Source: Circinella minor (Eukaryota; Mucoromycota; Mucoromycetes; Mucorales; Lichtheimiaceae). From it: DNA of 64,000 nt. The stretch is taken from positions 1 to 64,000 of the forward strand of contig JAEPRB010000155.1 in NCBI GenBank assembly GCA_016758965.1, given 5' to 3'. This document shows, piece after piece, positions 1-64,000 of this stretch (within the stretch, counting starts at the first letter, position 1; the number at the start of each line of letters is the position of its first letter). A program made the position numbers and the translations under genes. Below the pieces are notes generated by a model. That model was not told the origin of the DNA. It saw only the letters and a list, made by a program, of their open reading frames with translations, and ran no database searches.

Positions 1-33
1 TTTTTTTTTTTAAAATGTGTTTTTTTTTTTCCC

Positions 34-69
<36 letters not shown>

Positions 70-138
70 TTTTTTTTTTTTTTATAAAAATTAAAAAAAA
101 AAAAAAAAAAATTTTTCCCCCCCCCCACATTTTTACCC

Positions 139-172
<34 letters not shown>

Positions 173-180
173 AAAGAAAA
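1..180. repeat. Homopolymer tracts (T, A, C runs)
   Basis: Successive runs of T, A, C and A fill the first 180 bases, immediately before the receptor gene. No coding signal is present. They may be genuine pyrimidine/purine-rich promoter or 5' UTR sequence, or poorly resolved assembly sequence at homopolymers. Confidence 0.8.
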
Positions 181-208
181 AAACATCTCTTATTGACAAT
201 ATGTTGAT

Positions 209-1369
209 ATGGATGGCTTCAATGATCGTTTCAATCAAACCGAGATAAATGAAGGAAAAGTTCCTATCGAACTTCAAGACCTTGGAGCCGAAGTCTCCTC
301 CATTCTTTATTATGTTTCATTCGGTTGTTGTTTTCTTGTTTTTTTCGGTTATGCATTCATTCGGTATTTTGATCCATTACATGATCGATTGACAGTACGA
401 TTGATTGTTTATTCAGCCATTGCTCATATCGTTTTGGGAACTGCTGGTAAATAAAACAATGAGTTTTCTTTATATATAAAAGTTATATTTTTTTTTATAA
501 TGCATTTGTATAAAATATTATTAACAATTTATCATTCTTCCATTATTTTACTGACAGGTGTAATTCGAATCAATAGGGTAGGAGAGGGAAGGCCCAATGC
601 TTGTAAGACAATCATGTTCTTTTATATATTTGCCAATTTATTCAGTACAATGTTAATTACTTGTATTGCTATAAATCTACAAGTGGTATTCGTCCATGGT
701 GTCAATAGGAAAAGATATTTGGAACGAGTATATTTATTAGGCAGTTTCTTTGCTGCATTTATTCTTGCCACTGTTCCTTTATTTCCAGGTGTGGATAGCT
801 ACAAGGATAATCCACGTATGCACAATTGCTGGTTTAAACGGTCTAAATCTGGTACTACAGGGATTTGGGGAGTAATGGGACTTTATTTTTGGTTGATTTT
901 ATCTACTGCTTATTGTCTTATTGCTTTGATACTGGTCTTGGGTAAAATGTGGAGGGACGAATTCATTATCAATAGACATTTACGTGTACAACCAACAAAT
1001 CGTCGTAGAAACAAGGAAGTCAGTCGATGGCTTTACCGGTTCCCATGGTCACTAATCTTTCGTCCACCTCGACCAAATACAATACCTGGTGTAGTTAGGC
1101 AACAGCAACAACGAGATGAAGAATCGATTATTGAGAACAATATTATGAATAATACTAATGGTGGACAGCAATCACGATATCGATTTTGGCCTTCAACCAA
1201 TGTACATCATTTCCTTCCTTTTCGTACCATTTTGACAACTAAAAAACAACATGCTGTTCATACATTTCAAATGGTTCGTACAAGACAATTACAAGTATCT
1301 TATGTTGCAAGAGTAGCAAGTCGAGTAATTTGGTTTCCAATTAGTAAGGGGTTATAATTTCTATACTTG

Positions 1370-1404
<35 letters not shown>

Positions 1405-2214
1405 TTTTTTCACATTGATGAATCATCGACTGCTAACCTCAATACTTTCATTCTATAGTTCTCATTTTATCTCGTATATGGGGTGTCCTTGATAGTTTGA
1501 TCTCTTTTAGAAGTGGTAATATTAATCCTTTTACAATGTTTATGGGATATGTAAGCGTACCAATGCAAGGTAAATACATCAGAATTTCCTACAATTCCTT
1601 TTGCGTTTAGATAAAAAAAAAGTTGGTATGTTGTTTTATTTGTTTGTTTTCATTAACTTTTTTTTTTCCACACAAATTTTATTTTTAGGGATATTTCTTT
1701 TTTTTGTATTTCTTTTTGATCCGTCTTTTCATCATGCCATTCATGCAGTTTTAGATCGTAAAAATGAACGACAGCAACAGCAGCAGCAACAACGGCAACT
1801 GCAACAACAGCAAAGAAAAGAAGTTGATTCAATTTTAGGATCAGAAAAACTTTTTCATTCAGCATCGACATTTGCTTCACCACTTACATCATTAGAAGAA
1901 TTATCACCAAATATATCACAAACTACTCCATCAGAAAAAAGCATTTATACAAGCTCATCGACTATATCATCTATTGTTGTGTCATCTGTTGATGAACGAT
2001 GTGCTGATGACTCACCATCCCTGAAGAATAATTTAATTACAGTAAGTGAGTCTTCTTCACCTAGAAAGTGGCGATATCAACAACCACAACAGCAAGATCA
2101 AGAAAGTTTTAATCATCATCATCAGCGTCATCAGCGTCCTGCTTTTTATTCCAAGTCTAGCAATACGAGCAGCAATAATAATTTATCATTCCCAACCATA
2201 CATAATGGCACTAC

Positions 2215-2247
<33 letters not shown>

Positions 2248-2485
2248 AACCACTTGTACTGACGGTTTTAAAGATAACCTATCACCAGCAACAGATACTG
2301 CCATTTTATTATCACCCGAACAAATATTGTATCCCAATAATAATACTCGACGAGATCGTAGAAATCGATATCGTTTATATCATAGTGATTCATGTATAAA
2401 TGAATCATATTTTGGTATAATTCAACAAGAAGTTTTAAACGAAAATAATGAAGATAATGAGAGTGAAATACTTCGTCAGATGTAA
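209..2485 (+). CDS. Seven-transmembrane receptor, Git3/cAMP-receptor-like GPCR
   Basis: Four exons (209-446, 558-1343, 1459-1569, 1689-2485) join in frame to 643 residues; all introns are GT-AG. Seven hydrophobic segments can be counted, the first at about residues 30-55 and the last encoded at the exon 3/4 junction (GYVSVPMQ, then FLFFVFLF). The spacing resembles the cAMP-receptor/Git3 class of nutrient-sensing fungal GPCRs. The loop between helices 5 and 6 is long, basic and Asn/Gln-rich. The cytoplasmic tail of about 260 residues is low-complexity: a Gln stretch near 1770-1815, then Ser-, His-, Thr- and Asn-rich blocks. Such tails are usual regulatory or G-protein/kinase contact regions in fungal GPCRs. 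The start at 209 is the first ATG after an in-frame stop at 194. Ligand unknown; family assignment is by topology and loose similarity only. Confidence 0.75.
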
Positions 2486-3579
2486 ATAATTAACTTATTA
2501 CTTTATATATATACATGTAATATTACTTCTTCTCCTACTCTTACTTCTTTCACGTTGTATTATACTAAGTAAATCCACCCACCCCCTTAATTTTTTTTTT
2601 GATTTTGTATTATCTCTCTGTATATATATATATTGTTGCCTCCTCCCTTTTTATTTATTTTTATTTCTTACATTTTGTTTATTACGGAATATAAATTATA
2701 ATAGTGTTATATACAAATATTTGTTTTTTTTTCATGTACGTACTGAAACTGGCTTCTTTTTTTTTATTGATTTACAAAGAAATATAGCGAGCTCGTGGCA
2801 ACCTCTTTTATTTTTATTTTTATTTTTATTTTTCCTTTCACTAGTGACCCCTCCTTCTTTTCTCCCTTCTCGTTGAATTAAAAGAATTCATTACTAAGCC
2901 TAAGTTTTATTTTGCTTCTTTACAAAATTAGTAATGGTGGCAGAAGAAGTGGCAAGTATAAATAAATAGATAGGAGTTGAAGAAGAAGGAAGGAGAAAGA
3001 GTCAGAATAAAAAAAAAAAAAAAGAACAGAAAGAAAGATAGTATCAAGATTTGCTGAATTATAATTAGAAATTTAGTAGAACCCCTCCCACCCCCCCCCC
3101 CCTTTTCCCTAAAATTGACTGGACTTGTTCGATTGATTGATTGATGGTTGTTCAAATTTATTATTAATATCAAGGCTAGAATGATAAAGAGAACCTCGTT
3201 TTTTTTAACTTCTTGATCTCTCCTCCTCCACTTCTTCCTCCCCCCCCCCAAAAAAAAAAAAAAATTAAGTACAACACATCAATTCATCATCTTCTAATTT
3301 TTTTTTGTGACCCCCCGTTAATTCGGTTCATAGACTGCCAAGGTTTTAAATTTTTTTTTATATTTATGATCCCGCATTTTTTTTTTCATGCCTTCTTTTT
3401 CTTTCTTTTTCCTTTTCTTTTCTTTTTTTTTTCCTTAAAAACATAATTATTCAACCCAAACAGCAAGGGTGTATAAAAGGTATTTCATATATCTATATAC
3501 ACATACATATATATATATATATATAAACTATTTTTGTTTCATTTGCTCAAACAATAGTAAAATAGTTCGTTAATTAAAA
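2486..3579. other. Intergenic: receptor 3' end and kinase promoter
   Basis: AT-rich sequence with T-rich and CT-rich tracts (for example 3370-3440), a short C run near 3092 and a TA microsatellite near 3508-3527. No open frame looks coding; short frames here are low-complexity Phe/Lys/Ile translations of homopolymers. Confidence 0.7.
3472..3480 (+). promoter_or_regulatory. TATA box of the Hal4-type kinase gene
   Basis: TATAAAAGG lies 100 bases before the kinase ATG, directly after a long CT-rich tract, the usual arrangement of a fungal core promoter. Inferred from sequence and position only. Confidence 0.55.
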
Positions 3580-5639
3580 ATGATGGAAAACGATAAACAA
3601 GCTCGACGATCATCCTGCTTAGAATCACCATCAGAAAAACATCAACAGATGAAACAATTAACGGACCGAATGCAATATATGAATTTTGATGAACCAGCAA
3701 AAATATTTAGAAACAGAAATGGTGTACATCAATTTGAAAATATTACACCCTACCCATCTGTCCCCGGTACACCTAATCCTGCTATTATCCAACAACAATC
3801 TTCTTCACCATCAACACCATCACACCATCAACAACATAATAACAAAGGTTCATCACCACCAACAATAATAACTAGTGATGGATTATTACCCGCTACATTT
3901 GCTACACCTGATACACCTAGTTCTTCACTATCTATCAAAAGTAATACAAGTAGTAGTGAAGGAAGTAATGGGACCAACAACAAACAACAAGTTAAATTTT
4001 TACAACGACCCACATTTAGTGAACGTAGTAAAAGTCAAGCTTCATCCATTTCATCCATCGATTCAACAGCTACCCCATCTCAATTTGTATTTAAAAAACC
4101 AAAATATAATAGTCGATACCATCAAACTCATTTCCATCATCTGAAAAAGAAAGATACCGTCTTTCATGACCTTAAACGATTCTTTAAAGGAGGGACTAGT
4201 GCAGCTGATAGTACAAGTGGAGATGAGAGGTCATCTTCAACGAAAAAGAAAAATCAACGATTGAGTGCTCATGAACCGATGCAAGCATACCCGAGTATGG
4301 ATTCAAATGATACAGCAAGTCTATCAAGTCGAAAATCGAATCTTTCTTTTGCGAATGAATTCAATAAAGATATTGAAGCGCGTTATGGTAAATGGGGTAA
4401 GCTTTTTTTTTTCTTTTTACTGTGATTCTTATTTTTAATGATTGTACATTATGACTATGGTTATATATATATATATTGTATTAATATAACTTGTGCCAAT
4501 AATTTTAAACAGGACGATTTGTTGGTAAGGGCGCTGGTGGTTCTGTACGACTTATTCGTCGTCATAACGACGGAAAAACATTTGCAGTCAAACAATTTCG
4601 AAAACGCATGACGAATGAAAATGAAAAAGAATATGTCAAAAAAGTCACTGCCGAATTTTGTATCGGTTCTACACTTCACCATATCAATGTAATTGAAACT
4701 TTGGATATGATTCGTGAAGGTGCCATATTTTATCAAATTATGGAATATGCACCCAATGACTTGTTTAATGTTGTCATGAGTGGAAAAATGGATAATGAAG
4801 AAGTTGCATGTTGTTGGCGACAATTGCTGGATGGCGTTGAATATTTACATTCGATTGGCATTGCTCACCGTGATTTAAAGTTGGATAATATTGTATTGGA
4901 TGAACGAGGAATTGTTAAATTGATTGATTTCGGTTGCGCGACTGTATTCAAGTACCCGTACGATAAAAATGTTCACGCTAGTAAAGGTTCGATTATTATT
5001 ATTACTTTTACGTACCAAAAAAAAACAAGTAATGGTTTATATAAAAAATAATTAATCATTTAAATTTGTTTTTCCTTTGGATATATTATAGGTGTCTCTG
5101 GTTCAGACCCTTATATTGCACCTGAACAATTCACACAACGAGAATATGATGCAAGGAAAGCAGATGTATGGTCCTGTGCTGTGATTTACATATGCATGAT
5201 CATTCGGAGATTCCCTTGGCGCATAGCTGTACCAAATAAAGATGGTGCATTCAAAAATTTTATAAATCCTTCTGCCAAAGGTGCCGCAAAACTACTAGGA
5301 CTATTACCACGTGAATCACGTTCCTTAATAGCCCAAATGCTTGATCCTGAACCCCGTTTGCGTTCATTGATATGTGATGTTGTTAAAGACGAATGGTTCA
5401 CTTCTATTTCATTATGTGATCCTGAGAAACCCAGTCCGACCCATGTTCATCATTTGGTTGTTGAACCAACAAGTCGTGAAGTACGTTCACGTAGAAATTT
5501 AGTCATACTAAAGAAATCGACAAGAACATCATCATCATCATCAGTGGGATCACAGGGATCCAAAAGAAGCAGTCAACAAAAAGTTTCCACAGGTGCTGCA
5601 GCTGCTACTAGTAAAAGGACTTCACAACAACAACGATAA
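3580..5639 (+). CDS. Hal4/Sat4-type serine/threonine protein kinase
   Basis: Exons 3580-4396, 4513-4986 and 5092-5639 give 612 residues. The N-terminal 270 residues are Ser/Thr/Asn-rich and include the HDLKRFFK motif that precedes the catalytic domain in the fungal Hal4/Sat4, Hrk1, Npr1 group. The kinase domain (about 273-545) is complete: glycine loop GKGAGGSV at 277-284, Lys299 in FAVKQF, HRDLK at 391-395, DFG at 411-413 and SDPYIAPE after the activation loop. The C-terminus is a basic Ser/Gln tail. In yeast this family controls K+ uptake and the stability of plasma-membrane nutrient transporters. The second intron has an ambiguous donor: 4987 (GTTCGA) keeps residues KG before VSGSD, while 4981 (GTAAAG) removes two residues; both stay in frame. 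An ATG/ATG start (MMEN) follows the TATA box at 3472. Confidence 0.9.
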
Positions 5640-6243
5640 TTAACAATAATGTAAATAAGTTCTCCTTTAAGTTTAGTAATTTTATACATATTATAATCCA
5701 ACAACATCCACGCCCACATATATACACCACACTATTGCATCCATCTTTCATTTCATATCATATCATTTTTTTTTGTAGAATGTATAGTTCTCGGACTCGC
5801 TTTTTTTTTTATGTACATAATCACTTTGTTTAATCTCATAAGTCTTATAATATATATATATATTCATCTAATTATAAACGTCGCACACATATTTATCTGT
5901 CTATTACTGTGGGGGGGGGTTATAATACTAAAAAGGTTGATAGTAGTAAACGATGATGATATTATATATATATTTTGAAAAATAAAACAAAAATTTCACT
6001 GACTATATGAATAATAAGTGATATACGAAGGATAATAAAAAAAATTGGTATGTTACATTTGATAAATATGAAATAGTAATAATTATAATAATGGAGTGAG
6101 GAAAAGGAGGGCGATAACTATCGTGTAATGTCGGGAATGTATATGAGAGGTGAGAGAGACAGAAGGAACGTACATATTATTCGTTTTGTTTGCTTGTATG
6201 TATTTCTTTCAAGATGCTATGAAGAATAGCAATTTAATTAATA
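5640..6243. other. Convergent intergenic region, kinase / rim20
   Basis: Shared 3' region of two convergent genes. Several AATAAA-like polyadenylation signals occur on the + strand (around 5980-6010). A G run at about 5911-5920 and TA repeats are present. No coding signal seen. Confidence 0.7.
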
Positions 6244-9200
6244 TTATCCTCGTTTCAGAGGATTTTCTCTATAAATATTACGAAAATCACCCAGTCAGCA
6301 TTTTAGTACATGTTTATAATTAATCTTTTGTACTTTTCAAATTCCACACATAATAATAATTTACCTGGCCAATTCTGAAGCTTCTAACCTCCTTGCCAAT
6401 GCAAAATCTACACAAGCATCTCTGAATTGTGAAAGGGTATCTATATATTGTGAATAAAACTTAATTCCTTCCACCATATTCGTCCGGATTTCTTTGAATT
6501 TAACAAAAGCTTGTTCCAAATTTTGAATTGCCTTTTCTCTTTTAGCTGCCATTGTACTAGCTCGGACAATCAATTGAAATTGTTCATGTAATTCTTTTAA
6601 TCGCGATATTTGTCGAATTTGATTATTATGAACTTCTTGTACAATGGATTGTAATCCATCATATTTTTTGAGTTCTTGACTAAACACTTCATTGAATTGA
6701 GCAGGTTCAATTTTAACTGTAGGAGAATTGCCTGTCAATTCAGTGCTTTTAGCAAGTAATGCATCGGTAATATCATCTGCAGTTGATAACGAATGAGCCT
6801 CATCGATTGTTCGCTTTCTTCGGGTGGCTGCATCGTCACATTCTTGTAATAAGGTACGAAGACGACGCATCAGTTCGGTCAGTTGGGAAAATTCAAGACT
6901 ATCGTCGTTGCGTAAGGATGGCAAGTGTGTAATGATATCGGATGTGGGATGAGATAACATGTCAATGGCTTTACCCCAGTTACTGACTTTGGCACGAACA
7001 ATACGATCAGCTTTTTGTGCTGCTTGTAAGGTATCATGATATTTAGCACCTTGTGACAAAAGTGGCGACGTTAATTGTTGAGAAGGAGGTCGTGACCATA
7101 CTAATACGTAAATACGTTGAGTTAGATTCTGTTATTTATGAGTTTCTTTTCTCCCCTCCCCTCTTTCTCTCTGTAATAACATTGACACCTACAACTGCCA
7201 TATTGGCGCCGAAGAATTTCATCTTGCTCATTTTCTTCTTCAAGTACATTAAATCCTTCATCAACAAGTTCCATGTTTTTAACAGACATATCTTGAACCT
7301 TTTGTAACATATCTCGTAATGCTTGTCCACCTCCTTCATGTTGGACCTCTTCAGCACATGCAGTCAATGTAGTCGGGATCGTATCTGGATCAACAATATC
7401 AATACACCGAGGAAGACGTAATTCATCATAAAGTCTATTTTTTATTTTGTTCAAAATGAGCATTAAATTAGATTTTGTCGTTTTTTTTTTCAAAAAATTC
7501 TTTTTTCAATAATCGTACACACACACACACACACACACACAAAATACTAACATTTTCATTTCCTCTTCAAGTTCATTACAACGACCTACAATATCATTTG
7601 TGACAACATAATCCTTTTGATCTGCATACACACTTGCTGCTTGATGCACAGCAAACGGAACCAAATTTTCAAACAAGGGTCGTTGAATTTCTTCATTTGG
7701 TTTCCTCTTCCAGTGTGTCGGATCAACAATTTCTGGTGGCACAAGTGGTCGAACCATATCAGAACGTAATAGAGGTGCCAATTGATTTGGTTCAGGTACT
7801 GTTTCCATATATACCAAATCATTATCCCTTTCTGCTCGAATCAAATCACGTTCAATAGATTCTCCCAATTTCCGCACTTCTCCTGTAAATGATTCATGCA
7901 TAGTCGATGTAGTGGCGCGCATATTAAAAAATCCACTTGCATTACTTGATGCAATTGCATCCATTGCTTTTCGATTATGTTTTTCTGCTAATCGAAGTCT
8001 TCCAATCTCTTCACCATAACGTCCTTGTGAAATACATTCATTGGCCTTGTGATATTGTGCTACGGCATTAAAATAAGATGCTTTGATTTGAAAATGACGT
8101 TTCCATTCCGTTGGAAAATACGATACATCATGTGTAAGTATGGTTTCATAAAAATCAGCTACTTTGATAGCCAAACGAGCAATGGTACCATGCTTCATAT
8201 GTTCCATGACAGCTTTCTGCCATATACATTCTTGAGCTTGAGCTAATGATAAAGCGATAAAAGTTTGCATGGCATCGACACAAAGATCAATAGGAGGTGT
8301 TGCTCGAAAGTCACTAAGAATCTCTTTTTCAATGTATTTAAAACATCCAGCAGCATTCTAAATCATGTATTAATATTATAATCCGTTTTTGATTTATTGT
8401 TATTAATTATTATTATTATCTATGTGCTGTTTTTTTAAAAAAAAAAAATCATCGTCCATCGTTTTTTTTTACCTGAAAAAAATTGCATGATTTTCGAATA
8501 CCTTCTGTAGAAATTCTACTTTCGTTACATCCCAATTGAGTGTAAAGTGCTCCAATATCAAATAGAATACAAGCTTTTTCATAATTGAGGTTAGATAGTG
8601 ATACTAAAAACGAAAAATAAAAAAAAATTATACCAAGTTAGACGGGTTAATGAACTTATATCAATTTATCTCTCCTTTTTATTTATTTATTATATATATG
8701 TATTTTACCTGGTTTACCGCGGCTACCACCATTGCTATTGTTATTGTTGTTACTCTGAAACACTGGTTGCCATGCAAAATCCAATCCGATCTATAGATTA
8801 CAGTTAAATAATTTTAACCTAACGAAAATAAAAAAGCAATCTTCTTTATTTTGACCCCCAGTTTCGTGTGAAAAAAAAATACTATATTCCTGCATTAAAT
8901 GATATACATACATCGAATGGAAAACGTGAGCATACGAATACAACTTGTGAATAGTATCTAATAAATAATAGATAATAATAGTGGATAAATCAAATATATG
9001 CATATATTTGTTACTATCGTCTCAGTTACAATAATCAAACGAGAAAGCAAAAAGAAGAAAAGCTTACGCAAAGAATCTTTCAAGAGTAGCAAGTTCAGGC
9101 GTTTGATCTTCAAAACATGCTCGACGTAATTTATCAAGTGTTTGACTATCCAATTGATATTTAGAAGCATCTTCAGCATACGATGTTTGAATGTAACGTA

Positions 9201-9303
9201 ACAATGCAGGAGTCCATTCTATTTCCAATAATGTTTGTCGTAAAGGAATGGATAAAACAGAAGGCATTTCGCCCGGGGCTTCACTACCATTTACCATGGT
9301 CAT
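6244..9303 (-). CDS. rim20: Rim20/PalA, BRO1-domain pH-signalling protein
   Basis: Eight exons on the minus strand (9303-9068, 8957-8912, 8790-8709, 8603-8473, 8357-7552, 7434-7193, 7100-6365, 6268-6244) splice to 767 residues, the usual size for fungal PalA. The N-terminus ([14 protein letters not shown]) and the following BRO1 fold (to about residue 370) match PalA/Rim20. The second half is a coiled-coil V-type domain. The protein scaffolds ESCRT-III with the Rim13/PalB protease and the Rim101/PacC factor on endosomes in alkaline-pH signalling. Exon 2 is only 46 nt but carries the conserved [15 protein letters not shown] segment. The last exon (25 nt, ending NPLKRG) is inferred: GTAAAT at 6364 and TATAG before 6268 are good sites, but without splicing the frame stops within intron 7, one residue on (at 6361), so the two versions differ by only a few residues. 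Intron 5 holds an AC microsatellite (7517-7541). Confidence 0.92.
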
Positions 9304-10139
9304 GGCTGAAAATGGTAACTTTATATTATTATATAAAAATATGTTGAAGAAACCAAAAAAGAAAAGAGAAAAGAAAAAGAATAAAAGTAACTTTTTTTTT
9401 AAAGTTGGGGAAAAGAAAAGGTCTCCTTTTTTTTTCTCTTTTGGGTTCTTGTGTAATAAAAAAAAAAGCTGTATTTGAAAGAAAAAGAAGTTGTAAAGGT
9501 AACAAATTAGGCTATTAGAAAAAGTAAAAGGGCCAAGTGAGAAAATAAAAAGGTGTTTGTTTTTGGAGGTAGTGTGTTCCCGATAATAAAATTAAATTCA
9601 TATGAAACAAAAATGCTTTTGTGAGAGAAAAAAAAAAGTGCGTGCCTCATGCCTATATATTTCAAATATATATTATGTATCATATGAAAAACAAATTATA
9701 AAGGGTTGCTAATATTCATTTCAATAAGAAATGGTATTGTTTTAGACCTAAACGCTTTGTGAAAAAAAATTTGAAAAGACATCTTTTTTTTTTGGGGGGG
9801 GGGAGGGACAAAGGAATCAATTTATATTAATAATAACAATACATCATAAATGAGGAACAAAAAGAAGAACAAAAAGAATGATGGTATTTATTATATATTA
9901 TATGTATATAATTATTTTGCTCACTGTACAAAAAAAAGAGTAGGGAGAAATAAAAGCAGAAAATAAAGTGTTGTTGTGTGCGTATATATATAGATGATGA
10001 AAAAATGATTGTGTAAATAATGAATATATATATATATGTGTGTGTGTGATGTTACAGAAAAGAAGAATAAAAAACTATATAACAATATAGTATTTTATGA
10101 CATGATACGATATGTTTAAAAATTGTGCCAAGCTTTTTT
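9304..10139. other. Intergenic: rim20 promoter and HMG-gene 3' end
   Basis: Tandem minus-strand spacing. Purine-rich runs near 9345-9490, a T/G run near 9784-9805 and TG/TA microsatellites near 10022-10050. No convincing coding frame or known RNA. Confidence 0.65.
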
Positions 10140-12979
10140 TTATCTATATTCATTTGGACCTGAAATTACAGCGTATCCTGTGGATACACTCCTAGAACCA
10201 TTGCTCTTATATAACAAGTCTCCTGGTTGTGGATGAGGATAGTAGTGATAACCCGTTGAACTAGTGGAAGTATTCTTATTATTAAGAAAAAGAGCAGTAT
10301 TGTGTTTTGTCGGTGGTGCTGTTGCGGGTAAAGGTATAGATGAAGATAATTGTAGAGGATCATACATAGAATGATTATAGTGATTATTATTATTATTATC
10401 ACTATTATTAATAATAGAGTGTGTGTTATTATTGATGTTGTTATGATCATGATGATCATTATTATTAACCATCTGAACAATACCAGCAACAAAAGGATCA
10501 TCAGAAGTTGTGGCTTCAGGTGGAGACGAAGTTGGGTCTTCCACTTCTCTTTCGAGACTAGCCGTATAAACCCGCATTTCTCGAGCATAGCGTGCCTTGT
10601 CTTCTTCGGCCATCTGTAACCACGGTATTCTGTCTTCATCCGTCATATCACGCCACTGAGAAGCGATCACTTTACTGATCGGTCCCACTGTAGACCCTGG
10701 GTATTGTCGTGCTACTTCGGGACGTACGGCAGCCAAAAAGAAAAGAAATCCAGACATCGGATGTTTGGGCGCTGTTGGGTGCCGATGCCGTTTCTTTTTA
10801 CGTCCTCGCGGGTCACGCGGTGCATCGTGTATACCCGACTTGCGACGCCGTTTATGTGGAACAAGGGTATGGTTTACTGTTGTATAATTTGTCGATGTTG
10901 TTACTCCTTCTATTTTTTCTGTTGTTGCTACTTCTGCTGCGGGCCAGCCCGCTGTTGTTGATGCGACCATAGTGCTTGATACAGATGTGGTTGCTGTACC
11001 AGAAGAGAACATATTATTATGAGTAATATTGTTATTGGTAGGATTATGAGAACCTTTCCTGGACCTTGAAAATTTCCTTGCTTCAGCCAATTGAGCTTTT
11101 GATCGTCGAGTATAAATAAAATCAGGATGATTTTTAAGATGGTCTTGTTTTATTAACGCTGCTTGCTGCATATAGTTTTGCCGGGATTCCTAATTACAAA
11201 AAAAAACATGTCAGTTTTTTATCTTCTTTTTCAAAAAAAGAAAATAGAAAGAATAATAATTACAGGATCAAGTCGTTTCCATCGTTCACCGATTTCTTTA
11301 CTAATTTCTGCAACCGTCATTTTAGGTGATTCTTCGAGTAATCGACGTCGTATATCTCGATTAAATAATAAATAAGCATTTGGTGGTCGTTTTAATCTTT
11401 CTTTGACTGGAGCTGGTTGTTGATGATGTTGTTGTTGTTGCAGATCATTAGTGTTATCCAAATAATGATTATTATTGAACATATTTGTAACATTAGTAGT
11501 ATTAGTATCATCCAAAGATGAAATAATAAGACTATCTTCTCGATTGCCCATAGAAGATGAAATAGTAGCAGAAGATGAAGGTGAAGGTGAATCTTCTAAT
11601 AAATCATAATGGTAGGGTTGATCAGGGCTAAAAGTGGGAGGTGGAGATATACTATTGCTGGCACTACTATTACGCCGATCTTCTTCCTTCATGGATAAAA
11701 TGGAAGGATAAGCAGAAAATGGATGATGTTCAGCATTACTACCCAAAAGCTCTTCTTTTTCTTCTCGTTCAGCTTCACGGATAGCATCTGGTGATACTAA
11801 GTGCTCCATTGCTGTTCGTTTTCCTGCGGCTGTTATAATTTTGTCAGGTATAAAACGTTTGTCTTTGTTTTTATTGTATTCGTCTTCGTCTTCTTCGTCT
11901 TCTTCTTCTGAAAGTTTGGAATTTATAATGATAGCTCGTTGATGATATTTCTTTTTATGAGACTATATATATAATAGAAAAGGTTAAAAGGGAGGAAAAG
12001 CGGGAAAGGTAGCGATTAAAAAAAATGGTATACGTATATAAATGGAAATTACTAAATGAAGCAAATAAAAAGGAAGATTTTTCTTTTTTTGGCTATCAAA
12101 AACATATTCGAGATAATACTTACTTGTGAAAGTTCATTCCATTGTTGATCTAGCGACACATCATTATCATTCTCACGATGATCTGCACAAAACAGGAGGT
12201 AAGCATCAGTATGCTCCCTATTGATCATTGTTACTGATGTCGTCGCCGATGGTATTGATGTTGATGTAACTGTGCTTAACGGCGTAGCAGTTATAGTGCT
12301 GTTCACTGAAGTAATAATAGGAGTAGACGTTGTGGAAGACGAAATAATAGCACCATTATTAGATGTAGAAGAAGAAGAAGAGTTAGAAATCATTACTGCT
12401 TGTGAAGAATATGGTTTTAATGCGTTATTACCATTCCCATAACCCGTGTAAGTCATTGTATGAGATGATTGGCTGGCCGATGCAACGTCTGTGCTCGATA
12501 CTTGAATAGGCGGCAGATGGCATGGGCCCGCACGTGAAGTAGACCTTATTTCGGAATCCTGATCGAGCTCCGTAGTTTTCCCGGAGACTGGAGTAATAAT
12601 AGTTGTGGCTTTATGATGTGCAAAATTACCATTATTATGTTGCTGTTGAGTTGTTGGCGTGGTTTGTTCTGTCGTATATAAATATGGATCTCCTCGAGAA
12701 AGGAGCTATATATATACAAGTATAATTGGCATAATTATATGCAAGTATATTGCATAATAATAATACAATAGCGAAAAAAAAAGATTTGTGTTTTCTTTAA
12801 TATTATTATTATTACTGATTGATTAAAAAATGTAAAAAAAAATAATTAAAGAAATAGCTAACCAATGCGTCATGATCCATTGCTGTTGTTGTTGTCATGG
12901 TCGTGATAGGATAATGTGATGTTGAAAAAGAACCGCGTAACTCTGACAATGAATGATATTGCTTATTGTTGTGCGTCAT
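10140..12979 (-). CDS. Multi-HMG-box DNA-binding protein
   Basis: Exons 12979-12863, 12705-12124, 11962-11264 and 11189-10140 join in phase 0 at every junction to 815 residues. Two clear HMG boxes are visible. Box 2 (about 424-495; RPPNAYLLFNRDIRR, then IGERWKRLDP across the intron) is of the sequence-specific MATA/SOX-like type. Box 3 (about 603-680; HPMSGFLFFLAAVRPEVARQ, then WRDMTDEDRIPWLQMAEEDK) is nearer the HMGB type. A degenerate box 1 may span 202-243 (TDAYLLF, then QQWNELSQ and KKKYHQRA), again split by an intron. A basic KKKR-rich patch before box 3 is a likely nuclear signal. The rest is Ser/Thr/Asn-rich, with acidic and Gln stretches. Probably a transcriptional regulator; orthology to a named factor is not established and no TPT/RNA helicase sex-locus neighbour is seen, so it should not be taken as a mating-type gene. 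Confidence 0.85.
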
Positions 12980-15900
12980 GAGAAAATAATAATTATAAAG
13001 TGATTATTTGGGGTCGTGCGAGTTGGGTAAAATAATTACTATTTGCTGGGAAAATAAAATTGTGTTATGTATATATATATAAAAAGAAAGAAACGGCTTC
13101 GTTGTCGTCGTTCGAACTTTTTTTTTATTCCCTTTCTATATGTTTTATGCTTTAAAGATATATGTATATGGGTAAATATTACAAAGTTTGTTGTTGCTAT
13201 GGTAATCTCGGAATGGTTGTCATGTGTACCTGTTTTTACAATTGCTAGGGTTTTAATGAGTAATGTCAACGATTGTATATACAGAAATATAAAAAAGGGG
13301 GAAGAGGAGGAGAGGAGGGGGGTTATTTTTTTATAAAAAAAATATAAATAAATAAATAATAATATTTAAAGAAGTTAAAAAAAAACCAGTGAAAAATAAT
13401 GTGAGAAAGAAAGAAGAAACGAGAGAAAAGAAAAAGAGAGAGAAAAAAGAAAGTAATAAAATGCGGGGCAATAGTATGCTTCTAAAAACAATGTGATGCA
13501 AGATCAAGGGCTCTTAGTTTTTTTTTTTTTTTTTTTTTGTGGGAATCAAAGTAGCGGGCGCATGCAAGCATCTATATAGAGACGAAAGGAAGAATTGTTT
13601 TTTTATTTTGTGTATATGGACACAAACATTACAATATTTTTTTTTGTTCTGCATGTATAGTTGACGTTGAAAATATAAAGCTTATTATTATTTTTTGGGG
13701 GGCGGGGAGATCGAAGAGAAAAAGACGGAGCGAAATATATATATATATATATATTGAGAGAGATGTACACTATAGTCTATTCAAAAGAGCAGTAGGAGAA
13801 GGAAGAGAGAGGGGAAAGGTAATGGTATTATTACTATTTCGCTCGAAAGAGGAGGTTAAGTATGGTCATGTGGAGGAGAATAGGCAAGGAAGAAGAAGAT
13901 GCCTGATGATCGTTACGATATTGAAGCGGCATTAAGGTGTCGGCCAGACCTTTTCTATAAAAAAAAAAAAGCACACCACACCACACCACCTTTTCCATAA
14001 AACAATAAAGTCCAAGTTTATTTTTTTAACCCAACATTTATCGGGGCCCGCCAATGGAAATGTTGTATTATATCTTGCATAAAAAGAAAACAAAGATGAA
14101 AATGATTTGTGTACAATAACAACGTGTTATTTTATTGGTGAATGATCATCATCAGATGAAATAAGCAACTAAGAACCGGTGACTTTAAACAATAATGTGA
14201 TTCTGTCCTTCTTGTTACATTGCTTTTTGTGTTACATAACACAACAACAACCCTTTTTTTATGTTGTAACCTTCAACGTACGTATTGCAGCATCACCATC
14301 AATATACACTCTTCCTCATCTTTTTTACTCCTTAGGTAAATATTGGTTTATTTGGGTGCACAGGCCCTGGTACAAATTCATGTTTTTTTTACATAGCGGC
14401 TTATTATTATTTGTTGTGAACCACACAATAATGATAAAGCTTGCTTAAAAACGGCTTTATTCTTGTTTTATAAAAAAAAATAGTCGCCCCATCATCCAGT
14501 CATATCATCGATCGCTATGTTTCATTTATAATATACTTTGCACAGGTACATACCCTGTAACTACATATTGGTATGTATGTTTCGTTGGGGCGCTGCCATT
14601 TTTTAGGAACAATACAAAAAGCTGTATGTAGACCGAGCACCTTCTTTTTTTTACTAGATTTCTCGTGGTGAAACGTCGTGTTGTACCATACATTTATGGT
14701 AATTTCTAAAGAAGATCGCTCTCAATATGATTATAATTGCTTCTTTTTTGTTACCAGCTGTGGTAAACGACTCGTATAAGGAGAAGAAGAAAAAGGTAGA
14801 TTGATTGGGGGAGTAGTAATATAAAGTGTTTCTATTTTCTTTTTCTTTTTCACTTTTCATCGATATAAATTCGTATACACAAATAGCCAAAAATGACAAT
14901 GTGGGGATCGCCATATTTTTTAACCAAAAGAATACATATTCCAGTATATTTTATTCTCCATTTATTCAATAACTTTAAATTTTTTCTTTTTAATAAAATG
15001 AAAAACTAAGCCAACAAAAAAAATTGATTAAAGTATATAAAAACTAATTAAGTTTAATTACGAGATGCTAAGAGCTATTAAACTCCATCTTCTTTATTAT
15101 TACTAGAATATCCATATACTTGGTTCTTTCTCTATTGCTCCCAAAATAAAAAAAAATTATTAGGGAAAGTTCGATCCATCTCTCATTGTTGCGATATTTA
15201 ACATTATCTCCGCACAGACATAGAAACGCGTTACTTATTATTATAATACAAATAAAAACCAAACACTTTTCTATTTTTTATCGTTCGAAACGACACAAAG
15301 ATAAATAATTAACCCAGGGGTATCACGGTAAGCTATTAAAATTTTTTAAGATGTATATAACCAATAAAAAGGAAAATCAAAAACAGAAACGGCGAGTTAC
15401 CCGTTCCTTTTTTTTTACATGCGAAAATAAAATCTCAAGCAAAAAAAATTAGTCGTCTTTCTTTTTTATTCATGGTCGTTCAAAAAACATTGGTTAGAGT
15501 GGTACCACTATCTATTGGATACATTATTATTAATATAAAAAGAGAGTTTTATTTAAATCCATTGAACAAGTATTTTTCTATGAAGAATTTAAGTTAAGGA
15601 GCAACACTTTTATTTTATTTTTCTTATATTCTTTTGAGGCTAATGTATTGCATACGTACATTTAATAATGATAATAAAAGGACTGGACGAGTTAGCGTGG
15701 TAACTAGAAAAATATTCCATTCGTTTACATCTTTGATTTCATTATTACTACTGTTTTCCAAAAACAGTTAAAATGTTAACAACAAACGACGGAACTAAGC
15801 TCCTTCTGGCCCCATGATCTACTTTGTTATACAGTTGACGAGGAATCGCTGTTGGTCTTTCTTTTGTAATTCGCTTGCTCTTTCTGGTATAAAAGTCATA

Positions 15901-18302
15901 AGAACAAACAAATTACTAATCGATCATCCTACTGTATAACTTCATGATATATTTACGTGAATATGATTGGATATCATCACACGACCTTATTCAGTCTGGA
16001 ACAAGTTCAAATTATGCCGATTTTTTTTAATTATTTTACATAATTGGAAATATAGAGTAGTACATATTACACTCTATGAAAATAATAGCGATTATAATGG
16101 TGATGCAAGAAAAGTACCTACGTATCATCTTTATTCAAAACATTTTTTTTTGCTGCTGCAAAATTAATATTGTTATTTTTTGAGCATAGTAAAGAAATAC
16201 ATCATATTGACGACGAAAACCAATATTGAAAATATTATACATTTAATAAGAATTTGTTCTTCATGCAACTACGTAATAAATTTATTTGTCCGTGTTACTA
16301 TTTTACCCTATTAAAATGTTCATCCCATTTTCCAATTGAAAAAATGATAATAAATAATAACATATCTTGCTCGACAACGGTGCCCCATGACCTAGTATGT
16401 AGTTGTAGCTCACCATCAAATGCTACTTGTACTTTTCTAATATTATTATTTTTTTAGTAGGCTGGGAGATACGTATTGGTAATAAGTGATCGCTTATCGA
16501 CATTTGCGATATTAAATAATACATGATGTTCCATGTTATCTGCTAATTATGGAGCAGACAATTCCTTTCCTGTAATAATAATAATGCTTATGTTATCAAC
16601 ACCAAACATCCACAATATATCACGTAGTATCTAGTATGTAGCAATAATATTTGCATCGTACAGTATGTTACACTCAATATATTTAAAAAATGACTCGTCT
16701 TCTATATGGCCATCATGCTTCGTTTCAATGTTGTTACTTTCCTTATTTCTATCTAATATTATCTGGGATACGTATTTCGATATAATATGCAAACTATTAT
16801 CTACACAAGATTATAATATTTCTTGAAGATACATATAATAATAATCTATCTAACAAAACAAAGATCCTAGTTGGTCTTCATAATAGAGTATATTGACCGC
16901 ATGATTACTTGCAGATAAGGCTCACTTGACGGAGTCTACGTATCATGAATCCATCAAAGCTTTATCTAGATAATTAATTTTCATAATAATAGCTAAATCA
17001 CGTTTCAAACATTACTATACGTAAGTAAATAAAAATCTTATAAGTACCTTGTTATGCTACCCATGACAGATAAGCATATGTATAAATGATTTAAGGGGTT
17101 ATGCTAAAAAAAAAAAGGGGAGGGGGAGATAAGGGATCATTTAACTGGACCCGATAACAAATAAAAAGTATATTCTAAGAAAGCAAAAAATCAACAATAA
17201 GGAGAAGAATGGCAATGCTAAAATTCATATTTTTGTTGTTTAGTTGATTTTAGATAAGAAATTTAGTTTACGATAACGTGATCTAACAAACAAATTTTGT
17301 TGTTACGTATTCGTATTCTCCTTGTAATTTGATTCTTAATGATATCTATACATATAGATATGTTTTTTTTGCCATATGATTCAATATAATGAAAGTTTCA
17401 TCATGTAAGAATAAAGTTAAAAAGACAATATGATCTTTCCTCTACTTTTTTCTTTTAAAAAATAATTTATTAGGACACGTTGTATGAATATAGAAAAATA
17501 CATGTATTGCCTGATTTTTTCAAAAGCATATATGCAATTACAAAACGCCAAAATGTTTTCTGTTTACGTACTCAATTAAATTCAACTAATGTTGTTGAAG
17601 TAAGGAGAGAGATCGTGCATAACTCCCATACACAATTACCTGTTTTTTTAAGATATTTTTATTAAATATATATATGAAACACAAGGTAAAAATTACATTG
17701 TCACAAAAGAGAATCATTCATTAGTTTCGTTAAAAAAAACAAAGATAATGATTATATAAGATTGATTTTCTTAGAGCGAAAAAAAGCGGCATGATGCTTT
17801 TTATCATATAACAAACAAAAAGTCTTTTCTTTTGATGATCGACACAGAGTCGTTTGATAATGTCAGAGGGATCACATTGGAAAAAAATACCTCTCTTAGC
17901 CCCTTATCTTTGGTAACATCAACCAAAAACGCCAAAAAGTTTGTAGATATATTTAGAGTTGAATTGTCATTTCTATTATAGTCAATATAACACACACGCA
18001 TACAGATTGATAAAAAAAATATAAATTATAATCTCTTTTTTTTATGATTGACTTTGCAGGATCTTATGTACATTAACAACGATATTGCGCGATTTTTCTC
18101 AACCTGATTATTAAATCTATTCTTAACTTCATATTTTCTCTATTGTTGCTGTTGGCGGGATTGTTGATTTGTACAACCTAATAATGCGCAATCATGCATG
18201 TAAATTCCACCAACAACAATAGATTGTACAATAAATTTATTTGGTTTGAATCTAATTTTTTTTTATTGATGTTGTTTTGTTATAAATCTAAATATTAAAT
18301 AT
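12980..18302. other. 5.3-kb region without a recognised gene
   Basis: Promoter side of the HMG gene, then AT-rich sequence to the rqc2 3' end. Purine-rich tracts and TA/GA microsatellites dominate 13.3-13.9 kb. Frames above 60 codons are rich in Phe, Ile, Tyr and Lys and have no family resemblance. Two small frames have more coding-like composition: 13899-14000 on + (MPDDRYDIEAALRCRPDLFY...) and 15748-15912 on -. No tRNA or rRNA was recognised. It may hold decayed elements or untranslated RNA genes that cannot be seen by eye. Confidence 0.5.
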
Positions 18303-21300
18303 CTATTTTCTGCCCTTTTTCCGTTTGCTTGCTTCCAAATTAGGTGCAGACACCTTGACCTTACTCATCATGGCATTAATGGCTTCTGTATCAGGAACAG
18401 ACTTAATTAATTCCTTTTCTCGAGAAGTAGCATCATTTAAATTTACAAATACTGAATGGGCTTGTTTGATAGCTATCAAAAATAAAAATAAAAGAATAAA
18501 GCAGTAACGGGGTTATTAGTATTATTATTATTGTTATTGGTAAGGTGAATAATCATGAGAGTGAAAAATTACCTTTGCCGCGTTTCAAAGTGCCTGGAGT
18601 AAGTTTGACCTTATACTTGTATTTTTGAAGAGCAGTATAGGGTGCACACACAGGAATAGCGAAATGTATAATATCTTCAGGTAAAGGATTAGGTGTCACT
18701 GAATCCAAAATTGAAAGATTGGCAGCTTCATTTTCTTCCAACATTGTAATATTTTCTTCCTTTAATAATTGTCGAATTTCTTCTTTATCTTCACCTTCTT
18801 CTGTTACAATCTATTATTATGAAGATATATTAAATCATGTGTAACCCAAGTTTTCTGATTACTTAATTAAAATAGCTAGTTTACCTGATTAGCATCAATT
18901 TCTGCAGCTGCTTCAGCCTCAGCTTCGCGTGCAGCTTCCATTGCAGCTCTTTGTTTTTCTCTTTCTTTTTCTCTTGCTAGCTTTTCAGCCTTAAGTTGAG
19001 CTTCTTTCTTGGCTTTTTTGCCCTTAGGTTGAGGTCCTTTATTTGACTACACATATAAATACAAAGAAAGGGGGAGTTAGTAACGTGCATACATAAACTT
19101 AATATAAACAGAAAAAGAAATAAAACTTACTCCCAACAATTCCATTCGAAGTTGTCGTTCTTCTTCATCTTGATCACCATACTTCTGTTTAATTTTCTTT
19201 GCTTTGCTACGTTTTCCACGTGTCTGACTTTGTTGTTGTGTAGGAGCCTATTTACATATAATTTATTTAGTATATAGTGTCACTCTTATTATAAAATCAA
19301 CAACAATACCAAAATATAAAATAAATGGAGTAGTTTTTTACCTCCTTGGGGGCAGATGCCTTATTAGATTTTGTTTGTTTAGTTGTTGATGATTCACCAG
19401 CTGATTTTCCTTTTTTCATTTGACGGCGTTCTTTGGCGCTAATCATTTGTTTGTTCTTTGAAACACATTAGAGTATTAAGATTTTAGCTTTTTTATTATA
19501 CTTATAATAAACATTACCCCTCCTTTTTTTTGTCATGTTTCCAATGTGACATCACATGATGTAATAATAATAATAAGAGTAACTATTCTTACTGTTTTGT
19601 TGTCAGTTTGTTGTTTAATTGATGCTCGTGCGAATTCTGGTAACGCGTCTGCGTCTTCACCATATTCTTCTAAATCATATTTTTGCCATTCACCTTCTTG
19701 TTGTTGTAATATTGGAGATGAAGAAGAAGATGCACTGGTAGTACTTTTATCATTATTTATAGTAGGTGCAAGTTGGGTATCTGGGAAAGCTTCATCTTCA
19801 TCTTCACTACTGCTACTATTGTCATCATCGTCATCGTCATTATTATACTTTTGTTCAACAGCTGTTTCTTCTAAAATAAGCAATATAAACACAAAAGTAA
19901 ATAAAAAAATGATTTTCAACAACCTCTCTCTTCCTCTTTCCATAAACGTTTTTATCACGCTTCACATGATGTATTTCATCACACAAGATGAAGTAAAAAT
20001 AAAAGTTGATGGGAAAGCTGATGTACCTTTTTTCTCATCCCCGGTTCTCTCGGATGGAATTCCGTTTGTAGTAGATTCGTCTTGTTTTTGCTCAGCATTT
20101 TTTTCTGTCATAGTAACATCATTTTGTCGTTGAACATTTGATATTTGTTGTTCATCATCGGCTCCTTCTTCCTCTTCTTGTTCAAGCCGTTTATTATCAT
20201 TAATATGATTTCCAATTGATGATTCATCCAATTTGAAAAGATAGCCAAACCCATAAACAAGTTGAACAGGAGGTAAGAAGTTCTTTTTGCCTCTAATCAT
20301 AAAACTACCCGTTGTTAAGTATTCGCCAGTAGGTGCAGATTTCGAAACCTTATAAGTTTAAGTGTGTGTGTTGGGGGGGGAGATGCGGGGTAACAAAAAA
20401 AAAAAGAGATGGCGCGCATTGCATTAGTTACATCCGAACTGCTTTTTCATTCTCACACTAAAAGAGGAAAATAAATTTATAGGTTACCTGATCAGCATTC
20501 ACCCAGTATGCACTTGTGACGATCTTTGCATCCCATGCTTTACTTTGACATACAGACATGATACCAGCTTGGAAAAGTGTACTTGGTGGAATAGGTTTAC
20601 CAGCATTATCAGGTTTATTCTTGACAATAACAGATGCTGCACCATGAAGATCAGCATGAACATAAACGTCATCTATTTGTTGTTATGTAAGAAAAAGCAC
20701 CCAGAAATGTGTTAAATACAAATTCCTTTGAATTTTGTAAAAGCTAACTATTATAACAAATAGACATTGATCTCAATATCAATATGAATATATAAAACTA
20801 ACCTTTCTGAAGATACCGCTTAACAAGGATCTCATTTTGTTGCATATCTTTACCAGCAATTACTAAATGACCTTCTGTCGAAATAAACCATAGAAACTTT
20901 TCAAACCAAAATGGTTTACGAATTTTGTTGATAGATGTTGTGATCTTGGTGTCCTTGAGATCTTTACGAATTTTACGTTCCGCCGACTTCATAGCCTTAG
21001 AAGATGCTTTAAGTGTCTTTTCATGTTTGGTTGCGGTAGTCTTTTTCTGATCATAATATTTACGTGCGTTGGCAAATGCAGTTAATCCAATTTCAACGTC
21101 CACTTTGACAGGTGCTTTTGATTTCTCTTCCTGATCTTCTTCGCTTTCGCTATCGGAACTATCTTCATCTGAATCATCATCAGAATCATCATCATCTTCT
21201 TCAGGTTCTCTAAATATACGCATAAACGTACGTGTGAATGAGTATATAAATAGTTCAAGTTCCCATCATTTCATATTATAAATTACAACCTATATATTGA

Positions 21301-23322
21301 TACGTACGACAAGATTAATGTGATTTGATTCGTTTCCAGCTTTAATCCATGGATAATATCAGCAATAGGATTGCCTCGCTTCTTTTCTTCAGCGACAAGT
21401 TCATGTAAATCTCTCCAATCCATCTGACTTGCCACAGCATTACGGATAATGGTAATAGCTGCTTCTACCATCTCCAAGTTAAGTTCAATCAGTTGTGCCT
21501 TTCGGACATTGCTTGTTTGTTGATCAATCAAACTTTGAACTCTGTTTTGTTGTTCTTTACGGACGGCTTGTAATTTTTTCATAAATGATTCTTCCTGATT
21601 TCTAACTTTCAATTCAAGTTTTTGAGCTTCGATAGCAGAAAAGAATTCATCAACGGCCGAGTCAAAGGTAGCAAATTCTTTGTATGGTTGAGACTCATGC
21701 TGTTTGTAAAGATAAGGGTGAAATTCATCATAGCTGAAAATAATAAATAATAATTGAATATAGTAAAAAAAAATGTTAAGTATAAAAATCGTTCTTACTT
21801 TTTAGTTTCATATCTACAAGAAAAATATAGTTTCTTTTACTTACAATTCCAATCGATTATCCTCTTCTCCTTCCTTTTGTTTCACATCTGGTAATAATGT
21901 AATATAACCCTGATATCATTTGACGTATTTAATATTACATTCCTTAATCCCATCATTGATATATTAACCAATCCATATAAATAACTGTTTTCATATTTTG
22001 TTTTTTTTACCTTGGGTACATTATTCTTTGTTGATTCCACCATTTCTTCAGCTTCCTGAAAGGATTTGATCAAAGCTTGCATCATTGGAGAATCTAATAA
22101 TCATCATTTATGTGAATACTCATATTATTTTCTTTCTTTTTTTTTTAATCCAAACCCCCAAGCATATTTAAATATCCTACAAAACTAATTTTTTTGTTTA
22201 CCTATTGAACTATCAAACTCGGTTGCTGCTTTTAAGGTCGGATCCAAATCTGCCTTCAAAATGATATGCTCAATCATTGCAGGACCATAATCTATAGTCA
22301 TAATATATTAATTGATTTCATGTCACGTTTGTCCATTGATATTGATATTTATCTAGATATATTTCTAATTTTCTATTACCATAATTAATTGTCAACACTT
22401 TTTTCAATGTTTGCTTTGGACCTGTGCTACGAAGTACTTGTTGTAGCTTTTCTGGATCAAATTTTTCAAAATCACGTACAGCTGTTTGAATGTTATAGGT
22501 ATCACCAACAGCCATTTTGGTATCTTCTGTATTGACTACACGTAACAATGCCATGATATTGTATTTATCATCCGTGAAAATGACATTACCCTAATTTTAC
22601 ATACTTGATTATTAAGTATCTATTTATTTGATAGACCACATCACATTTCTTTTTTTTTCTTTTAAATACTTATTATTTCTTACCGCAGCATAAAATTCAA
22701 CAATGATATGAAAACCAAGACTTTTTTCACCACCTGCAAATTCAAAATCAACAATACGATCCACACCCAGTTGACGAACATTGGTCACTCGACGTGTGCG
22801 AAGATATTTACGTATCTTTAATAAAGATAAAAGCAATAAAATTGTATATTAGATATCTTATGTTGTATATTCAATTTAAAACTTTCTTTTTTTATATGTT
22901 ACCTTTGCAACGAAAGGTGTCGGATGTTGGTTTTTTTCACGACTGAACTGTGTACTATGAATACGTGTACCAGACTCGATCAAGACAAGCTCCTTGTCAT
23001 CAGGCTATAAGAAAAATAATAGACATATTCAAGTCAGTCTTATTCTCGTATTATTATTACTAGTATTGACTCTCTTTCGTATATTACTAATAATAAATGT
23101 CATATTAAGTACTTTGGCAAATTTCAGCAAGAATGTTTTATGATTCACGTCATAAATGTTCTGAAGTCGAAGTCCCGTCAAACTAAAAATAATAATAATA
23201 AGGATAAGAATACAATAAGCTCCATTGACTGCTTTATACTTTTAAAAATGCGTTACTCCTTACCGTTCTTTCAAGTTACTGACAGTCGCACGGATATCCA
23301 ATGAATTGAAACGATGCTTCAT
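18303..23322 (-). CDS. rqc2: Rqc2/NEMF, CAT-tailing factor of the RQC complex
   Basis: Eighteen exons on the minus strand, from the ATG at 23322 to the TAG at 18303, splice without frame loss to 1076 residues, matching Rqc2/NEMF length. Order of domains: NFACT-N ([12 protein letters not shown] at the start; VDRIVDFEF near 95-103), coiled coils (about 340-440), NFACT-R ([14 protein letters not shown], then [12 protein letters not shown]), acidic low-complexity stretches, and NFACT-C ([16 protein letters not shown], ending in a basic tail). Residues Asp9, Asp96 and Arg97 correspond to yeast Rqc2 D9/D98/R99, which are needed to recruit tRNA for CAT-tail addition. The protein binds peptidyl-tRNA on stalled 60S subunits, helps Ltn1 and elongates the stuck nascent chain. 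It is divergently paired with slh1, 254 bp apart. Confidence 0.95.
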
Positions 23323-23576
23323 ATTTTTTTATATTCTCGATTCAAAGCACAAACGAATTTAAAAAAAAGACGATCGCGGAACGGAGGAAACTGCAAAAGC
23401 TTATTATATTCGCTGGTCTTTAAAAAAAACTCAAATAGTTCGCAGTTATATTATATAGAATTGCTGCGGTAATTTGCCTATAAAAACCACTTGATTTTCG
23501 AATAGATACCGCAGTACAAAATCAACACTAACTTTTTTTTTTCGAAAAAAAAAAAAAAAAAAAAAAACAACTCACC
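23323..23576. promoter_or_regulatory. Shared bidirectional promoter of rqc2 and slh1
   Basis: Only 254 bp separate the two ATGs. The interval holds a perfect 8-bp inverted repeat, CTGCGGTA (23464-23471) and TACCGCAG (23507-23514), a TATA-like CTATAAAAACC near 23478-23488 oriented toward slh1, and a run of about 20 A just before the slh1 start. The inverted repeat has CGG/CCG half-sites of the kind bound by fungal zinc-cluster factors, but no regulator can be named. Confidence 0.7.
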
Positions 23577-26500
23577 ATGGCAACATCAACTGGAACAGAG
23601 TTTAGTAGCATGCTACATCAAATCGTCAAGAGTGTTCATGCTAAGAATAATAAAAAAGGCAAAAAGAAAGCTGAAACGCCTTCTGATCTACTTACTATGC
23701 CTTATGATGGTCATAAAGTTGTTCAACAGTCCGTCGATGCTTTTCGTCAACTAGTTGAAAAATATAAAAGTCAACATGTGAATGAAGAAAAATCAGCTTC
23801 ATGTAAAGTTATTTATTTTATTATGATTGGAAAGAATAATGAAAAAAAGAATTATATGGTCATGTTTGATTAAACGCGTCGTTTTATTTCATTTATATAC
23901 ATGTATATATAGCTTTGACGTTTGGTTCGGATATTGATTTTAATCCACCAGAATCACCAATTTCCTTGGATAAACAAGAAGAGGAAGAGGTTGAAGAATT
24001 AGTATCAGAAAACATCAAAGCCAACAAGTCTATTGAAAAAGAACAAGAAGAATTTAATCTCGGTGGAGCTATCTTTGACAGAAACTGGTTACTTCAGTAT
24101 GTTTGCATAAAAAAAACGCGGGGTGATACAAAAAAAAAAGAAATGACTTCACACATTTATTTACTTTTTAAAATATAGACAATGTTATGATTATATCAAA
24201 TCAAATAATACAGGTGGAAATATGCAACAATTATGTGTGGATATATTTACTATTTTGCGTTCAGATGATAATGGTAAGTGTATTGTAATTATCTTTATAT
24301 GATGCTTATTTATAACAGATAAATTAACAAAATAAAAAAAAAACTTTTAGATGACGTTATCCAAACTACACTAGTTGATTTTCTCGGTTTTGATGCTTTG
24401 GATTTGATATCAAAGCTAATCATGAATCGTTCAAAGATTGTGGATACTATTATGATGACAGTAAGTTTTACTTCACACACACACACATACACACATATAT
24501 ATATATAAACAATATACCCACATACCCACTCATATTATCCTATTAGTCGTCTTATATTGAAACGTCAGCGTCAACTGGAAACACAAAGTCGCATGGAAAC
24601 AGACATGGAGCCCCTGTATCTCATGGTACTCAATTTATTGTTCAATCTGAAGCTGAACGTAAGGAGGCAAAGCGTTTACAAAAAGAACATAAAAAGGCTA
24701 TGAAAGCGCATAAATCTGGAGAAGAAGGTTTGTATTAAACAAAGAAATAAGGGGTGACGGATGGATAAATGATAAGGTGGAGTGGAAAAGGTTTATTGAC
24801 CAAGCTCGCTTAAAAAAATAGACGAGACACAGAAATCAATGGCTATTTTGGGCTTTGACACTTTGGATTTACGTCAAGCCAGAGAAGATGCTTTAATGTC
24901 TGCAAGCGAAAGACCATTAGCAAGTACTGGTTTAAAGGTTTGTTTTTATTGTTGAAATTAAGGGATTAAGAAATTTGAGGTTATTCCGATGAACTCATTT
25001 GGTTTCATCCTTTGTATGTATATATAACGTATTAGGCTAGAAAAGAAGAGCAATATCCACATGTTTATCAAGCTGCTAAATCAAGTGGTACATTATCCTT
25101 GTTTGGTACACGTTTTGCTTTACCAGCTGGCTCTATACGAGAAGAATATAATGATTACGAAGAGACAATTATTCCTGTCCCCAAAACGGCACCTATACGT
25201 GTCGGTGAACGACGTATTCTGATTAGTGAGATGGATAATCTTGCTAGAGGTGCATTTAAGGTAAAAAAAAAAAAAAGTGAAAATATTGGTTATTTGTGTG
25301 TGATATAATGTATATCAAAGAATAATAAAATACTGATATTGTTTGTCAATCTAGGCATATGAAAGTCTTAATCGTATTCAGTCGATCGTTTATCCTGTTG
25401 CCTACGAAACAAATGAAAATATGCTTGTGTGTGCTCCAACGGGTGCTGTATGTATCTTTTTTCTTTCCTGACAACATTTTTTTCGATGATTCCTTTTTCT
25501 ATCTATTATAAATTAATCATTATTATAATTTAGGGTAAAACTGATGTTGCTATGCTTACGGTACTTCGTTGTTTATCACAACATTGTTACCCACCGCCAA
25601 GCAAAGGTACTACTGATATCAATTTCAGTATAGCTACTGATGATTTCAAAATTGTTTATGTTGCACCTATGAAAGCTCTTGCTGCTGAAGTGGTGGAAAA
25701 AATGGGCAAGCGACTCAAGTTCGTTGGAGTTAGTGTTCGTGAACTTACTGGTAACTTGTTTTTTTTTCTTATTCAGATAGATGATAGATCATCCATTCTT
25801 TCATAATAGTTGACAACAGTTAACCATAGATAATATTAATCATAATAATTATTGATTCCAATATAGGTGATATGCAACTTACAAAGGCTGAAATCCAAGA
25901 AACTCAATTTATTGTTACTACACCTGAAAAGTGGGATGTAATTACTAGAAAGGGAACTGGTGATACTGAACTTGCTCAGGTATACTACTACTAATAATAA
26001 AAATCGTATAGCAATGGTGGATCCCTACAATAATAATAACGAATTTTATTATTTATTTTTATTACAAACCTTTATAGAAAGTAAAACTTTTAATCATTGA
26101 TGAAGTTCATTTGTTACATGAAGATCGTGGAGCTGTTATTGAAAGTATTATTGCTAGAACATTACGTCAGGTAAATTGCTTATCTTCATGTTATTATTAT
26201 CCTTAGTACTATGACTTAATTCAGTAACCTATAAAAACTTTGGTTTGTTCTTCTCATATTTTAGGTTGAATCGAGTCAATCATTGATTCGTATTGTTGGA
26301 TTGTCGGCTACATTGCCCAATTATTTGGACGTAGCCACATTCTTAAGGTAAAATTTTCAAAAGAAAAAAATAATAAAAGGGATATATATATATATATATA
26401 TATGATTTTAATCCTTTTTAAAATTTCTGTAGAGTAAACCCTTATCAAGGTCTTTTCTTCTTTGATGGTGGTTTCCGTCCAGTACCACTTGAACAACACT

Positions 26501-29500
26501 TTTTGGGCATCAAGGGTAAACCAAATTCAACACCTTCTAGAGAACGAATGAATCGTGCTTGTTTCGATAAAGTTTCCGAATTAGTTCAAAATGGCCATCA
26601 GGTGATGGTCTTTGTTCATGCACGTAAAGAAACTGTCAAGACTGCACAAGCATTGCGTGAAGAAGTGGCAGCTGAAGGAATATCAGGTAAAAAAAAATCA
26701 TTTTGGTTTTCTCTTTCCAAAAATTGTTGTATAATTGTTGTATACCCATCAAAATAACCTAACTTAATATCATGATTAGAATATTTCGATTGTTCACTTG
26801 AGAGCAAGTTTTCGAACTATAAGAGAGAAGTTGCTAAATCACGGAACAGGGAATTGAAAGAATTATTTAATTTTGGTTTTGGTATGCATCATGCTGGTAT
26901 GCTTCGTTCCGATCGTACATTGACTGAACGCATGTTTGCTGATGGTGTACTTAAGGTAAAAAAAATTAATAGTGATTGATTGATTGATTAATTATTATTT
27001 ATATTATCAATGATATAAACGGTTGGTAATACTTTGGTGTTAACAAAAAGGTAACATTTACAATATATAGGTCCTTTGTTGTACTGCTACTCTTGCCTGG
27101 GGTGTCAATTTGCCAGCTTATGCTGTTGTTATTAAAGGCACTCAAGTTTACGATTCGCAAAAGGGTAGTTTTGTGGATTTATCAATTCTCGATGTTTTGC
27201 AGATCTTTGGTCGTGCTGGTCGTCCACAGTATGAATCCCAAGGTGTAGGTTATATCTTGACTACTCATGATCGACTTGGACATTATATCTCGGCTATTAC
27301 TCAGCAGCATCCCATTGAATCAAAGTAAGCTTTATTTCTTTCTTTCAAAATCCAAGCTTCTCCCATCGTTCTCAGTTATATAGGAATAACCGTATATTAA
27401 CATTAATAATTTATTTTACAAAGGTTTATCGAACATATTGCAGATAACTTAAATGCTGAAATTTCACTTGGCACTGTAACGAATGTTGATGAAGCCGTCA
27501 CTTGGTTGAGTTATACCTATCTCTATGTACGTATGAAGAAGAATCCTATGGTTTATGGTATGGATCATTCTGAACCTGTTGAAGATCCTTTACTTGGTCG
27601 CAAGCGTCATGATATTATTGTTTTGGCAGCACGGAGACTTGCCAAATGCCAAATGATTATTTTTGATGAAAACACAGGCTACTTGACTTCCAAGGATCTC
27701 GGTCGTATTGCATCCAATTTTTATATTCGACATACCAGTATTGAAATTTTTAATGACTTTATGAAACCACGTATGACTGAAGCTGATGCATTATCTATGA
27801 TGAGTTTAAGTTCAGAATTTGACAATATCAAGTCTCGAGATACTGAACACAAGGAATTAAAGGGACTTTTGGATAATGCGTGCGCATGTGATATCAGGGT
27901 AAAAAAAAGAATGAGGCTACTTATTTTATTCAAAGATATATACAAATTAGTGCACTAATCATTTGAACATTATAAATTAATATACATATATATTAGGGCG
28001 GTACCGATTCAACTCATGGCAAAGTTAATATTCTTTTACAAACGTATATTTCCAATGCACGCATTGATGATTTTGCCCTGGTTTCCGATTGTGCTTATGT
28101 TGCACAAAATGCAGGTCGTATTGCTCGTGCATTATTTGAAATTGCATTGAATCGAAATTGGGGTCCCACGGCTCATGTTCTATTGTCTATCAATAAGGCC
28201 ATCGAAAAACGTATGTGGACATTCCAACATCCACTCCATCAAATGGGATTACCACCAGATATTCTTGGCAAACTTGAAGCACGCACGCATGAAGTTTCCA
28301 TTGAAGAAATGCGTGATATGGAACCGGCAGAACTTGGTGAGCTTGTTCATCACAAACGTATGGGACCTACCTTAACACGTTGTGTGGATCAATTCCCTAT
28401 GTTACTATTGGATGCTCGTATTGCACCTATTACACGCAATGTTTTAAATGTTGAGTTGACTATTACTCCTGATTTTGTTTGGAATCCACGTGTTCATGGA
28501 TCTGTTGAACCGTGGTGGATTTGGGCCGAGGATTCAGAAAATGTTGAAATTTATTATTCAGAATACTTCCTGTTACATAGAAAAATGCTTGGGGAACCTA
28601 CCAAGATCATGTTTACTGTTCCTCTGGTTGAGCCTTTACCTTCTCAAATTTATATTCGGGCCGTATCAGATCGTTGGTTGGGTGCCGAGACTATCCTACC
28701 TGTATCGTTCCAACATTTGATTTTACCACAGTTGACGCCGCCACATACGGATTTACTTGACCTCCAACCCCTTCCTATTTCTGCACTTCAAGATGAGGTC
28801 CTTGAAGGAATTTGTGCCAAACGCTTCACGCATTTCAATCCAGTACAGACTCAAATCTTCCATACTTTATATAACACTGATCATAATTCTCTTGTTGGTG
28901 CGCCTACTGGTTCTGGTAAAACAGTTGCGGCCGAGTTAGCAATGTGGTATGTTTATAAACAGATAGGGTAAAACGAGTGTATAAAAAAAGTCGTTGGTTA
29001 CTAATATATTTAAATGATCTATTTTTATATATATTTTAGGTGGGCCTTCCGTCAACATCCTGGATCCAAAGTTGTTTATATTGCACCTATGAAGGCACTT
29101 GTTAAGGAGCGTGTTGCTGATTGGAACAAACGATTGACAGGTCCCATGAAGAAGAAACTGGTGGAATTGACGGGTGATGTTACACCAGACTTAAAGACCA
29201 TTGAAGCTGCTGATATTATTATTACTACCCCTGAAAAATGGGACGGTATTAGTCGTAGTTGGAAGACACGTAGTTATGTACGACAAGTTTCGTGTGTGAT
29301 AATTGACGAAATCCATTTGCTGGGTAGTGACCGTGGACCTATTCTAGAAGTTATTGTATCACGTATGAACTATATTGGATCACAGCTGGAGCGTAAAGTA
29401 CGTATCGTGGGTCTTTCGACTGCGTTGGCCAATGCACACGATTTGGCAGATTGGCTCGGCATTGATAAAGTTGGTCTATTTAACTTCCGACATTCTGTTC

Positions 29501-31678
29501 GTCCTGTACCGCTCGAAATTTATATTGATGGGTTCGCTGGCAAGCATTATTGTCCACGCATGATGACTATGAATAAACCTACTTATGCTGCTATCAAGAC
29601 ACATTCACCGACACAGCCTGTTATTGTTTTTGTTTCGTCGCGTCGACAAACCCATCTTACCGCCCAAGACTTGGTCGCTTATTGTGGTATGGAAGACAAT
29701 CCTCGTCAATGGTTACGTATAGAAGAACATGAACTTGAGGATTTATTGGATCGAGTTCATGATGAATCACTAAAAAATGCACTTGCTTTTGGTATTGGTC
29801 TCCATCATGCCGGTTTAACCGAAGATGATCGTCGTATTGTTGAAGAACTTTACTTGACATTTAAGATTCAAATTCTGATTGCAACAAGTACACTTGCATG
29901 GGGTGTCAATTTACCAGCTCATTTGGTTGTTATCAAGGGTACTGAATATTTCAACTACAAGATCGACCGTTATGCCGACTACCCGATTACTGATGTATTA
30001 CAAATGATGGGTCGTGCGGGTCGTCCACAATTCGATAATACTGGTATTGCTCGTGTTTTTGTCAAGGATAGTAAAAAGAACTTTTTCAAGAAATTTTTAC
30101 ACGAGCCATTCCCGGTTGAATCTAGTTTACATAAGTTTATGGATGACCATATTAATGCTGAAATTGTTGCGGGTACTATCAAAACCAAACAAGATGCAAT
30201 GGATTATTTGACATGGACGTACTTTTATCGACGACTTCAACAGAACCCCACATATTATGGATTGGATGATATGACACAACGGGGCGTGGATACGTTCTTG
30301 TCTGATACAATTAATGCAGTAACCAATCGTTTGGCCGAGTCTAATTGTGTTGAAATTGAAGAAGATTTTGAATTGATTCCATTGATCGCTGGTCGTATTG
30401 CATCATATTATTATCTTCGTCACGATTCTGTTCGACATTATAGACAAAAATTGACCAAGGATACTGAAATTGATGAGATCCTAGATATCATGAGTAATAC
30501 ACCTGAATATGGAGAGCTACCCGTGCGATGTAACGAGAATTTGTTGAACACTGAGATCGAGAAATATATTCCATACATGGTTAAGGGTGCTCGTGAAATG
30601 CATACTCCACAGACCAAGGCATATGTGTTAACTCAAGCACATATTTGTCGATTAGAATTACCTATTTCGGATTATATTACAGATCAAACGACTGTTTTGG
30701 ACTCTACCATTCGTTTCTGTCAAGTAAATATAGAATCAATCATTTTTAATATAATTAACATATTATGTTCTTATTGTTTATTCATTATTGTTCTTATTAT
30801 TGTGTATATAGGCTATGATTGATGTTGCTGCTGACGCCGGTTATTTGACTACTTCTTTGAAAATTATGAACTTGTTACAATGTATTAAACAAGCACGTTG
30901 GCCGGAAGAATCGACTTTGTTAACATTACCAAAAATTAAACCCAGTATGCTCAAAGATATTCGATTCAAGGTAATAAAATGGCAGTTTTGTTTGTTGACT
31001 TGTGATTCTTGAAAAATTAACGCCTTTTCTTTTTGTTATATAGAACAAAACATTGAACTGTTTAGCCCAACTTACTCAGTTTTCAGAAAAACAAATTAGA
31101 GATATCTTTAGTAGGGTATCTGGACTTTCCTCAGAAAATGTCAATGAGGTAAATATCATAGCAAAACAGTTGAGAATTTTATAGAAGCCTTTTTACTGAC
31201 ACATAATCTTTTTTTTTATAAAAAAAATATGATACAGATCCAGCGTGTTGTTTCACGCCTACCAATAATGGATGTGAAAACCACAATTCAATCTAAAAAA
31301 CCATATTTGATTCCGGAAACATCCTATAAGATTCAAATTCAACTTCAACGTGTTGGTTTATCTGGTAATAACGGTAAAAAGAAAACACCAACTCATGATG
31401 GACGTGTCTATGGTAAATTTCCCAAACCACAATATGAATCATGGTGGTTAGTAATGGGAGATGCCGATACGGATGATCTTTTGGCTCTTAAACGTATCAG
31501 TATGCGAAATGGACCAAACGAAACATTAACCAACAAGGCCACAACTCATATTACATTTGATACCCCTGTACGACTTGGAAAGCATCGCTATACATTGTAT
31601 CTTATTAGTGATGGATATTTGGGACTTGACCAACAAATTGATATTGACTTTGAAACAAGAGTGGATTTAGATTCATAG
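23577..31678 (+). CDS. slh1: Slh1/ASCC3 ribosome-splitting Ski2-like helicase
   Basis: Twenty-one exons (first 23577-23802, longest 29040-30723, last 31238-31678) give about 2077 residues, between yeast Slh1 and human ASCC3 in size. Two complete helicase cassettes follow the Brr2/Slh1 plan. Cassette 1 has Walker A APTGAGKT (about 406-413), DEVH (528-531), SATLPN and a GRAGRP motif VI. Cassette 2 has APTGSGKT (about 1267-1274), DEIH (1371-1374) and STALAN. Each is followed by a winged-helix/Sec63 unit ([20 protein letters not shown] in the first). [13 protein letters not shown] in cassette 2 and the N-terminal NWLLQQCYDYI favour Slh1/ASCC3 over Brr2. Slh1 is the motor of the RQT complex that pulls mRNA to split collided ribosomes ubiquitinated by Hel2, upstream of Rqc2. 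Both ATPase sites look intact. The kinship with Brr2 is the main alternative. Confidence 0.95.
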
Positions 31679-32993
31679 ATGATTTTGCTATGCAAAGCAT
31701 ACTCTGTTAAAAAAACATAATAGCAGTAAAACAATATAAGATGTAAATATTGATTTAAGAAAATCCAATAAATGAGAGTTCATATGTTTCTGTTTTATTG
31801 TAAGCTATCACTTTTATAAACTGTGCATATTTGCTTATATATCCTGCATGTTTCATTCTTCTTCTTTTGAAATACATAAAATTGTACGTTCAAAGATACT
31901 GAAATATCCAGCTCTAGTTTCATTGCTGATATAATCAACAGTACCTTCACATTAAAATCCAAGATCTTTATATAGTAGTTTTTGTGTCTCAATTATTTTG
32001 TTAGGCGGTGAATATGATTTTATAAAGGTTCAAATAACAAGTAGTGCATTTTATCTATTATTGCAAACTTGAACAATTTCAGTTCAAATGAGACCTTGAT
32101 GTTACTTGTTCCACGGTTATCAAAAAACGATGGTTCAGAACAAATACGTATAAAAAAAAGGTCTCAAGCATTACCATGGATGAAAATAACAATGGGGTTG
32201 AATGACGAAAGAGTTAGAAATAGAGCTGTATCATTGTTAGTTGCTTATGAAAACAAAAATACAATATGTAATGAAAAGATATGCCAAGAAAATATGGATA
32301 TCTAAAGATTTAATTATAATACAATGATTGTAAATAGATTTATATAACGCGGATAAACTATCGAAACATACGTTATGGGAATCTTTTAAATAACAATTAT
32401 TAAAGGCCTAGGTCGGCAAATAATAACATTGGTTGTTGAGACAAGAAATATATTTGGATTCATGAAGTTAATTGCTTTTTTGGTTGTTTTTATGTTTATT
32501 ATGTATATTATAGACATAGTATATAAAAAGTTACACGCTGGTTACGACTAGATAACTGAAAGAAAAAATGCATATACAAAAAATGTGTGTTGCTCATAGA
32601 ACAAAAATAATATGTAAAGAGAGGGTTTTGAAGAAAAATGGGGGAGGAGAAGGAAGAGAAAAAAATAGACAGGGCATGAGAAAATGCGTAATAATAATCT
32701 ACAACATAGAAATAACAAATGTTTGTCCTTTTGAAAAATAAAAGGATGTGCAGATAATGGTCATATGTAAAATAAAACTGCTACGTAAGCAATTTTGTTC
32801 AGAGTGAGAGAGAGTGAAGGTTGAGAGAAAAAAAACTCAGGAGGTTTTAAGTATGTTCGGGAGAGAGAAAGGTAGGAGAGAGAAAGATCGGGAAAAGAAG
32901 ATAAATTCGTTGAATGGTAATTAATGAAAGAAGAGTAAAGAAATTAAATGTTAAAAAAGAAATTATTAAAAATTATAATAAAAGAAAAGCTTT
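31679..32993. other. Convergent intergenic region, slh1 / GAPDH
   Basis: AT-rich to 32.6 kb, then GA-rich (32630-32950), with AATAAA near 31768 on +. A 78-codon frame at 32069-32305 has no recognisable family and starts inside untranslated sequence. Nothing else is supported. Confidence 0.6.
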
Positions 32994-34359
<1,366 letters not shown>

Positions 34360-34775
34360 GTTTGATATAGTTGTTATTTTGTTTCGTTAAAATTTAAAAG
34401 AGTAAAAGTAAAGAGTTTATAAAATTGAAGTAATTGTTTTTTAAAGGGCGTATATCAATTTTTTTTGTTGTTTCGTAAAAAGAGTTTCTTTCTGGAGTCG
34501 TTACAGAAAGATATATAAAAAGGTTTGTTTTGTTTTTTAAAGTCGTAAAATTGGGGGAAAGGGTCGTTAAAATTTTCTTTATAAAAAGGTCGTTACAAAT
34601 ATAAAATTCTTTAATAAAAAAAGAATGATATAAAAAAAAGCTTGTTTGCTTAAATAAGTTTGTTTGAAGTGCTTGGAAGGGTTTTTTTTCTTGAACTTGA
34701 TAAAAACAAGATCCAAAAAAAAAAGAAAAGGAAAAAGTTGGTTATGAGGAAAAGAGCAATTGCAAGATTATAATG

Positions 34776-34785
34776 CCTTTATATA
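34776..34785 (-). promoter_or_regulatory. Candidate TATA box for GAPDH
   Basis: On the minus strand this reads TATATAAAGG, preceded by GGG. It lies about 420 bases before the ATG, so transcription from it would give a long leader. A weaker TATA-like site is at about 34511. Position makes this tentative. Confidence 0.4.
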
Positions 34786-37361
34786 CCCTACAAAGAAGAA
34801 CAAAAAAAAATTTTTTTCTTTGTGTAATCCAAGCTATTACTGATGTCTCTCAAACATACTTTTTGTTTATCAGTATTTCTCGGGGGACTCAGGGAGATAG
34901 GAGGTACGTAAAGAAAAAAAAGCAGGAGGTTTAAGTGAAGTAGTACATATTGAAAAGGGGGAATTAAGAGAGGCGTTTTCCTGTCTCCCCAAAACTTTAA
35001 CTGATTTGCTGTTTTGGCGCGCGATGATCATGCGGTTTCGTTTCGCCTTCTCAATTGTAATACCTTTTTCGTGTGTCCAGTGTCTATATTGTTTTTGTCA
35101 TACCATTTAACCCCTTTTTTATCAATTTTTTTTTTATTCATTAACTCCTCCTCCGTTTTGAAGCATGTTTCATATGTACAATACATAACGTCATTTTCGA
35201 CAATAACAAAAAGAAAAAAATGGCGGTGGTAGTGGAAATGGCGGAGCTTTATGGCTGTTACGGCAACAAAAAAAAAGCATTCGACCACGAAGTACGAAGT
35301 ACGAGACTACGTAAAAAAAAAGGAACAACGGATATGGCTAAACCATTTAAGTTTCGTTTACATGGGAATATTAGAAACGTAACGGTGCTCCTGAACTTCC
35401 CGTGTAGAAAAAATAAAAATAAAATGGTACATTTGATGCATCTCCTGTTTCTTTTGATTTACTTTTTTTTTTGTTGACGATATTTTAAACGTTAAAATAT
35501 ACGTACATCTCTCTTCCTTTTTCTTTTTTAGTCGGCATATATTGTAGATTTAGGCAGTTTTTTTTTCTTCAAAGTTTAAAAAAAAATCGTAAGACTAGAG
35601 AATATATATATAATGCGAGCGGGGATATTATAAACTTTTGCTGCTATTCTAGGCCTTTTTTTTTTTGCATGATAATCTTATAAAACAACAATAAATAATT
35701 AAGGTTGACTCGTTAGTATACATATATTCTCAATAGGTGTGTTTTTCTTATTCTAAAGATAGCATGCCAGTCTGTATAACACGCCACAAAAAAAAACTTG
35801 TTTTTTTTTTCTTTTTAACAGTAATAAAACCCTTATTTTGGGGCAATTATATTCTTTATTGATGTTTGTGTTTGAATATTTTTGTAAATATGTAAGAAAA
35901 AAAAAGTTACAAAGTTGGCCATTAATAAAAGAATATAGTTTGAGTCCATGAATGCAAATAGTCAATATATTATTAAATAAAATGGATCATTATTACAAAA
36001 TTTATTTACACATTAAAAGAGAAAGACTTCTTGCGAAGGATGCAAAGGATAGCTTTTTTAAGAAAAGCATTTGTACAGCAGCATCATGGAGATACAACAA
36101 TAGGAAAAATATCGTATTATTCTTGAGATGACAATGATCGATATTTTAAGAATATAATTTTTTTCTTTATTTGATTAAAGTTCTGTATTATGCACAAAGT
36201 TATGCTTGTGTTCTGCTGAAAGTAAAAGTTCAATGATGTGATAAATTCAGGTACAAAGACATAAACATTCGATTATACATAATTTCAAAAAACCTTATAA
36301 TAATCAATAATAAATTAATCTTATCTCCATGTGAGCCAATACAAATACTAGATTAACAACTTACATCTTTCGTATTTCAAAACAAGAAAATCTTTATTTT
36401 TTTGCATTTAACTTGTGTGCACGTTTTTTGTATGACTGGCTAGTATTAAACCAACTATATATTACGTTCTTATTACTGCATCGAATGTTATGTTCAACAA
36501 TTAGGAGTGCAATAAATGGACTATGAAATACTTTCTTTTAATTCACATGATGGATTAATAACAATGATTATTATGAATAACCGGATACGTAGGAATAGAA
36601 CACTTAAAAGTGATATGATCATTTATCATACTTTTAATATTCTTGTTAGATGGGTTATTTTCTTGTTCTGTGTGTATTCCTGATCACTAATAATTTTATA
36701 TGTTTGAACATATCAAGCAAGGATAAATGTCGACAATATGTATAAAATATTATTATTATTATTGCACTATCGGTCTGAAAAAGTGTTTAATTATTACTGT
36801 GTTCGATTTATGGTACCCAGTGCCGCTATAATATACTATGAATAGAAAATTTAACAAATACTGAGAAACTATTATTGTGAATTAATACTCTTCTGCCAAG
36901 CATCTGGGTGCTGAAGAATTTGAGAGTATTGATAAATTGCAACGTTGACTGTATATGAATGAGAATGAGTTTTACACCGGAAAAAAAAAATAAGAATCGA
37001 TAATAATGCCATATGAATGCCGAAGATGGAAAACTGATTGTCAAAATCGAAAAATCGAAAAATACACAGTACAAACATTTATAATAACACCGAAGAAAAA
37101 AAACTTTTCAGAATACAAAAAAAAAGTATGTTTCAATTGTAGCCTTAAGCTTGCTTATTTGAACATTATCAATGAAAAGGATTAAACGCGGTTTAAGTAT
37201 ATGCTAGAATACTACAAAACTATAAAGAGAGATGGGCGTCAAGAGTTTAACATTTAGGTTGAATAAAGCTCTTGGTCCGCTATTTAATGGAATAATAAGT
37301 AAACTTGCTGTATAGACATATCAAGCTTTATCAGCATCAAAACAAAATAACGTTTTTTTTT

Positions 37362-37409
37362 AGCTAAGGCTGGTGGGTAAAATAAATATATGATTTCACC
37401 AGCCTAGCT
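37362..37409. repeat. Hairpin-forming inverted repeat
   Basis: AGCTAAGGCTGGTG (37362-37375) and CACCAGCCTAGCT (37397-37409) are reverse complements except for one bulged A, with a 21-base AT-rich loop. A T run precedes it. It could be a mobile-element remnant or an RNA structure; no gene flanks it closely. Confidence 0.6.
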
Positions 37410-37881
37410 ACCTTATTATTGATATGTACATATAAGCTACCGCTCCAAGTATAACACATATATCAATCCTATACATTTGTTCTGCCAATATAAGTGATGG
37501 CGATTATTACGTATCTTGAAAAAATACCGACAGTAAAAGAATTATCATACTTGGTTCACCTATGTATTCCAGGAAAGAGGCTACTTATAGACAGGCACTT
37601 CAATATATAAATTAGTCTTTGATAAAAAGGCATCAAAATTATGTATTGTATATTATATATTATACCATCTCATCAGATAAAACATTGAGAGCATATAAAT
37701 ATAGTGGAGCAGCAAATGTGTACTGTGATCACTATTACATAAGTTGACTTACCAGACATATAATAGCTCATTGAGAGAAAGCCAAAAGCACCCAAGTACA
37801 GTACAGTATAGGCTGAAGCAGCAGAAAATAAAGAGCAATGAGAATTATTATGCTTACGTAATTGTCCCCTTGCTAACTATA

Positions 37882-38027
37882 AGTGAAAGGTAATTTGCCA
37901 TATCAAAACCTATATTTACATCAATTATAAGTCTTCTGAACTTACCATTTACATAACTAGCCGTATTATGTATCAAGAGTTGCTAGCAATTCGTATACAC
38001 TGATATCTAAGCATATTACCTTTCACT
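37882..38027. repeat. Inverted repeat pair, possible MITE remnant
   Basis: AGTGAAAGGTAAT at 37882-37894 recurs as its exact reverse complement at 38015-38027, with weaker similarity extending several bases either side of both arms. The 146-bp unit has no coding content. The size and structure fit a miniature inverted-repeat element, but no clear target-site duplication was found. Confidence 0.4.
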
Positions 38028-38471
38028 ATTAGATATTTTTCATTGCCTACGCATATTAATTTTTGTTCATCATTTATTTTCTGCGAGTCGTGCTAAAAAT
38101 GTAACTATAGCTGTCAAGTTCTTCATAGTCGCTTACTATTTTGGTTCGTTTTTGATCGTGAGTTTAATAAAGTAAAATAGGATTGCTAATTCCAACAATA
38201 TGTTTACCATCAGATGTGACCATTCGGAAAAAGACGATTTTACGATTTTTAGAAGCTAAACTTTAATAAACCGATTGTTTTATTTTAGGGATACAACATT
38301 TGAAAATGCCAAAAAAAAAATACACACATCTGAGTGTCATAGAATATTTCATCACCAAAATATATAATGTACTCATAATTTGGTGCCTGTATTTTTAGAT
38401 CAATAAAGACCTATTCGTTTCAGAGGGAAAGTATTACGTACTTCCCGCTTACTGTCATTGTTTGCAAAATA

Positions 38472-39836
38472 CAGTAGTCTCTCATTAAACTGGTATTTTG
38501 CTAAACTGAAACATTATTTTTTTATATACTCGGTAGAATACCGGAAATTTGGTAAGTCTGTATCTGGTGAACCTGCGCAAATATTTACCTTATTTATAAC
38601 AGTCATTTATTATTACTATTTTGTACGTATACGTAATTTCACTTTTATTAGTAATATAAACTTTCCTAAGCGTCATTTTAGCGCGTTCCTTTGTTTTCAA
38701 TTGCTTGATTCTTTTGGGTACGTAGTAAATAAAAGTATTTAAATTGTCCTTATCAAGAAGAAGTCTAGAAACATACATTGTTGGCAATAATATTTTTTTT
38801 TTTTTTTGCAAATTTCATACCTAGGCATGCTTTTTTTAGCTCTTGATGTGCCTGTTCTTTATTATTTAATATGTGATTCTGCTGTTGGTACAGTTTATCT
38901 TTATACTGTACATTTAGACAACTGCTCATTATGCTCTACATTAATATTATACATATTTTGCTATCAATTAATTCAATTGTTCACCCATTTTCAATAATCT
39001 ATCAATGCTATCATTTTATCACTAGAAGCTAAAACCACAGTAACAAGACTATTTTAAACAATTAGCTGAATTACATGAACAGTCATCTTTTTATCTTGTA
39101 GAGCTTAATCTAATCATATGTATGTTTTATAAGCTCTAGCTAAGTCTCAAAAATTCGTTAAACCGGTATTTTTTTTAAACTGGTACATATCCTCACATTT
39201 TGAGAGTGCTGGTTTAACGAAAAATTACTGGATAATGAAAGACATCGATAATAATAATAATAATATACAAGCAGAAAACATATTATAGAACTGTTTGTAT
39301 CATGATGATTACTTTCCGTCTTTTTTTTAGTCAGCTTACATATAATTAAAACTCTCACCGAAAATTTCACTGGGCTTATCTTATGTACAATGTTGTGATT
39401 GATAGAGCGAGAGGTTATAGTATGGATGGTAAAAGGAAGTGGATCAAATCTACTGATGCTTAGTTACTCTGAGCAACCATTAAAGATAATAGAGCTACTA
39501 CATCAGTCAACCTCCGCTTTTGCACCTCCCGCTTTTGCAAATCTCCCGGTTCTGCACCATTTGTTTTTGGAAATGTTAAGAATACTTAATGAAATCCCAA
39601 CTTGCAACTTGCATCAAGGTTTTTGGGCGAGTTGCGCTAATCGGAAGTAAGCTGTATTATAATTTAATAACTATGTATAGTATTCTTATGAATCATTATC
39701 CAAATATGGAAATACCCAAAGAATAATTAATGAGATACCGTATTTAAATATATATTAAGTCTCGCTTGTTGCAAGTCTTCGGTTCTGCAACAAAAAATCA
39801 GGAAATCTTAGGTGTGCAAAAACCAGAGATTGACTG
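38472..39836. mobile_element. Probable decayed pogo/Tigger-like DNA element
   Basis: The left edge reads TA-CAGTAGTCTCTCATTAAAC and the right edge, on the minus strand, TA-CAGTCAATCTCTGG: a TA duplication followed by CAGT and a shared CTCT block, as in pogo/Tc1-type elements. The motif TTAAACTGGTATTTTGC (38484 onward) recurs as TTAAACCGGTATTTTTTT (39158 onward), followed by an inverted copy GGTTTAACG at about 39212. Another internal direct repeat is GGTTCTGCA (39549 and 39781). AACCGG-type ends are common in this superfamily. No intact transposase is visible, so this is a non-autonomous or degraded copy, perhaps nested. Confidence 0.45.
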
Positions 39837-40536
39837 TACTTTTTGTTATAGTTACTACAGAAATTATTAAACTAAGTGTTTGAATAGACATATTTAGTAT
39901 TATACAATATTTTGTTTATATATTGACAGCAATTTGAATAATATCATGAATAAGTAAAGGGATCGAAAAATCACATCCTACTCACTTTAAGGATTACGGA
40001 TAGCAAACTTGTGCAATTTTGTAAGACCGCTAGAACCATTAAACCGGGAAGAACACTCATTATCTGTAAAAGATATAAAAATTATTTTTACCATAGTATT
40101 GGATGATGTAACCGGCGAATAATACTAAATGGTAACTCGTTTTTCTAATCTCAGCCCACACTATCCATTCCCAGGATTTTCTTCCAAATTCATATGCATA
40201 ATAAATGTCGGCATAGAAGAGAGGAAGTGAAAGACAATAATAACTATATTATGGTAATTTGTGCCAAAGATAATCTCAAATCTGAATAATTCATTTTTAT
40301 TGACATAGCAACTATGCTACTTGGAAAACAAACATAAATTGATGAATGCGTCAGAGTGTATTATGAAAATTACATACAAAGGAGAAATAATAAGCCCGTT
40401 TTACAAAAGTAAATTAAAAAAACAAGGTTTACGTATTACGCATTATACTCGTAACTTTTTCCCTCCCGAACGAGTCTCTTTCTTTTTTATTTTCCCATTC
40501 TTTTTCTTCCTTGTAAACATACAGAATATTATAAAT

Positions 40537-42364
40537 ATGAGACCATTCACTGCACTATCTTTACTCTGTGGAGTTGCTTTATGTGTTCAAGCCCAAGTTC
40601 ACAATGACCAACAAATCATGAAACATGAGGACGATGTAGTAGCAACAGAACCGCATCTCATTAAGGTTGAGTATGTACTTTTTTTTTTAGCTAGTTATTG
40701 TCATGGTAACTACATTTGTTACGTTGGTTATAAAAATAAAAACTCAATTTAATTTATTTATAGTGAAACAACACAGCCCAAATGGTTGAATGAAGCACAA
40801 GTTCATGACCTTATAAAGAAAGGAACTAATTTTATGGACATTACTGACCACCAAGAGGACGAATATAGAGTTATTGCTACTCGTGAAAGCAGTAAATATC
40901 AAGATAACTTTTTATATATTTTATCACCGCTAGTGACTAAATAACTACTACTATTATTATTCTTTCTTGTTGTAGAGGTCCCAACCACTGTTTCTTATCA
41001 AACGGAGGCTAACGCGTTTATTCAAAAGTTGGAAACCACATTTATGCGGCAGTGGCTAGAAAAATTCACATCATTCTACACTCGGTATTACAAATCGTCC
41101 TGGGGAGCAGAATCATGTGCCTGGTTAATTGAAACCGTTCGTGAAATCGCTAAACCAGCTGGTGATCGTGTTACTGTTAACGAGTTTAAGCATTCGGTAA
41201 GAAAAAACGTTCACTTTTCTTCACGGGCTTTTCAATGAATCCTTTCTTAATCTCCTATTTTATTTACTAAACCCTTTGTATAACATTTTCGTTATTCGTT
41301 TATCCCCGATCTCCCAATCCCGGTACTTTTTTTTTTCTTTACATAATGACATATTTTGTAGTGGGCACAATTTTCAATTATTGCAAGGTTTGAAGGATCC
41401 AATCCAGAACTTGAAAATGAAGCTGTTGTCATTAGCGCGCATCAAGATTCTGTCAATCAATGGTTCCCAAGCCTTGGTAGATCACCTGGTGCTGATGTAA
41501 GTATATTCCCCTTTATTGTTCCTTCATCCACGCCACCACCTCCTGTATCAAGGATAAAGAGGAAAAGATAAGGGGCAGGGATAAAGATAAAATTTTCTGC
41601 ATAATTCATTAGTTGCTGTATGTATTTTTTCTAATGTTTCTTTTTATATGATATATAATGTATGTATAGGATGATGGTAGTGGTACGGTTACCATTTTGG
41701 AAGTTTTCCGTGTTCTTGTTGAAAATGAGTTCAATCCTGAACGTCCTGTTGAGTTCCATTGGTATAGTGGTGAAGAAGGAGGACTTTTAGGTTCACAAGA
41801 AGTGGCAAAGCAATATTATAAGGAGGGTAGGGATGTTGTTGCCATGGTTCAAAATGATATGACAGGTTATGTCCTTGATTCTGATACTGAAGTGATCGGT
41901 CTTATTACTGATTATGTCAATGATAAGGTATATAATTAGAGACAAAACTATTACTAGCGCTTGTATTCATGTTATTCCTACTCACTCTCGTATATCAACG
42001 TGTGTATTTTGTAGTTGACCGATTTCTTCCGTCTATTGATTGAAACTTATGCAACAATTCCATATGTTGAAACCAAGTGTGGCTATGCTTGCAGTGGTAA
42101 TTATTGGCTAAACATTTATAAGCGAAGAGGAACGGTACACAAGAAATTAAGCAGACACTAATATTATTCATTATCATAGATCACGCATCATGGCGCAAAT
42201 ATGGTTATCCATCTTCTTTCATGATTGAAAGTGAATTCGAAAAGTCGAATCAACATATTCATACTTTGGATGATGTTATCAAATACTTATCTTTTGATCA
42301 TATGTTGCAATTCTCAAGAGTTCTTGTTGGTTTTGCTGTTGAAGCATCTCATGCTGATTATTAA
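40537..42364 (+). CDS. Secreted M28 family leucine aminopeptidase (Lap1-like)
   Basis: Seven exons (40537-40670, 40764-40891, 40976-41196, 41362-41496, 41670-41927, 42015-42096, 42180-42364) encode 380 residues. The first 20 residues ([20 protein letters not shown]) form a signal peptide with likely cleavage after AQA. A propeptide-like region of about 75 residues follows. The catalytic domain has the M28 di-zinc ligands in order: His in VISAHQD (188), Asp in GADDDGSG, Glu-Glu in [10 protein letters not shown], Asp in QNDMTGY and His in [20 protein letters not shown] is nearly identical to the disulfide-containing segment of Aeromonas aminopeptidase. It should release N-terminal hydrophobic residues from peptides outside the cell. 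It is convergent with the Hikeshi gene, 214 bp away. Confidence 0.94.
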
Positions 42365-42578
42365 TTATCCAAGAAAATAAAAATATATAGTGATTTTACA
42401 TTATTTAAAACACATTACGAAAGAAAATAAAAGATGGAATATGGTGGTGACGAAAAAAAAATTGAATTAATGTCTTGGTTTTTTTTTTTATTAATCGTGG
42501 AGATTTACTAGTGCCAGAAAAAAAGTGCTAATATAATCGATTGGAGTGTGGGTCAATGGTATTCATATTTTATATTAT

Positions 42579-43462
42579 CTATGCACTTTTATCCGAATCC
42601 AGATAATTTGGATCATTTCCAAGCTTTCGACTAAGGTTTTCATACCAAGTTTGGAATGCTTTAACGGGTAAATATCCTCGGTCGGTAACAGTTGCGAGTG
42701 GAATGGCGTTCATAGGTAAATCTTGTTGGACGAAAGAGGTGACATAGTTGTACAAATTATCCAGAATCTTCGATGCAAGTTGTCCCGCCTGATTTAAATT
42801 CGTCGGTGGTTTGATGACAGCCATTGCTGAATCACCACTACCTGTTGTATCCATCATGGAATTTGCCCCTGCACTTTCCATTTGTTGTTGTATGACTTCA
42901 ATAGGCTCAATAGAGATCCCGAGTGTAGCTGGTGTAGATGTTTGCATCGTATTATTATTATTAGAACTGTTTTGTCGCAATCGAAAAATCGCGCTAGGTT
43001 TTTCGTTTAGTAATCTATGAATTCATAAACAATAAAACTATCAGTTTTCATGATCATAGCTCGAGTAAGAGAAAATGAAACTATATTGTTTCCGAAAAAA
43101 TAATAACATACACGCCTAAAAATTGCCATTCTTTGTTTGGCCATAATAAATGAACAGTAGCACCAAATCCGGGTTGGAAGGGTATAGTTCCCAGAAGAAA
43201 TACAACAATATGGTTAATAGCTTGGGCATCGGTTAACTCAAAAACATATTTGTTCACATCGACTTGTTGAAGATTGGTTTGGACCTGCAGTTGTATATGT
43301 AATTCGTGTAGTACACACATAAATAAACAATGTATCATGTATCATATACAAAAAAAAAAGAGTACAAGAAAAGTAAGTTATACTACTCATTTATACAAAT
43401 AATAATTATATTATTATTACTATTTACCATACCAGTCTGCCCGCGACAATGCAGCCAAACAT
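42579..43462 (-). CDS. opi10: Hikeshi/Opi10, Hsp70 nuclear import carrier
   Basis: Three exons (43462-43433, 43284-43112, 43014-42579) give 212 residues, the usual Hikeshi length. The N-terminus MFGCIVAGRLVQTNLQQVD is a hallmark of the family; the first ten codons sit on their own exon. Further family features are INHIVVFLLGTIPFQPGFGA, the KPSAIFRLR strand and the C-terminal helix ending in KWYENLSRKL-like sequence (here TWYENLSRKLG). Hikeshi carries Hsp70 through the nuclear pore under heat stress; the yeast homologue is Opi10. The stretch after residue 75 has an Asn run and is less conserved. Tandem with the NSUN gene upstream, 218 bp apart. Confidence 0.93.
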
Positions 43463-43680
43463 GGTGTATATATGTATGGATGGATGTAAAAAAAACACGA
43501 TCTGTGAAAAAAGTAAAATAAAACAGAAAAGTGAGGAAAAGTAGAAAGAAAAGGTTATGGAAATAAAAAGAAAAAAAAAAGCACGAGCTATCTTTTTTTT
43601 TTGTATCGGGAGATGAATTAATTGATTATGCAAAAAAAAAAAAAAAATAATAATAAAAATAAAGTGACTGTTCACTTTAT

Positions 43681-44784
43681 TTAATCTTCTTGATCCTCCT
43701 CTTCTTTATGATTGTCATCTTGCTTCGATACCCCTGTTCGTCGAAGTATAGAAAAATATAAAGGCCCCCATCCTTCTGTTCTATCTGGTAAAATAATCCA
43801 GCCATATTTTGTTCGTTCACCAATAGGCCATGTCTTTTTCACCACTTCAACGGGGACTTTCCCTTTACGGATCATTTTGGAAACGACTTTATCATTTTCT
43901 GCCGAACTGATGGAGCATGTACCATAGACCACCAAACCTCCAACACATACCGAGTGAACTGCTGCTTTTAATAATTTAAGTTGTCGTTCAGAATTATAAA
44001 CAGTTCGTTTTGGTGACCATTGTTCGAATTCCTTATCATCGTGTAATAAGTGGCGCTCTGAACTGCAAGGTGCGTCAAGAAGAACTTTATCGTATTGTTC
44101 AGGTTCAGAATACCATTTGGTTCCATCTTTACCCATCACTGTAATTCGTTCATCCTTGGGTGGTAAATACCCATCGAAAACTTGACGTAATCGACGTCTT
44201 CGATCAGGAGATAATTCATTCACGGTTAACGATCCATACTCTCCTAATCGTTGCATGATAGAAATAGATTTTCCACCAGGTGCAGCACATAAGTCCAATA
44301 CACGGTCATCAGGTTGAATATCCAATGCTTCTGTTGCTAAAACCGATCCCGCATCCAAAATATAATAGTCAGTTATACCAAAACGATCTTTTTGTGGTGG
44401 AGGAAACCGTCGTTCTTCTTGTACTCCATCTTCTTTTTCAATATTGGCGAGAGCAAAACACGGAATACTAACAAACGAAGAAAGTGGGACCAGTTCGGGT
44501 AGCATGGGTAATCGTTCTTTGAAATCGTCTGTATTGCTATACTTGTTGACCATAATACAATGACGAACTGGTTTTTTTAATGCTTCAATTAATGTTTGCC
44601 ATCGTTCATGGCCATACTCTTGTTCATAAAAGTTACTGAACGCATTAAAAATGGCATCGCGACGTTCTTGTTCCCGGACAGCTGCTTTTTCCTTGGCTTT
44701 AGATTTAGCAGGCTTTTTGCTTTTGGACGCTTCGATTTTACGCGCTAACCGTTCAGCTCGGCGATCACTTCCTCCTTCTCCCAT
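43681..44784 (-). CDS. NSUN3/4-type RNA (cytosine-5) methyltransferase
   Basis: Intronless frame of 367 residues. The SAM-binding motif I is VLDLCAAPGGKS (162-173). The two catalytic cysteines of the Nop2/Sun family are present: Cys240 in LLDAPCSS (motif IV) and Cys290 in YGTCSISSAEND (motif VI). SSERHLLHDDKEF after motif IV resembles NSUN4/NSUN3, which modify mitochondrial 12S rRNA and tRNA-Met, more than Nop2, Trm4 or Rcm1. The first 45 residues are Lys/Arg/Ala-rich; this could be a targeting or RNA-binding extension, but no clear mitochondrial presequence is seen. The C-terminus is short and acidic. The exact substrate is inferred from family resemblance. Confidence 0.88.
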   Translation of the reverse strand: MGEGGSDRRAERLARKIEASKSKKPAKSKAKEKAAVREQERRDAIFNAFSNFYEQEYGHERWQTLIEALKKPVRHCIMVNKYSNTDDFKERLPMLPELVPLSSFVSIPCFALANIEKEDGVQEERRFPPPQKDRFGITDYYILDAGSVLATEALDIQPDDRVLDLCAAPGGKSISIMQRLGEYGSLTVNELSPDRRRRLRQVFDGYLPPKDERITVMGKDGTKWYSEPEQYDKVLLDAPCSSERHLLHDDKEFEQWSPKRTVYNSERQLKLLKAAVHSVCVGGLVVYGTCSISSAENDKVVSKMIRKGKVPVEVVKKTWPIGERTKYGWIILPDRTEGWGPLYFSILRRTGVSKQDDNHKEEEDQED

Positions 44785-46427
44785 GTCAAAAATAAAAATA
44801 AAAATTGAGGGAAAGTAGATTCGGAGGTTGTTAAAAAAAAATTAGTTAGTTCCTCTTTTGATTCTGGGTTTTCATAGTAACGCAACAAAGCCTCTCTCTC
44901 TAAGCATGTTTGTTGCGACAGCAGATAAATGAATACTTTAATCGTGAGAGACCCTAATATATAAATAGATATATATTCTGATGGTCCGTTTGTAGTGAGG
45001 TCTTAAAGTCACAATTATTGTATATGTTACTATTTTATATGTTGTTGTTTTCTATATTTGAAATTTTAACTTACTGTCATATTTATTATCATTAACAAAA
45101 ACAGAAGTATTTGTCTTAATATAGAATAAAGGAATTGCTATGGACACCCCAAAAACATGCTATATTAAGTAATTTCAAATCTTAGGGATACCCCACTTTT
45201 ATATTTTTTTTTTCAAAGGCACACTACAATTTGATATAATTACATCGTATCCAACCATTTATACGCTATCTATACAGTTATTATTATCGTTATACGTATA
45301 CTTTTTATGGAAATTATATTAGCAGCTCAACTTTTTATGATAAAAGTCATTATTTCTTCTATTTTCTCACTCTATCATTATGTACACAAGTGAGAGTTGT
45401 AGTCCTTATACTGTAAAGACGACATAAACAAGGAATAATATATACTTTTAATGTTACATATGGGCAGTCAAATAAGCGCAATTGGTGTTTATAACCCTGT
45501 TACTATAGTTTATATGATCTAATAATTTATTTGATAACTTTTTATTTGTGGGGTGTCAGTAGCAATTCCCATAGAATAATAGTCTACAATGTCTTACAAT
45601 TATTCTCTGGACTTCCTTTTTCATTGTTGGCGTCATTTCTATCTACTCAAGTCGATGTGCTTGATAAATGTAACTATAATAATTCTACAGAACATGATAG
45701 AACCCTGAATGATAAAATATAATTGATTATAATTTGGTTATAACCAAATCTGGTTCAGTTTGCTCAGAGATAATAAATTTTCGGGGTAAAGGCGATAACC
45801 GGATCTACCCATCTGCACCTGACCATCCTCTTTTCTCTTTTCTTTTTTTTTTTCCCGCATCCACAACAAAACGACGAATAAATAAATAATAAAAAAAACG
45901 TCGGAAAGCCTTTAATAAAGAAAGTAAAATGTATAATTGATATAGCTTAAAGTAGTGTTGATAATAATTGATCAAGTAACATAAATGGGAAGTGATGAAT
46001 TGTTGGGTTGATCAAAGTGGAGTTTATAAAAATCGGTGACCCAAGGCTGGCTCGTGCACCCAACAAAAGGATGGAATGATAAAAAAAAAAAACGTCATAG
46101 ATTTGAACATTGTAGTAAGAAAAAAATATAGATTGAACGAACATAATAAGTCTGCAAGAAACGAAGAAGAAAGTGATCACTAGGGTGACACAATAACAAA
46201 AGATTACTAGTGAATAACAATAACAAAAAAAAAATAAAAAAAAGTGAGATACTTATAACGATCTGGAACTTTTCTTTTTCTCCCAGATTTTTTTTTTTAT
46301 CCTATCCCAACATCCCTTTTTTTTTTCCAACCTTCTTCTTCTCTTTTCTTGTTTTATTTTTATTTTATACTTTATCTTTGCATAACTGTAAAAAAACAAC
46401 TGGGTTTTTAGTGATTTTTATTTTCAT
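44785..46427. other. Divergent intergenic region, NSUN / phosphorylase kinase
   Basis: AT-rich promoter region of two divergent genes. T/C-rich tracts lie just upstream of the phosphorylase kinase start (46260-46380). Short frames (for example 45531-45722) show no family similarity. No RNA gene recognised. Confidence 0.6.
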
Positions 46428-48689
46428 ATGACAGTACATTATTCAATAGCCATACAACGTTCACTACAACGATTGGATTACTATTATCAAGCAATCAATG
46501 CAACTATTTTGAGTAAACAAAATGCTGTGAGTGGGCTTATTCCAGCATCAGTCGCAATTACGGTATGTACTAAATTATATAAGAGAGAAAGAGAGGTTAG
46601 ATAATATTACACAAAAAAGAATGGTATGAATTATATTTACATAGTGTTGTGTTGTATGATCATATAGACACATGGGGATTATACCGATGCTTGGGTTCGG
46701 TAAGTACCAAGAAACAAATGATTACTTGAAAAGAGTTTTTATCATTTCAAAAAAATAAATAAATATGAGCTCATAAATATATATGTATATATAGAGACAA
46801 TGTATATTCTATCTATGCAGTTTATGGATTGGCTTTAGCCTATCGAAGAGTTGATAATGATAATGGAAGAGCATGTAAATATTTTTTTTTTATTTAATTT
46901 CCTTTTTCATCCAAAACGATGGGGGAGAAAAATACTAACCTTAAAAAAAGTTGAACTTGAACATGCGGTGATCAAATTAATGCGAGGATTGCTGTTTGCT
47001 ATGATGCGTCAAGCTGATAAAGTTGAACAATTTAAAAAGACACAAGTATTAGAACATTCTTTACATGCAAAATATAATACAGCCAATGGTGAAACGGTGG
47101 TTGGAGATTTTGATTGGGGTCATTTGCAAGTAAATATATATACTTTTACGATGTTGCTATGATGATAGGAAAGAAGGATAGGAAAAGGAAATGCTAAAAA
47201 ATAAAATAAAATGATGAAATGGTGATCTATTATAGATTGACGCAACAAGTTTTTTTTTGGTGGCATTGGCGGACATGACATCAAGTGGATTCACAATTGT
47301 ATATACGCAAGATGAAGTGGATTTTGTGCAAAACTTGGTATTCTATATTGAACGTATGTTTTTTTTTTCTGATACTCTTCCCAGTCATTTTATATCACAA
47401 GTATTAATACGAATCAATTTATTAACTGTTATAGGAGCTTATCGTACACCGGATTATGGTATATGGGAGCGTGGGAACAAGTCTAACCATGGTCAACCCG
47501 AGTTGAACTCTTCTTCAATTGGTATGGCATTGGCTGCATTACGCGCTATAAATGGTGTAAATTTATTTGGTGCACGGGGTGGACCAACTACTGTAAGTGT
47601 ATCAATATAAACAAGTATGATTATCATGTGGCTTTTGAAATTATTTTTTTTATCACTTACATACATGCATAAAAAAAAATTGTATATAATAGGTTATTCA
47701 TGTGTTGCCTGATGAATTAACGCGTAATGCGACCACTTTACACAGTTTCTTACCGCGTGAATCTAACTCCAAAGAAATTGATGGATCTGTCCTATCTGTT
47801 ATCGGTTTTCCTGCATTTGCTGTCAATGATCCAGAATTAATCCGTCGCTCCAAACAAGAAGCCAAAGAAAAGTTAGAAGGAAAGTATGGATGGAAACGAT
47901 TTTTACGTGATGGTCATCAAACTGTATTGGAAGACACTTCTAGATTACATTACAATTTAAACGAACTCAAGATTTTTGAAAACATTGAATCGGAATGGCC
48001 ACTTTTTTTTACCTATTTGGTATTGGAAGGCTTATTTACGGATAATATGGAACAAGCAGAAGAGTATAGCAAAAAATTAGAACCATTGATTATTAACTCA
48101 ACACATGTGCATCAATTACCCGTATCTCCTGGGGGTGGTACTGTTTCTCCTGCTTCTGGATCATCTTCTAAATATTCTTTTCTTTCCAGTAATGGAGCAG
48201 ATCCAGATTTAAGTATTCCATTAGTAGCCGAATTGTATTATGTTCCTCCAGAATATATTGATGCTGAAAAGGCTAATCCACATACACAACCACGTAGTCC
48301 CAATGATAATTTACCTTTGGTTTGGGCATTGTCGTTGTACTTTTTGGGCCGACTTATTCAGGAAGATTTGTTGTCGCCATCAGAGGTAGATCCATTGGGT
48401 CGTCGATTTGCTGCTAAACGGGTACCAAGACAACATATTGTTCAAATTGTTTTACTATCAGAAGATGAGACATTAAAAAACACTTTATCCATGTATGGTT
48501 TGGAAACACAAACGATGAGTGAAATTGCATCAAACATTACAGTATTGCATCCTCGTGCATTAGCAGAAGTTTATGCAGGATTGGGAAGAAATTCGAAATT
48601 GGGTTTAAGTGGTCGTCCAAAGCGGTAAGAATGATAATTTTTTTTTCTTAAGAGTATGTATAATGAGATACATGGATGAATATATTATT

Positions 48690-48720
<31 letters not shown>

Positions 48721-51700
48721 GGTTCTAGGCCAGTTGGGGTTTTAGGGACATCGCGTCTATATCGTATCCAAGGTCAAATTTATGCATTCACGCCTCACTT
48801 TATGGATAATGAAGAATTTTATCTCAATTCGGATCCTGATTATTTGGTTTCTGCGTTTGAAAGTGAATTAAGTTTTACAAGTCAAAATTGGTTTTATCCA
48901 GGTCGACCCACCATGGTAGTTTCACTTACCAATGCATTATTAGGGGCTGCTATGGTCCAACAAGGAAAACGTCAACATCATCATAATGGAGGCGATAGAT
49001 CAACAAACGCTACTATTTCTGATCGTTCATCTCAAAAGAATCTACTTAGTTTCTTTATGAATTTACGTTGTGGTGAAAGCAACCATGGGACTCGTGTACG
49101 CTTATGCCATTTGACAGAATCCGTCAATACCAGTAATATTGAATCCCTTGACTTTTTAATCAATCAACCCGATATGAATTGGGAAAGTATTTTGCTATTT
49201 GCAAACAAAAGAGCGCGTAACCGACGTCGATCCATTCATCGAAAATTGGGATACGACGAAGGTGAAACACAAGCTAATACACCTGGTAACAAGACACCAA
49301 GAAGACGCAATACAGCATTTCATGGAAAATCATTGGCATCTCCATTGGATCGATTAAACCAAGAAAGTTATTTTGAACAATTGTCGACTGCATTATCGAA
49401 TTTGAAACCATCGGATGCCTATGAAGATGACGAACCTCAATTTAAACTCAAGGAGCCGGAACAACATAATAGTAGTCCTTCTGCAAGAAAAACACTTGCA
49501 GCGAATCATGTGGATGTTGGATCAACAATAGAAGAAAGTAGCGGGTCACCACTCCAAGGGGAGGATTCTCTCACCTCTGATAGACCATCAAGTGAATCTC
49601 CGGCTGATATGCTTGCTTTAATGTTAGGGGATCCATCTCAATTTAACCAAGCAGTTGATAGTTTACTTGCATCTGTTAATCTTTATGATCAAATTGGTAA
49701 GTGTAGCAGCATATGCCTTTTTTTTTTAAGTGGGTTATGGTAAGTTTAGTTAGTAGATTTATTCATATGAATAAAAAAAAAAGAAGAAGCTAAATAACTC
49801 CCCCCCCTCTTATTTGTTTTTTATATTGATATTTACTAGATTTGTTACAATATCTTGCATCTTGTCAACCCAATGAATTCTATATTAATCAGTTACAAGC
49901 AACAATTAAAGAATTACTTGAAGAGGTTTATCTGAAATCTATGCGTTTGCAATACTGGTCAATTGCACGTCAAGCAGCTGGACTATTACATAAAATTGTT
50001 CCTTCACTTACAATCAATATTACTGACTTGGTTATTCGACAAAAACAAGTCAGTATTGGATCTGGCCCACAAGAGTATCTTATGTCAATGCCTACTGCAC
50101 CTGACGCATTAAGCAAAATGATTGCTGAACACTGGTAATTTTTACAAAAAAATATTATAAGCATATACATTTGCTCACATAGAAAAGGGAACCAGATTTT
50201 TTTTTTTAACGATAGCAATATATAAATATATAACTTAGTAATGATGATGTACGTGAAGGACCCGTAGTTCAAGAAATTATTATTTATCTTGGTGGGTTGA
50301 TTCGAACTGAACCACACATATTTGATGGTATTTTACGATTACGTACGCATTATATCATTATTGCATTACGTGAAGAAATCAGTCGTACTAATGGAGTAGA
50401 TGAAGAAGAAGCTGTTGAGCATTTAATGCAACTTTCGCCTTTTGAAATGAAAACATTGTTGGCTACCATCTTGTCAGGTCCTCGATTATGTGATAATGGT
50501 ATTGTGGTACGTGATAAACCGGGTGGTTTCTTAATGTTATCCCTTCCATTATCCAAAAAGGAAAAGCAATTACAATATGAGCAACAACAACAACAACAAC
50601 AAAAACAAAGTGAAGAAACAATAGCGTCAGTAGCAACAACAATGGTTGTGGAAAATAATAATCAATTGGTGATTTGTGCTCAATCCGCAGGATATAATTG
50701 GGGAAATTTTGCACGAGTGGATATCAATGGGCATACATTACATGGTAATTCGCGTGGACTTCATGTTTGGGCCATTGATCGTAGTACCCAATTATTGTTG
50801 GAGCGTGGATCATTTGATACCCATATTTCTACCGAAGAAAGCGTGGAATTCAAACGTTTTATTGATTGGCTCTCACCTGGTACGATCGTCGTTGTAGCCG
50901 CCAAAGATGATTGTACAGAACACTTGGGTAAAGAAGGTTATGAGGCCATGGAAAGTCTAGGCAGTACTAAGATTCGTCAAGTTGGATACCGTGATTCATA
51001 TGTATTTATTGGTGAAAAACGACATTTAACAAATCATGAAGGATCATCCATTACAAGCTCACCCATTATTGAACAACATAATTCTAAAGGCCCCACTGAA
51101 CTTATTGAAAGAATTATTACAACGAGTAACACTACAGAAAGAACAACATCCACTAACAGTAATAACAAGTTTAACATTAAATATAGCAACAATAACAACA
51201 ACAGCAGCAATGGTGTCATAGATACTTGTCATTTTCCACATTCTAACGGACGCTGGTTACGTCGTCGCAAGAATGACGGTGCATTGAATCGTGTTTCACC
51301 CCAATTCTTCCCTAATACATGGAAAGTTTTAGATAGCTCTCAAGGACTACGTATTCGAAATCATACTTTACCAAGAGACCCAACTGTATTGGAAAAAACA
51401 GCTGAAGAATTCAATTTTGCATTGGCTGTGGAAATCTTTTTGGGATGGTTAACCGATCCTGCTGAACGTCAAATTGCCGTGGAAACTTTAACAGTCATTT
51501 ATCAACTCAAGGAAAGAAATCCTGAAATGCAACTCAGTACTTATATTGATATTGTACAAATTATGGATACAGCTGTAGAATTTTTTTGGACGAAATGGAG
51601 CAAGGATAATATTACTGGATCAAGTTATAAAGAAAACAAGTGGTTGGCGCATAAATTGTTTTATGATTTACCAAAACAAGGTTCGGATGATAGTACTTTT

Positions 51701-51754
51701 GGATATTTAACAAAAAGTGCTCTCAAAGTACTTCCATTTGATTTCAACTATTAA
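46428..51754 (+). CDS. Phosphorylase kinase alpha/beta-like protein with inserted ILEI/FAM3 domain
   Basis: Ten exons (46428-46562, 46668-46699, 46795-46874, 46951-47129, 47236-47353, 47435-47592, 47693-48624, 48729-49696, 49840-50134, 50239-51754) give 1470 residues. The N-terminal GH15-like region follows PHKA closely: [67 protein letters not shown]. After a variable Ser/Asn-rich part, the conserved C-terminal helical region resumes ([29 protein letters not shown]) and finishes with [20 protein letters not shown] and [10 protein letters not shown]. Between these last blocks, about residues 1107-1228 form an ILEI/FAM3 domain. The C-terminus (PFDFNY) lacks the CaaX box of animal alpha/beta subunits. 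In animals these subunits hold the kinase gamma subunit inactive until Ca2+ or phosphorylation acts, controlling glycogen breakdown. The catalytic subunit is not in this window. Confidence 0.93.
48692..48720 (+). repeat. 29-T polypyrimidine run before a splice acceptor
   Basis: An uninterrupted T run sits immediately before the acceptor GGTTCTAG of intron 7 of the phosphorylase kinase gene. It probably acts as the polypyrimidine tract. Exact length may be unreliable in assembly. Confidence 0.6.
50660..51025 (+). other. ILEI/FAM3 (GG-type) domain inside the phosphorylase kinase protein
   Basis: This in-frame segment of exon 10 encodes a domain like that of FAM3C/ILEI and POMGNT1: [20 protein letters not shown] (RG-x-N-V, then a strand turn), a helix ([11 protein letters not shown]), [17 protein letters not shown], then a helix with ESLGSTKI and the closing [13 protein letters not shown]. 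Compare FAM3C motifs GTIVLMGTYDDGATKL, LGSTSI and GFRDNWVF. The surrounding frame is open without introns, so it is part of the same polypeptide. In animals ILEI-type domains occur in secreted or Golgi proteins and can bind glycans; here it would be cytosolic unless the protein is targeted in an unrecognised way. Confidence 0.85.
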
Positions 51755-51923
51755 AAAAAAAACAAAGCTAACAGCCAACTGACATCAATATATATTATAA
51801 TTCTATTAAATATACATACATTTATCTATAAAATAAAACAATACGTATAAATTACACAATGTAAAAAAAAAAAAAAGAAGACGATTATATATGTATTATA
51901 TGTTATTGACATAGTCTACGAGA

Positions 51924-53185
51924 TTATAAAATTTTTTGAAGTCGTTCTTGAGCACTTGGGCCTTCATTCCATTGATTATTATCTTTAAGTGTAGGTAGAC
52001 CTACTTGTTCAACTATATAACTAGCTGAAACAGCACCATACCGTGCTGCCATCACTGCATCACCATTGGAAGCAACCCAACCAATACATAGCCCACCACA
52101 AAATGCATTACCAGCACCTGTCACATCTCGAATTTTATCACTATCATGTTCTTTCCAATAAGCAGGAACCCACTCTGTTGTATTATTATGTGTAGTAACC
52201 ACTGCCCCTAATTTTCCTGATCGAATCACAATATTGGTATTACTGTCTATCGCATTATATAGCTTTTTTGCACATGTTTCTGGATCCAATTTTGGGTTGC
52301 CTAACAAAGCGGCTGCTTCTTCATGATTCGGTGTCAAAATATCTACTAATTTGGCCGCTTCACAGACCATTTCATAGCACTATAGAAAAAGGTATATATA
52401 TTCAACCAACTTATTTGTTAGTTTTTTTTTTTGTTTTTTTTTTTTGAATCGAATTGAAATTTTTTTTTTATACCTCTGCTAAACATGACCATGGGACAGG
52501 TTCCCATATAAAGGCAGTGGATGTTCCACCCCGTTCTCTCCACTCTGTAACAATTTCAATGGCACGTTCAGGTGAACAAATAAGGTGCATTACACGAAGA
52601 GATTTAATCCAACTATCCGGTGGATCTTGGGCTGTAAGTCGGATAATAGGATGAATATATTCGAAATCACTATTAAAAAAGCCATGAGTTTTCTACTTTT
52701 CTTAGTTTTATAAATGAAGGGGGGGGGTGGTTGAAGAGTAGATAGGATATTTGTACCGGTGATCATTTGGACCAAACGTATTTAAACCGCGTGTTGTATG
52801 CAAGTTAGCATGTTGTTGTCTTCTTAAAGTAATGTCAAGTCTTTCTAATTGTTTCACAATGTCTAATGGGTGATCAAATCCTTCTTGTGCAATATAACCA
52901 ATCTTTTTTGATTCCGGTGAATTAATCCAAATGCGCATACCTTAGAAAACAGAAACAAGAGGTTTATAATAATGGTTACTTCCATTGGTTTATTTGTCAG
53001 CATTTTATTTTATTTTATTTTATTTTAAAAAAAAGAAGGGGGAAGTTATAAAACAAACCATAGATGGCATAAATGCCTGCACCACCAAGAATATTGGTTT
53101 CTTTTGTGCCATCTTCATAGACAATGTCGTCAATGATAAGACTACCTAAAGAACCATAAATAGGACTTATCAATGTATCCGTCAT
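51924..53185 (-). CDS. Mak32-like PfkB-family carbohydrate kinase homologue
   Basis: Exons 53185-53059, 52940-52757, 52669-52474 and 52379-51924 encode 320 residues. The start (GSLGSLIIDDIVYEDG, then ILGGAGIYAIYG) has the PfkB N-terminal Gly-Gly signature. TPNHEEAAALLG and DVTGAGNAFCGG (253-264) are the C-terminal features. The residue aligned with the catalytic Asp of the GAGD motif is Asn260, as I recall for Mak32 and its fungal relatives, so sugar-kinase activity is doubtful. Mak32 in yeast is needed for M1 killer double-stranded RNA stability; its biochemical role is unclear. Convergent with the phosphorylase kinase gene, 169 bp apart. Confidence 0.88.
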
Positions 53186-53634
53186 TAAAAAAAATTAAAA
53201 AAAATTAAAAAAATTAAATCCGGGAAACAAAATATTTTTCTTATGCAAACTTTAAAAACTTTCGGTACGAGATTCAATATGAATTTATAATTTATAAATA
53301 GAAAGAAATAATTGGTATAATAAGTTTTACTAAGCAAACACAAAAGAAGAAAAGAAAAGGGATGTATAAATGAAAAGGGAATGAAAGACTATTATATAAT
53401 TCGAATAATAATAATAATAATAAAAAAAAAAAAACTATAGACAAGAGAGTAGTGGAAGGAAAAAAAAAAAAAAGTATATATACTAAAAAGAAAATTATTA
53501 TAAACAAGTTTGTTTTTTTTTTTTTTTTTTGGTTTCATGAAAAAAGTAATTAATGTTCATCATCTTGTTGGCCTGCAAAGATGAAATAAAAAACTTGTTG
53601 GGTCACTTTTTTTTTGTTGGACTAAGAATTAATT
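53186..53634. other. Intergenic: Mak32-like promoter and NELF-A 3' end
   Basis: AT-rich, with three tandem AAAAAATTAAA-like units near 53188-53215 and A/T runs. On the minus strand, acceptors after the NELF-A stop (near 53569 and 53621) could allow alternative 3' exons, but no conserved extension is recognised. Confidence 0.5.
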
Positions 53635-54866
53635 TTATACAGTCATCGAAGGGTTGCCATTAAATGTACTTGTTTGCTCTTGTAAATAATTTTCATCATT
53701 GGTGTTATTATTATTGATAGGGGAAGAATTTGAAGTCATGTTGGAAGCTAATAATCACAATAAATGTTAACACTTATTTTTGAACATTATATTCTTTGTT
53801 TCCCATCCCTCATTATCATTATTATTATTATTACTTACTAAGAGTAGGTGATGATGGATTAGAAGGTGGTGTTGTAGAATTTTGAGTAGGTGAAGAAGGT
53901 GGATCACTACTTTCACGAGAAGTGGATACAGATGAAGTTCGTTGTCGTTTTGCAGGTTTTGTATTTGTTTTTTTCCGTTTGGCTGCCTCTTCTCTTTGTT
54001 GTTGTCGTCGTAATGCATTTTCTTGTTTCTGTTGTTCTTGTTGATCTTTTAATCCTAAAACAATCATTATCATATAAAGTTTAGTTAAATAAAACATCCA
54101 TGTTCAATACTATACTATATCCCGTAGTATAAGTATAATTAAATAGAACAACTTACTTTGTTCAGCTTCATCTATCTTTCGATTATTATCTTGAAGCATT
54201 TGACTTGATTCAGTGAAATCCAACATTTGAACGCGTGATTGTTTTTGAAAACCTTTGGGTGTAGTGGGTGTAGGAGGATTATTGGATGGAGCTGCTGAAG
54301 ATGATGAAGGAATAGGAATAACAGGTCGTACAGGTGCAGGTCGTGCAGCTCCTAATGAACCTTTTCGAGATGGAATAAACATACTGGATGCACCTGGTGC
54401 AGACGTAGGAATAGGTCGTGTATTGGGTCGTGTATTGAATAAACTATTAGCTCCTGGTGCCATAGGACGTGATGGTGGTGGAGGTCGACGTTGATTTCCT
54501 CTACCAATAAATAGATTTTGAGAGGGTGGTGCAATCGCTTGACGTTTTGGAGCGGGTCCACCATTCATACTAGAAATAGGTAAGGAACGTGTTACGCCTG
54601 CTGTTGTATTCATGTTACTAGGAGTACTAGGTGAAATGGGTAATACCATTTCAGCTCGTTCCTTGTCAACCAAAGCTTGTAAGGCTTGCTTGCGATGTTT
54701 AGCACGTGTGGTTTGCTGAGGTTGTGTTTTTAATGCAAAATGTTGCTTAAGTGTTGGTTTATTTGCATTATATACTTCGGTTCCATAGATACAATCTTCA
54801 CGTGCTTCATCGATCATGACAGCATATTCGTTAGCATGGAAACTAATACCATTTTGTTTGACTATA

Positions 54867-54899
<33 letters not shown>

Positions 54900-55344
54900 G
54901 AAAATTGTTTGTTAGTTTATTGACTCATCAGTTGAATTAAACCAGGAACAAAATTTTGATAAAACTTACCCCCATTGCCAATATCATTCAATAAAGTTCC
55001 GAAAGAATTAGACCAAGTTTCAACGTTCATATCGAGTTTACGTTCCATTGGAACACCTTGAAGAATATGTGCTGTCATTTGGACCCAGTCATCAGTATCT
55101 TGTGTTGCCCGATCGAAGAACTATATAAAAAAATAAATAAAAATGGTTTAATATCATTGACGTTTGTTATGGTAACAGTTAAATAAGAGGGTTTCCAAAC
55201 ACACATATGACGAGTAGCAACAACAACAACAACAATAGTGGTATAAGAATAAGAGAACTTTAGAAAAAACGGGCATAGTGACCCCCTTAACCCTTGACAT
55301 TTTCATTCTTTTTTCAACAATTCATATAAAGCATCTTTAATAGC

Positions 55345-55377
<33 letters not shown>

Positions 55378-56175
55378 TAATTTCAACGAATTCTCAACAT
55401 TCCCACAAAAAAGTTTAATTTTTTTTTTTTTTAAAAAAAACACAAGTAACTCTCAAAAGTTATATACTCGTTATTGTTTTTTTAACACACACACACACTC
55501 TCTCTCTCTCTCTCAAAACCAAACTTATTGTTGTCGCTGTATTTGTGTGTTCGATTGGGACCTCTTTTATTGTTGTTCAATGGTTTTTTTTTTTTTTCAA
55601 AAGGATGATTTTTTTTTAATAATGGGTGTATTTATCAGAAGGGAAATAAATAGTGAGACAATGAAAAGAGAGAGAGAAAAAAAAAATAGAAAGTAATCAT
55701 GTGATGCTATCTTTTTTTTTTTTTTCTTCTTCCCTTTGTATGAATTTTGTTATGTCCCTCTTTCTCCTCCTCCTCCTCCTCCCCCCCAAAAAAAATAAAT
55801 ATGCTTCACATAATTCAATTGTATCCTTTCAACCCACCCCCCAAGAAAAAAAAAAGAAGCTTACCCAATCATCCTTTTGAATTTTATTTTTTTATTTTTG
55901 ACATATTAAAAAAAAAAAAAAGCAAAAAAAAATAAAAATAAAATATTTACCTTTTGCATAGTCCATTTCATACGAAGTAAATCATTTTTACGAACATAAA
56001 GTAAAGCAAATAAAACACCTAATTTTGCTGATTGATGATAATGATCATAACGCATCAATACCATATCTAATACTTCATTTGATAATTCTTGTGCAACTCT
56101 TGTAGAATGCCAACCAGGTCGATTAAATTCTTCCGACAACCAAGTACAAATACCGTCAGGTGTATTTCGTTCCAT
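53635..56175 (-). CDS. NELF-A-like protein (HDAg domain)
   Basis: Exons 56175-55951, 55120-54970, 54861-54157, 54054-53839 and 53747-53635 encode 469 residues. The first 130 residues match the NELF-A N-terminal helical domain: TWLSEEFNRPGW, then SAKLGVLFALLYVRKNDLLR, KWTMQKFFDRATQDTDDWVQ and MTAHILQGVP. The segment PTLKQHFALKTQPQQTTRAK corresponds to the PPVKHFQLKRKP region, and RVQMLDFTESSQML to GVKLLDISEL, in the same order as human NELF-A. The remainder is Pro/Arg/Ser-rich, then a Gln/Lys/Arg coiled-coil-like stretch and a Ser/Thr/Pro tail. In animals NELF-A helps hold RNA polymerase II in promoter-proximal pausing with DSIF. The 3' end is the least certain; a donor at the stop codon could extend the protein. 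Intron 1 is unusually long (830 nt). Confidence 0.82.
55346..55375. repeat. Poly-A run and microsatellites in NELF-A intron 1
   Basis: Thirty A in a row, followed in the same intron by AC (near 55486) and CT (near 55499-55514) repeats. A similar 29-A run (54869-54897) lies in intron 2. On the transcribed strand the A runs are poly-U. Confidence 0.7.
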
Positions 56176-56627
56176 TGCTTTTATTAAAATCTTGAAATAA
56201 AGCGCGTATAGTAAAAAACAAGGGGAGGGGAGTTAAAAAAAAAAAGGAGTAAGTTGTTTGAGAGAGAGAGAGAGAGAGGAGCTGTGTGTGTGAAAGGAAA
56301 ATAAAAAAAAAATGAAAAAGAGAAATGCAAATGCGCAGACAACTAATTTTTTTATTTTTTCACTGCCTTTAAATACCTTTTTTTTTCTTTTTTTTTTGCG
56401 CAACCATTGTGACGTGCTTTCTTTGTGTCACTTGATACTTGCCTTATTTGGATTTGGTTTCGCTTTAATTTATTTAACTACTTTTTTTTTTTTCTTTTTA
56501 ACAGACAACACACTATTTCCTTTTCCCTCCCTCCATTCACACTCATTCATCATTAGCTTTACCAAAAAAAAAAAAAAAATTATTGGTACAACTTTTTTTT
56601 TTCTACTTGTACAAATTATATTTTATT
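56176..56627. other. Intergenic: NELF-A promoter and F-box gene 3' end
   Basis: GA repeat at 56261-56280 and T-rich tracts. No coding frame supported; the + frame at 56312 is homopolymer translation. Confidence 0.6.
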
Positions 56628-58220
56628 TTATTTATAAGATGGTTCACACCAATCTTCAAAACCTTTAACGAAACAAACATGATCTTCTTGTTCAAAACAT
56701 CTAAACCCTTTTTCCTGTGCTTGATCATATGTAAGAAAATACCCCTGCCAATCATTATTGATTAACCAAGGATCCATTATATCTTGTGTAATAGCGATTT
56801 CCTTATTATAAGCATCCAGAACTTGTTGATCTGTCCATGCGTCAAATGAAATTGGCGTAGCAACATGAGTAACATGATGTAACATGACTTGTGATAATAA
56901 TTTTTTGAATGATAATTGTTGTTGTTGTTGTTGCTGGTTAAATAATGTAGAAAAAAAATCATGTGTCAATAATAATTGAGATGCTGATACGTGAATTAAT
57001 CGTAAATCCATCATATGTTGTGCAAAATAAGTCCATGCTTGAGAAGGTGCACGACATGGTAAACGTTCATAATCAGTAGAAAGTGGATGAACAGATCGAA
57101 AGGCCAATGATAAAATACGTAATCGACGTAATTGAGCAAGTAATAAAATACATCGTGTGGTTAAAATTGGGTCCGATTCTTTGATAATAATAGCCAGTTT
57201 TAATAATTGTGGAGAACCTGTAACAATCCTGTTTAACATAGGGTAACAAATAGCATCCGATAGTGCAAGGTGTGTTAATTGTTGATTATAAAATAAGTGG
57301 TCATAAGCGGTATGTGGAATGGGTATCAGTGGAACAATGCTTGCTGTTGTTATATTTTTTATAATTGTTGATGATAATGATGATGGACCAGTGTTGCTAT
57401 TGTCATTTTTATTGGGATCTTCTTCAATTAGAACACGTTGTAATAATAATTTTTTAAGAGATTTCTTGTTTAGTTCAATTAATTGATGCCATGTTTGTTC
57501 TTTGATAGTACAACATAATAATGTCAATGATGTCAAAGGTCGATTGTATTGTAATAAAGATGCAAAATCATCGTATGTATCCCGACAATTTTCCAAATAC
57601 AATTCATCTAACATTGGACATGACTGGACAAAAAATTTTAATCCATAATGTTCGGCCCTTGCCTTTGGGTGGAAGTCGATCCGCAAGGCTCGTAGGTTAC
57701 ACACAAGTTCCGCCATTAATCTGGAATTATTCATGTCATAATGGGGTCCATTTGTTAGGTCCCGGCACAAGGATCGTACAAATGCACCAAAATGTCTTTT
57801 ATTCCTCCTTTGTTGTTTCGTAATATCGCCATCGTCATCCACAGTGTTATTGCTGTTGTTAATAAGATGAGTTTGTCTTGATAAAATATCTGTTGCTAAT
57901 TGTACTGTTCTTGAATCGATTTTTGTTTCATCGTCTTCACGTGGTAAAATAAATTCTTTATCTCGCCATAAATAAGGTATACATAAAGCATAGAATCGTC
58001 GACAACTTAAAGCAATTTGTTTCATTTGGGTATGTTGATGTTCTGGAAACTGCCATCCTAAAAATTGTCGATCCTCATCTCGTTCCACCCGAGCTGTGGT
58101 TCGAATAATTTCTTCTAGAATTTCATTTGGTAACCGAAATATATGGGGTAATTCTTGTGGGGCTGTCGATTTCTTAAAAGAATGAGTAACGATTAATAAT
58201 GAAGAACATGTTTCTGCCAT
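56628..58220 (-). CDS. F-box protein with LRR-like repeats
   Basis: Intronless frame of 530 residues. An F-box starts near residue 28 (FRLPNEILEEIIRTTA) and continues over an insert to SCRRFYALCIPYLWRDKEF. Beyond residue 170 there are irregular leucine-rich units (for example CPMLDELYLENCRD, PLTSLTLLCCTIKE, KSLKKLLLQRVLIEE, LRRLRILSLAF), as in FBXL-type substrate receptors. It should link Skp1/Cul1 ubiquitin ligase to an unknown target. Low-complexity Asn/Ser and Gln stretches (near 270-290 and 430-440) interrupt the repeat region. These proteins are numerous and fast-evolving in mucoromycete fungi, so no orthologue is named. Confidence 0.83.
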   Translation of the reverse strand: MAETCSSLLIVTHSFKKSTAPQELPHIFRLPNEILEEIIRTTARVERDEDRQFLGWQFPEHQHTQMKQIALSCRRFYALCIPYLWRDKEFILPREDDETKIDSRTVQLATDILSRQTHLINNSNNTVDDDGDITKQQRRNKRHFGAFVRSLCRDLTNGPHYDMNNSRLMAELVCNLRALRIDFHPKARAEHYGLKFFVQSCPMLDELYLENCRDTYDDFASLLQYNRPLTSLTLLCCTIKEQTWHQLIELNKKSLKKLLLQRVLIEEDPNKNDNSNTGPSSLSSTIIKNITTASIVPLIPIPHTAYDHLFYNQQLTHLALSDAICYPMLNRIVTGSPQLLKLAIIIKESDPILTTRCILLLAQLRRLRILSLAFRSVHPLSTDYERLPCRAPSQAWTYFAQHMMDLRLIHVSASQLLLTHDFFSTLFNQQQQQQQLSFKKLLSQVMLHHVTHVATPISFDAWTDQQVLDAYNKEIAITQDIMDPWLINNDWQGYFLTYDQAQEKGFRCFEQEDHVCFVKGFEDWCEPSYK

Positions 58221-61200
58221 TACTTATTATTATGTTTGACCAAGGTTCAATTAATATAATCAACTATATATATAAAAAAAAAAAAAAAAAAAAAGACTGG
58301 TACGTAAAAATGTAAAATAAATAAATAAAAAAAGAAAGAAAGAAAAAGAAGAAAAAATAAAGCGGAAAGAAATAGGAGGTTGAATAAGTACCGCGTGAGA
58401 AGATATATTACTTACTTTTCTTCTTCTTTTCTAATAATGGTCTAAACCTTAAAAAATTATATTATAATGCAAAAGAAAAAAAAAATAGTTGGCTTTGTAA
58501 TGAGTAAAAAAAAAAAAAAAATTGATATTATTTATACAACATAAACTTATATGCAGATTATGTTTGAATTATTTATTGTTAGGTCACCGGGGAAACACTA
58601 AGATTGTCTCATGATGAGAACAGAACCAAAGAATGGGTTGTCATTTTCCTTTAATGTGTTGCATTTCCCAACCCTCTTCCCTGGGGCATTACTTATTTGT
58701 TTTCTTTTTATTTAAAAAAATAATAACTCGGTAACCATTAAGAATATTTAATTATTGCACCTAAATTATTTGCGTGGAACAAAAAAAGGGAAAAATGTGA
58801 TACAAAATACGTTATGCAAATAAGCATGATCCTTCTTGTCATCCCACCTTACAATATTCATTGATAATAACGTAATTGTTGAGTATTATTTCGTTTATTA
58901 TCATTCTTCAATAAGTTTTTTTTTTTTTTTTTTTTTCCTTCCATTAAAAAAAAAACATTCCGCTTCAAAAGTGGGAAAATACGAAAATAAAAAATCTTTA
59001 CTATTATAAAGCTTTATTATAAGAGGTTTTTTTAATCTGATTATAGAGTCTTAAACTGTAAAATATGTAGAATGTTTTATTATTGACGTCAAAGCAAACA
59101 TGCATATTAAAAGTATTCTTTATATTTATAATACTAAAAATGCATTTTTTAGTAGACGCTATCATTCATAGCGATGTCCTTCACGTGTGTTTTCGAAATA
59201 ACACACATGGCTATCTTATTTTCTTATCGCTAATTATTTTATGTGAACACAATCTCACATAATAGCTTACTGTTTCTTGAATAAGATACACCATGACCCG
59301 AACTTGACTATTATACTTAACAAGATAACTATTATATTGTTACCATGGCAACAATAGTTAGAACATAAATGATTTATTATTATTATTATTATTGTTTTCT
59401 TGATCGTTACATTGTGATCATTGAATGTTTAAGTTATACATTCTTTAACAAATAAATGAAGGACTACGTAATATAAGAATTTCCGTTTATCTACAAAACC
59501 TTAGAAAATACACCCACGCTTTACATTATTATTTTTTTTTTTTTTTTACTATAATAACAACTTTCTAGTTTATGATTATTATTAAACTATGTAAGAAAAA
59601 AAAAAAAGCCAAACAGAAAGTAAACTATTAATATTTCGGAATGTTATTCGGTTTAAATAACCATTTATTTATCCAGCAAGGGTACCTTTAATTTTGCAGT
59701 ATTGCGAATGCAGTACTTTTTTTTTTTTTTTGTTTTTTGCAGTAAGTAGTCAGACAACATTGGAAAATATCCGCACAATTGACCTGATTTAACCGAACAT
59801 ATTACTAACTATAAAAGGTCTTTTGCAGTCCTTTGCAGGGAGTTACTTTAAACACGAAAAAGAATTAAGTCACATCGTCAAAAAAAATAATTTTTCCTTG
59901 GGGGTAAGTTGAGAAAAAAATATATGCCAAGTCGTACCTTTTTTTTTTTTTTTACACATGAAAAAAAAAATGAAGAACTAGGTATGAACTATGATATAAT
60001 AGATGTTTTAATTTTAAACTGCAAGGAAATAAAACAAATAACTTTTTAATATAAAGACAATCATCATCATCAATTGAGTGCTGGACGGACATTAGATGTG
60101 ACTTCATTCTTTTTGGTGTTTAAGGATTACAATTTCGATAAAGCTTTTAAGTTCGTCGCTTTGTACAGTATCTTTTCATGGGAAACACGAAAAAAAAAGG
60201 TGTACAATCAAAAAAGGTGTACTTTTTTAAATCCCGCAATTGCAGTCATAGAAAAAGGTGTACAATTGGGGTTTCACAGCTTTATCGTAGACCTGATCCA
60301 TCTTTCCATACAATATGCCAAAGCATTTTTTTTTCAAAACGTGATATTATATTTACTGAGTCAAACAATAGTAATAACTAATCTAAACAAAAAAATATTA
60401 TTAATTTTTAATATAATGAATAATAGTGTAATATGTTTTATTAGCCAATATGAAAAAAAAAATGTAATCAAGCAAAAATCAAGACATAATGAGAACAAGA
60501 TTATCTATATATTATTTTTATATTGAACAATAAAATCAACTCATTATTATAATTTATAATGCTGACCTTGTAGTTATATTGATTATTACAGAGTCCTGTG
60601 GTTATTAATCTTTAGAAGTACTCTTTGATTCAAAATTTTATCATATACTGTATAAGTCATTCAATTTTGTATCCTTTTATCCTTTTGCTCAAGGGGAGCA
60701 ACAAGGACTTTTTAATCAGGTCGATCGATCGGCATATCATATTAGCTGCAACAAATAAGTGATAGTCAGTCAGCTAGTCAAAACGTGTTCGTTGCTATCT
60801 CAAGTCTAAAGGGGAGGGGTGAAAGAATGTTTGTGCCTTTCGCATGACGAAAATAAGGTTTTAACTCCTTTCCTTTTCTTTCTGTTTACTTTTGTCCTAT
60901 TTATGGCATACTTACCTAATATATTAATTCCAATGTGCCAAATTTTTTCTTTTCTTGGTTTAAGATGTTATGCCAGAATTTGTGCTACAACGAGTGTACC
61001 TTTTTTTTTTTTTTTTTTGAGTGAATCAAGATTTTTTTCACTTTGGATTCATCAATAAAGAACGGGGGGGGAATAAAGCAAAACTCTATTCTCACGCCTT
61101 ATTTATTAGATGGGAGAAAAAAAAAAAAAAAACAGGAACCACAAAAAAAGGATATTATTATTAGCTGAAACCAAATGGAAGAAATTCATTCATATTAAAA

Positions 61201-61494
61201 AGGTAGTATAATATAGTAAGGATGTTGGTTATGGTAAAATAAAAGGTAAACTAAACGAATAATACATATACAAGAAACCAAAAAAAAGCTGATTGATAAT
61301 GTTACTAAACGAACACGTAAAAAAAAGGAAAAAGAGAATATAAATAAATAAATAAATACAAATTAAAACTAGAAAAAAGAAAAAGGATTTAACAGAATAA
61401 GGGGTGTGTGGAGGAGATCATTATTATGAAAGGTTATATATTTATAATGGTGGATGTGAATGAAAGTGTTTGCTTCTTTTATAATAAAATAAAG
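58221..61494. other. 3.3-kb region without a recognised gene
   Basis: AT-rich, with many A and T runs. The longest frame (60074-60526 on +, 150 codons) is Lys/Phe/Ile/Asn-rich with no family resemblance. AAAAAGGTGTAC occurs three times at 60194-60263, and TTTTGCAGT recurs several times between 59690 and 59830; these may be remnants of mobile elements. No tRNA or rRNA recognised. Confidence 0.5.
60194..60263 (+). repeat. Three copies of AAAAAGGTGTAC
   Basis: Exact 12-base copies at 60194-60205, 60211-60222 and 60252-60263. The related sequence GTGTACCTTTTTTT lies at 60993-61006 in opposite sense. The function is unknown. Confidence 0.6.
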
Positions 61495-62577
61495 TTATTG
61501 TTCCTGTTGATGATGATGACGGCGTTCTTGAGAATATGTAGTATTATCAAGTTCCATAACTTCATCCCCTTTTTCCAGATCATCGTCATCTAAAAGTCTT
61601 CTATTATTTTCGTCTATGTTGTCTTCTTCTTCCTCATCATCATCCTTTGCACCAATATAACGTTTCATAAGACGTTTAAGTTTTTTTCCCCAAATCACTG
61701 GTACTAAAGAAATAAACGATACACCAAGAAGCTTAATGATCAAAGAGGCCGATACAATATCCGCTGTTGAACTCAGTTCGCCCAGAACAGCACCAGCCTG
61801 GGCGCAAATAAAATTATATGGCATGGATCCCAGAAAAGTAGACCAGAAAAATGGTGATACTGGGATACCTAAGAATGGTGATACCATGTTAATGAACCTA
61901 ATAATAAAATTATTATTATTATTTTTTTACGTTAGTTTCTTATTATAGATCAAAAAATAACATACATTTTACCATATTTAATCAATTAGTGTATATTATA
62001 AAAAAACCAATATTAAATAAACTTACCAATAAGGTGTAAATGGGAATAACCGAGCAAATAAGAGCCACCAAAAAATACCAACAGATTTATCATGTTTCAT
62101 TTGACGAGTTAACGATGCTGCTCGACGTGAGACCCAGTTAATTTGTAGGAAAGGTTCAGCTACCAACATGGCCAGACCATAGGCCAAAGTAGCTCCGATG
62201 GCTGTGAGCAAACTGGTCCATACGGTTCCAGCAGCAATACCATATAGATGACCTGCCAACAGATTGAATAAAACTGAACCGGGGATTGAAAATGCTTGCT
62301 GCCACAGGTACAGTGCCGCAAAAACCCCGGCTACAGCAAAGTAATCGGACCAGGTGGCAGCGGCCATATCTTCCAAGTGAACAGAAATTTGTTGAATATC
62401 TTCGAGGGTATGTGGTAACTCAATCCCTAAAACATGTCGTGCTAGTGTTAATGATAACAGTAACGATAGTAATCCGATAAAAATAAATAATGCGAGACGT
62501 GGAATTAATCGACGCCATGGTGAATTGAGTGCGTTCATTGCTTTTTTTTCATCTGTTGTATTATCGATATCCATCAT
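61495..62577 (-). CDS. TMEM41-like VTT/DedA-family membrane protein
   Basis: Two exons (62577-62027, 61897-61495) give 317 residues. A first membrane span lies at about 27-50, and the VTT domain follows with its hallmarks: AFSIPGSVLFNLLAGHLYG, a Gly-rich helix (TAIGATLAYGLAMLVAEPFL) and FARLFPFTPYWFINMVSPFL, which is very close to the TMEM41B RITPFLPNWFINITSP motif. In animals TMEM41B is an ER phospholipid scramblase used in autophagosome formation and lipid transport. The C-terminal tail of about 75 residues is cytosolic in character: acidic Asp/Glu runs, then His/Gln. TMEM41 is favoured over the yeast Tvp38 branch from the PxWFIN motif, but this was judged by eye. Confidence 0.9.
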
Positions 62578-63458
62578 AGTAATTTAAAGTTGTAAATGTA
62601 TATCAATATATATTTATGTAGTGTTGTTGGATGTTTTTATTTGGTATAATGATTGAACTAGAAAAAAAAATACATGTATATGAAAACTCCGGAACAAAAA
62701 AAAAAAAAAAAAAAAGAAAAGAAAAGATGGAAGAAAAAGAAAAGAAATAAGAAATAGAAAGTGAGTGGGTGTGTTAATATAACCCTTGGATTAAAAAAAG
62801 GGAAACGAAACAAAAAAAGTATGCATTCTAAAATTTTTATCCATAATAGAACTTATTTTTAGTCGGCCCGAATTTTTTTTTTTTTTTTTTTTTTTTTTTT
62901 GATGGTCAGCGGAAGATCGGGATTTTTTTTTTTTTTTTCAAGAACATTGTTATGATGGGGTGGCATAAGAAATTTTGACAAGCACTTCCTTTGATCCAAA
63001 CCCATAATAATTGAATAATTTCTCATTTTTATTTTCAATTATTTAATGAAAAATGGTATATTATATAAACATAAAATAGTGAAAGGAAACAAGTCGAGTA
63101 TAAACTGAAAGAAAAAGGTGTAACATATAAGAGAAACAACTTTGGAAGGAACTCCTCTCTTTTTTAACAATAATTTTTTTTTTTTTAAAAAATATAATAC
63201 GTAGTATAAAATGCTTTTGCACCATCTCAATTTATAATAACCATTCATACCACTTATCATGCCAAAAAGAATTTTATAATATCATGAATACTATTATGTT
63301 GTAGAATTAATATTTTTGTTGGTATGAATAAGTCATATAATATAATAAATATGATAATGCAAATGATTTAAATAAATTAAACTTTCTTTTATGTAATTAA
63401 TTACTTCTGCATTATTGTTTGAGGGAGAGGGGGGGGGGTTAAATTAATATGTAGAAAT
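62578..63458. other. Intergenic: VTT-gene promoter and ICMT 3' end
   Basis: A runs near 62697-62715, a T run near 62875-62900 and another near 62923. No coding frame supported. Confidence 0.6.
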
Positions 63459-64000
63459 TTAAGGAATAAGTGGCATCCATGTAGGTGTTTTTGCTTTATA
63501 ATTTGTCCATTCATCACCAAAAAATCGAAGCAAGGTATATTCTTCATATGCAATGCGTTCATCAAAAAATCGATGTAACCAATATACAAATAATGCAAGA
63601 CAAATAGGATTCAATAATAAAAATTGAATACCAATAGCCCACCAAAAAAATCCAAAATAAGATGGATGACGTATTATACTATTGTCGTAAAAAAAAAAAA
63701 AAGATAAATAATTCATCAATGTCCATTCTTATCTCTCTATCTCTTTCAGTTCATATCTAAATTACCTATAGATACCATGCGTTACAAGAACATGATCTTC
63801 ATCTTTTGAATCAGCGATATGATGAGAAAAGTTATGTCTTGCCGAGAACATGGCAATAGTTCGAGAAGATTGTCCAATGATGACAAGTATAAGACCTATA
63901 TTATAAAACATAAATTAGGTTTATATAATAATTAAATCAATAGTATATATATATATATATATAGACTTTATTACCAAAATAATTCACTAAGCCAAACGAT
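63459..64000 (-). CDS. ste14: Isoprenylcysteine carboxyl methyltransferase (Ste14/ICMT), 5' end outside window
   Basis: Three exons are visible (64000-63975 partial, 63895-63766, 63678-63459) and carry the C-terminal half of ICMT. The family core is clear: FSARHNFSH, then HVLVTHGIYSIIRHPSYFGF across an intron, NPICLALFVYWLHRFFDERI and the end EEYTLLRFFGDEWTNYK followed by PTWMPLIP. The RHPSY and E-E residues form the SAM and substrate site. The enzyme sits in the ER membrane and methylates the C-terminal prenyl-cysteine of Ras, Rho and fungal pheromone-type proteins. The N-terminal membrane spans lie beyond the window end. Confidence 0.93.

Follow-up and report, generated by a model that had tools for sequence, protein, structure and literature searches.

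An ILEI domain with a putative sugar site inserted in a phosphorylase kinase α/β-type protein of early-diverging fungi

Most of what is known about the ILEI domain comes from animal proteins that are secreted, reside in the Golgi or sit at the cell surface, among them FAM3A, FAM3B and FAM3C (ILEI, PANDER), small secreted proteins that carry the domain alone. A carbohydrate-binding module within a cytosolic kinase regulatory subunit is familiar from the glycogen-binding module of AMPK β, but its likeness to the protein described here is one of idea only: this CBM48 module differs from ILEI in fold and family, and no kinship is claimed. The GG domain of CEMIP/HYBID and TMEM2 (PDB 8c6i) serves extracellular hyaluronan metabolism in proteins without parts resembling phosphorylase kinase (PhK). 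According to the available part of PMC9802357, FAM3C is released from cells, and the glycosyltransferase POMGnT1 has a transmembrane domain at its N-terminus and a stem that contacts β-linked GlcNAc through Arg129, Asp179 and Arg207. Whereas POMGnT1 is thus membrane-anchored, the fungal ILEI domain lies inside a predicted cytosolic PhK-type protein; and whereas the FAM3 proteins are secreted and single-domain, the fungal protein has no signal peptide-like start, two PhK domains and a length of 1470 residues.

For PhK itself, the accessible text of PMC10978961 describes human α and β as farnesylated at a C-terminal CaaX motif, and places the autoinhibitory part of the γ kinase in the grip of the C-terminal D5 domain of α. 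Ser1018 of PHKA1 is given as a regulatory phosphorylation site in cattle in the portion of PMC5834288 at hand. We analysed a 64,000-nucleotide stretch of a Circinella minor contig (JAEPRB010000155.1), hereafter the window, from an assembly of 46.6 Mb in 619 contigs. It contains a PhK α/β-type gene with the following features.

46428..51754, + strand: PhK α/β-type gene from ATG to stop, 10 exons, 1470 amino acids, spliced by hand at GT-AG sites
46428-46562, 46668-46699, 46795-46874, 46951-47129, 47236-47353, + strand: exons 1-5
47435-47592, 47693-48624, 48729-49696, 49840-50134, 50239-51754, + strand: exons 6-10
46428..50134, + strand: GH15 glucoamylase-like region (PF00723) and helical parts, exons 1-9
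50246..50476, + strand: helical PhK segment on the N-side of the insertion, aligned by phmmer against the PDB with human α 887-966 and β 842-916
50480..50656, + strand: N-side linker of the ILEI domain with a poly-Q stretch, mostly of low confidence in the predicted model
50660..51130, + strand: complete ILEI (GG/FAM3-type) fold, residues ~143-299 of the exon 10 open reading frame (ORF), spliced residues ~1107-1263
50753..50755, + strand: Arg equivalent to POMGnT1 Arg129, spliced residue 1138, Arg in 158/158 complete rows
50906..50908, + strand: Asp equivalent to POMGnT1 Asp179, spliced residue 1189, Asp in 158/158
50990..50992, + strand: Arg equivalent to POMGnT1 Arg207, spliced residue 1217, Arg in 158/158
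51131..51235, + strand: C-side linker, rich in Ser, Thr and Asn, low confidence (pLDDT <50 at ORF residues 300-334)
51242..51751, + strand: PhK C-terminal domain (KPBB_C), aligned with human β 920-1085 and with a chain numbered 1051-1221 that we read as α

Across 99% of its length, the spliced product shows 100% identity to INT45_010373 of Circinella minor (Mucoromycota). In the database protein identical to the window product (P0001), PF00723 covers residues 7-994 (E 1.1e-79) and PF19292 (KPBB_C) matches with E 2.6e-30; when the window was searched in pieces, the GH15-like match fell in exon 7 and the KPBB_C match in exon 10. A preliminary description of this DNA had noticed a single uninterrupted exon encoding PHKA-type helices, an ILEI domain and the PHKA C-terminal block, and exon 10 is indeed one stop-free frame in which helical PhK sequence, ILEI and the PhK C-terminal domain follow each other. 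Within its 506-residue ORF, residues 174-262 match PF15711 (ILEI) with E 6.5e-24 and 84.7 bits, where the curated threshold is 27, and KPBB_C matches with E 1.2e-30, which upholds the embedding of an ILEI domain between PhK parts that had been claimed. The location proposed earlier (50660..51025) was right, but the domain is longer, extending over about 50660-51130. A predicted model gives it the β-β-α FAM3-type fold and superimposes it on the POMGnT1 stem at 1.6 Å over 140 residues, in line with the FAM3-like fold that structure prediction had been expected to return. In the same model, helices occupy the PhK segment between ORF residues 8 and 81, and the N-side linker has pLDDT <50 at residues 83-108 and 120-141, with a helix predicted at 108-121.

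We considered an artefact of the gene model or a fusion of adjacent genes and dismissed both: the domain order recurs in relatives from other fungal genera, and no stop interrupts the exon. Elsewhere in the window, the exon of a PfkB-family sugar kinase (51927-52379, - strand, PF00294, E 8.3e-18) lies directly downstream of the PhK-type gene in convergent orientation. Two nearby HMG-box stretches (10143-11962, - strand, PF00505, E 1.5e-18 and 1.7e-12) are perhaps one two-box gene, and the Sec63/DEAD helicase exons with an SNRNP200-type winged helix at 27997-30819 (+ strand) presumably encode the splicing helicase Brr2.

Apart from the insertion, the protein resembles the animal regulatory subunits throughout. 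Like PHKA and PHKB, it has a GH15-like N-terminal domain, here with a Glu pair of the α type, and a KPBB_C C-terminus, and its close relative P0002 aligns with human α (E 2.6e-224) and β (E 4.8e-185) in four ordered, collinear stretches each. In alignments with PDB chains, the ILEI domain is inserted between residues 966 and 1050 of human α and exactly between residues 916 and 917 of β; neither human subunit gave an ILEI match. In animal PhK (PDB 8jfk) this slot is filled in α by a loop bearing Ser1018, which falls in the 966-1050 gap, and by nothing in β, whereas the fungal protein has the ILEI domain there. In our reading, D5 starts right after the insertion. Animals have separate α and β subunits, whereas the Circinella genome yields a single KPBB_C match (a lower bound) and a single ILEI match, both at this gene. 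The human subunits are farnesylated at CaaX, but a Cys at position -4 occurs in only 2/122 fungal relatives, and the window protein ends in FDFNY, which contains no such motif. Among 14 control genomes PF19292 was detected in one, that of Synechococcus elongatus; PhK α/β-like proteins therefore probably exist in cyanobacteria as well.

The fungal domain shares with the POMGnT1 stem, known from PDB entries 5ggj, 5ggl and 5ggn, not only the fold but also the three sugar-contact residues. We placed these by counting along chain A of 5ggj, and the spacings of 50 and 28 fit Arg, Asp and Arg. In the alignment of 158 complete domains, just 6 of the 118 columns never vary, and the trio accounts for three of the six. 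The chance that three named columns fall among the 6 invariant ones of the 89 aligned with POMGnT1 is 1.8e-4, or about 0.01 if counted on the 19 positions common to the window domain, POMGnT1 and TMEM2, 5 of which are invariant. Redundancy among the 158 rows was reduced only by clustering at 90%, and many of them come from Mortierella; at <70% identity, 49 representatives retain 7 invariant columns, and the triad is strictly invariant even among 10 representatives that are <50% identical to each other. Six rows of fragments or gapped models, belonging to P0137, P0085, P0156 and P0163, are omitted from this set and agree in the triad where they cover it. Basidiobolus proteins were added later and stand outside the 158 rows; in one of them, P0176, the triad is present as judged by eye.

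Mutations in an animal domain fit this picture. Mouse TMEM2 loses its activity upon mutation R265C, D273N or D286N (available part of PMC10276149). By spacing, R265 and D286 correspond to an invariant Arg of the triad and to the invariant Asp of an FDTH motif, and D273 maps to an Asp kept in 149/158 rows. In the resin-binding results given in the accessible text of PMC9802357, the POMGnT1 stem, FAM3C, FAM3A and worm Fam3L2 bind sugars, but Fam3L1, in which the equivalents of Asp179 and Arg207 are not conserved, does not. That text names GlcNAc, mannose and further sugars on resin as ligands; α-glucan is not among them. The preliminary description had suggested that the protein may bind a glycan through ILEI. 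The invariance of all three POMGnT1 contact positions across the complete domains analysed makes this likelier, and we see good, if indirect, evidence in the alignments that the fungal domain has a working sugar site.

On this basis, we propose that the protein is a PhK α/β-type regulator in which the inserted ILEI domain is a sugar-binding module through which a cytosolic glycan, glycogen being the likeliest, tethers or gates it, and we put the probability of this model at about 0.5. Binding of a sugar in the cytosol would be the best-supported function of the domain itself. The module would hang on flexible linkers in the slot of the regulatory phosphorylation loop of α, adjoining the C-terminal domain that holds the kinase subunit in animals. 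Owing to this position, occupancy by sugar would alter how the C-terminal domain is presented to a partner, and control by sugar would replace, or add to, control by phosphorylation. Glycogen is our preferred ligand, given that the protein is otherwise glucan-related; the main alternative ligand would be O-GlcNAc, since the POMGnT1 domain binds β-GlcNAc.

The same position also suits a module that binds proteins or dimerizes, with Arg-Asp-Arg as structural residues or as a contact for a peptide, given that the insertion adjoins the domain to which the kinase binds in animals. FAM3C has been crystallized as a dimer (5lc4) as well as a monomer (5lc2/5lc3), judging from the titles of the PDB entries, and the POMGnT1 stem binds fukutin (PMC8478517, in the part available). 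Invariance of the triad can indeed reflect folding. However, Fam3L1 lacks two of the three residues and still has a Fam3-like domain, albeit one without sugar binding (PMC9802357, same part), and the triad is therefore probably not required for the fold alone. Together with the sugar binding of the POMGnT1 stem, Fam3L2, FAM3A and FAM3C, this makes a protein-interaction module a possibility to be kept in mind but an unlikely one.

The architecture proved not to be peculiar to this gene but widespread across early-diverging fungi. In precomputed annotation, PF00723, PF15711 and PF19292 occur together in all of the best 120 of 2055 matches, own protein included, which answers positively the check for co-occurrence of PhK α/β and ILEI in fungi that had been advised. 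A search with the exon gave 53 matches, all of them listed, and across the full-length and exon-level searches ILEI was recovered in 162/173 proteins. The 11 without it are a fragment (P0162) and an animal-type set (P0164-P0173) comprising one oyster protein, five PhK α proteins and four others. A search for shorter ILEI-bearing proteins returned 11 matches, 10 of which also contain PF19292, two Basidiobolus ILEI-PhK proteins being among the matches; the other (P0177, 494 amino acids) has three ILEI stretches by PF15711 and no PhK domain found. By taxonomy look-up of one member each, the combination occurs in Mucoromycota, Chytridiomycota, Zoopagomycota, Kickxellomycota, Basidiobolomycota, Blastocladiomycota and Calcarisporiellomycota; the Mortierella relatives would, we assume, add an eighth phylum. 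No member from Dikarya or from outside the fungi appears among the named matches listed (the best 120 of 2055, and the 11 of the shorter-protein search).

A tree built from 53 selected rows sorts the ILEI-bearing proteins roughly by phylum and sets them off from five animal-type rows of P0164-P0173, which cluster together. A horizontal import special to Circinella minor was rejected in view of the seven phyla and this branching. Because ILEI rows group roughly by phylum across seven phyla, the architecture is, as far as the tree can tell, old within fungi. Four metagenome rows (P0141, P0153, P0150 and P0154) lie outside the named fungal groups, P0141 on a long branch whose position is unsure; they may come from unsampled basal fungi or from other protists, and leave room for an older origin.

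The fungal ILEI-PhK protein is predicted to be cytosolic. A strongly hydrophobic N-terminal 12-mer was present in only 2/119 Met-starting relatives by a crude hydropathy test; as 24/122 relatives contain one 19-residue stretch above hydropathy 1.8, mostly just above, this location is predicted rather than proven. The genome encodes a glycogen synthase, found by profile search on contig C33, a debranching enzyme (C146) and other GH15 genes on five contigs. Glycogen phosphorylase was not detected in the 46.6 Mb assembly by PF00343, a profile that finds its target in 12/14 control genomes, nor by a 174-residue mammalian fragment or a PLP-site pattern, both used without a positive control. This absence, from one assembly in 619 contigs, may reflect an assembly gap or a true loss and is weak evidence. 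Searched with rabbit PHKG1, the assembly gave as its top match a kinase of 35% identity that resembles SGK/S6K/AKT on reverse search, and a 43% match to the C-lobe resembles CaMKI; a clear PhK-γ orthologue was not found in this assembly, with 2 of 114 matches searched back and some short ones reaching 53% identity, and here too a gap in the assembly may be the cause. Since neither the phosphorylase nor a clear γ kinase was found, regulation of glycogen phosphorylase by the protein is doubtful. The classical PhK role is in doubt, and it would be unsafe to name the fungal protein a phosphorylase kinase subunit by function.

A further model dispenses with the PhK role altogether. Here, the fungal protein would be an ancient stand-alone cytosolic glycan sensor made of a glucoamylase-like domain and an ILEI lectin; the PhK α/β scaffold would have arisen from it in animals once the lectin was lost, a phosphorylation loop took its place and the γ kinase was recruited. 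We regard this history as rather improbable; if true, sugar binding of the FAM3 type would be an old intracellular function that reaches beyond the secretory one of animals.

The ILEI domain might instead recognize β-GlcNAc on cytosolic proteins and so link nutrient-dependent O-GlcNAc to the regulator. The genome encodes an O-GlcNAc-transferase-type gene (C3:167123-168556, PF13844, E 6.9e-56 and 3.8e-52, open frame of 1610 amino acids), and O-GlcNAc could therefore exist in the same compartment as the domain; the binding of β-linked GlcNAc by the POMGnT1 stem points the same way. Yet FAM3 domains bind several sugars (available part of PMC9802357) and the triad thus does not fix specificity. 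A reader of O-GlcNAc seems to us improbable.

The GH15-like domain could itself be active, in a stand-alone cytosolic glucan hydrolase. In 122 aligned full-length proteins, the first catalytic Glu is kept in 119/119 with a residue there and the second, placed by the alignment with human α, in 122/122, as is an Arg-Asp pair (114/114 and 111/111) that we take to be the active-site pair of glucoamylases. ILEI would then be the carbohydrate-binding module of the enzyme, comparable to the starch-binding module that secreted glucoamylases have. The finding of glycogen synthase and debranching enzyme but of neither glycogen phosphorylase nor a clear PhK-γ is consistent with such a hydrolase, except that the two absences come from one assembly of 619 contigs and weigh little. 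Against it, human α has the same intact Glu pair, and PhK is nevertheless without activity on maltose, isomaltose and glycogen (PMC10978961, part available). A hydrolase is accordingly a distinctly improbable reading. That ILEI is a passive relic, an inherited insertion without specific function, as its low-confidence, low-complexity linkers might suggest, is very improbable in the face of its presence in seven fungal phyla and of sugar-contact positions that stay strictly invariant among representatives <50% identical.

The PhK α/β family is known and the domain combination is visible in public annotation. The preliminary description knew of no account of this architecture, and we likewise found none in the titles and beginnings of abstracts examined from the open-licence literature on PhK, on ILEI/GG/FAM3 domains and on fungi; within that scope, we met no account of either the lectin-type insertion or its invariant sugar site. 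A fungal PhK scaffold with a lectin-type domain makes direct sensing of glycans by PhK testable on one small soluble domain. If our model of a regulator with a sugar-binding module applies, sugar binding of the ILEI/FAM3 type would also extend to the cytosol and beyond animals, a point relevant to the origins of the FAM3 proteins.
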